A DNA stretch of 52,738 bases, from assembly GCA_029979565.1 (NCBI GenBank), contig JAPOHG010000007.1, positions 1 to 52,738 on the forward strand, given 5' to 3'. Within the stretch, counting starts at the first letter, position 1, and every line of letters starts with the position of its first letter. Under the pieces are notes generated by a model. It saw only the letters and a program-made list of their open reading frames with translations. It was not told where the DNA came from and did no database searches. Positions 1-52,738 of the stretch are shown in pieces. The position numbers and the translations under genes were made by a program. The DNA comes from a bacterium (GTDB lineage: Bacteria > Bacteroidota > Bacteroidia > Flavobacteriales_D > Sanyastnellaceae).

Positions 1-1
1 G

Positions 2-1567
2 GTCGCTGCCCAAATCGACATCCACGACATGGCGCGGTTCAAGCGCGACCCGCGCATCCAACACCTGCTCCGGGAGGCCTTGGCAGTCGGGTGCTTCTAC
101 GTCGAATCCCCCGCCATGCGGATGCTGATGCGCAAGCTCCGCGTCGACAACTACCTCGGACTCGTCGCCGCGAGTTCGGTCATCCGGCCCGGCGTGTCGC
201 GCAGCGGTATGATGCGCGCCTACATCGAGCGGCACCGGTACCCCGAGCGACGCGACGACGCCCACCCCGTCCTCCTCGAGTTGATGCCGGAAACGTATGG
301 CGTGATGGTGTACCAAGAGGACGTCATCAAGGTGGCCCACCACTTCGCCGGGCTCGACCTCGGTGAGGCGGATGTGCTGCGCCGCGGCATGAGCGGGAAG
401 TTCCGGTCGCGGGAAGAGTTTGCCAAGGCGCGGGACGCCTTCCACCAAAAAGCCGTCGAACGCGGACGGGACCCGGTGCTGGTCGAAGAAGTTTGGCGCC
501 AAGTAGAAAGCTTCGCCGGGTACGCCTTTGCCAAAGGCCACTCCGCCTCATACGCCGTAGAAAGCTACCAGAGTCTGTACCTGAAAGCGCATTGGCCCAT
601 CGAGTACATGGCCGCGTGCATCAACAACTTCGGCGGGTTCTACCGCACAGAATTTTACGTGCACGAAGCCCGCATGGTCGGTGGCCGCATCGAGGCACCC
701 TGCGTCAACCGGGGGGGCTGGGAAGCGTGCGTAGAACCGCATTGCCGCACCATTTTGTTGGGCTTCAACCTCGTCCGGGGCATCCAGGCCCAAACCGTCG
801 CTCGCATCATGCACGAGCGCCAACAGGGCGGTGCTTACGCGTCACTGGAAGATGCCATCGAGCGCACGGGGCTCGGCCTCGAGCAATGCCTGCTCATCAT
901 CCGGTGCGGCGGGTTTCGGTTCACCGGCAAGAACCCCCAACAGCTTCAGTGGGAAGCGCATTTTCTGCTTGGCCACACCCAAAAAGGAACCACCGACGCC
1001 ACGCTCTTCACGCCGGACATCACCCGGTTCACCTTGCCCCATTTTGAAGCCAACGACCTCGAAGTCGCCTTCGACCAGATCGAGTTGTTCGGATTCCCGC
1101 TGATCTCGCCCTTCCGGCTGTTAACCCCCGAAGCCCAGGCCGTTGCCGAGCGCGGCGTGCGCAGCGAGGCCCTGCCGGACTGCATCGGGCGGACGGTCGA
1201 AGTCGTGGGGTACTTGGTTACGGTCAAGGAAACCCACACCGCCCGGCGGGAGCGCATGAGTTTTGGGTGCTTCGTCGATGTTGAAGGGCAGTGGTTGGAC
1301 ACCGTCCACTTCCCCCCGTCGTTGAAGCAGTTTGCGTTCCGCGGGCGCGGGATTTACTTGGTACGCGGGGTGGTCAAAGAAGAGTTTGGATGCATTCACG
1401 TCGAAGCCGCCTTCATGCAAAAGCTCGACTACATTCCCGATCCACGGTACGCGGAAGACGGCCTGCCCGGTCGCGAACCGCGCCCGAATAACGCCAGTGC
1501 AGCGCGTCGGCGACAAACGATGGGCGCCCGAAGTGGCGGCGGCATGCTCAAGCGCTCGTTGCGCTGA
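2..1567 (+). CDS. DNA polymerase III alpha subunit, short second-copy (ImuC/DnaE2-like) type, 3' part only
   Basis: The reading frame is open from base 2, so the gene starts upstream of the window and only about 521 C-terminal residues are visible. The sequence has the C-family polymerase signatures around YQEDVIKVAHHFAGLDLGEADVLRRGMS and the FAKGHSASYA motif, followed by the helix-hairpin-helix region and a C-terminal OB-fold (about residues 390-490). The form LRRGMSxKF, rather than the LRRAMGKK of the main replicative DnaE, is what I recall for the short second alpha subunit of Bacteroidota, which often sits next to a Y-family polymerase or ImuB-like protein and acts in error-prone repair synthesis. 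That assignment to the mutagenic class is an inference, since the N-terminal PHP domain and upstream neighbours are out of view. It ends 3 bases before the convergent TonB receptor stop. Confidence 0.85.
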   Translation, partial: VAAQIDIHDMARFKRDPRIQHLLREALAVGCFYVESPAMRMLMRKLRVDNYLGLVAASSVIRPGVSRSGMMRAYIERHRYPERRDDAHPVLLELMPETYGVMVYQEDVIKVAHHFAGLDLGEADVLRRGMSGKFRSREEFAKARDAFHQKAVERGRDPVLVEEVWRQVESFAGYAFAKGHSASYAVESYQSLYLKAHWPIEYMAACINNFGGFYRTEFYVHEARMVGGRIEAPCVNRGGWEACVEPHCRTILLGFNLVRGIQAQTVARIMHERQQGGAYASLEDAIERTGLGLEQCLLIIRCGGFRFTGKNPQQLQWEAHFLLGHTQKGTTDATLFTPDITRFTLPHFEANDLEVAFDQIELFGFPLISPFRLLTPEAQAVAERGVRSEALPDCIGRTVEVVGYLVTVKETHTARRERMSFGCFVDVEGQWLDTVHFPPSLKQFAFRGRGIYLVRGVVKEEFGCIHVEAAFMQKLDYIPDPRYAEDGLPGREPRPNNASAARRRQTMGARSGGGMLKRSLR

Positions 1568-1570
1568 ACC

Positions 1571-3943
1571 CTACTCGTTCTTTTTGGGAGGCAGGATGCC
1601 CCAACGCAGCCCCGCATAAAACATCCGACCGAAAATGGGGCCGTACACCAGGCTGGCGTCGAAGTACTGGTTGAAGTCTTGTTGCGCCACCGGGTTGTCT
1701 CCATAGTCTGCGCCGATGATGGGGCGGTCCTGCTTGTAATTCAGCGCGTTTTCGACGCCGAGGTACACTGAGAATTCCGGCGTGAATTGGCGGGTGAGCT
1801 GGGCGTTCAACTGGTAGAAGTCCGGAGCGTAATCCGGGCGACTGAACGGCTCGGGGTTCACAGCCGTCGTCGGCAGGCGTTGGGCACCAATCCACTGGAA
1901 GGTCGCATCTGCACGCCATTGGCCCTCGCGTTCGTCGAGCTGCGATGCATAGCTGATTTGGCTGAAGCCGCGGTGCTTGGAGACGAACGGATCTTCGGTG
2001 GGATTGCCCAGGATGCGGTCCGTGTGGGCGTTCACCCATCGGTACGCGAGGCGCACGTCCCAACGACGGTGCATGTCCCAATTGAATTCCGCTTGGGCCG
2101 TGTTGGCGAAGGAACTCCCGGACAGGTTGTAGAGGTGAATCGCGTTAGCCGCCTGATCGAGGTCCACCACGAGCTTGTTTTCGAAGCGTGTAGAATATGC
2201 ATCCAACGTGAGGGTCGCCTCGCGGTAGTTCAGGCGGAACTTGCTGGTGAGGTTCGTGCCGATGTTGGTGGCGATTTCGGGCTGAAGGCCTTGGCTATCA
2301 TAGCCCCAGTACCATTGGCGCTGGCTGGCCCACGTGCCAAGCTGCTCCATGAAAGGGTTGGGTGTTCGGAAACCACGACCGGCCGCGATTTTCCACGACA
2401 CGTTTTCCGTGACGCTCCAGCGGGCGTGGAGGCGCGGGCTCAGCATGCCACCAAACAAATTGTGTTGGTCGTAGCGCACGCCACCAATGACACTCCAGCG
2501 TTCGTTGCCCGACCAGGTGTACTCGGCGAAAATACCCGGCACCTGTTCCTCACGCTCAACGCCATATTGGACATTGATGCTGTCGTTGACTTGAAACTGA
2601 AGCTGCTCGTCAAACGCATTGTAGACGTAGCTGAGGCCGGCTGTAAAGTTGTGATTGGTGTTTCCGATGATGTCCGCATAAAGCACATTGCCGCGAAAAA
2701 AGCGTTCGTGACCGTCGTAGTGATTGTTTCCAAAACGCTGGGTTTGGCGGTGGTCGTAAAAACTCCACTGCGTGCCGATGCTCCGCCATTCGGCATCCGG
2801 GAAGACATAGCCGGTTTTGGCCGTCGCCTCCACGCGATCAACCGTTGTGATGGCAGACCAGGCGCCTGTCGAAGAATTCATGAGGCCCATGACGTCGGAC
2901 CAAGCAGTGCCTTCATCGATGGCAGTTGTCTGTCCCGCCGCCGACTCCATCTGCACGGCCGTAAGTGCATACTCACCCCGAATGCCTCGATCGCCCGTGA
3001 ACTTCCATTCGTTTCGCACGACAACGTTTCGCTGCATGGGCGTGTCGAGGAAACCATCGCTGTTGCGATCGTTCTGTTGCTGGTTTGTCAGCCCATGCAG
3101 TAATACCGCCGTTTTCCAGCGGCGTGAAACCACGTGGCTGCTTATGGAATTGAACTCCAATCGACCCGCGCCGTTGGCGTACAGATTGGCATGAAAGGGG
3201 TCAGCGGTTTCTGGGTTTTTGAGCGCGACGTTTATTTGGCCCGTAATGCTCTCGTAGCCCTGCGTCGCGGTGCCAGCGCCCTTGCTGATGTGGATCTCGT
3301 TGACCCAATCACCCGGGATGAACATTAGGCCTTTGACGACACTCAAGCCGCGCGGGCCGGGGAGGTTGTCGACTTGAATTTGGCTGTATTTACCGTCTAG
3401 GCCCAGCATGCGAATTTGACGGGTTCCGGTAACTGCATCCGTGAAGGAGGCGTCCACCGAAGCGTTGGTTTCAAAGGCCTCTGAGAGGTTGCAACAAGCC
3501 GCCTTGACCAGCTCCTTTCGATTCAAGGACTGAACGTCCAGTGGCGACAACAATGAAAGTTGAGTTGCTGCCTTTTTCTCCACCACCTCCGCTGAAGCTA
3601 GCTCCACTCCTGCCTTCAACGGGATGTCCACGTAGGATTCGCCGTTGTACACCCAGCCCACGGTTTCAAAACCCATCATGGACACCACCAAGGTGTCGCC
3701 TAACTCAGCCTTACTGATTTTGAAAAATCCGAACCCATCCGAGACGGTCGTGGAGGCTTCATCATGCGACCAACGCACGTAAGCTCCGGGCAGTGCAATG
3801 TAGGTGGGTTCGCCTCGGGGAGAACCGGCAGCGTGATCGTGGCTTTCCTCCGTGAGGACTTTGCCTTTTAGAACATTGAATTGCGCCTGGTGCTCCTCCG
3901 GCAATAGAAGCCCAAGGAGGCAGATGATGATGAACCGCTTCAA
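1571..3943 (-). CDS. TonB-dependent outer-membrane receptor of the heavy-metal (probably copper) associated family
   Basis: 790 residues: a signal peptide (MKRFIIICLLGLLLP...AQ), a carboxypeptidase-regulatory-like domain (about 20-110), a plug domain (about 120-240) and a 22-strand-type beta-barrel ending in an aromatic/hydrophobic C-terminus. The plug carries a vicinal cysteine pair (KAACCNLSEAFE), a feature I recall in a Bacteroidota receptor family encoded beside HMA-domain proteins; the cysteines are obvious candidates for metal contact. The mature N-terminus has a His-containing stretch (ESHDHAAG). It lies 9 bases downstream of the HMA-domain gene on the same strand, so the two are almost certainly co-transcribed. 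Expected role: TonB-driven passage of a metal or metal complex across the outer membrane. The substrate is inferred from the partner only. Confidence 0.88.
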   Translation of the reverse strand: MKRFIIICLLGLLLPEEHQAQFNVLKGKVLTEESHDHAAGSPRGEPTYIALPGAYVRWSHDEASTTVSDGFGFFKISKAELGDTLVVSMMGFETVGWVYNGESYVDIPLKAGVELASAEVVEKKAATQLSLLSPLDVQSLNRKELVKAACCNLSEAFETNASVDASFTDAVTGTRQIRMLGLDGKYSQIQVDNLPGPRGLSVVKGLMFIPGDWVNEIHISKGAGTATQGYESITGQINVALKNPETADPFHANLYANGAGRLEFNSISSHVVSRRWKTAVLLHGLTNQQQNDRNSDGFLDTPMQRNVVVRNEWKFTGDRGIRGEYALTAVQMESAAGQTTAIDEGTAWSDVMGLMNSSTGAWSAITTVDRVEATAKTGYVFPDAEWRSIGTQWSFYDHRQTQRFGNNHYDGHERFFRGNVLYADIIGNTNHNFTAGLSYVYNAFDEQLQFQVNDSINVQYGVEREEQVPGIFAEYTWSGNERWSVIGGVRYDQHNLFGGMLSPRLHARWSVTENVSWKIAAGRGFRTPNPFMEQLGTWASQRQWYWGYDSQGLQPEIATNIGTNLTSKFRLNYREATLTLDAYSTRFENKLVVDLDQAANAIHLYNLSGSSFANTAQAEFNWDMHRRWDVRLAYRWVNAHTDRILGNPTEDPFVSKHRGFSQISYASQLDEREGQWRADATFQWIGAQRLPTTAVNPEPFSRPDYAPDFYQLNAQLTRQFTPEFSVYLGVENALNYKQDRPIIGADYGDNPVAQQDFNQYFDASLVYGPIFGRMFYAGLRWGILPPKKNE

Positions 3944-3952
3944 CCCAAACGG

Positions 3953-4333
3953 TTATTCCGGGCGGTGATCGTCATGATCCTGGTCATCGCCTCCCGTGCA
4001 GCTTCCGCCTCCCAATTCACGGTATTTGCAGCAACCGTGCATCTTCGCGTACGCCTCATCCGTTGCCTTGATCTTCTCGGTATCGTGGCCGACGTTGGCA
4101 ATCAATTGGTGGATTTGTTCCTCAGAAATGACCTTCGTCTTGTACGCAACTTTGGCTTTTTTCGTCTCCACATCCCACTCGGCCATGATGACGCCCGGCA
4201 CGTCCAATGCCTTTTCGATGCGGGTCTCACACATGCCACACACCCCACTCACTTGGAACTCAATCTCAGCCTTTTTTTGGGCAAAAGAGGCCGAAGACAA
4301 CGCCAAGGCCATCAGAATTAGTAAATGCTTCAT
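3953..4333 (-). CDS. Periplasmic heavy-metal-associated (HMA) domain protein
   Basis: 126 residues counted from the ATG at 4333; an in-frame ATG at 4387 is less likely because it puts 18 charged residues before the signal peptide (MKHLLILMALALSSASFAQ). The mature part is one HMA ferredoxin-like fold with the CGMCE metal-binding loop (GxCxxC form, about residues 32-36) and the usual alternation of strands to about residue 88. The tail adds a vicinal CC (MHGCCKY), another Cys and an Asp/His-rich end (DDQDHDDHRPE) that could bind metal too. It is first in a two-gene operon with the TonB receptor. Known relatives bind Cu(I) or similar soft metals; here a periplasmic metal carrier or sensor for the receptor is the likely job. 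A -7-like box ends 4 bases before this ATG. Confidence 0.85.
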   Translation of the reverse strand: MKHLLILMALALSSASFAQKKAEIEFQVSGVCGMCETRIEKALDVPGVIMAEWDVETKKAKVAYKTKVISEEQIHQLIANVGHDTEKIKATDEAYAKMHGCCKYRELGGGSCTGGDDQDHDDHRPE

Positions 4334-4337
4334 AAGT

Positions 4338-4366
4338 GAAAGATACGCGATTTTAGGGCGGTGAAA
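4338..4366 (-). promoter_or_regulatory. Predicted promoter of the HMA/TonB metal operon
   Basis: On the minus strand TTTC, 17 bases, then TATCTTTC (plus-strand 4338-4345), close to the Bacteroidota sigma-A form TTTG...TAnnTTTG. The box ends 4 bases before the ATG at 4333, which would place the transcript start on or next to the start codon. Sequence match only. Confidence 0.35.
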
Positions 4367-4407
4367 GTGCTTAAAGTCACAACTCATGCAAACGACGCTG
4401 CCCCGGA

Positions 4408-5157
4408 TTACTCCTCCGACGCGCTAGCAGAGAGGAAGTCTCGGTTCATGCGCGCAATGTTGCTGAGGTCGATTCCCTTCGGACATTCGACGGCACACGC
4501 ACCGGTGTTGGTGCAGTTGCCGAAGCCTTCTTTGTCCATTTGGTCAACCATGCGTTGGACACGGGTTGCGCGTTCAGGCTGGCCCTGAGGCAACAGAGCA
4601 AACTGGGACACCTTGGCGGATACGAAGAGCATTGCAGAGGCGTTCTTGCACGTCGCTACGCAAGCACCGCAACCGATGCACGTTGCTGCGTTGAACGCTT
4701 CATCGGCCTGCGCTTTGGGCACCGGAATGGCGTTTGCGTCCAAGGTCTCACCGGACGTGTTGACGGAGATGTAACCGCCCGCTTGAATAACCCGGTCGAA
4801 TGCGCTTCGATCCACCGCCAAATCTTTCAGAACAGGGAACGCCGATGCGCGCCACGGCTCGATGGTGATGGTGTCTCCATCCTTGAAGGAGCGCATGTGC
4901 AGCTGGCACGTAGTAACACCGCGGTTGGGGCCGTGGGCTTCGCCGTTGATGAACATGGAGCACATGCCGCAGATGCCTTCGCGGCAATCGTGGTCGAAAG
5001 CCACAGGATCGCCGCCGTCTCGGATGATTTGGTCATTCAACATGTCCATCATCTCCAAAAACGACATGTCCGGAGAAACGCCGCTAACAGGATAGGTCTC
5101 AATTCGGCCCTTGTCATTTGGACCGTTCTGCCGCCAAACTTTCAATGTCAAATCCAT
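4408..5157 (-). CDS. sdhB: Succinate dehydrogenase / fumarate reductase iron-sulfur subunit
   Basis: 249 residues. Carries electrons from the FAD of SdhA to quinone in complex II (TCA cycle and respiratory chain), on the cytoplasmic face of the inner membrane. The 2Fe-2S ligands are Cys58, Cys63, Cys66 and Cys84 (CREGICGMC and TTCQ). The 4Fe-4S/3Fe-4S motifs follow as [11 protein letters not shown] (about 157-167) and [12 protein letters not shown] (about 214-225). It is the last gene of sdhC-sdhA-sdhB, 9 bases after sdhA, the order usual in Bacteroidota. Length and cysteine pattern are complete and nothing looks degraded. Confidence 0.97.
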
Positions 5158-5166
5158 GGCAATTTC

Positions 5167-7164
5167 TTATTTGTAGCTGCGCTGCTTCAGCTCGATGTTT
5201 TCAAACTTCAAATCCTCCTTGTGGAGGTTGGCTTCACTCGGATCGCCGGTATACTCCCATGCGGAAACGAAGGCAAACTGCTCGTCGTCTCGCAATGCTT
5301 CACCTTCCGGCGTCTGGTATTCTTCGCGGAAGTGACCCCCGCACGATTCGTTTCGCTCGAGGGCGTCCTTGCACATCAACTCGCCCAGTTCCAGCAGGTC
5401 GGCTACCCGGCCCGCTTTGTCCAATTCCGGATTGAACTGGTCCGCCGTTCCAGGAACCCGAACATCGCTGTAGAACTCATCCCGCAGGGCACGAATGTCC
5501 GCAATGGCCTTCTTCAGTCCGGCCTCGCTGCGCGACATTCCGCATTCGTTCCACATGATGCGGCCCAGGCGGCGGTGGAAATCATCCACCGGCTTCGAAC
5601 CGTTGTTGTTGATCAAGTGGTCGATGCGGTCCTGCACACCTTTCTCTGCGGCTTCAAATTCCGGTGTGTCGGCCGAAATGGCGCCTGTACGGATATCGCT
5701 CGCGAGGTAGTCGCCGATGGTGTAAGGCAACACGAAGTAACCGTCCGCGAGGCCTTGCATGAGTGCTGATGCGCCCAATCGGTTGGCTCCGTGGTCGGAG
5801 AAGTTCGCCTCGCCTGCAGCATATAACCCGGGCACCGAGGTCATCAGGTTGTAGTCCACCCACAGTCCACCCATGGTGTAGTGCACCGCGGGGTAAATCT
5901 TCATAGGCGTCTCGTACGGATCATCGGCTGCAATCTGCTTGTACATGTCGAACAGGTTGCCATACTTCGCCTTGACCACTTCCTTTCCGAGCTTGGTGAT
6001 TTCAGCCTCCGAGGGGTTGCGCAATCCGCGAATGTTCGCTTCTGTTTTGCCGTAGCGCTGAATCGCGCTCGCGTAATCCAAGAACACCGCCTCACCCGTC
6101 TCGTTCACGCCGAATCCAGCATCGCAACGCTCCTTGGCAGCACGAGACGCAACGTCCCTGGGAACGAGATTTCCGAAGGCTGGGTAACGGCGCTCCAAGT
6201 AGTAGTCTCGGTCTTCTTCCGGGATATCATTTGCGCGCATGGTGCCTTTGCGGATTGCTTCCGCGTCTTCCTTTTTGGCCGGCACCCAGATGCGGCCGTC
6301 GTTGCGCAACGACTCCGACATGAGCGTCAGCTTGGATTGGTGCTCTCCGGACACCGGAATGCACGTAGGATGAATCTGCGTGAAGCAGGGATTCGCCATG
6401 TACGCCCCTTTCTTGTGCGCCTTCCAAGCCGCGGAGACGTTGGAGCCCATGGCGTTGGTGCTCAAGAAAAAGACGTTGCCATAGCCCCCTGAGGCGAGCA
6501 CAACCGCGTGTGCTGCGTGGCGTTCCAACTCACCGGTGATCAAGTTGCGAGCAATGATTCCGCGGCACTTCCCGTCAACGATGACCACATCCATCATCTC
6601 GTGGCGGGTGAACATTTCCACCTTGCCCTTCGAAATCTGACGGCTCAGCGCGGAGTATGCGCCCAGCAGGAGCTGCTGACCGGTTTGGCCTTTGGCATAA
6701 AATGTTCGAGAGACCTGCACCCCACCGAAGCTGCGGTTGTCGAGCAAGCCGCCGTATTCACGGGCAAACGGCACCCCTTGGGCCACGCACTGGTCAATGA
6801 TGCTGGTTGACACCTCGGCCAGTCGGTGGACATTGGCCTCGCGGCTTCGGTAATCGCCGCCTTTGATGGTGTCATAGAACAAGCGGTACACAGAGTCCCC
6901 GTCATTCTGGTAATTCTTTGCTGCGTTGATGCCGCCTTGGGCGGCAATGGAATGCGCCCGGCGGGGAGAGTCCTGGAAGCAAAAAGCCTTGACGTTGTAA
7001 CCCATCTCCGCTAGTGAGGCCGCGGCTGAGCTCCCGGCCAAACCCGTTCCCACCACAATCACGTCGATGAGGCGTTTGTTGGCGGGATTGACCAAGTTGA
7101 TGTGGTTCTTGTGCGAAGTCCACTTCTCCGCTAAAGGTCCCGATGGAATTTTAGATTCGAACAT
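5167..7164 (-). CDS. sdhA: Succinate dehydrogenase / fumarate reductase flavoprotein subunit
   Basis: 665 residues, full length for the Bacteroidota form. Catalytic subunit that oxidises succinate to fumarate. The N-terminal FAD-binding Rossmann motif is visible ([12 protein letters not shown], about 37-48) and so is the flavin-linking histidine in [13 protein letters not shown] (His71). The substrate-domain segment [15 protein letters not shown] and the second FAD motif [20 protein letters not shown] follow, and the C-terminal helical domain is present. It lies 12 bases downstream of sdhC and 9 bases upstream of sdhB, so a single transcript is expected. The enzyme could work in either direction; neighbours give no hint of fumarate respiration. 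Confidence 0.97.
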
Positions 7165-7176
7165 GATGGTCTCCGA

Positions 7177-7869
7177 TTACAGTTGGGTGATGTACAAGAA
7201 AACGGGGATGGCAGCAAACAGGGCTGGCACGAGCAACGCAAAAGCCATTCCAGCCTTTTCAATAACCGGCGTGTACTTGGCGTGACGGACGCCCAAGGAC
7301 TGGAATCCACTTTGAAATCCGTGCGACAAGTGAAACGCCAAGGCAGCTTGAGCAAGCACATACCCCACCACCGCAATGAGTCCTATGGAGTTGTCGGGTG
7401 AGAAAAATTCAACCACGACCGTGTGCAAGTCCTTCAAACCATTGTGAATGGGCATCGCACCGAAGTGCATTTTGTACCAAAAAGTCTGCATGTGGCTGAC
7501 CAAGAAGACCAGAATGATGGTTCCGAGGATGCCCATGTTCCGGCTGGACCATTTGGCGTTGGCTGCGCCGTTCTCCTTGACATAACCCACGGGTCGGGCT
7601 TTGCGGTTTTGCATCGACAACACGATGCCGTCGATTACGTGAAAAAGTACACTCGCATAAGTGAGGTAACTGAGCAACTTCACCAACGGGAAGGTGGTCA
7701 TGAATTCCGCGTATTCATTGAACGCTTGTTGGCCTGCTTCACCTGTTTTGAGAATCAGCTGAAGGTTACCCGCAAGGTGGCCCGCCAGAAAGAGGCAAAG
7801 AAAAAGGCCGGTCAAGGCCATCACGTACTTCTTAGCCAGGGAAGATTTGAGTATTCCGGTGTTGCTCAT
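7177..7869 (-). CDS. sdhC: Succinate dehydrogenase cytochrome b subunit (b558 type)
   Basis: 230 residues with about five hydrophobic segments, the single-subunit di-heme membrane anchor typical of Bacteroidota complex II, so no separate sdhD is needed. Histidines suited to heme ligation occur inside or next to the membrane segments (LAGHLAGN, LFHVIDG, LVSHMQTF, LAFHLSHGF). It tethers SdhAB to the inner membrane and reduces menaquinone. First gene of the operon; a strong Bacteroidota-type promoter candidate lies just upstream. The start at 7869 gives a short cytoplasmic N-terminus (MSNTGILKSS) before the first membrane helix, which is as expected. Confidence 0.95.
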   Translation of the reverse strand: MSNTGILKSSLAKKYVMALTGLFLCLFLAGHLAGNLQLILKTGEAGQQAFNEYAEFMTTFPLVKLLSYLTYASVLFHVIDGIVLSMQNRKARPVGYVKENGAANAKWSSRNMGILGTIILVFLVSHMQTFWYKMHFGAMPIHNGLKDLHTVVVEFFSPDNSIGLIAVVGYVLAQAALAFHLSHGFQSGFQSLGVRHAKYTPVIEKAGMAFALLVPALFAAIPVFLYITQL

Positions 7870-7888
7870 GGGTGATTGAATGGAGCTG

Positions 7889-7919
7889 TAAAGATAACGC
7901 CTCCCTCATCGGCCGCCAA
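7889..7919 (-). promoter_or_regulatory. Predicted promoter of the sdhCAB operon
   Basis: Minus strand: TTG (plus 7917-7919), 20-base spacer, TATCTTTA (plus 7889-7896), matching the Bacteroidota -33/-7 form TTTG...TAnnTTTG with one mismatch. It would give a leader of about 10-15 bases before the sdhC ATG at 7869. Confidence 0.5.
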
Positions 7920-7999
7920 CGCGAGGTGACAGAACTGCAATACATCGGGGTTCAGTGGAAGAAATGGGGGGCGAAGCCGTTGAATCGCCCCCCAATCGG

Positions 8000-8353
8000 T
8001 CAGCTCCCTTCCGAATCCGGTTTGCGGTCGAGCATCAGCATTTCACCCGCCACAACCTCAGTCACATACCGTGTATGCCCTTCAGAATCCTCGTACGTTC
8101 GGTAAGCCAACCGACCTTCGATGGCAACCTCCGTGCCCTTTTTCAAGTATTGACCCGCGATCTCCGCCAACGCGCCCCACATGACCACGTCGTGCCATTG
8201 GGTGCGCTCTACACGTTCACCTTCACCATTGCGGAATGATTCGTTGGTCGCCACAGGAAAAGCGCATTTCACCTTGCCTTCATCGAAGCTCATCAATTCG
8301 GGGTCCTTCCCGAGTCGCCCAATCAATTGGACCTTGTTTCTCAATGCATTCAT
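8000..8353 (-). CDS. ssb: Single-stranded DNA-binding protein, short form
   Basis: 117 residues from the ATG at 8353 (MNALRNKVQLIGRLGKDPEL); a frame extension up to 8413 has no family resemblance. It is a single OB-fold with the classical SSB landmarks: VQLIGRLGKDPE, FPVATNESF, the aromatic pair in TQWHDVVMWG, AEIAGQYLKKGTEVAIEGRL and a TRYVTEVVA strand. It binds single-stranded DNA during replication and repair. It stops soon after the fold (DRKPDSEGS) and lacks the Gly/Pro-rich linker and the acidic DDDxPF tip that recruits partner proteins in canonical SSBs. It may therefore be a second, specialised copy. It stands alone between sdhC and the divergent gltX. Confidence 0.9.
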   Translation of the reverse strand: MNALRNKVQLIGRLGKDPELMSFDEGKVKCAFPVATNESFRNGEGERVERTQWHDVVMWGALAEIAGQYLKKGTEVAIEGRLAYRTYEDSEGHTRYVTEVVAGEMLMLDRKPDSEGS

Positions 8354-8473
8354 TTCGTTAGAATTTCTGCAGGCAAACCTGCGCCAATGCATCGGCCACA
8401 TCCGTATCTGCAACGGCTTGTTTCAGCTTTGACTGGGGCTGTTTTACGCGTGCAGCGCCGCCGCATTGGACCC

Positions 8474-8481
8474 TATCTTTG
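8474..8481 (+). promoter_or_regulatory. -7 box of the gltX promoter
   Basis: TATCTTTG is a perfect match to the Bacteroidota TAnnTTTG box and lies 24 bases before the gltX ATG at 8506. I see no good TTTG box at the right distance upstream. Confidence 0.4.
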
Positions 8482-8505
8482 CGCTTCGCATCGAAGACCA
8501 TCGCC

Positions 8506-10023
8506 ATGAGCTCATCCATCCGCGTTCGATTTGCCCCCAGCCCGACCGGCCCATTGCACTTGGGCGGGGTTCGCACGGCCTTGTACAATTACCTCTTTGC
8601 CAAGAAGCACGGCGGCACCTTCATCCTCCGCATCGAGGACACCGACCAAACGCGTTTTGTCGAAGGAGCAGAAGACTACATCCGTGAAGCACTGGATTGG
8701 TGCGGCATTGCTCCGGACGAAGGGGTCAAAGCAGGCGGGGACTTCGGACCCTACAAACAATCTGAGCGAAGCGACCTCTATCAGGAAGAAATCCAACGCT
8801 TGCTCGAAAGCGGAGCCGCCTACAAGGCCTTCGATGCGCCAGAGGACATGGCCGCCAAGCGCTCGGAGGCAGAGGCAAAAGGTGAAGTTTGGCAATACGA
8901 CGCCACCACCCGCATGGGCATGCGCAACTCACTCTCCTTGTCTGAGGAAGAAGTGTCGCAACTCGAAGCCGACGGCCACCCGTACACGGTCCGCTTCAAG
9001 ATGCCCGATACCGCTCGCGAGGTACTGGTTCAGGACGAAATCCGAGGCGAAATCCGAATTTCCACGCACGTGCTCGACGACAAGGTCCTCATGAAAACGG
9101 ACGGTCTGCCGACCTACCACCTCGCCAACGTCGTCGACGACCACCACATGCGCATCAGCCACGTCATCCGCGGAGAAGAATGGCTGCCCAGTGCGCCGTT
9201 GCACGTTTTGCTCTACGAAGCGTTTGGCTGGGACGCGCCCAAGTTCGCCCACCTGCCGCTCATCCTCAAACCCACTGGAAACGGAAAGCTGAGCAAGCGC
9301 GACGGCGACAAAGGGGGCTTCCCCATTTTCCCGCTGGAATGGAACGACGCGGCCACGGGCAACACTTCCATGGGCTACCGCGAGCAGGGGTACTTGCCCG
9401 AAGCCTTCCTCAACATGCTCTTGCTGTTGGGCTGGAGCGGCGGCGATGACGAAGAATTGTACACCTTGGAAGAGGCCATCGCGGCGTTTGACTTGCAGCG
9501 TGTGGTCAAAGCCGGTGCCCGTTTCAACCCCGACAAGACGCTGTGGTTCAACGAGCAGTACCTGCGCCAAGGCGACACCAGCCGGTGGATCAACCCACTC
9601 AAAACGGCTGCCGAAGGAAAAATGGACAGCTGGTCCGACGGCCAGTGCCAAGCGGTTTTGGACATGTTCCTCGAGCGCGTGCAGTTCCTGCACGAAATCC
9701 CCGCCACTGATTACATGTTCGGAGCACCGGAGGCCTACGATGAGAAACTGGTCCGCAAAAAGTGGAAGCCTGAAACGGCCGGTTACCTGAACGACCTCGC
9801 TGAGGTGCTCCGTGGCATCGAGGCGTTCGACTCGGCTACGGTGGAGCGTGAGTTCAAGGCGTTTTTAGAGGAGCGGGAACTCGGATTCGGCGCCGTTTTG
9901 CTGCCGTTCCGTTTGGTATTGACCGGCACTGGAGGCGGACCATCGATGTTCGATTTTGCCGCCTTCCTCGGGAAGGCGGAAACCCTGGTGCGCCTCGAGA
10001 AAGGGGTCGCCGCCCTCAGCTGA
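8506..10023 (+). CDS. gltX: Glutamate--tRNA ligase
   Basis: 505 residues from the ATG at 8506 ([15 protein letters not shown]); an in-frame TTG at 8479 is unlikely because it sits inside the predicted -7 box. Class I aminoacyl-tRNA synthetase that charges tRNA-Glu in the cytoplasm. The HIGH-type signature is [12 protein letters not shown] and the KMSKS-type loop is GKLSKRDGD, both in the expected places, with FILRIEDTD between them. The C-terminal alpha-helical anticodon-binding domain is complete. Its last 8 bases overlap the 3' end of the convergent CoA-transferase B gene. Whether it is discriminating (Glu only) or also makes Glu-tRNA-Gln cannot be told from the window. Confidence 0.97.
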
Positions 10024-10672
10024 TCTGCATTTCCGGCACTTCCTCCGGCACGACCAACGTGCCCGCGGTCGCGGCGATGATCTCATCGACGGTCACACCG
10101 GGAGCGCGCTCCACGAGGTGGAAGGCGCCCTCTCGAATGTCGAGCACCGCGAGGTTGGTGACCACCCGCTTGACGCATCCAACGCCTGTCAAAGGCAACG
10201 AGCAGGCCTTCAACAGCTTTGACTGTCCCGCGCGGTTCGTGTGCATCATGGCCACGATGATGTTCTCAGCGCTGGCGACAAGGTCCATCGCACCGCCCAT
10301 GCCCTTGACCATCTTGCCCGGGATTTTCCAGTTGGCGATGTCCCCGTTTTGGGCCACCTCCATGGCGCCGAGCACCGTGAGCTGAACGTGCTGGCCGCGG
10401 ATCATGGCAAATGACGTCGCGCTGTCAAAGTAGACCGCGCCCGGCATGGCCGTGATGGTTTGCTTTCCGGCGTTGATGAGGTCGGCGTCTTCGTCTCCTT
10501 CCAACGGGAATGGACCCATGCCGAGGATGCCGTTTTCGGATTGAAATTCCACCTCCATCCCATCGGGAATGTAGTTGGCCACCAAGGTGGGGATGCCGAT
10601 GCCGAGGTTGACGTACCAACCGTCTCGGACTTCTTGCGCGATGCGCTTTGCGATTCCGTTTTTATCCAGCAT
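10016..10672 (-). CDS. 3-oxoacid CoA-transferase, subunit B (beta)
   Basis: 218 residues. Contains the family signature with the catalytic glutamate in [12 protein letters not shown] (Glu about residue 46), which forms the glutamyl-CoA thioester intermediate, plus GMGGAMDLV further on. Together with subunit A it moves CoA between succinyl-CoA and an acetoacetate-type 3-oxoacid, so it serves ketone body or fatty-acid breakdown (scoB/atoA class). It lies 3 bases after subunit A and must be co-transcribed. The final codons overlap gltX tail-to-tail. The exact acyl substrate is not decidable from sequence. Confidence 0.93.
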
Positions 10673-10675
10673 GGC

Positions 10676-11395
10676 TCAGGCGTTTGATTCGGTTTGACGC
10701 GGGCGCACAGTGCGCTGCTCAATGCGTTTTTCGTAGCCCTCCCCTTGAAAAATGCGCTGCACGAAAATTCCCGGCGTGTGGATTTCATTGGGGTTGAGGG
10801 TCCCTTCCGGCACCAATTCCTCGACCTCCGCAATGGTGATTTTGCCGGCCATGGCCATCATGGGGTTGAAATTGCGGGCCGTGGCTTTGTAGACCAGGTT
10901 GCCCGCTGTGTCACCCTTCCACGCTTTGACAAAGGCAAAGTCTGCGGTCAGGGCGCTTTCCAAAATGTGGGGTTTGCCATTGAACTCCCGCACTTCCTTG
11001 CCCTCCGCCACTTCTGTTCCAAAGCCAGCAGGCGTGTAAAAGGCTGGGATGCCCGCTCCACCGGCGCGGCAGCGCTCGGCCAAGGAGCCCTGGGGAATCA
11101 GGTCCACTTCCAATTCTCCACTCAGCATCTGGCGCTCAAACTCGTCGTTCTCACCGACGTAGGAGCTGATCATTTTGCGGATTTGGCGCTTTTGCAAGAG
11201 CAGGCCCAATCCAAAACCATCCACCCCGGCGTTGTTTGAAATGCACGTCAAATCGTTCACCTCCAGCCGGACCAGTTCGGCAATGCTGCACTCGGGAATG
11301 CCGCACAGTCCGAAGCCGCCCAGCATGAGTGTCATGCCCGATTGGACCCCGGAGCACGCGGCTGCGCTGCCCGTTACCACTTTTGAAATCGCCAT
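10676..11395 (-). CDS. 3-oxoacid CoA-transferase, subunit A (alpha)
   Basis: 239 residues from the ATG at 11395 (MAISKVVTGSAAACSGVQSGMTLMLGGFGLCGIPE); the frame stays open upstream to 11452 but that part overlaps the PBP gene end and has no family match. The glycine-rich GGFGLCGIPE motif and the later segment GAGIPAFYTPAGFGTEVAEGKE are characteristic of the CoA-binding alpha subunit. It forms a heteromer with the B subunit encoded 3 bases downstream. The PBP1A stop lies 13 bases upstream, so read-through transcription from the PBP gene is possible though functionally unrelated. Confidence 0.93.
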   Translation of the reverse strand: MAISKVVTGSAAACSGVQSGMTLMLGGFGLCGIPECSIAELVRLEVNDLTCISNNAGVDGFGLGLLLQKRQIRKMISSYVGENDEFERQMLSGELEVDLIPQGSLAERCRAGGAGIPAFYTPAGFGTEVAEGKEVREFNGKPHILESALTADFAFVKAWKGDTAGNLVYKATARNFNPMMAMAGKITIAEVEELVPEGTLNPNEIHTPGIFVQRIFQGEGYEKRIEQRTVRPRQTESNA

Positions 11396-11408
11396 GTCGT
11401 TTTGTTGA

Positions 11409-13880
11409 TCATTGAAACAAATCGTCGTCGTCAAAGCCCGCACCGCTGCCACCGAATGTCGCTTGGTTGAGTTCCATCAATTGACGGCAATCCAGCGAAT
11501 CCAAGCCCATGCCCTCCGGCCGCACAAAATCAGCTTGGCTCAACCCGAGGCCCTCATCGGCGTAGGCCGCGTTCATGTAGAACCCGTAAATCGGCAAAGC
11601 CGTATTCGCGCCCTGGCCGTTGGCGATGGTGCTGAAACGAACCGCCGGGTCTTGCGCGCCAACCCATACACCGGTTACCAACTCAGGAGTCATGCCCATG
11701 AACCATCCGTCCGAGTGGCCCTGCGTCGTGCCCGTCTTCCCGGCCATGGGAACTTTGATGTTGTCGTACAGCCGGCGTTCGATGTCCATGCGGAGGCGAA
11801 TGCCCGTGCCTTTGCGCTCACCCGTTTTGGGGTTGTAGGCGCCGTCCATCACCCCCTTCATCATGTCCACCACGGTGTAGGCAGTTCGCTCATCCAATCC
11901 TTGGCGGAGTTCCGGTTCTGGCGTCCAGATCACGTTGCCGTACTTGTCCTCAATGCGCGTGATGATGGTGGGTTTAACATATACACCGCCATTGACCAGG
12001 GCAGCATTGGCTGACGTGATTTCCTTCAATGTCAACTGCGAGGCCCCCAACGCAATGGAAGGCACAGCGGGAATCTCCGACTCGATGCCCAAGGCGCGGG
12101 CCAATTGGATAACGCGTTCTGGGCCAAACTCTTTGATCAATTTGGCGGAAATGGTGTTCATGGAATTCGCCAAAGCATACTCCAAGGTCACCACTTCCCC
12201 GTACTCAAAATCGCTGTTGTCCGGGCACCAGTCAGGCTGGTCTCCTGGCAGTTCGATGCAGATGCGTTGGTTGGGCAATTCCGTGCAGCGTTCCATGCCG
12301 TAACGGAGTGCCGTCGCATAGACAAAGGGCTTGAAAATGGACCCCACCTGCCGCTTCGATTGGGATACGTTATCGTACTTGAAATAGCGGTAATCCATGC
12401 CGCCGACCCAGGCCTTCACGTGGCCGGTTTGCGGTTCAATGGACATCAGCCCCGCATGCAATAGGCTTTTGTGGTACAAGATGGAATCGAGCGGGCTCAA
12501 TACGGTATCGCGTGGTCCTTTGTGCGTGAAGACCCGCATCTCCACAGGCTCTTTGAATTTGGCCTCGATTTCTTTGGCTGACGGTCGGTGCCAGGTGTGG
12601 CTGCACCCGCCTTTCTCCTCGTCGCAGTGCCAGATGGGATTGCCTTCGGCATTGTCCTCCTTTTCGATGTAAAAGCCGGGGCGTTCACATTCTGGGCAAA
12701 ACTTGCCGGCGTAGATGCGGTAACGCTCGCTCTGCTTTTTGGCCTGGTTGATGATTAAGTCGCGGTCAGTGCGCTCGATCCCCTCGTAAAACGGCCATTC
12801 GGATTTGCTGCGCGAGCGCAGGTCCCGGTTGAGCGTGGCCTGCAACTCTTCGCCAAGGTGGCGTTGCACCGCCGTTTCTGCTGCAGCTTGCAACCGGCTG
12901 TCGATGGTTGTATGCACTTGAATGCCGTCGCGGTACAAATCGTACGGGGCCCCGTCCGCTTTGGCAAGCAGCCAATCGCCTTGGGCATCTTTCGCACCGA
13001 ACAGTTCCTTCAATTCCGCCCGCAGGGCTTCGCGGAAATACGGCGCCAAGCCTTCATCGTGGCTGACCTTTTGGTAATTCAATCCCAGGGGAAGGGCCCG
13101 CAGCGAATCCGCCTCGGCCTCGTTGATGCGGCCGTAGCGTTGCATCTGACCAAACACCACGTTGCGCCGGTTGAGCACGAGCTCGGGACGCCGCAACGGG
13201 TTGAACAACGAACTGTTCTTGAGCATGCCCACCAACATGGCGGATTCATGCAGTTCCAGTTCACTCACGTCCTTGTCGAAGTAGATGTTGGCGGCGGACT
13301 TCACACCGACCGCTTGGTTCAAGAAGTCGTAACGGTTGAGGTAGAGAGCGACGATTTCGTCTTTGGTGTAAAACCGTTCGAGGCGCGCCGCGATGATCCA
13401 CTCCTTTGGTTTTTGCAGGAATGCGCGCTCCAGGGTACTCGTGCGGTCGTACTGCTCGGTGAAGAGCTGTTTGGCCAATTGCTGGGTGAGGGTCGACCCG
13501 CCCCCGCGCTTGCCCATGTAGGCGATGGCCCGTGCCAAACCGATGAAGTCGATGCCGCTGTGGCCGGTGAATCGGGCATCCTCCGTGCTGATAAGGGCGT
13601 CGACCAAGTTGGACGGCAGTTCACCGTACCGGGCGTCCGCTCGGTTCTCGGAATAGTACCGACCGATGAGCTTTCCGTCGGTCGTGAAGACCCGTGTGGC
13701 GAGGTCCGTTTTGGGGTTGGCCAAGGTGTCGGTATCTGGTAATTCACCGAACGAAGCCAAGACCGTCAATCCGGCGAGGCCCAGCAACGGGCCCAGGCCG
13801 ATGAGCCAAGTCCACACCCTCTGCCGTGTGAACGATGGCTGAGCTTTTTTCTTGGAGGATTTCGCGCTTTTCTTGGCCAT
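11409..13880 (-). CDS. Class A penicillin-binding protein (PBP1A-type) with an inserted zinc-ribbon-like module
   Basis: 823 residues from the ATG at 13880 (MAKKSAKSS). A basic cytoplasmic tail precedes one membrane helix (about 22-45). The glycosyltransferase-51 domain shows TEDARFTGHSGIDFIG, GGSTLTQQLAKQLF and ARLERFYTKDEIVALYLN. The transpeptidase domain shows SxxK as GSIFKPF (about residue 513), SxN as ANSMNT and KTG as AGKTGTTQGHSDGW (about 715). It polymerises and cross-links peptidoglycan in the periplasm. Between the two catalytic domains (about residues 393-427, plus-strand 12598-12700) sits CPEC, 18-20 residues, then C-x6-C flanked by histidines, the spacing of a zinc ribbon. I do not recall such a module in this family. 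Confidence 0.93.
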   Translation of the reverse strand: MAKKSAKSSKKKAQPSFTRQRVWTWLIGLGPLLGLAGLTVLASFGELPDTDTLANPKTDLATRVFTTDGKLIGRYYSENRADARYGELPSNLVDALISTEDARFTGHSGIDFIGLARAIAYMGKRGGGSTLTQQLAKQLFTEQYDRTSTLERAFLQKPKEWIIAARLERFYTKDEIVALYLNRYDFLNQAVGVKSAANIYFDKDVSELELHESAMLVGMLKNSSLFNPLRRPELVLNRRNVVFGQMQRYGRINEAEADSLRALPLGLNYQKVSHDEGLAPYFREALRAELKELFGAKDAQGDWLLAKADGAPYDLYRDGIQVHTTIDSRLQAAAETAVQRHLGEELQATLNRDLRSRSKSEWPFYEGIERTDRDLIINQAKKQSERYRIYAGKFCPECERPGFYIEKEDNAEGNPIWHCDEEKGGCSHTWHRPSAKEIEAKFKEPVEMRVFTHKGPRDTVLSPLDSILYHKSLLHAGLMSIEPQTGHVKAWVGGMDYRYFKYDNVSQSKRQVGSIFKPFVYATALRYGMERCTELPNQRICIELPGDQPDWCPDNSDFEYGEVVTLEYALANSMNTISAKLIKEFGPERVIQLARALGIESEIPAVPSIALGASQLTLKEITSANAALVNGGVYVKPTIITRIEDKYGNVIWTPEPELRQGLDERTAYTVVDMMKGVMDGAYNPKTGERKGTGIRLRMDIERRLYDNIKVPMAGKTGTTQGHSDGWFMGMTPELVTGVWVGAQDPAVRFSTIANGQGANTALPIYGFYMNAAYADEGLGLSQADFVRPEGMGLDSLDCRQLMELNQATFGGSGAGFDDDDLFQ

Positions 13881-13888
13881 TCGTTCTA

Positions 13889-13917
13889 CAAGAATAAGAC
13901 ACGAAACGCGAGTCAAA
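13889..13917 (-). promoter_or_regulatory. Predicted promoter of the PBP1A gene
   Basis: Minus strand: TTTG (plus 13914-13917), 17-base spacer, TATTCTTG (plus 13889-13896), one mismatch to TAnnTTTG. The box ends 8 bases before the ATG at 13880. Confidence 0.4.
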
Positions 13918-14009
13918 GCGCTGAAATTTTCAGATTCAACTTTATTCGCAACTTCCCCTCGGGGTGGCCGTGGAAATGCATCCTAAATTTGCCCCTCTAA
14001 ACGTTTCCC

Positions 14010-15347
14010 ATGGTCGCACTCATCAAAGCCGCTCAACTCCTGCTCAGCCTGTCCATTTTGGTGGTGCTTCACGAATTTGGTCACTACTGGGCGGCGCGTG
14101 CGTTCAAGACCCGAGTGGAGAAATTTTACCTCTTCATGAACCCCGGTTTTTCGCTCTTCAAAAAGCAGATCGGAGAGACCGAATGGGGCATTGGCTGGTT
14201 GCCACTCGGAGGCTATGTCAAAATCTCAGGGATGATTGACGAATCGATGGATACCGAGCAGATGCAACAGCCTGCACAACCTTGGGAATTCCGTTCCAAG
14301 CCTGCCTGGCAACGCCTCATCATCATGCTGGGCGGCATCATCGTCAACCTCATCCTCGGCTTTGCTATTTACAGCATGGTGCTGCTGGTGTGGGGCGAAA
14401 CGGTCTTGCCCGCAGAACGCATCCCATACGGATTGGAGGTGGACGAGCGCCTGAAGCCGCTGGGATTCGAAGACGGCGATCAAGTCGTCAGCATCAACGG
14501 AGAAACCCCGGTATCGTTCACGGAGATCCGACGGTCCTTGTTCTTCGACCCTGTAAGCGAAGTTGAACTCTCCAGAAATGGCGAGCGGGTGCAGCTCGTG
14601 TTCGAAGAAGACCTCGGGCAATTTTTAGTGGATAGCTCAATCCGAAGGCCTTTCGGACTGCGCGTACCAGCGCTGGTCGAAACCGTAAGCCCCGGTTCTG
14701 GAGCAGAAGCCGGTGGCCTGTTGCCCGGCGACCGAATCGTTACGCTTGACGGAGCGGCGGTGGGTTTTCATGGCGACGTGCTCGAGTACCTGCGAGCGCA
14801 TCCGGCATCCGACATTGAGGTAGGCGTGATTCGCGGTGCGTATGAGCGCGTGCTCCTGACCTGTCAAACAGACAGCACCGGTGCGCTGGGATTCTTCCAG
14901 AAGGATCCCATGACCATGCCGGAGTTCCAACTGGAAGAGCGAACCTACGGTGCAGGCGAGGCGCTGGTTAGTGGATTCGCCTTGGCATGGACCACCCTCG
15001 AAGAATATGTGCTGTCGATGCGGTTTTTGTTCAGCCGATCCGGGGCGAGCCAGGTGGGAAGTTTGGTGACGTTTGGAAGCATTTTCGATGCCGGCTGGAA
15101 TTGGGAAATATTCTGGCGCAATACCGCATTTTTTTCGCTGATCTTGGCCTTCATGAACCTCCTGCCCATCCCGGCATTGGACGGCGGTCATGTGGTCTTC
15201 TTGTTGTATGAAATGATTGTGGGTCGCCCGGCGCCGGATAAATTTTTGGAATGGGCCCAAACCGTAGGCATTGTGCTGCTTTTGGGCTTGATGGCGCTCG
15301 CTTTGGGCAACGACATTTGGCGGGTCATCACCGGCCAGTTCGGTTGA
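14010..15347 (+). CDS. rseP: Site-2 (intramembrane) zinc metalloprotease, RseP type
   Basis: 445 residues, M50 family. The zinc-binding HEFGH motif is in the first membrane helix (VVLHEFGHYWAAR, about 20-32). The third zinc ligand lies in the C-terminal NLLPIPALDGGH (about 378-389). Two PDZ-like regions lie between (around GFEDGDQVVSINGE and AEAGGLLPGDRIVTLDG), and at least four membrane segments are seen. It cleaves membrane-bound anti-sigma factors or remnant signal peptides within the inner membrane, so it belongs to envelope stress control. A TAAATTTG box lies upstream near 13984. The antiporter gene starts 19 bases after its stop on the same strand. Confidence 0.94.
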   Translation: MVALIKAAQLLLSLSILVVLHEFGHYWAARAFKTRVEKFYLFMNPGFSLFKKQIGETEWGIGWLPLGGYVKISGMIDESMDTEQMQQPAQPWEFRSKPAWQRLIIMLGGIIVNLILGFAIYSMVLLVWGETVLPAERIPYGLEVDERLKPLGFEDGDQVVSINGETPVSFTEIRRSLFFDPVSEVELSRNGERVQLVFEEDLGQFLVDSSIRRPFGLRVPALVETVSPGSGAEAGGLLPGDRIVTLDGAAVGFHGDVLEYLRAHPASDIEVGVIRGAYERVLLTCQTDSTGALGFFQKDPMTMPEFQLEERTYGAGEALVSGFALAWTTLEEYVLSMRFLFSRSGASQVGSLVTFGSIFDAGWNWEIFWRNTAFFSLILAFMNLLPIPALDGGHVVFLLYEMIVGRPAPDKFLEWAQTVGIVLLLGLMALALGNDIWRVITGQFG

Positions 15348-15366
15348 TCCTGCGTACCTTCCCGGC

Positions 15367-16710
15367 ATGACCGTAGCTGACATCAACGCATACGGCCTCG
15401 TCATCGGGGGCTCGCTGGTGATCATCCTGAGTTACTTCGCCAACTTGCTGGCGAAGCGCACCAACGTCCCAAGCGTTCTGGTCCTGATTGCCATGGGCAT
15501 CGCATTGCGCGAAGGCCTGAATGCCATGGGCCTCACCTCCATTCCATTTGAGTCGTTGGTTTTGGAACTGCTGGGAACGGTTGGATTGATTTTTATCGTG
15601 CTCGAGGCCGCGTTGGAGTTGGACTTGACACGGGACAAAATGCCCCTGATCATCAAAAGCGCCACCATGGCGTTGTTGGCATTGCTCGGAAGCGCCGCAG
15701 CCATCGCCGCCTTCCTCAATGTGTCCATGGACATCCCCACCTTCGAAGGGTGGGTCTACGCGATTCCACTGTCCATCATGAGCAGTGCCATCATCATTCC
15801 CAGTGTAGCCGGCTTGGACGCTAATGACCGGGAATTCATGGTTTACGAGAGTACGTTCTCGGACATTTTTGGCATCATGGCATTCTATATTTTGCTTGGA
15901 AATTCAGATGCAGAAAGCACGAACTCGGTCATCGCAAGCATTGGCACGAACCTCGTGGTAACCCTGGTTCTCGCTGTGATTGTGAGTTACCTGCTTGTCT
16001 ATGTATTGCAAAAAATCACGAGCTCTGTTAAGCTGTTCCTGAGCATTGCCGTATTGCTGTTGATTTACTCCATCCAAAAGCTGCTTCACCTCAGCCCCCT
16101 TGTCCTGATTTTGATTTTCGGGTTGATGCTCAACAACCACCGCATCTTCTTCCCCAACTGGACGAATAACATGAAGCGCCTGCGATGGCTGCCTTCGCCC
16201 GCCAAATTGCTCGATGATCATCGCATGCACGAGTTGCACCGGGACTACCATTTGCTCACACTGGAAACGGCCTTTGTCATTCGCACATTTTTCTTCGTCC
16301 TTTTCGGCATGACGGTCTCTTTGGTCTCATTGACCGACCTGCATGTCATCACAGAAGGGCTCATCATCTGTTGCGTACTCTTCGGTGTTCGTTTCATCAG
16401 CCTGTTGTTGTTCCAACGCAAACGAATTTTCCCGTTGCTTTACATCGCGCCTCGAGGCCTCATCACCATCCTCTTGTTCTTCCAAATTCAAGGCGCCTAT
16501 TCTCAATTTGCACAACCCCAATTCGACCAAGGCATATTGCTTGTGATCATCCTGGTCACAAGCATCATCATGACGATCGCCTTGGTCCAAAACGGCATCA
16601 CACTGCGCGGTGTCACGTTGGTTCCTGATATGGTCCACGGTGAAAATGAGCCCGACGAGGCCCTTGAGCCCCGTGCGGATGCTGAGGACGATGCCCCCGC
16701 TCAAACCTAA
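15367..16710 (+). CDS. Monovalent cation:proton antiporter (CPA family)
   Basis: 447 residues, about 12-13 hydrophobic segments, Na+/H+ exchanger fold. Typical features: the early FANLLAKRTNVPSVLVLIAMGIALREG segment, the acidic FIVLEAALELDL helix, and the AMSSAII-like SIMSSAIIIPSV then YESTFSDIFGIMAFY segment that houses the conserved acidic residue of the transport site. The C-terminus is a short acidic cytoplasmic tail (NEPDEALEPRADAEDDAPAQT). It exchanges Na+ or K+ for protons across the inner membrane; the ion cannot be read off. The start follows TACCTTCC by 4 bases, a weak -7 match. The last 4 bases overlap the convergent dprA stop. Confidence 0.88.
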   Translation: MTVADINAYGLVIGGSLVIILSYFANLLAKRTNVPSVLVLIAMGIALREGLNAMGLTSIPFESLVLELLGTVGLIFIVLEAALELDLTRDKMPLIIKSATMALLALLGSAAAIAAFLNVSMDIPTFEGWVYAIPLSIMSSAIIIPSVAGLDANDREFMVYESTFSDIFGIMAFYILLGNSDAESTNSVIASIGTNLVVTLVLAVIVSYLLVYVLQKITSSVKLFLSIAVLLLIYSIQKLLHLSPLVLILIFGLMLNNHRIFFPNWTNNMKRLRWLPSPAKLLDDHRMHELHRDYHLLTLETAFVIRTFFFVLFGMTVSLVSLTDLHVITEGLIICCVLFGVRFISLLLFQRKRIFPLLYIAPRGLITILLFFQIQGAYSQFAQPQFDQGILLVIILVTSIIMTIALVQNGITLRGVTLVPDMVHGENEPDEALEPRADAEDDAPAQT

Positions 16711-17774
16711 AGTTTCAAGGGAACATACCACTCCCCGGGCATCCTTCGTACCCATCCCCCCATCTCCATGGCGTGCAATTGCCTTCGCATGCTCTCCATA
16801 TCCTTGCCTGCGAGCATGGCCAAAGTCGCTAGTTGAGCCCCACGCGTTTCCATGATGTGCCTCCAAGTCGAACGGAAGGCCATGGGCAAGCCTTGTTCGG
16901 CAATGCACGTACGCGTGAATTCGATGCCTTTGGCAATTTCGTCGGCCAATGCATCCACCGATTGCCAGCCCATTGCAGGAAATTCACTCAACAACCTGCG
17001 ATTCCCTGCCCAGGGCGGGGTGTCGAGGCCTTTCGAAGGGCGGTAGACCCAACAGCTCACCCCCAGATCCAGTGCGAGTTGGGCTGATATCAGCGCACCG
17101 CCTTTGGCCGGACTCTGAACCACAACGACAGCTTCTGCCAGCCCAACCACGAGTCGATTGCGCGCAGCGAAATGCCAACGGTGAACAGGCTCACCGGAAA
17201 GCCTTTCTGAGAGGACGGCGCCGCCCAACTCCAGCATCCGCATTGCGATGGGAACACTTGACCGAGGTTGAACGTCGCTGACACCGCCTCCCAAGATTCC
17301 GATGTTTCTGTGCCCGACGTAACAGGCTCCTCGGTGTGCCGCGGCGTCTATGCCGCGTGCCAACCCGCTTACAACGGTCGCACCGCGCAGGGCCATGGCC
17401 TTGCCCAATTCAAACGCGACGTGTTGGGCCTCTGCCGAGCATTTCCGAGTACCAACTACCGCGACATGACAACCCGATTCTGTTGATAGGTGGGGCACAC
17501 CTCGGCCAAAAACGACCAGCGGCGGATCCGGCAACTCCCGCCAAGCCGACGGAAAATTCGGATCATCCCAGGCCATCGCCCAACTTCCTCGGCCTCTTTC
17601 ATCGTGCAATAACTGCAATCGTTCGCCGAACCACCGGTCTGCATTCGGAATGCACCGAGCAGCCCACTCCACGGCCTGTTCCAATGACCCTGCTAAGCGC
17701 ACCATTTCCCTGGCTTTCTTCACCCCCAACCCGGGCACACCTGCCAATACCCACCATGCTTCCAACCGGTCCAT
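16707..17774 (-). CDS. dprA: DNA-processing protein DprA
   Basis: 355 residues, usual length for the Bacteroidota form. An N-terminal helix-hairpin-helix-like part (WVLAGVPGLGVKKAREMV) is followed by the Rossmann-like DprA core: VAVVGTRKCS, VVSGLARGIDAAAHRGA, GILGGGV, SERLSGEPVHRWHFAARNRLVVGLAEAVVVVQ and KGGALISAQLALDLG. A winged-helix-like C-terminus ends with VRRMPGEWYVPL. DprA binds incoming single-stranded DNA during natural transformation and loads RecA. One oddity is the segment after ILGGGV: the usual YP-containing loop reads SDVQPRSS here. No other competence genes are in view. It is tail-to-tail with the antiporter, with a 4-base overlap. Confidence 0.95.
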   Translation of the reverse strand: MDRLEAWWVLAGVPGLGVKKAREMVRLAGSLEQAVEWAARCIPNADRWFGERLQLLHDERGRGSWAMAWDDPNFPSAWRELPDPPLVVFGRGVPHLSTESGCHVAVVGTRKCSAEAQHVAFELGKAMALRGATVVSGLARGIDAAAHRGACYVGHRNIGILGGGVSDVQPRSSVPIAMRMLELGGAVLSERLSGEPVHRWHFAARNRLVVGLAEAVVVVQSPAKGGALISAQLALDLGVSCWVYRPSKGLDTPPWAGNRRLLSEFPAMGWQSVDALADEIAKGIEFTRTCIAEQGLPMAFRSTWRHIMETRGAQLATLAMLAGKDMESMRRQLHAMEMGGWVRRMPGEWYVPLKL

Positions 17775-17868
17775 GCGGCAAGTTCTGCTGAATGGCCTGC
17801 TGCCTCATGCATGATTGCCCCCCGAAGGCCATCAACTTACATTCGCCCAAATGTTGCATCTTGCAGAT

Positions 17869-20331
17869 ATGATGCAACGACATTTGTGGCTGCTTTTCGC
17901 CTGGTTTTTGGCCTTCAGCAGTGCTGCACAGACGTTTTCCGGAAAGGTGACGGATGAGGCAGGTATGGGCCTGCCCGGAGCCTTCATCACCGCCAAAAAT
18001 ACTGCCGGTGAACTGCTTGGAAACGTCAGCCTTCCTGACGGCTCGTACACCCTCGATTTGAGCGCGTGGAAGGGACAGAGCGCCACATTGAGCTGCAGCT
18101 ATATCGGAATGGAATCCGTGGAACGTACCATCGCCAGCTTGGAATCCGGCGCGGCTTACGCATGGGACTGGCAATTGACAGAAACTTCAGAGGTGCTGGA
18201 CCTTGTCGTGGTCTCCGCTGGGCGCTTTGAACAATCTGCAGCTGAGGTAACCGTATCGGTTGATGTTCTTCCTCCCCGAATTGTGGAGAGCAGAGGGACG
18301 ACCACCCTCGAAACCGCCTTGGAAATGAATCCCGGTGTGACCTTTGTCAACGGTGAACCTCAAATCCGAAGCGGAAGCGGCTTCAGTTACGGCGCGGGCT
18401 CACGGGTTATGATTTTGATCGATGACTTGCCTGTTTTGAGCGGCGACGCCGGACGGCCAACCTGGGGCTTTCTTCCGCTCGAAAACCTCGAACAAATTGA
18501 AATCATCAAAGGCGCGTCGAGCGTCTTGTACGGCAGCGCAGCCTTGAGCGGAGTCATCAACGTTCGCACCCGTTTTCCCGATGCACGTCCACTCACGCGC
18601 GTCAGCCGACAAGTCGGCTTCTACTCCGACCCCCGGTCTGAGCATGCTAAAACGTGGAACGTTCGGCCGCAGCAGTCCAACCTGCGATTCTTGCACAGCC
18701 AACAACTGGGTGCGTGGGACATCGTCATTGGTGGCAACATCCTCCGCGACGATGGGTTTCTTGCCCCGGAAGAAAATGCGCAAATGAGCGCGCGGGACTA
18801 CCACTTCTCACCTTCTTTAATCGGTATCGACTTGCTGGACCGTACCGTCGACCGATACGGAGCTGAACACCGCGCACGGATCAACGCCAACCTGCGCAAG
18901 CGTGAAACCAAGGTGGAAGGCTTGGTCTACGGCCTCAACACCAATTGGCAAACGGGAGAATCCCTGAACACCTTGATTTGGCAAGTGGCCCCCGACTCGA
19001 TTTACGGGGCGTTTGGAGGAGCTGCTACCCGAACCAACCAGCTGATCGGAACGGTTGATCCCTATGTTCAATACCTCACGCCCGGTGGAACACGGCATAG
19101 CTTCCGCAACCGATGGCAATACCTCAACAACGACAACGACAACGACCAATCGAACGGTTCTCACGTGGCCTATTCGGAATACCAGGTGCACACCACCGGC
19201 GAGCGCTGGGGCATTGAAGGCCTCAATCTGACATCGGGGGTGGTGAACATGGTGGCCTTGAGTCGAGCAGAGCTGTATTCAGGTGGCTCCTCGGACGGCA
19301 ACAATGCCGCAGCCAACCGCGCGGCGTACGTGCAAGTGGATCAGTCACTCGGTGAACGCTTCAAATTGGCCGGAGGTGCGCGCTACGAACATTTCTCCGT
19401 CAACGGAACAGGAGCGGGCAAGCCGGTCTTCCGTCTGGGCGCCAATTACCAGGTTGCTGAGGCCACCTATATTCGGAGCAGCTTCGGCCAAGGATTCCGG
19501 TTCCCTACAATCGCCGAACGTTACATCCGCACCGGCCTTGGAGCCTTGCAGATTTACCCCAACGAAGAGCTTCGGCCGGAGTTTTCATGGTCTTCTGAAA
19601 TCGCCCTCAAGCAAGGATTCGGCTTCAAAAACACCCGCATCGGGGACATCGTCGGCTTTATTGACGTGGCCCTGTTCCGACAGGATTACGAAGACTTCAT
19701 CGAGTTCACTTTCGGGCAATGGGGACCTGACGAAGGTGAGGTGCCTTCCATCGACAACGTATTTGGGCTTGGTTTCATGAGCGTGAATACCGGCGGAAGC
19801 AGCGTCACCGGAGCGGAGGCCTCCATCACCGGCCGTTGGACAACACGGAAATTCCAAGCCGATTTCATCACCGGCTACACGTACACCAACCCGATCAGCA
19901 CCACCCCGGAGTACAACTACAACCCCCAGTCGGATGGATTGGAAACAACGTACCTGAGCACCAGCCAAGACACCACAGGCATGCTCCTGAAATACCGATC
20001 TCCTCACGTATTTCGGTTTGATGTTCAAGTGTCGGGGCAGAAGTTTTTTGGTGGGGTCAGTGCCCGGTACCAAACGGCCCTGCGGAACTTCGACAAGGCT
20101 TTTATCGAATTCGAAGAGCAGGGATTTGTGCAGTGGGGCGTGCAGCAATGGCTCGATGAGAACCCCGATTTGCCATGGATCATTGACGCGCGCATCGGAC
20201 GGGAATGGCCCAATGGCCACAAACTCTCGCTGGTCATCAACAACATCACCAACGCAGAATACGCGATTCGACCGATGGCCATGGAGGCGCCGCGCCTAAC
20301 TTCGTTGATGTACACGTATCAAATCGACTGA
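17869..20331 (+). CDS. TonB-dependent outer-membrane receptor
   Basis: 820 residues from the ATG at 17869; an ATG at 17872 is equally possible, while the frame start at 17815 would precede the signal peptide (MMQRHLWLLFAWFLAFSSAAQ) with unrelated residues. A carboxypeptidase-regulatory-like domain (about 22-110) is followed by a plug with TTLETALEMNPGV, SRVMILIDDLPVLSGDAG and EIIKGASSVLYGSAALSGVINVRT, then a beta-barrel with ANYQVAEATYIRSSFGQGFRFPTIAERY and the terminal strand ending MYTYQID. The plug resembles siderophore or cobalamin type receptors. The substrate is unknown. Its TGA shares one base with the kdsB ATG (TGATG), so the two are translationally linked although their functions look unrelated. 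Confidence 0.9.
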   Translation: MMQRHLWLLFAWFLAFSSAAQTFSGKVTDEAGMGLPGAFITAKNTAGELLGNVSLPDGSYTLDLSAWKGQSATLSCSYIGMESVERTIASLESGAAYAWDWQLTETSEVLDLVVVSAGRFEQSAAEVTVSVDVLPPRIVESRGTTTLETALEMNPGVTFVNGEPQIRSGSGFSYGAGSRVMILIDDLPVLSGDAGRPTWGFLPLENLEQIEIIKGASSVLYGSAALSGVINVRTRFPDARPLTRVSRQVGFYSDPRSEHAKTWNVRPQQSNLRFLHSQQLGAWDIVIGGNILRDDGFLAPEENAQMSARDYHFSPSLIGIDLLDRTVDRYGAEHRARINANLRKRETKVEGLVYGLNTNWQTGESLNTLIWQVAPDSIYGAFGGAATRTNQLIGTVDPYVQYLTPGGTRHSFRNRWQYLNNDNDNDQSNGSHVAYSEYQVHTTGERWGIEGLNLTSGVVNMVALSRAELYSGGSSDGNNAAANRAAYVQVDQSLGERFKLAGGARYEHFSVNGTGAGKPVFRLGANYQVAEATYIRSSFGQGFRFPTIAERYIRTGLGALQIYPNEELRPEFSWSSEIALKQGFGFKNTRIGDIVGFIDVALFRQDYEDFIEFTFGQWGPDEGEVPSIDNVFGLGFMSVNTGGSSVTGAEASITGRWTTRKFQADFITGYTYTNPISTTPEYNYNPQSDGLETTYLSTSQDTTGMLLKYRSPHVFRFDVQVSGQKFFGGVSARYQTALRNFDKAFIEFEEQGFVQWGVQQWLDENPDLPWIIDARIGREWPNGHKLSLVINNITNAEYAIRPMAMEAPRLTSLMYTYQID

Positions 20332-21086
20332 TGTCCGATCGTTCTGCCGTCCTCGTTGCTGTCATTCCGGCACGAATTGGGTCCACGCGTTTTCCCGAAA
20401 AACCCTTGGCACAGATTGCGGGTAAGCCGATGATTGCTCACGTCGTTCAACGCGTCCACGAATCGGCAGCCTTTGATTACATCCTTGTTGCCACGGACGA
20501 TGAGCGCATTGCCGACGCCGCACGTCAAGCGGGCGCCGATGCACGGATGACAGACCCCGAACTAGCCAATGGAACGCTGCGCTGTCATGCAGCGCTTTGC
20601 CAATGGGAGGCTGAAAAAGGGTTCGAAGCCACCTGGGTGGTGAACGTTCAAGGGGACGAGCCGTTTGTGCACCCCGAACAGTTGCAGAAGCTCGCTCAGC
20701 TCATCCGAAGAGCCGGCACCTCCATTGCCACCCTCGCACGCCCGAAGTCCGCGGACGATCCCGAACGGACGAATACCAACCGGGTCAAGGTGGTGTGTGA
20801 CCTCAACGGGCATGCACTTTATTTCAGCCGCTTGCCTCTGCCTTCCGGCGAGGGTCCATGGTTGGAGCATGTCGGGCTGTATGCATTCGCTCGCGGCACG
20901 TTAGAAGCCCTCACCCACCTCCATCCCACGGCCCTTGAAAAAGCGGAACACCTCGAGCAGCTTCGGTGGTTGGAGCACGGATGGCGCATCAGCGTGGGGC
21001 GTACAACGCACCCAACGCATGCCATTGATACCCCCGCTGACTTGAAGGCATTGGAAGCGCGTATTGCGACGGGGGAAGTCGCTTAA
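20331..21086 (+). CDS. kdsB: 3-deoxy-manno-octulosonate cytidylyltransferase
   Basis: 251 residues from the ATG at 20331. It makes CMP-Kdo from CTP and Kdo, the activation step for the inner core of lipopolysaccharide, in the cytoplasm. Signatures: VIPARIGSTRFPEKPLAQIAGKPMI at the N-terminus (CTP-binding loop), VVNVQGDEPFVHPEQL with the catalytic acidic residue, TNTNRVKVVCDLNGHALYFSR, HVGLYAFARGTLE and EKAEHLEQLRWLEHGWRISV near the end. It overlaps the TonB receptor stop by one base, so its translation probably depends on re-initiation or coupling. No other Kdo gene is in the window. Confidence 0.96.
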   Translation: MSDRSAVLVAVIPARIGSTRFPEKPLAQIAGKPMIAHVVQRVHESAAFDYILVATDDERIADAARQAGADARMTDPELANGTLRCHAALCQWEAEKGFEATWVVNVQGDEPFVHPEQLQKLAQLIRRAGTSIATLARPKSADDPERTNTNRVKVVCDLNGHALYFSRLPLPSGEGPWLEHVGLYAFARGTLEALTHLHPTALEKAEHLEQLRWLEHGWRISVGRTTHPTHAIDTPADLKALEARIATGEVA

Positions 21087-21091
21087 CTTTG
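21064..21091 (+). promoter_or_regulatory. Predicted promoter of the S9 peptidase gene
   Basis: TTG, 17 bases, TAACTTTG (21084-21091), a perfect TAnnTTTG box that overlaps the kdsB stop codon. It gives a leader of roughly 15 bases before the ATG at 21111. Confidence 0.45.
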
Positions 21092-21110
21092 AGGTCCAAA
21101 CCGCAGATTC

Positions 21111-23312
21111 ATGCACACTTTTTTTCGACCCTTGGTCCTTGCCGTTTTTGCCGCAATTGGCCTTTTTTCCTGCTCAACTTCTGATTCCAACATGAACGAT
21201 TCGACCCAACCCGAATTCAATGAATCCCAGTTTTCTGCTGCACCGGTAGCCGAGAAAAAAGAGCACATCACCAAAATCCACGGCCTCGAGCTCAAGGACG
21301 ATTACTTCTGGATGCGCCTCAGCGACGCGCAAAAAGAGGCGGAGGCTCCGGATGAGCAAACGGCCGCTGTCGTTGATTACCTCAACGCTGAGAACGACTA
21401 CAAAACGGAAGTCCTGAAGCCAACCGAAGCCTTCCAGGAATCCCTTTTTGAAGAAATCGTCGGCCGCATCAAGCAAGACGACCAAAGCGTTCCCTTGTTG
21501 GACAACGGCTACTACTACTACACCCGTTACGAAGAAGGGAAAGAATACCCGATTCACTGCCGCAAGAAGGGCAGCCTCGATGCCGAGGAAGAAGTCATGC
21601 TCAACGTCAATGAAATGGCGGAAGGCTACAGCTACTTCGCCGTCGGTGGGCGCTCCGTTAGCACCAACAACAACTTGCTCGCGTTCAGCGTGGACACCGT
21701 CAGCCGCCGGGAATACACCCTGCAATTCAAGGATTTGACCACCGGAGAAATCCTCGAAGACCGCATCCCCAACATCAGCGGGGGCGCCACCTGGGCCAAC
21801 GACAACCGCACGGTTTTCTACACCAAGAAGGACCCCATCACCCTGCGTTCTTACCGGATTTACAAGCACGTTTTGGGTACCGATGCGGACGCGGACGAGG
21901 TGGTATACGAAGAGACCGATGAGACCTTCTCCTGTGGGGTTGGCAAAACCAAAAGCGAGGCCTACCTCATGATCGGAAGCTATTCTACCGTGAGCAGCGA
22001 GTGGCGCTTCCTTGATGCCAATACACCCGGAGGTGATTGGACCATCATTCAACCACGTGAACGGGATTTGGAATACGGATGCAGCCACTACGGCGACCAC
22101 TTCTACATCACGACCAACCGCGATGCCAAGAACTTCAAATTGGTTCGCACCCCAGTCACCGCGACGACCTACGACAACTGGGAAGACGTTCTGCCACACC
22201 GGGATGACGTGTTGCTCGAAGGCGTTGACATTTTCCAAGACTACCTCGTAGTCTCTGAGCGCTCCAACGGATTGAATCAAATTCGCGTCAAGCGCTGGGA
22301 TGATGCGGCAGACTACTACATCGAATTTCCCGATCCGGCCTACTCCGCTTACGTAGGTGCCAACCCCGATTTCAATACCCAGCGACTCCGGTACGGATAC
22401 ACCAGCATGACCACACCGAGTACCGTTTTCGAAACGGACATGGCAACCAAAGAAACCGAAACGCTGAAGCAGTCCGAAGTCTTGGGCGGCGAGTTCGACC
22501 CTGCCAATTACCAAAGCGAGCGCGTCATGGTCGAGGCACGGGACGGCACCATGGTTCCCGTCTCGATTGTCTACCGCAAAGGCGTCGAAAAGAACGGCAA
22601 AAACCCCTTCTTGCTCTACGCGTATGGAAGCTACGGATACAGCATGGATGCCGGATTCTCGAGCACGCGTTTAAGCCTGCTTGACCGCGGTTTCATCTAC
22701 GCCATGGCGCACATCCGAGGTGGGCAAGAGATGGGCCGTTCTTGGTATGAGGACGGCAAGATGTTCAACAAAAAGAACACCTTTACCGATTTCGTGGATT
22801 GCGGACGCGCCATGTGCGAACTCGGCTTCACTTCGCCTGACCACCTCTACGCCATGGGCGGATCTGCGGGTGGTTTGCTCATGGGTGCGGTCATCAACAT
22901 GGCGCCTGAGCTGTTCAACGGCGTCATTGCTGCGGTTCCTTTTGTGGATGTCATCAACACCATGTTGGACGAGACCATTCCATTGACCACTGGTGAGTTT
23001 GACGAATGGGGCAACCCCAAAAACAAGGACAGCTTTGATTACATGATGTCCTACAGCCCCTATGACAACGTGTCGGCGCAAGACTATCCCCACATGCTCG
23101 TTACCACGGGTTACTGGGACAGCCAAGTGCAATACTGGGAGCCGGCAAAATGGGTGGCCAAGCTGCGCGACGTGAAAACCGACGACAACTTGCTCATCAT
23201 GGACTGCAACATGGAAACAGGGCACGGCGGTGCTTCCGGTCGCTTCAAGCGCCTGCGCGAGACGGCCATGGAATACGCGTTCTTCATGATGCTCGAAGGC
23301 ATCAACGAATAA
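21111..23312 (+). CDS. S9 family peptidase, oligopeptidase B-like lipoprotein
   Basis: 733 residues. An N-terminal lipoprotein signal ends in GLFSC (lipidated Cys about residue 22), so the enzyme is anchored to a membrane facing the periplasm or beyond, unlike cytosolic PtrB. A seven-bladed beta-propeller (about 70-450) covers the active site. The alpha/beta-hydrolase domain has the nucleophile elbow GGSAGGLLMG (Ser about 586). The acid should lie in GYWDSQVQYWEP (about 671) and the histidine in METGHGGASGR (about 705). The segment AHIRGGQEMGRSWYEDGK is characteristic of the prolyl oligopeptidase family. It likely cleaves after basic residues in short peptides; that specificity is inferred from resemblance to oligopeptidase B. 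Confidence 0.93.
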   Translation: MHTFFRPLVLAVFAAIGLFSCSTSDSNMNDSTQPEFNESQFSAAPVAEKKEHITKIHGLELKDDYFWMRLSDAQKEAEAPDEQTAAVVDYLNAENDYKTEVLKPTEAFQESLFEEIVGRIKQDDQSVPLLDNGYYYYTRYEEGKEYPIHCRKKGSLDAEEEVMLNVNEMAEGYSYFAVGGRSVSTNNNLLAFSVDTVSRREYTLQFKDLTTGEILEDRIPNISGGATWANDNRTVFYTKKDPITLRSYRIYKHVLGTDADADEVVYEETDETFSCGVGKTKSEAYLMIGSYSTVSSEWRFLDANTPGGDWTIIQPRERDLEYGCSHYGDHFYITTNRDAKNFKLVRTPVTATTYDNWEDVLPHRDDVLLEGVDIFQDYLVVSERSNGLNQIRVKRWDDAADYYIEFPDPAYSAYVGANPDFNTQRLRYGYTSMTTPSTVFETDMATKETETLKQSEVLGGEFDPANYQSERVMVEARDGTMVPVSIVYRKGVEKNGKNPFLLYAYGSYGYSMDAGFSSTRLSLLDRGFIYAMAHIRGGQEMGRSWYEDGKMFNKKNTFTDFVDCGRAMCELGFTSPDHLYAMGGSAGGLLMGAVINMAPELFNGVIAAVPFVDVINTMLDETIPLTTGEFDEWGNPKNKDSFDYMMSYSPYDNVSAQDYPHMLVTTGYWDSQVQYWEPAKWVAKLRDVKTDDNLLIMDCNMETGHGGASGRFKRLRETAMEYAFFMMLEGINE

Positions 23313-23320
23313 CGCGGAGC

Positions 23321-23758
23321 ATGCAACGCTACCGCAGGCTCACGATTGAGGAGCTGGAAGCCGTACGTCCGGAATTTGTCAAGTTCCTCGCGTCTGAAGG
23401 CATCGCCGCGGATGATTGGGAGCGGAAGCTGCGCGACGGATCGTCCGATGTCGAGGCGTGCCTCGATGAGTTCAGCGAGAAATTCTGGGACGGTGCCACG
23501 GCCGCCATTTCTTGCCTCGAGCACCGGCCCGGTAACGACAGCCTTTGGGTGTTCCACTTCGCAGAATCCGCTGCGCATGTCATCCAATGCACCCAGCAAG
23601 ACGGAGCCTTTCAATGGTCACAAGGTGGGAAGAACTACGCCCAAGAAGCACGAGGCCGAGAGATTTTCTTGCTGCTAGAACAAGGCGCGCAGCCCTGCTC
23701 AGAAGACCGGTTCAAGGAAGTCCACAACCAGATGACGGCGGCTGCGAATCAGGCCTGA
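23321..23758 (+). CDS. Small conserved Bacteroidota protein (probably DUF6495 family)
   Basis: 145 residues from the ATG at 23321, preceded by GCGGAG, 8 bases after the S9 peptidase stop. The N-terminus MQRYRRLTIEELEAVRPEFVKFLASEGIAADDWERK resembles a family I remember from Bacteroidota genomes (DUF6495), cytoplasmic and of unknown function. There is no signal peptide or membrane segment. The second half (ATAAISCLEHRP, ESLWVFHFAE-like strand, FQWSQGGKNYAQEARGREIF) looks like a mixed alpha/beta fold. The 3' end overlaps the convergent HAD gene by 10 bases. The family name is from memory and should be treated as tentative. Confidence 0.75.
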   Translation: MQRYRRLTIEELEAVRPEFVKFLASEGIAADDWERKLRDGSSDVEACLDEFSEKFWDGATAAISCLEHRPGNDSLWVFHFAESAAHVIQCTQQDGAFQWSQGGKNYAQEARGREIFLLLEQGAQPCSEDRFKEVHNQMTAAANQA

Positions 23759-24414
23759 TTGCGGTACGCTGCTTCTGGAATGTCGAAGCCGCGCTTCGCT
23801 AGCCAGACCGCAACATCCGCTTCGACTGGGTGGTGCCAGTGCGCTTCCAGTCCCGCTTGAGCGGCGCCTTCGACGTGCTGCTTTGAATCGTCAATGAACA
23901 ACGTCCGTTCCGGGGTGATGCCGTGGCCATGGCAAATGGTGAGGAAGGCCTCAGGGTCGGGTTTGCGCATGCCGAGTTCGTGGCTGTAGTGGATGCCTTC
24001 AAACGCCGAGCGAAATGCACTCAACCCAAACGTATTTTCCATCCAAGCCTCGAACACCTGTGCGTGGATGACATTGGTGTTGGAAAAAATGTACAACCGT
24101 GTCTGCCGGCCCAACGCTTGCACCAACTCCACCCGTGAGGGATGCATGCCGATCAAAATACAATTCCAAGCATCCACCACCGCTTCACGCGCAGTGCCTG
24201 GTGCGCAGTGGCTTTCCATGAACCGGTAAAACGCTTCAGGAGCGATCCGGCCTCGTTCCAAATCATCGAATTCAGGCGATTGGCCGGCTTGTTTGTACAG
24301 CCCCGCAAAATCCTCCACACCCAGTGCCTTGAACGCTCGCACCGGAGCATCGTAATCAATGTCATACAGCACCCCACCAAAGTCGAGGATGACCGCTTCG
24401 GGGAGCGCCGTCAT
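23749..24414 (-). CDS. HAD-superfamily phosphatase (YihX-like, subfamily IA)
   Basis: 221 residues. Motif I is DFGGVLYDID (nucleophile Asp about residue 10), the DxGxV form seen in YihX-like sugar phosphatases rather than the commoner DxD. Motif II is the IFSNTN strand end (about 113-118). Motif III lysine lies in GMRKPDPEAF and motif IV in TLFIDDSKQHVEGAAQAGL (acidic pair about 178-179). The four-helix cap is inserted after motif I. It probably dephosphorylates a small phosphorylated metabolite. It starts 1 base before the SPOR-protein stop and should share its transcript. Substrate unknown. Confidence 0.9.
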   Translation of the reverse strand: MTALPEAVILDFGGVLYDIDYDAPVRAFKALGVEDFAGLYKQAGQSPEFDDLERGRIAPEAFYRFMESHCAPGTAREAVVDAWNCILIGMHPSRVELVQALGRQTRLYIFSNTNVIHAQVFEAWMENTFGLSAFRSAFEGIHYSHELGMRKPDPEAFLTICHGHGITPERTLFIDDSKQHVEGAAQAGLEAHWHHPVEADVAVWLAKRGFDIPEAAYRNQA

Positions 24415-24415
24415 G

Positions 24416-25432
24416 TTATCGGATGACTTTCCAAGGCTTCAGCCATGCATTCTGTGAAATGCGTTGTTGACGCAACTCTTCCAAATGCACGCGTGCGCTT
24501 TGCTCGTCCAAATGGGTCGCATACGTCACGATGTGAAGCCCTCCGTCTTGTTCGAACACCTGCGCATCGAATCCGTTTGCCACCAGGTCATTGGCAAGCA
24601 CTTGCGCATTGGCCTCCACCGAAAACGCACCGGCCACGAGCATGTAAAGCCCCGGGTTATCATCCAATGCGGCGGGAACACCGATTTCATCTGTCGTTGG
24701 ACGCTCCACAGCAGCCTCCACTTCGAGCGCCAATGCACCCGTCTCTTCCAAAGCTTCAACGTCGTCCCAAGATGGCACTGCCTCTCCTTCAAAACGCGGC
24801 TCAAAGGCAGCCACCACGGCGGGGACATTGATGGCGCTCATGCGCGCATCTTGCGCCTCCCAGCTGTCCGTCAAGAACATGCCCAGTCCCCCAATGATTG
24901 GCACTGCTAGTGCAGCGGCAACCCGCGCCAAAGGAACCGGCACAGCCGGCGCAGGCATCGGGATGACCTTTCCTTTCGGTGGCTGAGGAAGCTGAGGTTG
25001 CGACGCCGCTGGAGCAATCGGACGCAGCGGAATGTTGCGCAAACCAAACGAACGCAGCATGCGCTCCATCGCTTCATCGGCTAGAAATTGAACCCGTTCG
25101 TTTTTGCCTTTGTACAGGCGGCCGACGCGGTCGATGGTGACGGTACTGCCACCGTAGATTTCGGCTTTCAACTGCGTCACTTCCAGCGCAATCGCTTTGA
25201 CCGCTTCATCCAACGTTATGCCTTTGGCGCGCGAGACCGCCTGGGCGAGCACTCCATCGTGGTGCACCAACCGTTCGTTGAACAGCACCGAGCGATACGG
25301 CGGTGTCAACTCCTGCCGGGCTTCATCGTACTGCGCCGACTGGCGGTTGCAAACAAATCCTCCCAATTCGGGTACCACAATGCAATCGTGGTCCAAGAAA
25401 AGCGGATGAAGGTATTGGTCAAGGATGCGCAT
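24416..25432 (-). CDS. HU-CCDC81 plus SPOR domain membrane protein
   Basis: 338 residues from the ATG at 25432 (MRILDQYLHPLFLDHDCIVVPELGGFV). The first 150 or so residues match the CCDC81-type HU-like tandem domains of Bacteroidota: LFLDHDCIVVPELGGFVCN, LNERLVHHDGVLAQAV and VTIDRVGRLYKGKNERVQF. A proline-rich linker and one membrane helix (about 202-222, VAAALAVPIIGGLGMFL) follow. The C-terminus is a SPOR domain (about 262-335, LYMLVAGAFSVEANAQVLANDL), which binds denuded peptidoglycan glycans at division sites. The topology implies an HU-like part in the cytoplasm and SPOR in the periplasm, a possible link between cytoplasmic structures and the septum. The function is not established. Confidence 0.88.
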   Translation of the reverse strand: MRILDQYLHPLFLDHDCIVVPELGGFVCNRQSAQYDEARQELTPPYRSVLFNERLVHHDGVLAQAVSRAKGITLDEAVKAIALEVTQLKAEIYGGSTVTIDRVGRLYKGKNERVQFLADEAMERMLRSFGLRNIPLRPIAPAASQPQLPQPPKGKVIPMPAPAVPVPLARVAAALAVPIIGGLGMFLTDSWEAQDARMSAINVPAVVAAFEPRFEGEAVPSWDDVEALEETGALALEVEAAVERPTTDEIGVPAALDDNPGLYMLVAGAFSVEANAQVLANDLVANGFDAQVFEQDGGLHIVTYATHLDEQSARVHLEELRQQRISQNAWLKPWKVIR

Positions 25433-25449
25433 GGTGTGCAATCGTGCTC

Positions 25450-25480
25450 CGAAAGTAGGCGAATCCCGCCTTTCCTGCAA
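25450..25480 (-). promoter_or_regulatory. Predicted promoter of the HU/SPOR - HAD operon
   Basis: Minus strand: TTG (plus 25478-25480), 20-base spacer, TACTTTCG (plus 25450-25457), one mismatch to TAnnTTTG. It gives a leader of about 12 bases before the ATG at 25432. The preceding T9SS gene ends at 25490, only 10 bases away. Confidence 0.4.
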
Positions 25481-25489
25481 GTGCACCCG

Positions 25490-28400
25490 TTACCGAATGA
25501 TGGTGACGGTCCCCTCGACAAGCCGCGGCCCGTCCCGCAATTCGAATCGCAGGCGCCAGGGGTAAACCCCATCCGGAACGAAATGGTCGGAGTCCTGAAC
25601 CTGGTGATTGCCAATCCACGGTTCGGCTGGGTCTTCACTGTAAAACAACAAGTCACCCCAACGGTTGAAAATTTCCAGCCGATACCCCCGAGCTTCCAGC
25701 CCTTCAACAAAAAACGCATCGTTCACACCGTCATTGTTCGGGGTAAACGAATTGGGTACGTACAAGGGATAAAAGACGTCAATGAATGTGCTGTCACGGC
25801 CGATGCAGCCTTCCGGCGAAACCGATTCCAGTACAAACCACTGCGGGCCGGTCACATACACCTCCGGTGTTAAGCAATCGCTGCAACTCAGGTTGTCAGC
25901 CGGCGACCACCACAGTGAGTCGGCGTCCACGGTTCCAAACAACCGGACTTCGTCCAACCAATTCACCTCGCGGTCGGGCCCCGCGTCCACATATGGCGGC
26001 TGCCAGACGTAGACCGTGATTTCAGAACTGCCCGTGCACCCGTACTGATCTGTCGCGTAAATGGTGAACGTGGTGGTTTCAATGGGGAATACCTGCGTAG
26101 TCTGGGCATTCGGGTTGGCTACTAAAGCCGCCGGCGACCACGTGTACGAAACGGCGTCCGACGAACTCAACTCCATGGTCTCACCTCGGCACATCCACCC
26201 ACCACCAGTCGCCGAAGCCGTGGGTGCCACAATCTCCACCGACACGCTGTCCGTTCCTACGCCACAGGCGTTGGAGATGGAAACGTAGTACGTCGTGTTT
26301 TGAGACGGAGAGGTGTAGGGGTTTTGGCTGTACGGATTGGTTACCAGGTCTTCGGGGGTCCACACGTAGCTGTCGCCCTCTGAAGCTTCCAAAAACACCC
26401 CTTGGCCGGCACACAAGTAGATTGTCGGATACGTCTGACCGCCCGGCGCGGACTGGATCACGTTGATGGTGACTTCTTCCTCGCCGAGGCAGCCAGCCGG
26501 CGAAGAAATCAATGCCGTGTATGTGGTAGTCTCCGTCGGACTAGCAGTGGTCGTCCCTGACGTGGGCGACCCCAACCCGGTTGTCGGGCTCCACAGTACT
26601 TCATTGCCCCCGGTGGCTTCCAGCTCCACCACGTCGCCGTTGCAAATGGTCATGTCCGGTGATATCTCCGTCTGCAACACCTCCACGACCACGGTTACCG
26701 AGGCTGTACCCACGCCGCATCCGTTGCTGTCTTCTACCGTGTAGGTCGTCGTCTCCGTAGGCGTCACCAGTGGATTGGAGACTGTAGGGTCATCGAGGGT
26801 GGGATCCGGCTGCCACTGAAGCGCATCGGTTCCGTATGCCTGTAGGTTGACCGCTTCGCCTTCGCAAATGGGCGGAATTTCGTCGATGAGCGGCTGTGGA
26901 ATCTCTTCAATGAACAAGGTGACAAAAGCGGTGTCGGGTTCCAAGCATCCTGCGGAACCGGTGACGTCTGAGACTATGAGCATGATCTCCCACTCGCCCG
27001 GCGTCGCATAGATGTACTCGGGATTTTCCTCATCGCTGGAGTTCAAGTCCCCGAAGGACCACTCGTAATCCGTTCCGCCGATGCTGTTGTTGATGAACTG
27101 GATGGGGTCCCCGGCGCATATCAAGTCGGGCGCATCGATGTCGATGTCGGCCACCAACGATCCGAGATTGAACTTGAACACCCCGAGGTTGCAGTTGCCT
27201 GCATCGTTGGTGTTGGACCAAGCACCGGTCGTCGTGGGGAAATCATCCCAGCCCCCGCAGCCAGCGCACACGGCCTGATACACCGTACCGTTTTTGTCAA
27301 AACGCGAGGTGCCGCCGTCCACGTGTTCGTTTGAAAAGGGCCCGCCGAAGTACGTCCCATAGGTCAAATCCGCTGCGTCCGGAGCGAGCACTCCCAACCA
27401 AAAGTCACTCCCATCTGTGCTGATTTGAAAGGCCTCCTCAGTGGTCGGCATTCCGCTGGTGGTGGATTGGGAGGCGTATGCGCTGTTGGCTGAGTTCGTC
27501 TGACCGCCCCAACCGCTGATGTACATCTCGTCGCAATCGGAAACCAAAAAAGCGGTCGGACTGATATCAACGCCCGTCATTGGCAACCCAACTCGCGTGA
27601 CGAATTCTGCCGTTTCCAAGTTGTCGCTGAAGCGCACAACGAACGTGCTCCCATCGGGATTGGCATCGTACACATCGCCCACAAGGGCCAGATCGCTGCC
27701 AACGGTTTGGCCGCACAAGTGCGGGCGATTATCGGTGTCCAGTTGAACGAAGTAAGACTGGTCGTAATCATCCGTGCCGAAGTACGTCGCCGTCGACAGG
27801 AAAGGTGAGCCGCTGTAGTCAATGGAAAAAACATAGCCGTCGACATCTCCTGCCAAATCAGGTTGATACGCCCCTGGCGTGGTCGGGAGGTCATTGCTCT
27901 TCGTACCGCCTGTGACGTATGCCAATGCTTCCGCAGTAGAAAACTGGATGGCAAACGCCGCGTCATCGGATTCCCCGCCGAAATACGTGGAGAATTCCAG
28001 GTTGGCCAGGTCATTGGACAAGCGAAAAATCACCGCATCGCTTGAGCCGCTAAGCCCGGGATCAAAAGCATCCACCATGGGAAAATCGGCACTGCGTGAG
28101 CTCGAGGCCACCCAAACAGAACCCGCTGGATCGATGACCACTTCACCGCGGCATACGTCACCGTAATTGTAGTTGAGCTTCTCGCCGAGGTTCACACCAT
28201 CATTTTCCGCACCGCCAATGAACGTCGAGGCCTCCAGCGAACCGTCGACACCGTCGATTTTCGATATGACAATGTCACACCCGTTGTCGTACGTACCGTA
28301 AAAACTATACACACCCAAATCAAGGAAAGGTCCTCCGATGAAATCGGGTTCATAGGCATCCGCAGTGGTCGGAAAATTCTGGGAACCCGTGGTGCCCATG

Positions 28401-29506
28401 ATGTAGATATCGCCACTCTCGTCCGTCACCAGGCTGTGCGGATACTCGCGTTGGGAACCGCCGAGGTACGTGCTGTATTCCAACATGGAGCCGTCAGATG
28501 AAAAGACGCTGATGCCGAAATCAAAGTCCCCACCGCTGAACGCACTGCTCACCGCCCCAGCAGTTGTGGGGTAGCCGTTGTCTCGAACACCTGAACCGCC
28601 AATCAATCGTCCCTCATCATCATACGCCGCCGTGAATCCCCAGCTGTCGGCGGTAGAGCCCACAAACGAGGCAAACTCAATTTCCGGATCGATTATCAAG
28701 GGGCGGTTGACGTCGTATTCACCAAGGACAAATCGAAGTCGGCGGGCACCGCCGTCCAATGTTTCCAATGCATAATCACAGGGCACCTCTTCGAGGCGCG
28801 TTCCGTTGAGTTGATAAGCAAACGGTTTGGCCTCAGTGAGGTGGCCCCACGCCCCTGTGGCTGCATCGCCATCGCCCACGCGGGGTCCAATGAAATGCTT
28901 GAGTGAACCGTCGGATTGTACCGTTGATTCCAACCCCGTATACAGCAATGAAATCTGACCGGGGTCTGCTCCGGCAGCGACGTGCCAATCGCATTTGATG
29001 TGCGCTGCATCGCCGCGTTGACCATCGATGACGGCCTTGATGCCGGGCCACACTTCAAGTGCATCCAGTTTGCTGTTGGGCTTGAGTTTGCTTGCCCAAC
29101 GTGACGGATCATTCCCTCGGTAGTACGAAACATGATGCGAAGCTTCTGTGCCCGATTCAGCTACCGTGATTTCTGGTTGGCAATTCTCCCAGCGCACATC
29201 CAAGACGTACGAAACGAGCGGCCCAGATGGCGACTCATGACGGCCCATTGCATCGTATCCCGCGCCCAGCATCTCCGCTTTCCAGCCCGCTTTGGTCAGC
29301 CACCAGTCGCCACCGTTGACGCGGGCGGAGTACATGGCTTCATTTGCCCACTGTCCACCATTCGGTACAAACCAAACGCCAGCCGGTGCCTGGGCATGCT
29401 CTACGGTTCGCCGGCTCGGGTCTTGCGCCGCGTTTGCCAACCGGCTGGAACCCACGAATGCCCCTAAGAGGACACACCATAACATTATGTTTGGGGCAGA
29501 ACGCAT
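25490..29506 (-). CDS. Large secreted adhesin-like protein with gliding-motility-type (type B) T9SS C-terminal domain
   Basis: 1338 residues from the ATG at 29506 (MRSAPNIMLWCVLLGAFVGSS...NA, signal peptide); an upstream TTG at 29515 is less likely. The N-terminal part (about 45-280) and the following repeats (EYSTYLGGSQREYPHSLVTDESGDIYIMGTT and similar, about 290-760) match the DUF7948/SBBP-type beta-propeller layout of Bacteroidota surface proteins. A PKD domain (FINNSIGGTDYEWSFGDLNSSDEENPEYIYATPGEWE) follows. Then come four Ig-like repeats of about 75 residues carrying PTETTTYT-type motifs and paired cysteines. The end (YVPNSFTPNNDGVNDAFFVEG...RLEIFNRWGDLLFYSED) is the CHU_C-type sorting domain for T9SS export and surface attachment. 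Probable role: adhesion or surface coat. Confidence 0.92.
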   Translation of the reverse strand: MRSAPNIMLWCVLLGAFVGSSRLANAAQDPSRRTVEHAQAPAGVWFVPNGGQWANEAMYSARVNGGDWWLTKAGWKAEMLGAGYDAMGRHESPSGPLVSYVLDVRWENCQPEITVAESGTEASHHVSYYRGNDPSRWASKLKPNSKLDALEVWPGIKAVIDGQRGDAAHIKCDWHVAAGADPGQISLLYTGLESTVQSDGSLKHFIGPRVGDGDAATGAWGHLTEAKPFAYQLNGTRLEEVPCDYALETLDGGARRLRFVLGEYDVNRPLIIDPEIEFASFVGSTADSWGFTAAYDDEGRLIGGSGVRDNGYPTTAGAVSSAFSGGDFDFGISVFSSDGSMLEYSTYLGGSQREYPHSLVTDESGDIYIMGTTGSQNFPTTADAYEPDFIGGPFLDLGVYSFYGTYDNGCDIVISKIDGVDGSLEASTFIGGAENDGVNLGEKLNYNYGDVCRGEVVIDPAGSVWVASSSRSADFPMVDAFDPGLSGSSDAVIFRLSNDLANLEFSTYFGGESDDAAFAIQFSTAEALAYVTGGTKSNDLPTTPGAYQPDLAGDVDGYVFSIDYSGSPFLSTATYFGTDDYDQSYFVQLDTDNRPHLCGQTVGSDLALVGDVYDANPDGSTFVVRFSDNLETAEFVTRVGLPMTGVDISPTAFLVSDCDEMYISGWGGQTNSANSAYASQSTTSGMPTTEEAFQISTDGSDFWLGVLAPDAADLTYGTYFGGPFSNEHVDGGTSRFDKNGTVYQAVCAGCGGWDDFPTTTGAWSNTNDAGNCNLGVFKFNLGSLVADIDIDAPDLICAGDPIQFINNSIGGTDYEWSFGDLNSSDEENPEYIYATPGEWEIMLIVSDVTGSAGCLEPDTAFVTLFIEEIPQPLIDEIPPICEGEAVNLQAYGTDALQWQPDPTLDDPTVSNPLVTPTETTTYTVEDSNGCGVGTASVTVVVEVLQTEISPDMTICNGDVVELEATGGNEVLWSPTTGLGSPTSGTTTASPTETTTYTALISSPAGCLGEEEVTINVIQSAPGGQTYPTIYLCAGQGVFLEASEGDSYVWTPEDLVTNPYSQNPYTSPSQNTTYYVSISNACGVGTDSVSVEIVAPTASATGGGWMCRGETMELSSSDAVSYTWSPAALVANPNAQTTQVFPIETTTFTIYATDQYGCTGSSEITVYVWQPPYVDAGPDREVNWLDEVRLFGTVDADSLWWSPADNLSCSDCLTPEVYVTGPQWFVLESVSPEGCIGRDSTFIDVFYPLYVPNSFTPNNDGVNDAFFVEGLEARGYRLEIFNRWGDLLFYSEDPAEPWIGNHQVQDSDHFVPDGVYPWRLRFELRDGPRLVEGTVTIIR

Positions 29507-29557
29507 TCCAAACAAATAACGACAAAAAGCAGACTCAGGTTGCCTTTCCCGTAAGAG

Positions 29558-30556
29558 TTATGCCAGCTGTTCCGTGAGTAGACGCATTTCAATCACCGGG
29601 GACATGCGTTCGTGCAAAATGCGGTACACCGCATCGGCAATGGGCATCTCGACTTCAAACTTTTTATTCAAATGAAAAATCCCATTGGATCCGTTGAACC
29701 CTTCTGCTACCATGTTCATCTCCATGATGGCGCCTTTGACGCTGTAGCCTTTGCCAATCATCATGCCCAAGGTGCGGTTGCGGCTGTGGGGGCTGTACGC
29801 CGTCACCAACAAATCGCCTAGGTAAGCGCTTTCCTTCACATCCCGGTCGTGTTCGTGAATGGCCGCCAAGAACCGCTTCATCTCCTGGGAAGCGTTGGAA
29901 ATGAGTACGCTCAGGAAATTGTCGCCGTACCCAAGGCCCATGGCGATTCCCGCACCGATGGCATAGATGTTTTTGAGCACAGCAGCAAGCTCCGCGCCAA
30001 AGACATCCTCGCTGGTTTGGATCTTGATGTAGCGCGTGGCCATAGCGTCTGCGACCACTTGTGCAATGGCTTGGTCGGGGCACGCCACTGTGAGGTAGCT
30101 CAGTTTTTCCCGTGCCACTTCCTCCGCGTGGCACGGTCCGGCAACCAGCCCAATGCGCTCGTAGGGCACCCCAAACTCTTTGTGGAGATACCGGGCGGGA
30201 ATGCTGTGGTATTCGACCACCATGCCCTTGATGGCATTGATGAGGATTTTGTCGCCGACCCGTTGCGGTTTGTGTTCCTGAATGGTCGCATCCAAGTAGC
30301 CCGAGGGAATGGCAAAAATCAACACATCGCTCGCGTCAACAACCGCCTGCATATCCGTGCTGACGCGGATGCGATTCGTGTCGAACTCGATGCTTTGAAT
30401 GTAGTTGGGGTTGCGCCCGTACTTGAGCAAATGGTCCTTGGTGTCTTCCCGGCGGACCCACCAATTCAGTTCATCCGTATTGGTCAAGAGCAACTTGGCG
30501 ATGGCCGTTGCCCACGAGCCGCTTCCAATCAAGCCAAAACGGGGGTTGGAATCCAT
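29558..30556 (-). CDS. gpsA: Glycerol-3-phosphate dehydrogenase [NAD(P)+]
   Basis: 332 residues from the ATG at 30556 (MDSNPRFGLIGSGSWATAIAKLL). It reduces dihydroxyacetone phosphate to sn-glycerol 3-phosphate for phospholipid synthesis in the cytoplasm. The dinucleotide-binding loop GLIGSGSWATA, the VLIFAIPSGYLDATI strand, INAIKGM, VAGPCHAEEVAREK and the catalytic-domain lysine region AVLKNIYAIGAGIAMGLGYGDN are all in order. It ends at the conserved region FEVEMPIADAVYRILHE. TACCTTTG on the minus strand ends exactly 4 bases before the ATG, which suggests a leaderless transcript. It is divergent from glyS with only 67 bases between start codons. Confidence 0.97.
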   Translation of the reverse strand: MDSNPRFGLIGSGSWATAIAKLLLTNTDELNWWVRREDTKDHLLKYGRNPNYIQSIEFDTNRIRVSTDMQAVVDASDVLIFAIPSGYLDATIQEHKPQRVGDKILINAIKGMVVEYHSIPARYLHKEFGVPYERIGLVAGPCHAEEVAREKLSYLTVACPDQAIAQVVADAMATRYIKIQTSEDVFGAELAAVLKNIYAIGAGIAMGLGYGDNFLSVLISNASQEMKRFLAAIHEHDRDVKESAYLGDLLVTAYSPHSRNRTLGMMIGKGYSVKGAIMEMNMVAEGFNGSNGIFHLNKKFEVEMPIADAVYRILHERMSPVIEMRLLTEQLA

Positions 30557-30623
30557 GCGCCAAAGGTAGTGGACTCGGGATTGCGCGCTACCTTTGCCGC
30601 TCCAATTGTCAGAACGCAAACCC
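30557..30623. promoter_or_regulatory. Shared divergent promoter region gpsA / glyS
   Basis: 67 bases hold two perfect TAnnTTTG boxes facing apart: TACCTTTG on the minus strand (plus 30561-30568, 4 bases from the gpsA ATG) and TACCTTTG on the plus strand (about 30588-30595, 28 bases from the glyS ATG). I see no convincing TTTG -33 box for either. Confidence 0.45.
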
Positions 30624-32159
30624 ATGAGCGACGACCTCCTCAAAAAAGTCATCAGCCACGCCAAAGAATACGGTTTTGTATTCCCGTCAAGCGAAATCTA
30701 CGACGGACTCTCAGCGGCTTACGACTACGGCCAACTGGGTGCCGAATTGAAGAACAACATCAAGCACTACTGGTGGACCGCCATGGTGCGCATGCATGAA
30801 AACATCGTGGGCATCGACGCCAGCATCTTTATGCACCCCACCACTTGGAAGGCTTCCGGTCACGTGGACGCGTTCAACGACCCCCTCATCGACAACAAGG
30901 ACAGCAAAAAGCGCTACCGCGCCGATGTGTTGATTGAAGATCACATCGCCAAAATCGAGGCGAAAATCAACAAGGATGTCGTCAAGGCTGCCAAGCGGTT
31001 CGGCGATGCCTTCGACGAAGCCCAGTTCCGCAGCACCAACGGCCGCATCCTCGACCGCCAAGCCCAAATCGACAGCATCAACAGCCGGTTCAAGGCCGCC
31101 ATGGATGCGGACGACTTGGCCGCGGTCAAAACCCTCATCGAAGACCTCGAAATTGCCGATCCCGACACGGGAAGCCGCAATTGGACGGACGTGCGCCAAT
31201 TCAATCTCATGTTCAAAACCGAACTGGGCGCCGTCAGCGGCGACAGCGGCATCATCTACCTGCGCCCCGAAACGGCGCAAGGCATTTTCGTCAACTACCT
31301 CAACGTGCAGAAGAGCGGCCGCATGAAGCTGCCATTCGGCATTGCCCAAATTGGCAAGGCCTTCCGCAACGAGATCATCGCGCGGCAGTTCATCTTCCGC
31401 ATGCGCGAATTCGAGCAGATGGAGATGCAATTCTTCGTCAAACCCGGCACGCAAAGCGAGTGGTATGAATACTGGAAGGAAGCCCGACTGAAGTGGCACA
31501 AGGCCCTCGGCTTCGGCGACGGCATGCACCGCTTCCACGACCACATCAAGTTGGCGCACTACGCCGACGCGGCTGCGGACATCGAATTCAATTTCCCGAT
31601 GGGCTTCAAGGAGTTGGAGGGCATCCACTCACGCACCGATTTTGATTTGAGTCAACACGAGGAATACAGCGGCCGCAAGCTCCGGTACTTTGACCCGGAA
31701 TCCCAAGAAAGCTACGTGCCATACGTGGTCGAAACATCCATCGGCCTCGACCGCATGTTCCTCGCTACCCTGAGCGCTGCCTACAACGAGGAGACGCTGG
31801 AAGACGGATCGCAGCGTACCGTCATGAACATTCCTGCGCCATTGGCACCGGTCAAGGCGGCTGTGTTGCCGTTGTTAAAGAAGGACGGTTTGCCGGAGAA
31901 AGCGCGCGAGGTGCTGAACCTCTTGAAACTCAACCACAACGTGCAGTACGACGAGAAGGACGCCATCGGCCGCCGCTACCGCCGGCAGGATGCCATCGGC
32001 ACGCCGCTCTGCATCACCGTGGACCACGACACCTTAACGGACAACGCGGTCACCATCCGCGACCGAGATACCATGGCCCAAGAGCGCGTGGCCATTGCTG
32101 ATTTGGCTGCCCGTGTGGAAGAGAAAGTAGGACTCGCCCAATTGTTTGCTGAGGCATGA
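30624..32159 (+). CDS. glyS: Glycine--tRNA ligase, dimeric alpha2 type
   Basis: 511 residues from the ATG at 30624 (MSDDLLKKVISHAKEYGFVFPSSEIYDGLSAAYDYGQLG). Class II synthetase of the eukaryote/archaea-like homodimeric kind that is normal in Bacteroidota. Motif 2 region FGIAQIGKAFRNEIIARQFIFRMREFEQMEMQFF and motif 3 region VPYVVETSIGLDRMFLA are clear, as are PTTWKASGHVDAFNDP near the N-terminus and the anticodon-binding C-terminal domain (about 400-511). The stop codon overlaps the pgk start by four bases (ATGA), indicating translational coupling. Confidence 0.97.
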   Translation: MSDDLLKKVISHAKEYGFVFPSSEIYDGLSAAYDYGQLGAELKNNIKHYWWTAMVRMHENIVGIDASIFMHPTTWKASGHVDAFNDPLIDNKDSKKRYRADVLIEDHIAKIEAKINKDVVKAAKRFGDAFDEAQFRSTNGRILDRQAQIDSINSRFKAAMDADDLAAVKTLIEDLEIADPDTGSRNWTDVRQFNLMFKTELGAVSGDSGIIYLRPETAQGIFVNYLNVQKSGRMKLPFGIAQIGKAFRNEIIARQFIFRMREFEQMEMQFFVKPGTQSEWYEYWKEARLKWHKALGFGDGMHRFHDHIKLAHYADAAADIEFNFPMGFKELEGIHSRTDFDLSQHEEYSGRKLRYFDPESQESYVPYVVETSIGLDRMFLATLSAAYNEETLEDGSQRTVMNIPAPLAPVKAAVLPLLKKDGLPEKAREVLNLLKLNHNVQYDEKDAIGRRYRRQDAIGTPLCITVDHDTLTDNAVTIRDRDTMAQERVAIADLAARVEEKVGLAQLFAEA

Positions 32160-33343
32160 ACCTCACCGACCTCGACCTCCAAGGCCAGCGCGCCTTGATC
32201 CGCGTGGACTTCAACGTCCCGCTGAACGAAGCCCGAGAAGTAACCGATGACACGCGCATCCGCGCAGCGCTTCCCACCATCCAACACGTATTGGATCAAG
32301 GAGGGTCAGCCGTGCTCATGTCCCACCTCGGCCGCCCGAAAGGCCGCGATGAGGAATTCAGCTTGAAGCACATCTTGCCTCGGCTTGAGGCCCTGCTTGG
32401 GCGGTCCGTCAAGTTCGCCTCCGATTGCGTGGAAGACGCAGCCCTCGATGTGACCCAATCCTTGAAACCCGGCGAAGTCGCGTTGTTGGAAAACCTCCGC
32501 TTCCACCCGGAAGAAAAAGGCGGTGACGAGTTCTTCGCCGGTCAACTCGCCGAGAACGGTGACGTCTACATCAACGACGCCTTCGGTACGGCCCACCGCG
32601 CCCATGCCTCCACCGCTGTCATTGCAAAGTTCTTCCCGGAAGACAAGGCCTTCGGCACGCTATTGGCCGGTGAAATCGATGCGTTGGACAAGGTGTTGGC
32701 GAACCCCGAAAAGCCCTTGACCGCCATCATCGGCGGCGCCAAAGTGAGCTCCAAACTCGGCATCATCGAACACCTCATCGGCCGCGTGGACCGGTTGATC
32801 GTGGGCGGCGGCATGGCCTACACCTTTGTGCAGGCGCAAGGCGGTTCCATCGGCACCAGTTTGGTCGAGCCAGAAATGCACGCGCAGGCTTTGGCCATCC
32901 TCGAGAAGGCCCAATCCAGCGGCACAGACTTGCTCCTGCCCAATGATACACTGTGCGCCGATGCGTTCGCGCCAGATGCCAACACCCAAGTCGTTCCCAC
33001 GAATGCCATTCCGGCCGACTGGATGGGCCTGGACATCGGGCCTGAAACCACTGCGCGCTTCGTAGATGCGGTGCTGACAAGCAAAACGGTTTTGTGGAAC
33101 GGGCCCATGGGCGTATTCGAGATGCCGGCCTTTGCGAAAGGAACCAATGCTGTCGCAGCCGCATTGGCGAAGGCCACTGCCGACAGCGGCGCCTTCACCT
33201 TGATCGGTGGCGGGGATTCCGTTGCCGCCATCAATCAGGCCGGCCTCGCCAACCAAGTCAGCTACGTGAGCACAGGCGGTGGCGCCATGTTGGAATGCCT
33301 GGAAGGAAAGGTGTTGCCCGGCATTGCCGCGATCCGCGACTGA
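32156..33343 (+). CDS. pgk: Phosphoglycerate kinase
   Basis: 395 residues. Glycolytic/gluconeogenic enzyme that transfers phosphate between 1,3-bisphosphoglycerate and ADP. N-domain landmarks: RVDFNVPLNEAREVTDDTRI, LMSHLGRPKG, LLENLRFHPEEKGGDEFFAGQLA and INDAFGTAHRAHAST. C-domain nucleotide-binding landmarks: IIGGAKVSSKLGII, GGGMAYTF, LWNGPMGVFE, and GGGDSVAAINQAG with the final STGGGAMLECLEGKVLPGIAA. Its ATG lies inside the glyS stop region (ATGA), so the two are coupled. It ends 6 bases from the stop of the convergent Lrp-type regulator. Confidence 0.98.
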   Translation: MNLTDLDLQGQRALIRVDFNVPLNEAREVTDDTRIRAALPTIQHVLDQGGSAVLMSHLGRPKGRDEEFSLKHILPRLEALLGRSVKFASDCVEDAALDVTQSLKPGEVALLENLRFHPEEKGGDEFFAGQLAENGDVYINDAFGTAHRAHASTAVIAKFFPEDKAFGTLLAGEIDALDKVLANPEKPLTAIIGGAKVSSKLGIIEHLIGRVDRLIVGGGMAYTFVQAQGGSIGTSLVEPEMHAQALAILEKAQSSGTDLLLPNDTLCADAFAPDANTQVVPTNAIPADWMGLDIGPETTARFVDAVLTSKTVLWNGPMGVFEMPAFAKGTNAVAAALAKATADSGAFTLIGGGDSVAAINQAGLANQVSYVSTGGGAMLECLEGKVLPGIAAIRD

Positions 33344-33349
33344 CCAGAC

Positions 33350-33799
33350 TCAACGCTCGAGCACCTCGCTCATCACGAAAGAACTCTGCACCGTGCCGAT
33401 GTTGTCCATCGCCGCGAGCTTGTGCGCGATGAATTCGTGGTACGCATCCATGTCCGGCACATCCACCGCGATGAGGTAGTCAAACGCCCCGGCGATGTGG
33501 TAGCAGTTCTGCACCTCCTTGAAGTCGCCGATGTTAGCTTCGAATTCTTTAAGGAAGCGGGCGTCGTGTTGCTTGAGCTGGACGTTGCAAAAGGCCCGGA
33601 TTTGCATCCCCAGTGCGCGTCGATCGGTTTGGGCGGCGTACCCGGTGATCACCCCGTCATGCTCCAACCTGCGGACCCGCGTAAACACGGCCGATCGACT
33701 CAGCCCGGTCTCGTTGCTGAGTTCCTGCATCGATGAGCGGCCGTTTGCTTGTAGCAATTCCACAAGGTGGCGGTCCAAGGTGTCAAGCGGACTTTTCAT
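33350..33799 (-). CDS. Lrp/AsnC family transcriptional regulator
   Basis: 149 residues from the ATG at 33799 (MKSPLDTLDRHLVELLQANGRSSMQELSNETGLSRSAVFTRVRRLEHDGVITGYAA). The frame extends upstream to 33973, but that part has no family match and would overlap the divergent gene. The N-terminal winged HTH (about 5-60) recognises DNA. The C-terminal RAM (regulation of amino acid metabolism) domain (about 70-145, FCNVQLKQHDARFLKEFEANIG...CYHIAGAFDYLIAVDV) binds an amino acid effector and forms octamers. It is divergent from a PLP-dependent sulfur amino acid lyase, and the 120-base gap contains several palindromes, so it very likely controls that gene in response to an amino acid such as methionine. 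Confidence 0.93.
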   Translation of the reverse strand: MKSPLDTLDRHLVELLQANGRSSMQELSNETGLSRSAVFTRVRRLEHDGVITGYAAQTDRRALGMQIRAFCNVQLKQHDARFLKEFEANIGDFKEVQNCYHIAGAFDYLIAVDVPDMDAYHEFIAHKLAAMDNIGTVQSSFVMSEVLER

Positions 33800-33828
33800 T
33801 TGTTTCGTTTTAGTCGGATAAACGCATC

Positions 33829-33877
33829 TTGTACAACACAAACGTACTTTATATTCTGTTTTTACAGAACAATTGTT
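33829..33877. promoter_or_regulatory. Candidate Lrp-family operator cluster between the regulator and the lyase gene
   Basis: Three inverted repeats lie within 49 bases: TTGTACAA (33829-33836), TTCTGT-TTTT-ACAGAA (33854-33869) and AACAATTGTT (33868-33877). The stretch is AT-rich against a GC-rich background and sits in the only gap between the divergent genes, as expected for autoregulation plus target control by an Lrp-type octamer. Confidence 0.5.
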
Positions 33878-33919
33878 CCATTCAAGCACCAAATTCCGGC
33901 TTTTTGATGAAGTTGGGAC

Positions 33920-35146
33920 ATGGCACACCGCGAAACCACCGCTCCGTTTGTTGGCCACAATCCCGCCGACCACGAAGGATCCATCAAGACCCCCATCTAC
34001 CCCACGAGCACGTTCAAGTTCTCCTCAGCGGAAGAAGGCGCAGCCCACATGGAAACCGCCTACGGCGTTCCAGGCGCAGCGACTCCTAGCAGCCCCAAGG
34101 CCATCTACAGCCGCCTGAGCAACCCCACGCTCAGCGCTGCAGAACAGCGCCTGTCCGCTTGGGATGAATCCGAGGACGCGGCGTTTTTTGCCAGCGGAAT
34201 GGCCGCCATTACCACGACGTTCTTGGCCTGGACCAGTGCCGACCGCCCCCTGTGGTTCTGCCCGCCACTGTACGGCGGTTCGGAGCACTTCATCCGCGAG
34301 ATCCTCCCCGGCATGGGCGTGCACGTGGTTGAAGTCGATCACCTCGATCACTTGGATGCCATTCTTGAACGCGAGGGCGGGCGCAAGCCGGGAATGATCT
34401 ACCTCGAAACCCCGGCCAATCCCACCATGCAAATCCACCGCATCCGCACCGCGGCAGATTGGGCACGGCACCACGAAACAGAAGACCACCGCATGATTGT
34501 GGGAGTCGACAACACCTACCTCGGTCCCATCCTTCAGCGGCCGTTGCAGCACGGTGCTGACGTGCTCGTGTATTCGGCAACGAAATACATCGGCGGGCAC
34601 AGCGACCTCATCGCCGGTGCCGCGAGCGGCAAGTCGGATGCCATCGCGCGCATCCGCGAGTACCGCCACTTTCTCGGGGGCATGGCCGACCCGAACACGT
34701 GCTGGATGCTCATGCGCAGCATGGAAACGCTCACCATCCGCGTTCGGCACCAACAGAACGTGGCTGAACAGGTTTTTGCCCACCTCCGCAACCACCCGAA
34801 GGTGCAGCGGTTCGTCAGTGCATGGTCCGTGGACCTGCCGGAGGCCGACAAGGCGATCGCGGAAGAGCAGATGCTCGGCGGAGGGGCCATGGCCGCCTTC
34901 GAAGTCGCCGGCGGGCGCGAGGCCGCATTCCGCGTGCTGAACGCCTTCAAGCATTTCCAATTGGCCGTGAGTCTAGGGTCTACCGAGTCGTTGGCCGAGC
35001 ATCCCGCCAGCATGACCCACGCAGGGGTACCGCCAGAAGTAAAGGCCCAATTCGGCATCACCGAAGGGCTCATCCGCATCAGCGTAGGCATTGAACGGCC
35101 GGAAGATTTGATTGCGGATTTGGATCAGGCCTTGGCACACGTTTGA
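33920..35146 (+). CDS. PLP-dependent Cys/Met metabolism enzyme, methionine gamma-lyase-like
   Basis: 408 residues. Fold-type I gamma-family enzyme: PIYPTSTFKF, IYSRLSNPTLSAAEQRL (phosphate/PLP contacts from the partner subunit), FASGMAAI, PPLYGGSEHFI, YLETPANPTM, VDNTYLGPILQRPLQHGADVL and the Schiff-base lysine in VYSATKYIGGHSDLIAG (about residue 220). The C-terminal part closes with SLGSTESLAEHPASMTHAGV. The family includes methionine gamma-lyase, cystathionine gamma-synthase and cystathionine gamma-lyase, which cannot be separated by eye. I favour the lyase because of the divergent Lrp-type regulator, a common pairing for amino acid catabolism. It is divergent from that regulator with 120 bases between the start codons. 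Confidence 0.88.
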   Translation: MAHRETTAPFVGHNPADHEGSIKTPIYPTSTFKFSSAEEGAAHMETAYGVPGAATPSSPKAIYSRLSNPTLSAAEQRLSAWDESEDAAFFASGMAAITTTFLAWTSADRPLWFCPPLYGGSEHFIREILPGMGVHVVEVDHLDHLDAILEREGGRKPGMIYLETPANPTMQIHRIRTAADWARHHETEDHRMIVGVDNTYLGPILQRPLQHGADVLVYSATKYIGGHSDLIAGAASGKSDAIARIREYRHFLGGMADPNTCWMLMRSMETLTIRVRHQQNVAEQVFAHLRNHPKVQRFVSAWSVDLPEADKAIAEEQMLGGGAMAAFEVAGGREAAFRVLNAFKHFQLAVSLGSTESLAEHPASMTHAGVPPEVKAQFGITEGLIRISVGIERPEDLIADLDQALAHV

Positions 35147-35168
35147 GGCGAAAGGCGTAGCTTCGGGT

Positions 35169-35675
35169 ATGCGCTTGTTGCTTTTCATTGGCCTGATTCT
35201 CGGAACTGTCACCGCTTCCGCACAAACCCGTGTAGAAGTCTATCCCGACGACCGCATGCTGTGGAGTGAAATGATCCTCCATGCGGAAAACGGCGTGGTG
35301 CGGGAAGGACGTGATTGGCGCGGGCAGGTCATTTGGACCACCCAGCCAGAGAAGATTTTTGCGGGCTACTCAACGAGCGCATTCGACTTGGCGTATTCGG
35401 TCCGTGAAGGCCAGCTCATTCAGGGCGATTCCTACTTCAGCGACGCCATTATGTATACAGCGGAAGTGCGCGGAGACGAACTCCAGGTGTTCATCGGGGA
35501 CAGCACCTTCCCGTTGGATTTGGTGTACACAGTGCGGCCACATCCATTTGACGAAAGCGCATTCGGATTGTACAAAGAGGACAGCATCAGCGCATTCGAC
35601 CGCATTTGTGTGTTCCGCGGGATGCCTTCTCCGGAGGAGCTTTATGCGCTGCTCCTCGCGCAAGGGTTGTTGTAG
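35169..35675 (+). CDS. Small secreted protein of unknown function
   Basis: 168 residues from the ATG at 35169, which begins a clean signal peptide (MRLLLFIGLILGTVTASAQ). I do not recognise a family. The mature part is rich in predicted strands with paired aromatic and acidic residues (VEVYPDDRMLWSEMILHAENGVVRE, GYSTSAFDLAYSVREGQLIQGDSYFSDAIMY) and no cysteines until one near the end (FDRICVFRGMP). There is no T9SS sorting domain or membrane anchor, so it is expected in the periplasm. TAGCTTCG ends 3 bases before the ATG. The stop lies 3 bases from the convergent purS stop. Confidence 0.75.
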   Translation: MRLLLFIGLILGTVTASAQTRVEVYPDDRMLWSEMILHAENGVVREGRDWRGQVIWTTQPEKIFAGYSTSAFDLAYSVREGQLIQGDSYFSDAIMYTAEVRGDELQVFIGDSTFPLDLVYTVRPHPFDESAFGLYKEDSISAFDRICVFRGMPSPEELYALLLAQGLL

Positions 35676-35678
35676 CGC

Positions 35679-35942
35679 TTAGGCGATGGCCTCGACGGCC
35701 TCCACACGGAACTCAAATTGTTCCATGATTTGGTTGGCCAACAGCTTTTCGCATGCCGTCTTCACTTGTTCCTCGGCTTCCGACTGGCTCCCGGCCTCCA
35801 CCTCGAGGGTGATGTGCTTGCCAATGCGCACGTTGTCGATGGAAGACAATCCGATGTTCTTCATGTTGCTTGAAACGGCTTTTCCCTGGGGGTCAAGCAA
35901 AGCAGGCAATGGCATGATGTCAATGGAAGCTCGGAATTTCAT
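35679..35942 (-). CDS. purS: Phosphoribosylformylglycinamidine synthase subunit PurS
   Basis: 87 residues, the usual size. PurS is the small bridging subunit of the PurLQS complex that makes FGAM in purine synthesis. The pattern MKFRASIDIMPLPALLDPQGKAVSSNMKNIGLSSIDNVRIGKHITLEVEA, with the LDPQGKAV segment and the later E-rich helix plus LLANQIMEQFEF strand, is typical. It lies 6 bases downstream of pssA on the same strand; purL and purQ are not in the window, a separation that is common in Bacteroidota, where PurS can be encoded apart or be absent because of a large PurL. Confidence 0.9.
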   Translation of the reverse strand: MKFRASIDIMPLPALLDPQGKAVSSNMKNIGLSSIDNVRIGKHITLEVEAGSQSEAEEQVKTACEKLLANQIMEQFEFRVEAVEAIA

Positions 35943-35948
35943 GGTCAG

Positions 35949-36779
35949 CTATCGGTTGGTTTTTTGAATATGGGCTCCGCCTATCGCGTACAAAAGTAAC
36001 CCCACGAGCATTCCCAACCCGAGCGCGCGGCCAAAAAATGCTGACACCAAGCCCACGGTTGTAATTCCCCCCAAAAAGACCGCTCGACGGCGGTCAAACG
36101 CCGGATTCTTCCCCCAGCCTTTTAAGTCCAACATGGGCCTGCGGCTCACCATCCACCACGGGATCAACGTACTCCCGATGAACACCGCGACCAACATGGT
36201 AAACACCCCGCCCAAGCCATACAGCCCCCACGAGCCCTGCATCTCGTATTGCGCACCCACAAGCAAAATGCCGATCCACCACAGCGCACCCGCGGGTGCC
36301 GGCATGCCACTGAACCCCGAGTTCTGCTGGCCTGCGGCGACCTCCACGTTGAACCGTGCCAACCGGTAGGCCGCAGCCATGGCCATCGTCAACGGCAGAA
36401 GCTTCAATGGTGCCGGAATGGCCGGTGCCCATGCATGCAACATCATCACCCCGACCACAGCCGGCGTCACGCCGCTGCTGACCGCGTCCGCAATGCTGTC
36501 CAACTGCGTGCCCATCGCCCCATCCGAACCGGCCCAACGCGCCGCGATGCCGTCGAGCAAATCGAACAGCTGGCCCAACAACCAGATGCCCGCCAGTGCC
36601 AACATGCCCCAACCACGCCAGTCCTGTGACAACGCCCCGAATTCGTAAAAAGGTTCCGCATCCATGTGGCCACTGACCGATGCGCCGTAGGGCCAAATGA
36701 ACACACCCACAATCACGAGCACCCCGCTCAGCAAGTTGCCCATCGTCAAGGCGTTGGCTACATAATTCTTCGCGCTCAT
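35949..36779 (-). CDS. pssA: CDP-diacylglycerol--serine O-phosphatidyltransferase
   Basis: 276 residues from the ATG at 36779 (MSAKNYVANALTMGNLLSGVLVIVGV). It makes phosphatidylserine, the precursor of phosphatidylethanolamine, at the inner membrane. The CDP-alcohol phosphotransferase motif DG-x2-AR-x8-G-x3-D-x3-D is complete in LLDGIAARWAGSDGAMGTQLDSIADAVS (about residues 70-92). About seven to eight membrane segments are seen. Two upstream in-frame starts exist (36854, 36794), but TACATTCG on the minus strand ends exactly 4 bases before 36779, which supports the start chosen. The usual companion psd (decarboxylase) is not next to it here. Confidence 0.92.
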   Translation of the reverse strand: MSAKNYVANALTMGNLLSGVLVIVGVFIWPYGASVSGHMDAEPFYEFGALSQDWRGWGMLALAGIWLLGQLFDLLDGIAARWAGSDGAMGTQLDSIADAVSSGVTPAVVGVMMLHAWAPAIPAPLKLLPLTMAMAAAYRLARFNVEVAAGQQNSGFSGMPAPAGALWWIGILLVGAQYEMQGSWGLYGLGGVFTMLVAVFIGSTLIPWWMVSRRPMLDLKGWGKNPAFDRRRAVFLGGITTVGLVSAFFGRALGLGMLVGLLLYAIGGAHIQKTNR

Positions 36780-36834
36780 GCTGCGAATGTACATTTCCCG
36801 CGGGTTGGATGTAACCTCGGCCCATTCGTTTTCG

Positions 36835-36842
36835 TATATTTG
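36835..36842 (+). promoter_or_regulatory. -7 box upstream of tRNA-Cys
   Basis: TATATTTG, a perfect TAnnTTTG match, 26 bases before the first base of the mature tRNA. No good -33 box was found at 17-21 bases. Confidence 0.4.
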
Positions 36843-36868
36843 CCAACCCAACACATGTTGGTTTTAAT

Positions 36869-36939
36869 GGTCCGATGGCCGAGTGGCTAGGCTCAGCTCT
36901 GCAAAAGCTGCTACAGCGGTTCGAATCCGCTTCGGACCT
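36869..36939 (+). tRNA. tRNA-Cys (anticodon GCA)
   Basis: 71 bases fold as a full cloverleaf. The acceptor stem pairs GGTCCGA with TCGGACC and the discriminator is T73, the cysteine identity base. The anticodon arm is CAGCT-CTGCAAA-AGCTG, anticodon GCA. The variable loop is 4 bases and the T-arm is AGCGG-TTCGAAT-CCGCT. CCA is not encoded. Its 3' end is the integration target of the element that follows: bases 36926-36940 recur exactly at 40943-40957. Confidence 0.96.
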
Positions 36940-36940
36940 C
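36926..36940 (+). repeat. attL-like direct repeat (tRNA-Cys 3' end)
   Basis: TCCGCTTCGGACCTC: the 3' part of the T stem, the acceptor strand, the discriminator and one base beyond. It is identical to 40943-40957. Repeats of this kind at both ends of a segment are the product of tyrosine-recombinase insertion at a tRNA gene. Confidence 0.85.
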
Positions 36941-36954
36941 ATCGTTTAAATGGA

Positions 36955-36993
36955 AAGCCCCGTTATCACTGAGATAGCGGGGCTTCTTTTTTT
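36955..36993 (+). terminator. Rho-independent terminator downstream of tRNA-Cys
   Basis: A 13-base stem (AAGCCCCGTTATC / GATAGCGGGGCTT, one G-T pair) with loop ACTGA is followed by C and seven T. It lies inside the element, just past the left repeat, and so replaces the original terminator, which now sits beyond the right repeat (40971-40997). Confidence 0.85.
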
Positions 36994-37219
36994 GTGCAGT
37001 GCTTTGCGGCATGCAACAGCTGGATGATGAGCTGGTGAATGCTCCTGAGAGGCAATCATCAAAAACGTTACAATCGCAATCATCGCGCCCATGAGGATTA
37101 AATGGAGCAGCTCAAAGTTCTCGATTCAACACATGATTACCGCGGTCTAATGATCTCGTGTTTTGAGTAAAATCAGACCATGAAGGGTTTGGTTTGTCTG
37201 GTTTTATGTTGTTTTAGTC

Positions 37220-37250
37220 TTTGATTACGGGAGTTTAGTTGGTATATTTC
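37220..37250 (+). promoter_or_regulatory. Predicted promoter of the island beta-propeller gene
   Basis: TTTG (37220-37223), 19 bases, TATATTTC (37243-37250): both Bacteroidota boxes at proper spacing. The -7 box ends 4 bases before the GTG start codon at 37255, so a leaderless transcript is predicted. Upstream, 36994-37219 holds two copies of GCAATCATC but no gene I can support. Confidence 0.5.
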
Positions 37251-37254
37251 GAAT

Positions 37255-40200
37255 GTGAGACATTTTATTCCCCCCAAACGCAGTCTGTTGCTCTTCATTC
37301 TGATTTGTTCGAGCACTGCATACGCGCAAAGCCTAACACAGGCACAACTTAGCGAGGCAGCGCAGTCAAAGTCTGTTTATCAAGATTTGCAGTCAAAAGG
37401 CGCAAATTTCTTTGCAACCCAAGCCGCCTTTAATGCCTACTGGGATAACCGCGAAATTGAAAAAGGACAGGGTTATACAGTGTTTAAGCGTTGGGAGTAT
37501 TTTATGGAAGAAAGGGTGTATCCGTCTGGAATAATTTTCCCTTCGAATGCTCGGTCAACAGCAGAAAGATTGTACTCATATTCACCTTCTAGTGGTTCAA
37601 GCGATGATACTCCGGTTCTTAACTCCTGGAAATCACTCGGACCAGAAGAAGCAATGGACGGTTGTTATGGAGTAGTTGGAAATGGAAGGGTCAACAAGGT
37701 AAGGGTAGACCCTAATAATAGTTCGATATTGTTTGCAGCAACTCCTGGAGGAGGGATTTGGAAATCGGCCAACGGCCAACCTTGGAAGCAACTTTGTTCT
37801 GATACCTTAGCCACTTTTGGAACGGCTCCGAACGACACTATTCCCAACATTGGCATGTCTGATATCGCAATTGATTACAACAATAGCGACATTCTTTATG
37901 CTGCGTCTGGTGACCACGATGCCTTTGACAATTACTCCGTTGGTATTTATAAATCAATCGATGGGGGAGAATCATGGTCACTGTCTTACAACGCCAACGA
38001 CGGTGCATTTGGCAATTGGAGTGCCGCAGCGGAGGGATGGGGAATTGGTCAACACCCCTACGGGCAAGATTCAAAATTAAATTTCACTATTTCCCGGATC
38101 CTCATATCCCCCGATGACAGCAACAAAATCATTGCGTCAACTCGAAAGGGAATCCTTTACACGGAAAATGCCGGCAACACTTGGGCAATGGCCACCAAAT
38201 CCGATGATAGCGATTTGGATGACGAGTTTCATGACATCGAATTCAAACCAGGAGATTCTAACGTGGCATACGCAGGAGCCGAAGGAGGGTTTTGGAAATC
38301 TGTGGATGGCGGCATATCCTGGACAGAATCCGCTCTTCCAAATTCGGCCGGAGCAAATCGAACGGCAATTGCAGTTGCAGAATCAGAGCCAAGTTGGGTT
38401 TATTTGATCTCGTCAGCAGGTAACGGAGGGCTCCACAACTTATACAAAAGCGAAGACTCTGGAGATAGTTGGAGCATAATTAACAGCTCCAATGCGGGTG
38501 GACATCCAAACTTGCTATGTGGCTCACTAAATGGTGTCTGTAATGGTGGGCAAGGAAACTACGATTTGTGCATTGCGGTTTCGCCAGTAAATGCAGATAG
38601 CATCTTCGTCGGTGGTGTAAACCTCTGGAATTCTCCAGACGGAGGAGCGACTTGGAATCAGATAGGTCATTGGTTTGACGGGCAGGTTCCAGAACATATA
38701 CATGCAGATCATCATGGTTTAACGTTCAATGGTGAAACCTTGATTATCGCAAATGATGGCGGAGTTTATGAGTCCACTGATGGGGTGACATTCAATAACA
38801 CCTCCCAAGGACTTGTAAACGGTCAGATATACAGCATGGGGCTCGCTCAGGATACGCTTGGTATGCTCTCGTGGGGCCTTCAGGACAATGCAACTCAACT
38901 TCGCATTGACAATAGAATTACAACCTTCCCCGGAGGAGGCGATGGCTTTGAGACTGAAGTCTGGGGCAATTCCAATCATAATGACAATGGTATCGCGAGT
39001 GATGACGAGTTTCTGGCCTATCGGAGCAACCAAACGGGCTGGTTTTACCGGACTGTAAATGATACCGTTTCCGCGTACGGAAATTGGACAAATTGTTATC
39101 CTGAAGAGAATAGTCTTCGCAATACACGTATAGCACGGGCCAATGGTGCAGCTGGAACTGTCGATGAGCCAGGGCAATGGCAAACTCCTTTCTTGGCAGA
39201 CCCCGAAAGTCCCAACCATATTTTTATCGGCAAGACTCTAGTTTACGAGTCCATTGACTACGGGCAAAATTGGAATGCCCTTCCATGCATTGGATTGAAC
39301 GCCGGTGGGGCATTGAATCATATTGAAATTTCCTGGCTAGATGAAGACTACATCTATGCTGCACGGCACAATCAAATATTCAGTTCCAGCGATGGAGGAT
39401 TGACATTTAATGACGTCACTGGAGCTGTCCTGCCGAACAAATGGATTACCGACATCGAAGTCGACGACGCTAATCCGCAAAGAGTTTTCATCACCATGGG
39501 TACATACGCCTCTGGTGAAAAGGTATATGTCAGCGATGATGCGGGCCAAAACTGGTCCGAAATGTCTGACGGCATACCAGACGTTCCGGTTAATTGCATC
39601 CTCTACAGAGAAGATTACACCGATGAAATTTACATCGGAACTGACATCGGGGTGTACGTATGGGACTCAGATGAAACTGAATGGGTCGACTTCAATTTGG
39701 ACATGCCAAATGTGATTGTCTCAGACATTCGAGTTCAGAACAACACAAGTCAAATTTATGCTGCAACATATGGCCGTGGAGTCTGGAAAGCCCAGCTACC
39801 TGTTTCAAACAGCGAGACTCAAGCGTCCGTCATATGTGATTCCGAATCGATTTCGATGGATTTAGATACCATTCATGATGATGGATTGGTCGGAGATTGG
39901 ACCTATTGGTTGGATGAGAATGTGAATGATGTCCTTGTATCCGGTTCAATTAATGAATCAACCATCACAATTGATGGCAGCTTGGAAGGGACGGGGCTTG
40001 ACACCCTCAAGGTCTACGGTTTTGACGGGGATAATAACTCTGTCATTCTTCACCTAACTATCGAAGAAGCCCTGTATCCGAAAGTCGTTGATTACTATGC
40101 TGTTCTGCCGGAGAATTACAGCATTCATGGTGGTGGAATTCAATTCACTTTTGAGGGTAACTATGACGAGCCTGTTGAAATTAACTTCCTGCATCACCCA

Positions 40201-40374
40201 ACGAAGGAGACGAATACGGTTGGCAGTATAGAATTGGAAAGTGGAGCATATTGGATTCTTGATTTTACCAATTCCAAAGGATGTTTAAATCCCGCCCCAG
40301 CGAATACGACGACGCCAATTGAAAATAATTCAGCGCCCATAAAGTTGCCGATCCCGCATTTTGTGGAAGATTAA
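37255..40374 (+). CDS. Large secreted beta-propeller (BNR/Asp-box, VPS10/sortilin-like) protein, island cargo
   Basis: 1039 residues from a GTG at 37255; no other start precedes the signal peptide (RHFIPPKRSLLLFILICSSTAYAQ), and the -7 box spacing fits. A helical N-terminal stretch (about 26-115) leads to propeller blades with Asp-box motifs: KSIDGGESW, KSVDGGISW, KSEDSGDSW, NSPDGGATW, SSDGGLTF and SDDAGQNW, between about residues 140 and 850. One or two Ig-like strands-only domains follow. Relatives in Bacteroidota usually end in a T9SS sorting domain; this one stops at PIKLPIPHFVED without it, and its last 110 bases overlap the integrase remnant on the other strand. It may have lost its C-terminus, in which case it would stay in the periplasm. 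Ligand or substrate unknown. Confidence 0.88.
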   Translation: MRHFIPPKRSLLLFILICSSTAYAQSLTQAQLSEAAQSKSVYQDLQSKGANFFATQAAFNAYWDNREIEKGQGYTVFKRWEYFMEERVYPSGIIFPSNARSTAERLYSYSPSSGSSDDTPVLNSWKSLGPEEAMDGCYGVVGNGRVNKVRVDPNNSSILFAATPGGGIWKSANGQPWKQLCSDTLATFGTAPNDTIPNIGMSDIAIDYNNSDILYAASGDHDAFDNYSVGIYKSIDGGESWSLSYNANDGAFGNWSAAAEGWGIGQHPYGQDSKLNFTISRILISPDDSNKIIASTRKGILYTENAGNTWAMATKSDDSDLDDEFHDIEFKPGDSNVAYAGAEGGFWKSVDGGISWTESALPNSAGANRTAIAVAESEPSWVYLISSAGNGGLHNLYKSEDSGDSWSIINSSNAGGHPNLLCGSLNGVCNGGQGNYDLCIAVSPVNADSIFVGGVNLWNSPDGGATWNQIGHWFDGQVPEHIHADHHGLTFNGETLIIANDGGVYESTDGVTFNNTSQGLVNGQIYSMGLAQDTLGMLSWGLQDNATQLRIDNRITTFPGGGDGFETEVWGNSNHNDNGIASDDEFLAYRSNQTGWFYRTVNDTVSAYGNWTNCYPEENSLRNTRIARANGAAGTVDEPGQWQTPFLADPESPNHIFIGKTLVYESIDYGQNWNALPCIGLNAGGALNHIEISWLDEDYIYAARHNQIFSSSDGGLTFNDVTGAVLPNKWITDIEVDDANPQRVFITMGTYASGEKVYVSDDAGQNWSEMSDGIPDVPVNCILYREDYTDEIYIGTDIGVYVWDSDETEWVDFNLDMPNVIVSDIRVQNNTSQIYAATYGRGVWKAQLPVSNSETQASVICDSESISMDLDTIHDDGLVGDWTYWLDENVNDVLVSGSINESTITIDGSLEGTGLDTLKVYGFDGDNNSVILHLTIEEALYPKVVDYYAVLPENYSIHGGGIQFTFEGNYDEPVEINFLHHPTKETNTVGSIELESGAYWILDFTNSKGCLNPAPANTTTPIENNSAPIKLPIPHFVED

Positions 40375-40786
40375 GCCCTTGCTTTAACAATGTGAGCTTC
40401 CTCCCTTGAAAAAGGACCATTTCAAGGTACCGCTCAAACGCCATTTCCGGCGTCTTCTCAACCGCCTTGGGAGCTTCCCCTTCCATCACGGAGAACGACG
40501 ACATTACAGCCTCATAGAAGGCCTTATTGCGTCTCCTACCCTGAGGCTTCGCCTGATAGAGTTCCGTCTCTATGTGGGCCTTCAATCGCTTCAGTTGGTG
40601 GTTGATGATGTCGTGACTTTCCGCAGCCACGGTACGAACCAATTGGGTGTTGTCATTCCAATGGCTCACGTGTTTGACTTCATGCCCTGTGGAGAATCGA
40701 AACTGATGCCCGCGTCCTTCAGAAATGAGCACGTAAATTTTTCCAGCGAGAGTCTTGGTTGGTCGAATGAAAAATGATGTTGTCAT
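40265..40786 (-). pseudogene. Tyrosine recombinase (phage-type integrase), N-terminal remnant
   Basis: 173 codons starting at the ATG at 40786. The first 110 or so residues match the arm-DNA-binding N-terminal domain of Bacteroidota integrases: MTTSFFIRPTKTLAGKIYVLISEGRGHQFRFSTGHEV, then HVSHWNDNTQLVR and the long helix ESHDIINHQLKRLKAHIETELYQA, followed by the start of a SAM-like core-binding region (EMAFERYLE). The frame then runs antisense through the end of the propeller gene and stops. The catalytic domain (R...HxxR...Y) is absent, whereas an intact enzyme would have about 380-420 residues. Its position just inside the right att-like repeat fits an integrase of the element. It cannot catalyse recombination. 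Confidence 0.75.
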
Positions 40787-40793
40787 AGGCTAC

Positions 40794-40814
40794 TGTGCAT
40801 ACCATTGTGCATAC
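40794..40814 (-). repeat. Tandem 9-base repeat upstream of the integrase remnant
   Basis: TGTGCATAC occurs at 40794-40802 and again at 40806-40814, a 12-base period, just upstream of the integrase start and followed by the AT-rich run TTATATATATGC. It could be an integrase arm site or an operator; nothing in the sequence decides between them. Confidence 0.4.
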
Positions 40815-40942
40815 ATCTTATATATATGCGTTAGTGCACTTTCGTTTTTCTTTCACCAAAATCCTCCGCAAGCCCAACAGCGACAAGGGTTCAACAGCAA
40901 GCAAGTGAAAGAATTGTCAACACAGCGAAAGCCGAAAATCCG

Positions 40943-40957
40943 TCCGCTTCGGACCTC
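40943..40957 (+). repeat. attR-like direct repeat
   Basis: Second exact copy of TCCGCTTCGGACCTC (the tRNA-Cys 3' end). Here it is preceded by G rather than A, so it does not rebuild a tRNA. It marks the right end of the element; the host-type sequence resumes with the terminator at 40971. Confidence 0.85.
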
Positions 40958-40970
40958 CATTTTCAATAAG

Positions 40971-40997
40971 CCCCAAGCAACCGCTTGGGGTTTTTTT
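40971..40997 (+). terminator. Rho-independent terminator beyond the right repeat
   Basis: CCCCAAGC / GCTTGGGG stem, AACC loop, seven T. There is no plus-strand gene just before it except the island, so it is best read as the original tRNA-Cys terminator, displaced by the insertion. Confidence 0.8.
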
Positions 40998-41050
40998 GTG
41001 CGCAGAGCGGTGAATTCCCGATATTCGAGCCAACCCTTCATTCACACTTC

Positions 41051-41467
41051 ATGGACGCATCAATGTTCGACACCGCCATGTTTGCCGCCTTGGCGACGGC
41101 TTACCTTCTCGTGGTTCTTCCGATTCTCCTCATTCTGATCGTTGCGAGCTGGAAGATTTTTACCAAAGCGGGCCAACCGGGTTGGACCATTCTCATTCCG
41201 CTCTATAACATTTACGTGTTCACCAAGGTCCTGTCACGACCCAAGTGGTGGATCCTGCTGTATTTTTTTGGCATCGTGCCCTACGTGGGGTCATTTGCCG
41301 TCTTGTTCGTCAGCATCATTGACAGCTTCCGCTTGGCGAAGCTCTTCGGAAAAGCGCCGGTGTTTGGCGTTGGTTTGCTGCTGCTTTCAGTCATTTTCTA
41401 TCCCATTCTTGCATTTGGCAGCGCCGAATACGATGAAACACGTGTCGTTGAAGGAGAGCTTATTTAA
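41051..41467 (+). CDS. Small membrane protein, DUF5684 type
   Basis: 138 residues from the ATG at 41051 (MDASMFDTAMFAALATAYLLVVLPILLILIVASWKIFTKAG). About four hydrophobic segments. The block IFTKAGQPGWTILIPLYNIYVFTKVLSRPKWW is characteristic of a family often annotated as DUF5684 or, wrongly, as signal peptidase I; no catalytic Ser/Lys of a signal peptidase is present. It ends in a charged cytoplasmic-looking tail (SAEYDETRVVEGELI). The next gene starts inside its last 35 bases, implying coupling. Function unknown. Confidence 0.82.
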   Translation: MDASMFDTAMFAALATAYLLVVLPILLILIVASWKIFTKAGQPGWTILIPLYNIYVFTKVLSRPKWWILLYFFGIVPYVGSFAVLFVSIIDSFRLAKLFGKAPVFGVGLLLLSVIFYPILAFGSAEYDETRVVEGELI

Positions 41468-42650
41468 CATCGTCGCTGCTTCAGTGTTGATGTGCAGCTG
41501 CGGCACCCGTCCCTCCGAGCTGCAGCTCTCGCAGGACTTAGGTATCGGAACCGCGGTCCCGCACCTCACCACCGCGGCCAATGGCCTGCCCGCCCTTCTT
41601 TACGTTCAAAGCAACGACACTACCCACCGGCTGAATTACCGTAAGTGGGAAGCGGGTTCATGGGGAGCAGCCCAGGCCATTGCAGAAGACACCGCCATGT
41701 TGGTCAATTGGGCGGACCGGCCACAATTGGCCTTTGGACCTGATGGGGCAGCTTACGCCCATTGGCTGCGCTTTGATGAGCGGGGCGACTTTGCTTACAC
41801 CATCCAGGCCGTTCGGAGCATCGACGGTGGCAAATCGTGGTCCGAACCGGTCAGCCCCCACAAAGCAGAGCAGGTCGCAGAGTACGGTTTTGCACAGTGG
41901 ATGCCCTTCGATGGCGGCGCTTCCCTGACATGGCTCGATGGACGGGATTTCGATGAGAACCCCGACCCCACAGCTGCTCGGATGGAGGTGCGCTTCGCTC
42001 AGTGGCATGCCGGTGGAACGTGGTCCGAGGAAACCGTGCTCGACTCTTCAGCCTGCACCTGCTGCCCGATGGCAACGCTCGTTCATCCATCCGGACCCGT
42101 CGAGCTGGTCTATCGGGACCGATTAGCGGGGGAAATCCGCGACTTCAATCGCATCATCGTCGAGCCCACTTCCGGTTCGTTTCAAGACCTCGGGCCGCTC
42201 CATCGAGACGGATGGGAAATCGCCGCGTGCCCGGTCAATGGCGCATCGATGAGTCAAAATACCGAGCGGACATTGGCTGTTTGGTACACCGCCGCAGAAG
42301 ATTCCGCTCGCGTACGGTTTGCCTGGCGCAAAGCTGGATCCGTAGCCTTTGACACGCCTGACAACCTGAACCTGAACACACCGCTCGGCCGTGTAACCAC
42401 GGCAACAGACCAACGCGGGCACTTCTACGCCATGTGGCTCGAAACCAACGAAACCGGCGGCATCGCATGGATGGGCCAATTGTGGGATGCCTCTGGAACT
42501 GCCATCTATCCCACTCCCATAGCGTTGATCCCCGCCAGCGAAAGCCGCGCCGGAGGCTTTCCCACAGCCGTTGGCCTCGACGCAGGTGTGCTCGTCGCCT
42601 GGACCAATCCATTCCCTGAGCCTCATGTGATGACCGCCGTCTGGCAATGA
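41433..42650 (+). CDS. Sialidase-fold (exo-alpha-sialidase-like) lipoprotein
   Basis: 405 residues from the ATG at 41433, overlapping the previous gene by 35 bases. The N-terminus ends in a lipoprotein-like box (AASVLMCSCGT, Cys about 23). The rest is beta-propeller: the Asp-box RSIDGGKSWSEP (about 130), GRPQLAFGPDGAAYAHW-type strands, and a cysteine cluster SSACTCCPMA (about 206-211) that I recall from a bacterial sialidase-like subfamily. The catalytic Arg triad and Tyr/Glu of true sialidases cannot be assigned by eye, so enzymatic activity is not claimed. Its stop overlaps an in-frame ATG of the following CotH gene (ATGA). Confidence 0.75.
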   Translation: MKHVSLKESLFNIVAASVLMCSCGTRPSELQLSQDLGIGTAVPHLTTAANGLPALLYVQSNDTTHRLNYRKWEAGSWGAAQAIAEDTAMLVNWADRPQLAFGPDGAAYAHWLRFDERGDFAYTIQAVRSIDGGKSWSEPVSPHKAEQVAEYGFAQWMPFDGGASLTWLDGRDFDENPDPTAARMEVRFAQWHAGGTWSEETVLDSSACTCCPMATLVHPSGPVELVYRDRLAGEIRDFNRIIVEPTSGSFQDLGPLHRDGWEIAACPVNGASMSQNTERTLAVWYTAAEDSARVRFAWRKAGSVAFDTPDNLNLNTPLGRVTTATDQRGHFYAMWLETNETGGIAWMGQLWDASGTAIYPTPIALIPASESRAGGFPTAVGLDAGVLVAWTNPFPEPHVMTAVWQ

Positions 42651-42688
42651 TGATTAAACCAACCGCTAGAATCACCGTCCCACACCCA

Positions 42689-44239
42689 ATGACCCGCATC
42701 CTAACCCTGATGGCTGCCGCACTTTGCGTCGCGCACGCCTCTGCTCAAACCGAGGGAAACAACGTCTTCGGCCCCGACCACATCCTCCAAGTCGACATTG
42801 ATTTTTACAGCCCAACCTACTGGGACGAATTGCTAGCGGAGTACGACGGCGAACAGAATTACATACCCGCGGCCATCACCATCGCTACCGAAGTTGACAC
42901 CACCACCCTGGATTCGGTGGGCATCCGGTTGAAGGGCAATTCGAGCATGAACCACCCCGGCAACAAGAAGCCCTTCAAGGTGGACTTCAACCGCTTCATC
43001 CCCGGCCAAGCGTACGACTTGCTCAAGAAACTCAACTTCAACAACGGCTTCAAGGACCCCACGTTTGCCCGGGAAAAAGTCTTCTTGGACCTGTGCGAAG
43101 ATGCTGGGGTTTTGGCGCCACGGGCCACGTTTGCGGAAGTGCGGTACAACGGCGAAGCGTGGGGCTTCTACACGGTCGTGGAACAGATTGACGACCAATT
43201 CCTCGACCGCAGCATCGGCGACGACGACGGCATGCTCTTCAAAGCTGGGTCCAATTTCGGGCCGGGCAGCGACGAACCAAGCCTCGTCTACGAAGGCCCT
43301 AACGCTTCGGACTACGGCGATGCCTACGAACTCAAAATGAACGAATCGGACGACTGGTCGGATTTCATTGGATTCATTGAATTCATCAACACCGCCTCGG
43401 ACGAGCAATTCGAAAACGAGCTGGGTGACCACCTCGATCTGCAACCGTATTTGCGATCAGCCGCGTTGGACAACCTGTTCGCCAACTTGGATAGCTACAC
43501 GCTCTCCGCACGCAATTACTACCTCTACCAAAACACCACCCTCGGACGTTGGCAGTGGATCAAGTGGGACTGCAACGAGACGTTCGGAAGCTATGCCATG
43601 GGCGTGCCGGGGGACATGGCGGAGCTCGATGTGGAATTCGATGGCGGCAATTACGACCGGCCGTTGCTCGAGCGCATCCTCGCGAACGAGAACTTGAAAA
43701 ACGCCTACTTGGCGGAAATGTGCGAACTCCGGGAACTGTATTTCAATTCCGAATACCTCGACCCCCGCCTCGACGCCATCCAAGCATTGATCCAAAATGC
43801 GGTGTACAACGACGACAACAAGATGTACTCCAACGCCGACTTCGCAGCCAACTTCGACAACAACCTTAACACCGGGGGGCCCGGAGGAGGAGGAGGGCCC
43901 GGAGGGTTGCTGTACGGGCTGCATTCCTTCGTGGCCGATCGCAGTGCCTTCGTGGCCAATGAGGTGGATTGTACCACATTGAATGTCTCCACGTCGCACC
44001 CTAAGCACCGGCTTGCCATTTTCCCCAATCCCGCAAGCAATCAGATATTCGTGCAGTGGACCGATGAAGGAAAAAACGGAGACATGACCCTCTTTTCCAT
44101 AAGCGGACAGGCCGTCCAACAGTGGCAGAATGTGGCCTCCGGCTCACAACTAGTTTTTGACGTGCCCGCGGGGCTGTACGTACTTCGTTCCAAACTCGGA
44201 TCCTACGTTGTTACCAAACCTGTTCAGGTGGTCAAGTAG
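42689..44239 (+). CDS. CotH-like kinase-fold protein with T9SS type A sorting domain
   Basis: 516 residues from the ATG at 42689, which begins a good signal peptide (MTRILTLMAAALCVAHASAQ). An upstream ATG at 42647 overlaps the previous stop and is a possible alternative. The CotH domain (about 30-400) shows RLKGNSSMNHPGNKKPFKVDFNRF, LKKLNFNNGFKDPTFAREKVFLDL, WGFYTVVEQIDDQFLDR, GMLFKAGSNF and the metal-binding WIKWDCNETFGSY. CotH proteins are atypical protein kinases in spore formers; the role of secreted bacterial ones is open. A glycine-rich linker (GGPGGGGGPGG) precedes the C-terminal sorting domain (LAIFPNPASNQIFVQW... ending VTKPVQVVK), so it should be exported by T9SS to the cell surface. 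Confidence 0.87.
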   Translation: MTRILTLMAAALCVAHASAQTEGNNVFGPDHILQVDIDFYSPTYWDELLAEYDGEQNYIPAAITIATEVDTTTLDSVGIRLKGNSSMNHPGNKKPFKVDFNRFIPGQAYDLLKKLNFNNGFKDPTFAREKVFLDLCEDAGVLAPRATFAEVRYNGEAWGFYTVVEQIDDQFLDRSIGDDDGMLFKAGSNFGPGSDEPSLVYEGPNASDYGDAYELKMNESDDWSDFIGFIEFINTASDEQFENELGDHLDLQPYLRSAALDNLFANLDSYTLSARNYYLYQNTTLGRWQWIKWDCNETFGSYAMGVPGDMAELDVEFDGGNYDRPLLERILANENLKNAYLAEMCELRELYFNSEYLDPRLDAIQALIQNAVYNDDNKMYSNADFAANFDNNLNTGGPGGGGGPGGLLYGLHSFVADRSAFVANEVDCTTLNVSTSHPKHRLAIFPNPASNQIFVQWTDEGKNGDMTLFSISGQAVQQWQNVASGSQLVFDVPAGLYVLRSKLGSYVVTKPVQVVK

Positions 44240-44348
44240 TGTTGAAGAAAAGCAAACAACGCCTCACTGTGGTCAAAGGGGCCCTAATATCTCCGACCTT
44301 CGCAGCATGAATTGAGCGAAACTGCTCAGTTCACGATTTAATATTCTT

Positions 44349-45764
44349 TTGAGTTCATTTGACGAATTGGGTCTTTGCACACCTGTGCTGAAGGCCATCG
44401 AAGCGTTGGGTTACGAAACCCCAACCCCCATCCAAGCCCAAGCCATCCCCAAAGTGCTCGCCGGACACGACGTCCTTGGCGTTGCACAAACCGGCACGGG
44501 CAAAACAGCAGCATTCAGCCTGCCCATGATCAACCGACTCCACTTGGAGCGGTACAGCGGTCAATTCCGCCCCATCCGCGGGCTGATTTTGACCCCAACA
44601 CGGGAACTGGCCAAGCAAATTGAAGACAACATCCTCGGCTACACAAAAGGTGTCAAGCTCTTCTCGGTCACGCTATTCGGTGGTGTCAGCCAGCACAGCC
44701 AAGTGCAAAAACTTCGGCGCGGTGTGGACATTGTGGTCGCCACCCCCGGGCGATTGCTTGACCTCATGGACCAAGGGTTCGTCAACCTACAGCACTTGGA
44801 TTACTTCGTGCTCGACGAAGCGGACACCATGATGGATATGGGCTTCATCCACGACTTGCGACGCATTATCAAACACTTGCCACAAAACCGCCAATCGCTG
44901 TTTTTTTCGGCGACAATGCCGCCCAATATCTTGCAGTTCGCAAGCACCATGCTCAAGGACCCCGAACGGGTGGAGGTGGCTCCTGAAAGCACCGCCGCCG
45001 ATACGGTGGACCAGCACATGCTTTTCGTGGATCAAAACGACAAGCGCGACCTCTTGGTGCACCTATTGAAACAAGAGGACGTCGAAACCGCCTTGGTTTT
45101 CACCCGCACCAAATACGGCGCCGACAAGGTTGTCCGCCACCTGAAGCGCAACAAAATCAAGTCCGAGGCCATCCACGGCAACAAAACCCAACCCCAGCGC
45201 GACCGGGCTATGAAGGCATTCCGTGCCGGCGACTTGAACATCCTCATTGCTACGGATATCGCTTCCCGCGGCATTGACGTCACCGGCGTCAGCCACGTCA
45301 TCAACTTCGAAATCCCCAACATTTCGGAGACGTACGTACACCGCATCGGCCGAACCGGACGCGCCGGCGCCAGCGGCGTCGCCTGGTCGTTGGTCAATGA
45401 AGCCGACGAGCGCAAATACATGGAGGACATCCAGCGCTTGATGGACCGGGAGGTCCCGGTTCTCGAAGACCACCCCTGGCACAACGGCATGGAAGACATT
45501 CCGCTGCACCGCGGTGGCGGCACGCGTTCCAACCACAAAAGTGGCGGTGACAACCGATCCAACGACGGTAAGCGCTCGTTCAAGAAGAAGCCCCGGAACA
45601 AGCGACCCTTCAACAAAACCGGCGGACCCGGAGGGCCGGGTGGGCGCTCGGGTGAAGGGCAAAAGCAGGGACAGGGACAAGGCAACGGCCGTGGCAAACG
45701 GCCTTCACGAAAGAAGGGCGGCAACAACTTTGGAGGCCGGAAATTCAAGCCCGGCAACGGTTAA
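44349..45764 (+). CDS. DEAD-box ATP-dependent RNA helicase (RhlE-like)
   Basis: 471 residues. The only start that keeps the Q motif is a TTG at 44349 (residues SSFDELGLCTPVLKAIEALGYETPTPIQ); an in-frame TGA at 44313 and no ATG between them exclude other choices. Motifs in order: AQTGTGKT (46-53), PTRELAKQ, TPGRLLD, VLDEADTM, FSATMP, TDIASRGIDV and HRIGRTGRAG. The C-terminal 90 residues are a basic Gly/Lys/Arg-rich tail (KKPRNKRPFNKTGGPGGPGGRSGEG...) for RNA binding. It unwinds RNA in ribosome assembly or mRNA turnover. The 109-base leader and weak start codon suggest translational control, as in cold-induced helicases. Confidence 0.94.
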   Translation: MSSFDELGLCTPVLKAIEALGYETPTPIQAQAIPKVLAGHDVLGVAQTGTGKTAAFSLPMINRLHLERYSGQFRPIRGLILTPTRELAKQIEDNILGYTKGVKLFSVTLFGGVSQHSQVQKLRRGVDIVVATPGRLLDLMDQGFVNLQHLDYFVLDEADTMMDMGFIHDLRRIIKHLPQNRQSLFFSATMPPNILQFASTMLKDPERVEVAPESTAADTVDQHMLFVDQNDKRDLLVHLLKQEDVETALVFTRTKYGADKVVRHLKRNKIKSEAIHGNKTQPQRDRAMKAFRAGDLNILIATDIASRGIDVTGVSHVINFEIPNISETYVHRIGRTGRAGASGVAWSLVNEADERKYMEDIQRLMDREVPVLEDHPWHNGMEDIPLHRGGGTRSNHKSGGDNRSNDGKRSFKKKPRNKRPFNKTGGPGGPGGRSGEGQKQGQGQGNGRGKRPSRKKGGNNFGGRKFKPGNG

Positions 45765-45806
45765 TCGCGAACATTTTGTGGGCTCAAACGCTTGGTTTAC
45801 CATCCC

Positions 45807-46973
45807 ATGAGCGCACACGAAATGGACAGCAATGACTTGGTAACAGAAGCCGCTGAGTTTCTGGAAACGTGGCGCGCGCATCCCGAAGCAGACCCACCTT
45901 CGGAAGAAGCCTGTAAATTGCGCTTGAAGGAAATTTCGGACGAGGTACAAACGACCGGTCTGTACACACACACCGCTCGGGAACTCGAATTCGGAGCGCG
46001 CTTAGCCTGGAAGCACAGCAACCGCTGCATTGGCCGGCACCTTTGGCGCTCCTTGGAAGTGCGCGATTGCCGAACGCTCCACAACGCACCTGATCGAGAA
46101 GAACGTGCCATCGAAGCCCTGACGGACCATCTGACGAATGCCTACCGCGACGGCAAAATCAAAAGCATCATCAGCATTTTCGCCCCGCGCACACCCGGTC
46201 AGCCCGACCCGGTCCGCATGGCCAATCATCAGCTCATCCGCTACGCCGGATTTGCAGCAGCAGGCGACCCCGACTCCCGTGCCATCACGTCGCATTTCTT
46301 GCAAGTCGGTTGGAAGCCTGAGCAGCAAGGCGACTTTACGTTGCTGCCTTGGCAATTTTATTGGGACGAATGGCCCGGCTACGCACACGATGTGCTGGCA
46401 ACGCAGCCGGAATTAGCGCAAGAGGTCCGGCTCGAACACCCTGAAAACGCCGCATTTTCCGAGCTCCAACTCCAATGGTACGCCTTGCCTGTGTTGGCCG
46501 ACATGGCCCTCAAGATCGGGGGTGTTGTGTACCCTTTTGCTCCGTTCAATGGCTTCTACATGGGCACTGAAATTGGCGCTCGCAACTTGGCCGACGCCAA
46601 TCGGTACGACCGGCTGCCTGCTATAGCCCAGTGCTTCGGACTCGATACCAGCACCGAACGCAGCCTCTGGCGGGATCGTGCGCTGGTCGAGCTCAACCGC
46701 GCCGTGCTCTACAGCTTTGACAAAGCGGGCATTTCGGTGGGCGACCACCACAACCTCGGCGCGCAATTCGAAGCATTCTGTACGCATGAGTCGGGGAAAG
46801 AACGCGAGGTAACCGGTGACTGGTCATGGCTCAACCCGCCCCTTTCTGGGCCGCAAACACCCCAATTTCACCGGGAATACGACAACACCGTCTGCCAGCA
46901 CACCAACTTTTTCTACCAGGCCCCACTGTGGCAGCAAACCAAGCCCTCAACTGGCTGCCCCTTCCACCTCTGA
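45807..46973 (+). CDS. nos: Bacterial nitric oxide synthase, oxygenase domain only
   Basis: 388 residues from the ATG at 45807. It oxidises L-arginine to citrulline and nitric oxide at a heme-thiolate centre in the cytoplasm. Visible hallmarks: the heme ligand Cys74 in AWKHSNRCIGRHLW with the conserved Trp68 six residues before it; the substrate-binding Glu255 in PFNGFYMGTEIGARNLAD; the Arg-rich NRY that follows; the DHH of VGDHHNLGAQF; and NFFYQAPLW near the end. The motif usually read as NGWYMGTEIG has Phe250 in place of Trp. As in other bacterial enzymes there is no calmodulin site or reductase domain, and no flavodoxin/reductase gene is nearby. It starts 42 bases after the DEAD-box helicase; a bidirectional-looking terminator follows. 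Confidence 0.94.
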   Translation: MSAHEMDSNDLVTEAAEFLETWRAHPEADPPSEEACKLRLKEISDEVQTTGLYTHTARELEFGARLAWKHSNRCIGRHLWRSLEVRDCRTLHNAPDREERAIEALTDHLTNAYRDGKIKSIISIFAPRTPGQPDPVRMANHQLIRYAGFAAAGDPDSRAITSHFLQVGWKPEQQGDFTLLPWQFYWDEWPGYAHDVLATQPELAQEVRLEHPENAAFSELQLQWYALPVLADMALKIGGVVYPFAPFNGFYMGTEIGARNLADANRYDRLPAIAQCFGLDTSTERSLWRDRALVELNRAVLYSFDKAGISVGDHHNLGAQFEAFCTHESGKEREVTGDWSWLNPPLSGPQTPQFHREYDNTVCQHTNFFYQAPLWQQTKPSTGCPFHL

Positions 46974-47040
46974 TTGGACGTGCTTAACTTAAGCGACGGC
47001 GTCACCACGCCACACCCGCTGTCAAAATTTTAGGCGTCAA

Positions 47041-47072
47041 AAAACCCCGGATGCGCGAACACCCGGGGTTTT
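47041..47072. terminator. Bidirectional terminator between nos and the esterase-like gene
   Basis: AAAACCCCGG and CCGGGGTTTT pair in a 10-base stem around a 12-base loop, with A and T runs on either side. It can serve the plus-strand nos and the minus-strand convergent gene. Confidence 0.8.
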
Positions 47073-47093
47073 GTTCAGACTGAATGTGATCCA

Positions 47094-48656
47094 TCAACGA
47101 ATGATGGATACCAACTGGGATTCGTTGCCAATCTGGATGATGTATGTGCCGGAAGTCAGGTTGCTCAAGTCAACAGAGAAGCTTCCCTCCACACCTACCA
47201 ATGGCCATTGGCGCACAATACGACCGTCCATCGTGTAAAGCGAGCAGAATGGCGCTGGCTCGTTGAATGCAATCGTCGTGTAACCTCGGGTCGGGTTCGG
47301 ATACACGGTGAAGGTTTCGCCCTTCACCACATCTTCCACGCCGCTGCTCGATTCGGTCAAGCCCAATGCTGCTGCCATCCGCGGAGCTGTATAGCCTTGA
47401 ATGACGTCAATCCAAGGAAGCGCTTCATCCGGACCCATGGTGGGATTCAATGACAACTGGGTGGCCGTGATGTTCGTGCCGTTGGCGGAGTCAACCGCCT
47501 GCGTGATGGCGACGTCCCACCACTGCCATGGTGAACTGTCAAACGGCTCGGACGGCGCACCGTCAACATAATTGTTCAGTACCGGGTACAACCCGTCCAT
47601 GCCGTCGTTTAGCGCATTCGCTGCCACCGAAATGTCGTCCGCCAATTCCAAGCTTTGGAAGATGTCGTTGTTGTTTGGTGCTTCTTGGGCATTGATGATG
47701 GCGTGGAAATCATACGCCCCTGTGGCCTCAATCACCGGCTCATTGGTGGTCGGCACCACTACTACGCCAGTGGTGTAAGGAGCAAATTGATCGTGCGGAC
47801 AGTGGAAGCTCACCATCGGCACATCTCCGGCATCCAACCATTCGGCTGAACCCATGGCCCCACCCGTGTTCATCTGGAAGTTGAATTCCGAACTGTACTC
47901 CGGGTAGTGGCCAACACAAAGTTGAGTGCCGTCGGGCGCGAAGCCGTCTTGCTTGGCCTCTGGGTCGCCGTTGATGGCTTCGATCACCATCGGGATGAAT
48001 GAGCCATCGCCCGGGTCGTACCAAAAGCTCTCAATGGCTTCTCCGGCGTTGTTCAAAATGATGTCGTTGTAATCCTGCAATGTCGCTGAAGCAAGTGTGA
48101 CGTAGCCCCCGGTGCCGTCGCCGAACATAGCGATTTTGTCCGGGTCAATACCGTACTCATTGCCCATCTCTGCTGCATTCATGCGGAAGTAGCGAACGGC
48201 CGTGCGCGCGTCTTGAACGCCGCGGTATGCTGCGTTGATGAGCTGATACGTACGCTCAACTTGCGTGCCCGCCAGAGGGTTCCATCCAAGGCGGTAGTCC
48301 ACTGAAGCCGTGACATACCCCATTCGTGCAAAACGGTTGGCCAGCTCTACAATGGAACTGTCCTTGCGGGTGCCAAGGGGTGAGCCGTTCAGGTACTGCG
48401 GCAGAAAATTACCTGTGTGAAACAGAAGGACCAAGGGGCGGCTGGTGAGGGTGTCACCGACGGGTTCATATACATCCAAAAACTGGGTCATCTGCATCGG
48501 AGGAAGTCCCTGCAATGCCGTGATCACTGTGATGTTCGAGGCATACACGACATCTTCAGTAACCTGAACCTCATCAAATACTTCATCCAAGTAACGCTCT
48601 TGTGCTTGGAGCCCAAAGGCCAAGGTCAACAGCAGTAATGTAAAAATTTGCTTCAT
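47094..48656 (-). CDS. Secreted alpha/beta-hydrolase-fold protein with T9SS type A sorting domain; nucleophile serine missing
   Basis: 520 residues: signal peptide (MKQIFTLLLLTLAFGLQAQ), an alpha/beta-hydrolase-like domain (about 20-400), and a C-terminal T9SS domain (FTVYPNPTRGYTTIAF...GTYIIQIGNESQLVSIIR). The strand before the oxyanion hole is RPLVLLFHTGNF and the helix region QDARTAVRYFRMNA is typical of carboxylesterases. The nucleophile elbow, however, reads AMFGDGTGGYV, so Gly stands where GxSxG enzymes have Ser. A histidine-containing SFHCPHDQFAPY follows. It may be a non-catalytic, ligand-binding member or use another residue (the neighbouring Thr). Surface-exposed through T9SS. Convergent with nos across a terminator. 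Confidence 0.83.
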   Translation of the reverse strand: MKQIFTLLLLTLAFGLQAQERYLDEVFDEVQVTEDVVYASNITVITALQGLPPMQMTQFLDVYEPVGDTLTSRPLVLLFHTGNFLPQYLNGSPLGTRKDSSIVELANRFARMGYVTASVDYRLGWNPLAGTQVERTYQLINAAYRGVQDARTAVRYFRMNAAEMGNEYGIDPDKIAMFGDGTGGYVTLASATLQDYNDIILNNAGEAIESFWYDPGDGSFIPMVIEAINGDPEAKQDGFAPDGTQLCVGHYPEYSSEFNFQMNTGGAMGSAEWLDAGDVPMVSFHCPHDQFAPYTTGVVVVPTTNEPVIEATGAYDFHAIINAQEAPNNNDIFQSLELADDISVAANALNDGMDGLYPVLNNYVDGAPSEPFDSSPWQWWDVAITQAVDSANGTNITATQLSLNPTMGPDEALPWIDVIQGYTAPRMAAALGLTESSSGVEDVVKGETFTVYPNPTRGYTTIAFNEPAPFCSLYTMDGRIVRQWPLVGVEGSFSVDLSNLTSGTYIIQIGNESQLVSIIR

Positions 48657-48827
48657 GCGGAATAGGGTTGATTTGTGATTCCAAATTAGGCGGGTGTCGC
48701 ACGGTTGAAACGCCTTATTTCGAAAAGCTATGAACCATGGTTATCAACAATTTGAGGGTAGTGCCCTTGGAATGAACTAAACCCGTCGATTCTCGCGTTT
48801 GTAACTGGAATGCTGTTACTTTACATC

Positions 48828-49250
48828 ATGCGAAAGTTTGAAACCCTTGCCCTTTTCCTTGTGCTTTTATCCGTTGAAGTACAGGCACAAGACACGCCGA
48901 TGAATGCCCCTGAGGTTATGCCGGTGCTCAATTCATGTGCGCTGATTGAAGATCGTACGGAGCGTGAAACCTGTTCCAATCAAGGCATCATGGAGCACAT
49001 CATCAACAAACTGCAATACCCTGAAGCCGCGCAACAAGCTGGCATCGAAGGCACCGTCATTGTCAAATTCATCATTGACAAAAGGGGGCAAGTCAGCGAA
49101 GCAAAAGTGCTCAAAGGTCCTGAGGCGCTGTCAAAGGCAGCCGAAACGGTGGTGCGGGGATTGCCTGGATTCACACCGGGCACACAAAACGGAAAGCCCG
49201 TCAATGTCGAGCTCGTGTTGCCCATCCGATTCGCCCTTTCTGACGACTAA
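48828..49250 (+). CDS. Stand-alone TonB C-terminal-domain protein
   Basis: 140 residues from the ATG at 48828 (MRKFETLALFLVLLSVEVQAQ), a cleavable-looking signal peptide rather than the usual membrane anchor and proline-rich spacer of TonB. The C-terminal domain (about 60-138) fits the TonB fold: LQYPEAAQQAGIEGTVIVKFIIDKRGQVSEAKVLKGPEALSKAAETVVRGLPGFTPGTQNGKPVNVELVLPIRF. Two cysteines before it (CALIEDRTERETC) could form a disulfide. Without an anchor or ExbBD neighbours it is unlikely to energise receptors directly; a regulatory or structural periplasmic role is more plausible. The coiled-coil gene starts 18 bases downstream. Confidence 0.85.
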   Translation: MRKFETLALFLVLLSVEVQAQDTPMNAPEVMPVLNSCALIEDRTERETCSNQGIMEHIINKLQYPEAAQQAGIEGTVIVKFIIDKRGQVSEAKVLKGPEALSKAAETVVRGLPGFTPGTQNGKPVNVELVLPIRFALSDD

Positions 49251-49268
49251 ATCCCGACGTCTTTTTTC

Positions 49269-50138
49269 ATGGATTCACAACGCGTCCTGATTGCAGTATC
49301 TGCTGTTCTTGCCTTTCTATGCCTCTTTCTAGGGCTTCAGCTTTACCAAAAAGGGGAAACCATTGAGGCGATTGAGGGGGACAACGCGACCCTGACCTTG
49401 GAGCGTGATCAAGTCTTGTTTGACCTCGAAAAGTTGCGGTTCAGTTACGACACCCTCTCCACGGAAAACGCACTCATGCTCGCCGAAATTGCAGACCAGC
49501 GCGGGCAAATCGACCGGCTGATGACCCGCGTGAAAAACGGAAATTGGGAACTCGGAAAAGTCAAGAAGGAGGCCGAAACCCTTCGCTCCATCATGAAGGG
49601 TTATGTTGCAACCATTGATTCATTGAATCAACTCAACCTCGCATTGATCGACGAAAATGACCAAATGCGCGCCCGGGTAGAAGCCATCCAAGAGCGCAAC
49701 GCCAACTTGGTGGAACGCCAGCAAAACATGGAGGAAATGATTGTAGCAGGGCAAACCTTACAGGCTGCCGAGGCCGCTGCAACGGGGATCCGGGTGTTGT
49801 CCAATGGCCGTCAACGGGACACCGACCGCGCCGCACGCACGAGCATGGTCAAGGTCTGTTTTACCCTGCTCGAAAATCGCATCGCCCAAGCCGGTGAGAA
49901 AACCCTGCACCTTCAGGTCAAAAACGCCAATGGCGAGGTGCTCGTTGGCGAACAAACAGCGGGTGTGAACGACGCAGGCACTCCTGTCAGCGCAACCCGG
50001 AAGGTCGACTACAACAATGAGCGTGTGGAGGCCTGCATTTTTTACATTCCACAAGGCACCTTAACTGCCGGCGCCTATTCCGTTGCGCTACTCGAAGGTG
50101 ACGAGACAATCGGAAGAGCTCAGCTTGTTTTGAACTAA
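49269..50138 (+). CDS. Membrane-anchored coiled-coil protein of unknown function
   Basis: 289 residues. One N-terminal membrane helix (VLIAVSAVLAFLCLFLGLQLY, about 6-26) is followed by a long coiled coil with heptad-like hydrophobics (about 30-170, LEKLRFSYDTLSTENALMLAEIADQRGQIDRLM...). A compact C-terminal beta-domain follows (about 190-289, MVKVCFTLLENRIAQAGEKTLHLQVKNANGEVLVGEQ). The layout recalls a Bacteroidota protein family of unknown role in the envelope. Having no cleavable signal, it should stay in the inner membrane with the coil in the periplasm. It probably shares a transcript with the TonB-domain gene upstream. Confidence 0.8.
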   Translation: MDSQRVLIAVSAVLAFLCLFLGLQLYQKGETIEAIEGDNATLTLERDQVLFDLEKLRFSYDTLSTENALMLAEIADQRGQIDRLMTRVKNGNWELGKVKKEAETLRSIMKGYVATIDSLNQLNLALIDENDQMRARVEAIQERNANLVERQQNMEEMIVAGQTLQAAEAAATGIRVLSNGRQRDTDRAARTSMVKVCFTLLENRIAQAGEKTLHLQVKNANGEVLVGEQTAGVNDAGTPVSATRKVDYNNERVEACIFYIPQGTLTAGAYSVALLEGDETIGRAQLVLN

Positions 50139-50212
50139 CGCGCCTGTCAACTGCCGAAGGGCGTTCAGAAAAAAGGCCTAAAAAAAAGCGGAACCGTGCG
50201 CATGATTGCAGC

Positions 50213-50578
50213 ATGAATGCCACTGAACGAGGCCGCTGGGGAGAGACGCTTGCGGTCATTCACCTTGAAAAACACAAAACCCAAGTACTCCTGCGCAATT
50301 GGCGATGGAATCGTTTTGAAATTGACCTCATCGGACGCAGTGGCGAGACGTGGGTTTTTGTGGAAGTCAAGGTGCGCAAGTGGGGGTTCGGCGCTGCGGG
50401 CGTTGAAGCCGTGAACAGCCAAAAACAAGAGCGCATCATACGCGCAGCACATCACTTCTTGCGCATCCACGACATCGATGCGAGCCGAATCCGATTTGAC
50501 ATCATCTCCATCGAATACAACCGCCACATGCGTCGCATCAATCACATTCCTGACGCATTCATTTGCCTTCCCACTTGA
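50213..50578 (+). CDS. yraN: YraN family (UPF0102) nuclease-fold protein
   Basis: 121 residues, family-typical length. It has the restriction-endonuclease-like core: GRWGETLAVIHLEKH at the N-terminus, LLRNWRWNRFEIDLIGRSGETWVFVEVKVRK (the Glu, Asp and ExK residues that would bind metal), then a helix with QKQERIIRAAHHFL and IRFDIISIEYN. The function of the family is not settled; links to DNA processing have been suggested. It is cytoplasmic with no signal. It ends 14 bases before the pseudouridine synthase ATG, and the -7 box of that gene overlaps the space between them. Confidence 0.93.
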   Translation: MNATERGRWGETLAVIHLEKHKTQVLLRNWRWNRFEIDLIGRSGETWVFVEVKVRKWGFGAAGVEAVNSQKQERIIRAAHHFLRIHDIDASRIRFDIISIEYNRHMRRINHIPDAFICLPT

Positions 50579-50580
50579 GG

Positions 50581-50588
50581 TATCTTTG
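50581..50588 (+). promoter_or_regulatory. -7 box of the pseudouridine synthase gene
   Basis: TATCTTTG, a perfect TAnnTTTG, ends 4 bases before the ATG at 50593. It begins two bases after the yraN stop codon. Confidence 0.45.
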
Positions 50589-50592
50589 CGCC

Positions 50593-51471
50593 ATGAAGAA
50601 GCCTGCATCCTCCGGGCGCTCAGGTGGTCGCTCGAACGGCCGCTCCGGCGCTTCCCGATCTGGACGAAGTGACTTTCGTCCCGGCGCCAAGTCCGGTCCA
50701 GGAGGCCGATCGGGTGGCCGCAGCAACAAACCGCGAGGCCGCAAGCCGCTTGGCCCTTCCGGTGGGCCCATGCGCCTGAATCGATACATCGCCAATGCAG
50801 GCGTTTGCTCGCGACGCGAAGCCGATGCGCTCATCGAATCGGGTGTGGTCACGGTCAACGGTGACACCGTTGTCCAAATGGGCTATAAAGTCAACGCTGG
50901 CGACACGGTGCAAGTGGGCGGCACCTCCATTCGACCCGAGACCAAACGCTATGTTCTGCTCAATAAACCAAAAGGCTTCGGAACGTCGATCGGTGATGCG
51001 CGCGCGCGGCGAGGTGTGGCCGAATTGGTGCAAAAGGCGTGCAAAGAGACCATCCGCTCCATTGATAAATTGGACCGGGAAAGCACAGGTTTGATGCTTT
51101 TCACAAATGATGAGGAGCTCATGGTGCGCATGAACAACCCCCAATCTGGATCCCCGCGGCTGTACCACATCGCGTTGGGTGAACGGGTGCAATCCAGCCA
51201 CCTCGAGGAACTCAAAAAAGGATTCATTGTTGACAAGGGTTTTGTGCGTGCCGATGAAGCAGAATTCGCCAACGAGGAACGCAACCAAATCGGGTTGAAA
51301 CTCGTATCCAGTCGCAGTCGCATTGCCCGGCGCATGCTGGAGCAGCTCGGCTATCATGTGATCAAAGTGGACCGGGTGACCCTCGGGCCGCTCACAAAAA
51401 AAGACGTACCACGCGGCAGCTTCCGGCACTTGTCGGACGCCGAAATCAATCTGCTCCGGATGAGCTGTTAG
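50593..51471 (+). CDS. rRNA pseudouridine synthase, RsuA/RluB/RluF family
   Basis: 292 residues from the ATG at 50593. The first 65 or so residues are a disordered Gly/Ser/Arg/Lys-rich extension (SGRSGGRSNGRSGASRSGR...) that should bind RNA. An S4 domain follows (MRLNRYIANAGVCSRREADALIESGVVTVNGDTV), then the catalytic domain with YVLLNKPKGFGTS and the catalytic Asp in SIDKLDRESTGLMLFTND (about residue 168), with RLYHIALGE and GYHVIKVDRVTLGPL after it. It isomerises a uridine in ribosomal RNA; RluF (23S) or RluB-like is more likely than RsuA, but the target base cannot be told. The glycosyltransferase ATG follows after 2 bases. Confidence 0.92.
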   Translation: MKKPASSGRSGGRSNGRSGASRSGRSDFRPGAKSGPGGRSGGRSNKPRGRKPLGPSGGPMRLNRYIANAGVCSRREADALIESGVVTVNGDTVVQMGYKVNAGDTVQVGGTSIRPETKRYVLLNKPKGFGTSIGDARARRGVAELVQKACKETIRSIDKLDRESTGLMLFTNDEELMVRMNNPQSGSPRLYHIALGERVQSSHLEELKKGFIVDKGFVRADEAEFANEERNQIGLKLVSSRSRIARRMLEQLGYHVIKVDRVTLGPLTKKDVPRGSFRHLSDAEINLLRMSC

Positions 51472-51473
51472 CC

Positions 51474-52202
51474 ATGGCTGAAAGCATTGTCATCATACCG
51501 ACTTACAACGAGATCGAAAACATCGAGCGCATGCTCGACACCGTTCTCGCCTTGAACCCTCCATTCCACGTGCTCATCGTGGATGACGGTTCTCCTGATG
51601 GCACCGCTGCTGCGGTCAAGGCCAAGCAAGCCAAGCATACCGAACGCATTCATCTGCTCGAACGATCGGGAAAGTTGGGGTTGGGCACGGCCTACATTGC
51701 CGGGTTCAAGTGGGCGTTGGAGCACGGCTATGAATTGATCTACGAAATGGATTGCGATTTCTCGCACAATCCGCAAGACCTCCCGCGTTTGCGGCAGGCC
51801 TGCGTTGATGGGGCAGATGTTGCTGTTGGTTCGAGGTATACCCGAGGAGGAAAAGTAAGCAACTGGCCTGTAGGACGCATTTTGATGAGCTATTTCGCTT
51901 CCGTTTACGTGAATACAATTCTGTGGCTCGGCGTCCGCGACTCCACAGCGGGCTTCAAGTGCTACCGAGCAGAAGTCCTGCGTACGATTGATTTGGACCG
52001 CATCCGTTTCATCGGATATGCCTTTCAAATCGAAATGAAATACAACGCACGTCGGTTGGGCTTTCGCATCGACGAAGTGCCCATTACCTTTGTCGACCGG
52101 GAATTGGGTACGAGCAAAATGAGCATGAACATCTTCCAGGAAGCTTTCCTAGGAGTGCTCCAAATGCGGTTCCGCCCCATCCGCCCGGCCAACAAAAGCT
52201 AG
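51474..52202 (+). CDS. Polyprenyl-phosphate mannosyltransferase-like glycosyltransferase (GT2, DPM1 type)
   Basis: 242 residues. GT-A fold: IVIIPTYNEIENIERMLDTVL, the nucleotide-binding VLIVDDGSPDGTA, LLERSGKLGLGTAYIAGFKWAL, the metal-binding EMDCDFSHNP (DxD-like, about 98-104), and VGSRYTRGGKVSNWPVGR. The segment DSTAGFKCYR and the C-terminal FVDRELGTSKMSMNIFQEA are the typical ends of soluble dolichyl-phosphate mannose synthases without membrane helices. It transfers a sugar from GDP-mannose or a similar donor to a lipid phosphate at the cytoplasmic face of the inner membrane. It is translationally adjacent to the pseudouridine synthase (2-base gap) and followed 4 bases later by pyrC. Confidence 0.92.
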   Translation: MAESIVIIPTYNEIENIERMLDTVLALNPPFHVLIVDDGSPDGTAAAVKAKQAKHTERIHLLERSGKLGLGTAYIAGFKWALEHGYELIYEMDCDFSHNPQDLPRLRQACVDGADVAVGSRYTRGGKVSNWPVGRILMSYFASVYVNTILWLGVRDSTAGFKCYRAEVLRTIDLDRIRFIGYAFQIEMKYNARRLGFRIDEVPITFVDRELGTSKMSMNIFQEAFLGVLQMRFRPIRPANKS

Positions 52203-52206
52203 ATTC

Positions 52207-52738
52207 ATGTCCGCAACTCCGACCCGTTTCATTCGCGCATCCATTGTCAACGAAGGAAAAGTAGAAGTCGGAGATGTTTTGATTGCCCGCGATGGCACCA
52301 TCGGTGCCGTAGGTGGAGCCTGCGACCAACACCCTGAAGCGGCCGAAGCCATCCAAATCGATGCCCAAGGCTTGTGGCTTATGCCGGGAGCCATCGACGA
52401 TCAAGTGCACTTTCGGGAACCCGGATTGACCCACAAAGGAGAAATCGCCACGGAATCCGCAGCGGCAGCTGCCGGCGGCATCACCACGTTCATGGAGATG
52501 CCTAACACCGTCCCACAAGCATTAACGCAACAAGTTCTTGAAGACAAATACGAGCGCGCCGCTGAGGTCAGCGCCGTGAATTATTCCTTCTTCATGGGCG
52601 CCTCCAACGACAACTTGGACGAGGTCCTTAAGACCGATCCGCAGCGAGTCTGCGGCGTCAAAGTTTTCATGGGCTCATCCACCGGAAACATGCTTGTCGA
52701 TAACCGCGCCGTGCTCGAGGCCGTATTCAAAGAGAGTC
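52207..52738 (+). CDS. pyrC: Dihydroorotase, 5' part only
   Basis: 177 codons are visible from the ATG at 52207 (MSATPTRFIRASIVNEGKVEVGDVLIARDGTIG); the frame is open to the window edge. Amidohydrolase-fold cyclic amidase of pyrimidine synthesis (carbamoyl aspartate to dihydroorotate). The small beta-domain is followed by LMPGAIDDQVHFREPGLTHKGEIATESAAAAAGGITTFMEMPNTVPQAL and GVKVFMGSSTGNML. The metal motif usually written DxHxH reads DDQVH here, so the first histidine is Gln; I recall this form from other Bacteroidota. It lies 4 bases after the glycosyltransferase stop and is probably co-transcribed. Confidence 0.9.
   Translation, partial: MSATPTRFIRASIVNEGKVEVGDVLIARDGTIGAVGGACDQHPEAAEAIQIDAQGLWLMPGAIDDQVHFREPGLTHKGEIATESAAAAAGGITTFMEMPNTVPQALTQQVLEDKYERAAEVSAVNYSFFMGASNDNLDEVLKTDPQRVCGVKVFMGSSTGNMLVDNRAVLEAVFKES

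What the first reader, a model, noticed from the sequence alone, without database searches (positions are those of the whole stretch)
36926..40957. Decayed integrative element at tRNA-Cys with exact 15-bp att repeats
The 3' end of tRNA-Cys (TCCGCTTCGGACCTC) recurs exactly 4 kb downstream. Between the copies lie an AT-rich segment, one large secreted cargo gene and an integrase remnant. A 15-base exact match of a tRNA end at this distance is not expected by chance. The apparent original tRNA terminator now stands past the right repeat.
Basis: partly seen in the sequence, partly recalled or inferred. Interest (0 to 1): 0.75.

Follow-up and report, generated by a model that had tools for sequence, protein, structure and literature searches.

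The report
Decayed gene-carrying element at tRNA-Cys
A 4 kb piece of foreign DNA inserted itself at the end of a tRNA-Cys gene in an aquatic flavobacterium, brought in one large gene for a probable secreted protein, and has since lost most of the enzyme that moved it; intact relatives at the same tRNA show how it worked.

Summary
The last 15 bases of tRNA-Cys (36926-36940) recur exactly at 40943-40957, the only two copies in the 1.96 Mb, 80% complete assembly. G+C between them is 0.460; the lowest of 82 other 4 kb windows is 0.535.

Relative G021 has the predicted empty site. G011 and G017 carry other genes between the same repeats. A conserved right-end motif lies just inside the right repeat in four elements. 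The integrase piece is the first ~130 residues of a ~420-residue tyrosine recombinase. Its best intact relatives lie in 4.8-8.5 kb elements at tRNA-Cys in other Flavobacteriales. G021 also has a contig with an attP-like junction.

Two corrections: the terminator after the left repeat belongs to the element, and the cargo gene is not truncated. All 9 elements compared carry a terminator there, usually resembling their host's; the window's is another clade's type.

It is a new, decayed member of a known kind, from a family of small cargo elements I found no description of.

The parts
36869..36940 (+). tRNA-Cys (gca), attachment gene; its 3' end is restored by the element
   Evidence: ARAGORN
36926..36940 (+). 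attL core, 15 bp
   Evidence: exact repeat; only two copies in the assembly
36955..36985 (+). element-borne intrinsic-terminator-like hairpin (GTTATC type) after the left core
   Evidence: stem of 13 pairs and T run (number of such sites in the region is not above shuffles); fold z -5.5; hairpin at this place in 9 of 9 elements compared
37255..40374 (+). cargo gene, 1039 codons, GTG start; Sortilin-Vps10/BNR-repeat protein, probably secreted
   Evidence: open frame; PF15902 E 1.2e-19; third-position G+C 0.439
39826..40371 (+). 182-residue C-terminal module of the cargo, shows that its 3' end is intact
   Evidence: 46-47% identical to the end of an unrelated G010 protein; 8 of 114 family genomes
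40393..40786 (-). N-terminal fragment of tyrosine integrase (about 131 codons of about 420)
   Evidence: 68% identical to G021, homologous to the intact G016 integrase; no stop inside
40914..40942 (+). conserved right end, TTGTCAACACAGCGAAA and following bases; probable integrase-binding end (inferred)
   Evidence: 17 bases identical in 4 elements; pattern found in 4 of 114 family genomes, reversed control 0
40943..40957 (+). attR core, 15 bp
   Evidence: exact repeat
40968..40993 (+). host's original tRNA-Cys terminator (CCCCAAGC type), displaced by the insert
   Evidence: hairpin and T run, fold z -4.68; directly after tRNA-Cys in relatives
41051..41467 (+). DUF5684 gene, right-hand host flank (start codon chosen by eye)
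   Evidence: PF18936 E 6.6e-17; follows the empty site in G021

Best explanation
The segment 36926-40957 is a small integrative element that entered the chromosome by site-specific recombination at the 3' end of tRNA-Cys and was then partly deleted. Its tyrosine integrase recombined a 15-bp tRNA-tail core in a circular attP with the same core in the tRNA (attB). This restored the tRNA at the left and left a core copy at the right. The incoming left end carries its own intrinsic terminator, which now stands behind tRNA-Cys; the host's original terminator was pushed 4 kb downstream. A later deletion removed the C-terminal two thirds of the integrase gene, which faces the cargo gene, leaving the cargo (a large, probably secreted sortilin/BNR-repeat protein) intact and fixed in place. 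Shown: repeats, composition step, empty site, related inserts with other genes, integrase homology and truncation, hairpins, attP-like and attB forms in one relative. Inferred: the order of events, the deletion as a single step, that the right-end motif binds integrase, that the hairpins terminate the tRNA transcript, and that the cargo is exported.
For: Exact 15-bp tRNA-tail repeat, two copies in the assembly. G+C step at the repeats. Empty site in G021:C18. Inserts between the same repeats in G011 and G017. Right-end motif beside the core in window, G011, G017 and G021:C30 only, of 114 family genomes. Integrase fragment next to the right repeat, homologous to an intact 423-codon frame (PF00589 E 4e-8) and to an N-terminal part in G021. 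Best full-length relatives in the order: 5 of 12 integrase places examined lie in elements closed by the tRNA-Cys tail, and 2 more have such a core beside them. G021 has a vacant attB and a contig with right end, core and left end in one line, integrase parts at its two ends. In G021 the integrase and cargo genes converge with their stops about 30 bases apart, the arrangement from which the window's could arise by one deletion.
Against: No strain with the same insert was available, so excision or inheritance of this copy is untested. The integrase fragment looks constrained, not long decayed: differences from G021 fall 27/22/68 on codon positions and changes assigned to the window branch 9/3/23, so truncation is recent or the fragment has a use. 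Terminator-like sites in the region are not more numerous than in shuffles (4 against 4.7). The GTTATC terminator type also stands at a single-core site directly before DUF5684 in G004, so the type alone does not mark an insert. No direct repeats that could be arm sites were found. G021:C30 has no terminal overlap, so a circle is not proven. All data are draft metagenome assemblies.
Confidence: 0.9

Rival explanations
1. It is not dead but non-autonomous: a minimal cassette (ends plus cargo) that is moved in trans by a full-length integrase of the same specificity from another element, with the N-terminal integrase fragment kept, for example as an end-binding regulator.
For: Cores are exact and the right-end motif is intact. 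The G017 insert shows no integrase gene among its larger reading frames yet keeps the same ends. The integrase fragment has no stops and shows a constrained substitution pattern.
Against: The assembly has no other match to the integrase alignment at E<=1e-15 (assembly 80% complete). The homologous fragment in G011 contains stops. The constrained pattern may predate the truncation. No excised form of this copy was seen.
Confidence: 0.15
2. It is a remnant of a PICI/PICMI-like phage satellite that used a helper phage to spread, with the secreted protein as later cargo.
For: Kin elements in G200, G262 and G164 carry integrase, an HTH protein (the G200 one matches HTH_17 and excisionase PHROGs) and, in G262, a protein matching terminase small subunit PHROGs at 2.3e-13. 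G016 has an HTH_17-like gene below the Pfam cut-off.
Against: The window element and G021:C30 show no such genes among their reading frames. No primase or capsid gene was recognised among the kin genes scanned. Only one distant integrase relative turned up in IMG/VR.
Confidence: 0.2
3. The right repeat is a chance match or a stray partial tRNA copy, and the AT-rich gene between is simply a locally acquired gene.
For: Distant homologs of the cargo occur in 91 of 114 family genomes at E<=1e-30, so such genes are common; secreted repeat proteins can differ in composition.
Against: The sequence left of the right repeat is the conserved element end, not tRNA. An empty site exists. Chance expectation is well below one. 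An integrase piece lies beside the repeat.
Confidence: 0.02

Closest known systems
tRNA-targeting integrative elements / genomic islands with tyrosine integrase (general kind, from general knowledge)
   Same: Exact repeat of the tRNA 3' end at both boundaries, integrase gene beside the distal repeat, foreign composition, cargo gene, empty site in a relative
   Different: Only about 4 kb with one cargo gene; integrase reduced to its N-terminal part; carries its own terminator behind the restored tRNA
Intact tRNA-Cys elements of other Flavobacteriales found here (G148, G200, G262, G164, G245)
   Same: Same tRNA, same 15-base core position, related integrase next to the distal core and facing inward, hairpin right after the left core
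   Different: Low-G+C hosts; integrase intact; in G200, G262 and G164 an HTH protein and unassigned ~130- and ~400-residue proteins in place of a large secreted-type gene
PICMI satellites of Vibrionaceae (PMC10803314, abstract and passages seen)
   Same: Small islands with few genes, integrase and a fixed chromosomal site
   Different: PICMIs sit next to fis and need int, alpA and a primase; the window element has an integrase fragment and cargo only, at tRNA-Cys
Tycheposons and additive flexible genomic islands of aquatic bacteria (PMC10872708, passages seen; the original tycheposon paper was not read)
   Same: tRNA-bounded cargo islands with a tyrosine recombinase; additive islands show recurring tRNA 3'-end repeats, as the three cores in tandem in G148 do
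   Different: Described there for tRNA-Met and tRNA-Lys in Methylophilaceae; no common ancestry of the recombinases was tested

Membership tests
tRNA-targeting tyrosine-integrase integrative element | direct repeat of the tRNA 3' end at both ends | tested here: met
   15 of 15 bases, two copies in the assembly
tRNA-targeting tyrosine-integrase integrative element | uninterrupted site in relatives | tested here: met
   G021:C18: tRNA, same terminator type, DUF5684
tRNA-targeting tyrosine-integrase integrative element | functional tyrosine recombinase in the element | tested here: not met
   only the first ~130 residues remain; hence called a decayed member
tRNA-targeting tyrosine-integrase integrative element | excision to a circle | not testable with these tools
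   no reads; an attP-like junction seen only for the related G021 element
PICI/PICMI-type phage satellite | int, alpA and primase together (the PICMI model) | tested here: not met
   window: integrase fragment and cargo only among reading frames; kin: integrase and HTH protein, no primase recognised among genes scanned
PICI/PICMI-type phage satellite | packaging by a helper phage | not testable with these tools
   terminase small subunit-like protein only in kin G262
Tycheposon | cargo-bearing element of 4-200 kb bordered by a tRNA (as described in PMC10872708 passages) | tested here: met
   4.0 kb, bordered by tRNA-Cys
Tycheposon | the tycheposon-type recombinase and one of its seven tRNA genes | not tested
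   no tycheposon recombinase was compared, and the list of seven tRNAs was not seen
Additive flexible genomic island | cassettes separated by recurring tRNA 3'-end repeats | tested here: inconclusive
   window has only two copies; three cores in tandem in G148

The most novel reading that the evidence does not exclude
Flavobacteriales host a widespread, undescribed family of 4-8 kb tRNA-Cys elements that act as self-inserting cassettes, in this genus for large secreted proteins. Each carries, next to its attP core, a spare tRNA terminator matched to its host lineage, so that insertion never leaves tRNA-Cys without a terminator. The terminator is then a record of the element's last host, and the window element was imported from a lineage with a different terminator type.
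Probability: 0.35. Interest if true: 0.6.

Novelty: new member of a known kind. Interest (0 to 1): 0.42.

Why it matters
It shows one way aquatic Bacteroidota may trade large secreted-protein genes: small elements insert at tRNA-Cys, bring cargo and then lose the integrase, leaving the cargo fixed. Several stages are visible in one genus: vacant site, probable free form, bounded inserts with damaged or missing integrase. The element-borne terminator that tends to resemble the host's makes a question testable: how an element can insert behind a tRNA gene without disturbing the end of its transcript, and whether the terminator tells where the element came from.

Tried and rejected
Rejected: that one deletion truncated both cargo and integrase. 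The cargo's last 181 residues align to the very end of an otherwise different G010 protein and the two frames stop at the same place, and the other module bearers also end there, so only the integrase is cut.

Rejected: that one native terminator type follows tRNA-Cys in all genus members. Two types exist, and the GTTATC type also stands directly before DUF5684 in G004, so the type alone does not prove an insert.

Set aside: the core 15-mer in G004:C8, between ordinary genes with no element features seen. Unexplained: core plus terminator behind a recN-like gene in G014:C124.

Led nowhere: Pfam and PHROGs for the ~400-residue protein of the kin (one of three scanned) and the PDB with an alignment of all three; it had one weak match in phages, none in plasmids and none in IMG/VR. 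IMG/VR gave one distant integrase relative. PDB with the integrase alignment: none at E<=0.001. Search for direct repeats as arm sites: none. The ten loci with cargo homologs have no core (up to 2 mismatches) or right-end motif (up to 1).

Papers: searches returned none. Searches returned one and four papers; of these the first of seven parts of PMC12324425 was seen (Charybdis elements, putative archaeal hosts, not related), the others only as listings. One search listed eight papers with the word tycheposon. Of one search's four papers, passages of PMC5395568 were seen and do not describe this. The library is open-access only.

Full report
Observation. The tRNA-Cys gene lies at 36869-36940 and its last 15 bases recur exactly at 40943-40957. 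The assembly (1,957,202 bases, 96 contigs, 79.64% complete) holds only these two copies. G+C is 0.460 between the repeats, 0.568 in the rest of the window, and not below 0.535 in any of 82 other 4 kb windows. Third-position G+C is 0.439 in the cargo gene, 0.588 in the integrase fragment and 0.726-0.748 in three genes outside (I call them pssA, CotH-like and helicase; only the first was checked by Pfam).

Anatomy, left to right. Core 36926-36940; a terminator-like hairpin 36955-36985 with a T run; a 1039-codon gene 37255-40374; a reverse-strand integrase fragment from 40786 to about 40393; a right-end stretch with TTGTCAACACAGCGAAA; core 40943-40957; a second hairpin 40968-40993; a DUF5684 gene. 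Both hairpins fold far better than shuffles (z -5.5 and -4.68), though the number of terminator-like sites in the region is not above shuffles (4 against a mean of 4.7).

Empty and occupied sites in the genus. Of 22 genomes, 3 have two cores bounding an insert: the window, G011 (cores 5,970 bp apart) and G017 (4,226 bp). G021 has a vacant site on contig C18 (tRNA, CCCCAAGC terminator, DUF5684) and a separate 5,515-bp contig C30 with one core between a right end and a left end. Twelve have one core at the tRNA: G004 (its second copy is elsewhere), G005, G006, G007, G008, G009, G010, G013, G018, G020, and G002 and G019, where the contig breaks at the core and a second contig resumes there. Six are unresolved: no core was found in G001, G003, G012, G015 and G016, and in G014 only a core behind a recN-like gene. 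That is 3, 1, 12 and 6 of 22. A single core does not by itself prove an empty site: in G006 and G010 other genes lie between the tRNA and a DUF5684-like gene.

G021:C30. An integrase N-terminal part (positions 1-173 of the 413-position model) runs off one contig end, and a C-terminal part (315-412) lies at the other. A circular element of about 5.9 kb with about 0.4 kb unassembled would give this. No terminal overlap was found, so a tandem copy or a strain mixture is not excluded.

The integrase. The window fragment is 68% identical over 130 residues to the G021 N-terminal part and homologous to the intact G016 integrase (PF00589 E 4e-8; arm domain PF17293 below its cut-off). The fragment alone matches no integrase family. 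Homology ends near residue 125-130. There is no stop in 131 codons; differences from G021 fall 27/22/68 on codon positions, a dN/dS of about 0.12 with near-saturated synonymous sites. Changes assigned to the window branch with G011 as reference fall 9/3/23, to the G021 branch 11/15/23. Truncation is therefore recent, or the fragment is kept for a use. In G011 the homologous fragment contains stops. Seven of 114 family genomes have a match to the fragment.

Kin across the order. Of 399 order genomes, 95 have a match at E<=1e-15. I fetched 13 regions: 12 with integrase places and one with the G012 scrap. Of the 12 places, five lie in elements closed by the tRNA-Cys tail: G148 (8,492 bp), G200 (4,826), G262 (5,904), G164 (5,092) and G245 (5,696; tRNA partly masked and not called by ARAGORN). 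The second G148 integrase has a third copy of that core beside it, and G335 has a tRNA-Cys-type core beside its integrase on a 5.4 kb contig. G218 and G158 sit near two complete copies of tRNA-Lys or tRNA-Gln about 7.0 and 5.5 kb apart; G341 is near tRNA-Gln, G318 on a contig with tRNA-Leu and tRNA-Gly, and G116 has no tRNA in the stretch read. In a tree of 16 rows the tRNA-Lys/Gln integrases form a separate group (100/99) and the window, G021 and G016 a group of three (100/99); the fork joining the latter with the tRNA-Cys kin is weak (84/92) and includes G318 of unknown site.

Kin gene content. G200, G262 and G164 carry an integrase, a 198-290-residue unknown, a ~100-residue protein (HTH_17 E 1.2e-7 in G200), a ~130-residue and a ~400-residue protein. 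Of the G200 set all five were scanned: only the integrase and the HTH protein have families; in G262 one protein matches terminase small subunit PHROGs at 2.3e-13. In the window's genus the inserts hold large secreted-type genes instead: G021 a lamin-tail protein with a T9SS-type tail (TIGR04183, 24.3 bits against a cut-off of 23), G011 a 1,464-residue protein without a family, G017 three genes without a family above cut-off. G016 has Fib_succ_major and MORN proteins on a contig whose element boundaries were not found.

Right end. GTCAACAC within 8-30 bases of an exact core occurs in 4 of 114 family genomes, all in this genus, with 0 for the reversed control. TTGTCAACACAGCGAAA is identical in all four while the bases further left are much less alike. 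More diverged ends would have been missed.

Terminators. All 9 elements compared have a hairpin with a T run within 55 bases after the left core (folding energies -15.6 to -29.5 kcal/mol; shuffles were run only for the window). Element and host terminators match better within an element than when partners are dealt out anew (0.0003 of 20,000 permutations; 0.009 when dealt within the two clades; relatedness not otherwise corrected). The own host ranks first for 4 of 9, second for 4 of 9 and fifth for the window. The window element has the GTTATC type while its host has the CCCCAAGC type; 47 of the first 50 bases after the left core match those after tRNA-Cys in G006. I infer that the element came from a lineage with that type. 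How an element comes to carry a host-like terminator (selection, or recombination in the repeated stretch, as the near-identical bases after both G148 cores would allow) is not settled.

Cargo. The product has Sortilin-Vps10 (E 1.2e-19) matches and a BNR match just below its cut-off, and homologs of 48-50% identity over about 840 residues in G002 and G015. Its last 182 residues form a module with matches in 8 of 114 family genomes including its own; in the 8 other proteins that carry it the frame ends 164-196 residues after the match start. No Por_Secre_tail was found in it. Export is inferred by eye from the N-terminal stretch and from the kind of domains.

Host names. Contigs of equal length to G016:C96, G021:C30 and G012:C44 are listed as MAGs of uncultured Flavobacteriales or Bacteroidetes bacteria (CAJQKK010000096.1, CALJFZ010000030.1, JAQCJQ010000008.1). 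The window's own species name was not obtained; 'aquatic' rests on my reading of these isolate names.

Verdict. This is a decayed tRNA-Cys integrative element with an intact cargo gene, a new member of a known kind. The more interesting part is the family: small tRNA-Cys cargo elements with an element-borne, usually host-like terminator, of which I found no description in the searches, limited to the held open-access library.

Noticed in passing
39826-40371: C-terminal module of 182 residues, ending in most bearers with a GC(F/x)NPEPAT...VP(Y/H)-type tail, at the end of otherwise different proteins in 8 of 114 family genomes including G000:C49; possibly an undescribed export or anchoring module, as no T9SS tail was found in the cargo.
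   Followed up: partly
L121 (G014:C124), core at contig 141-155: The 15-bp core plus a GTTATC-type terminator stands directly behind a recN-like gene (named by eye) instead of a tRNA, at a contig end: secondary site, rearrangement or misassembly.
   Followed up: no
L158 and L159 (G148:C4, cores at 212448, 229951, 238443): Three tRNA-Cys cores in one array with an integrase beside each of the two distal ones, a tandem array of elements.
   Followed up: partly
L167 (G218) and L168 (G158): More distant integrase kin lie beside whole-gene duplications of tRNA-Lys and tRNA-Gln, 7.0 and 5.5 kb apart, each copy followed by a different hairpin-like stretch.
   Followed up: no
L044 (G012:C44, 4002-4121): A 40-residue scrap, 94% identical over 34 residues to the G016 integrase N-terminus, another integrase remnant with no tRNA in the 12 kb read.
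   Followed up: no
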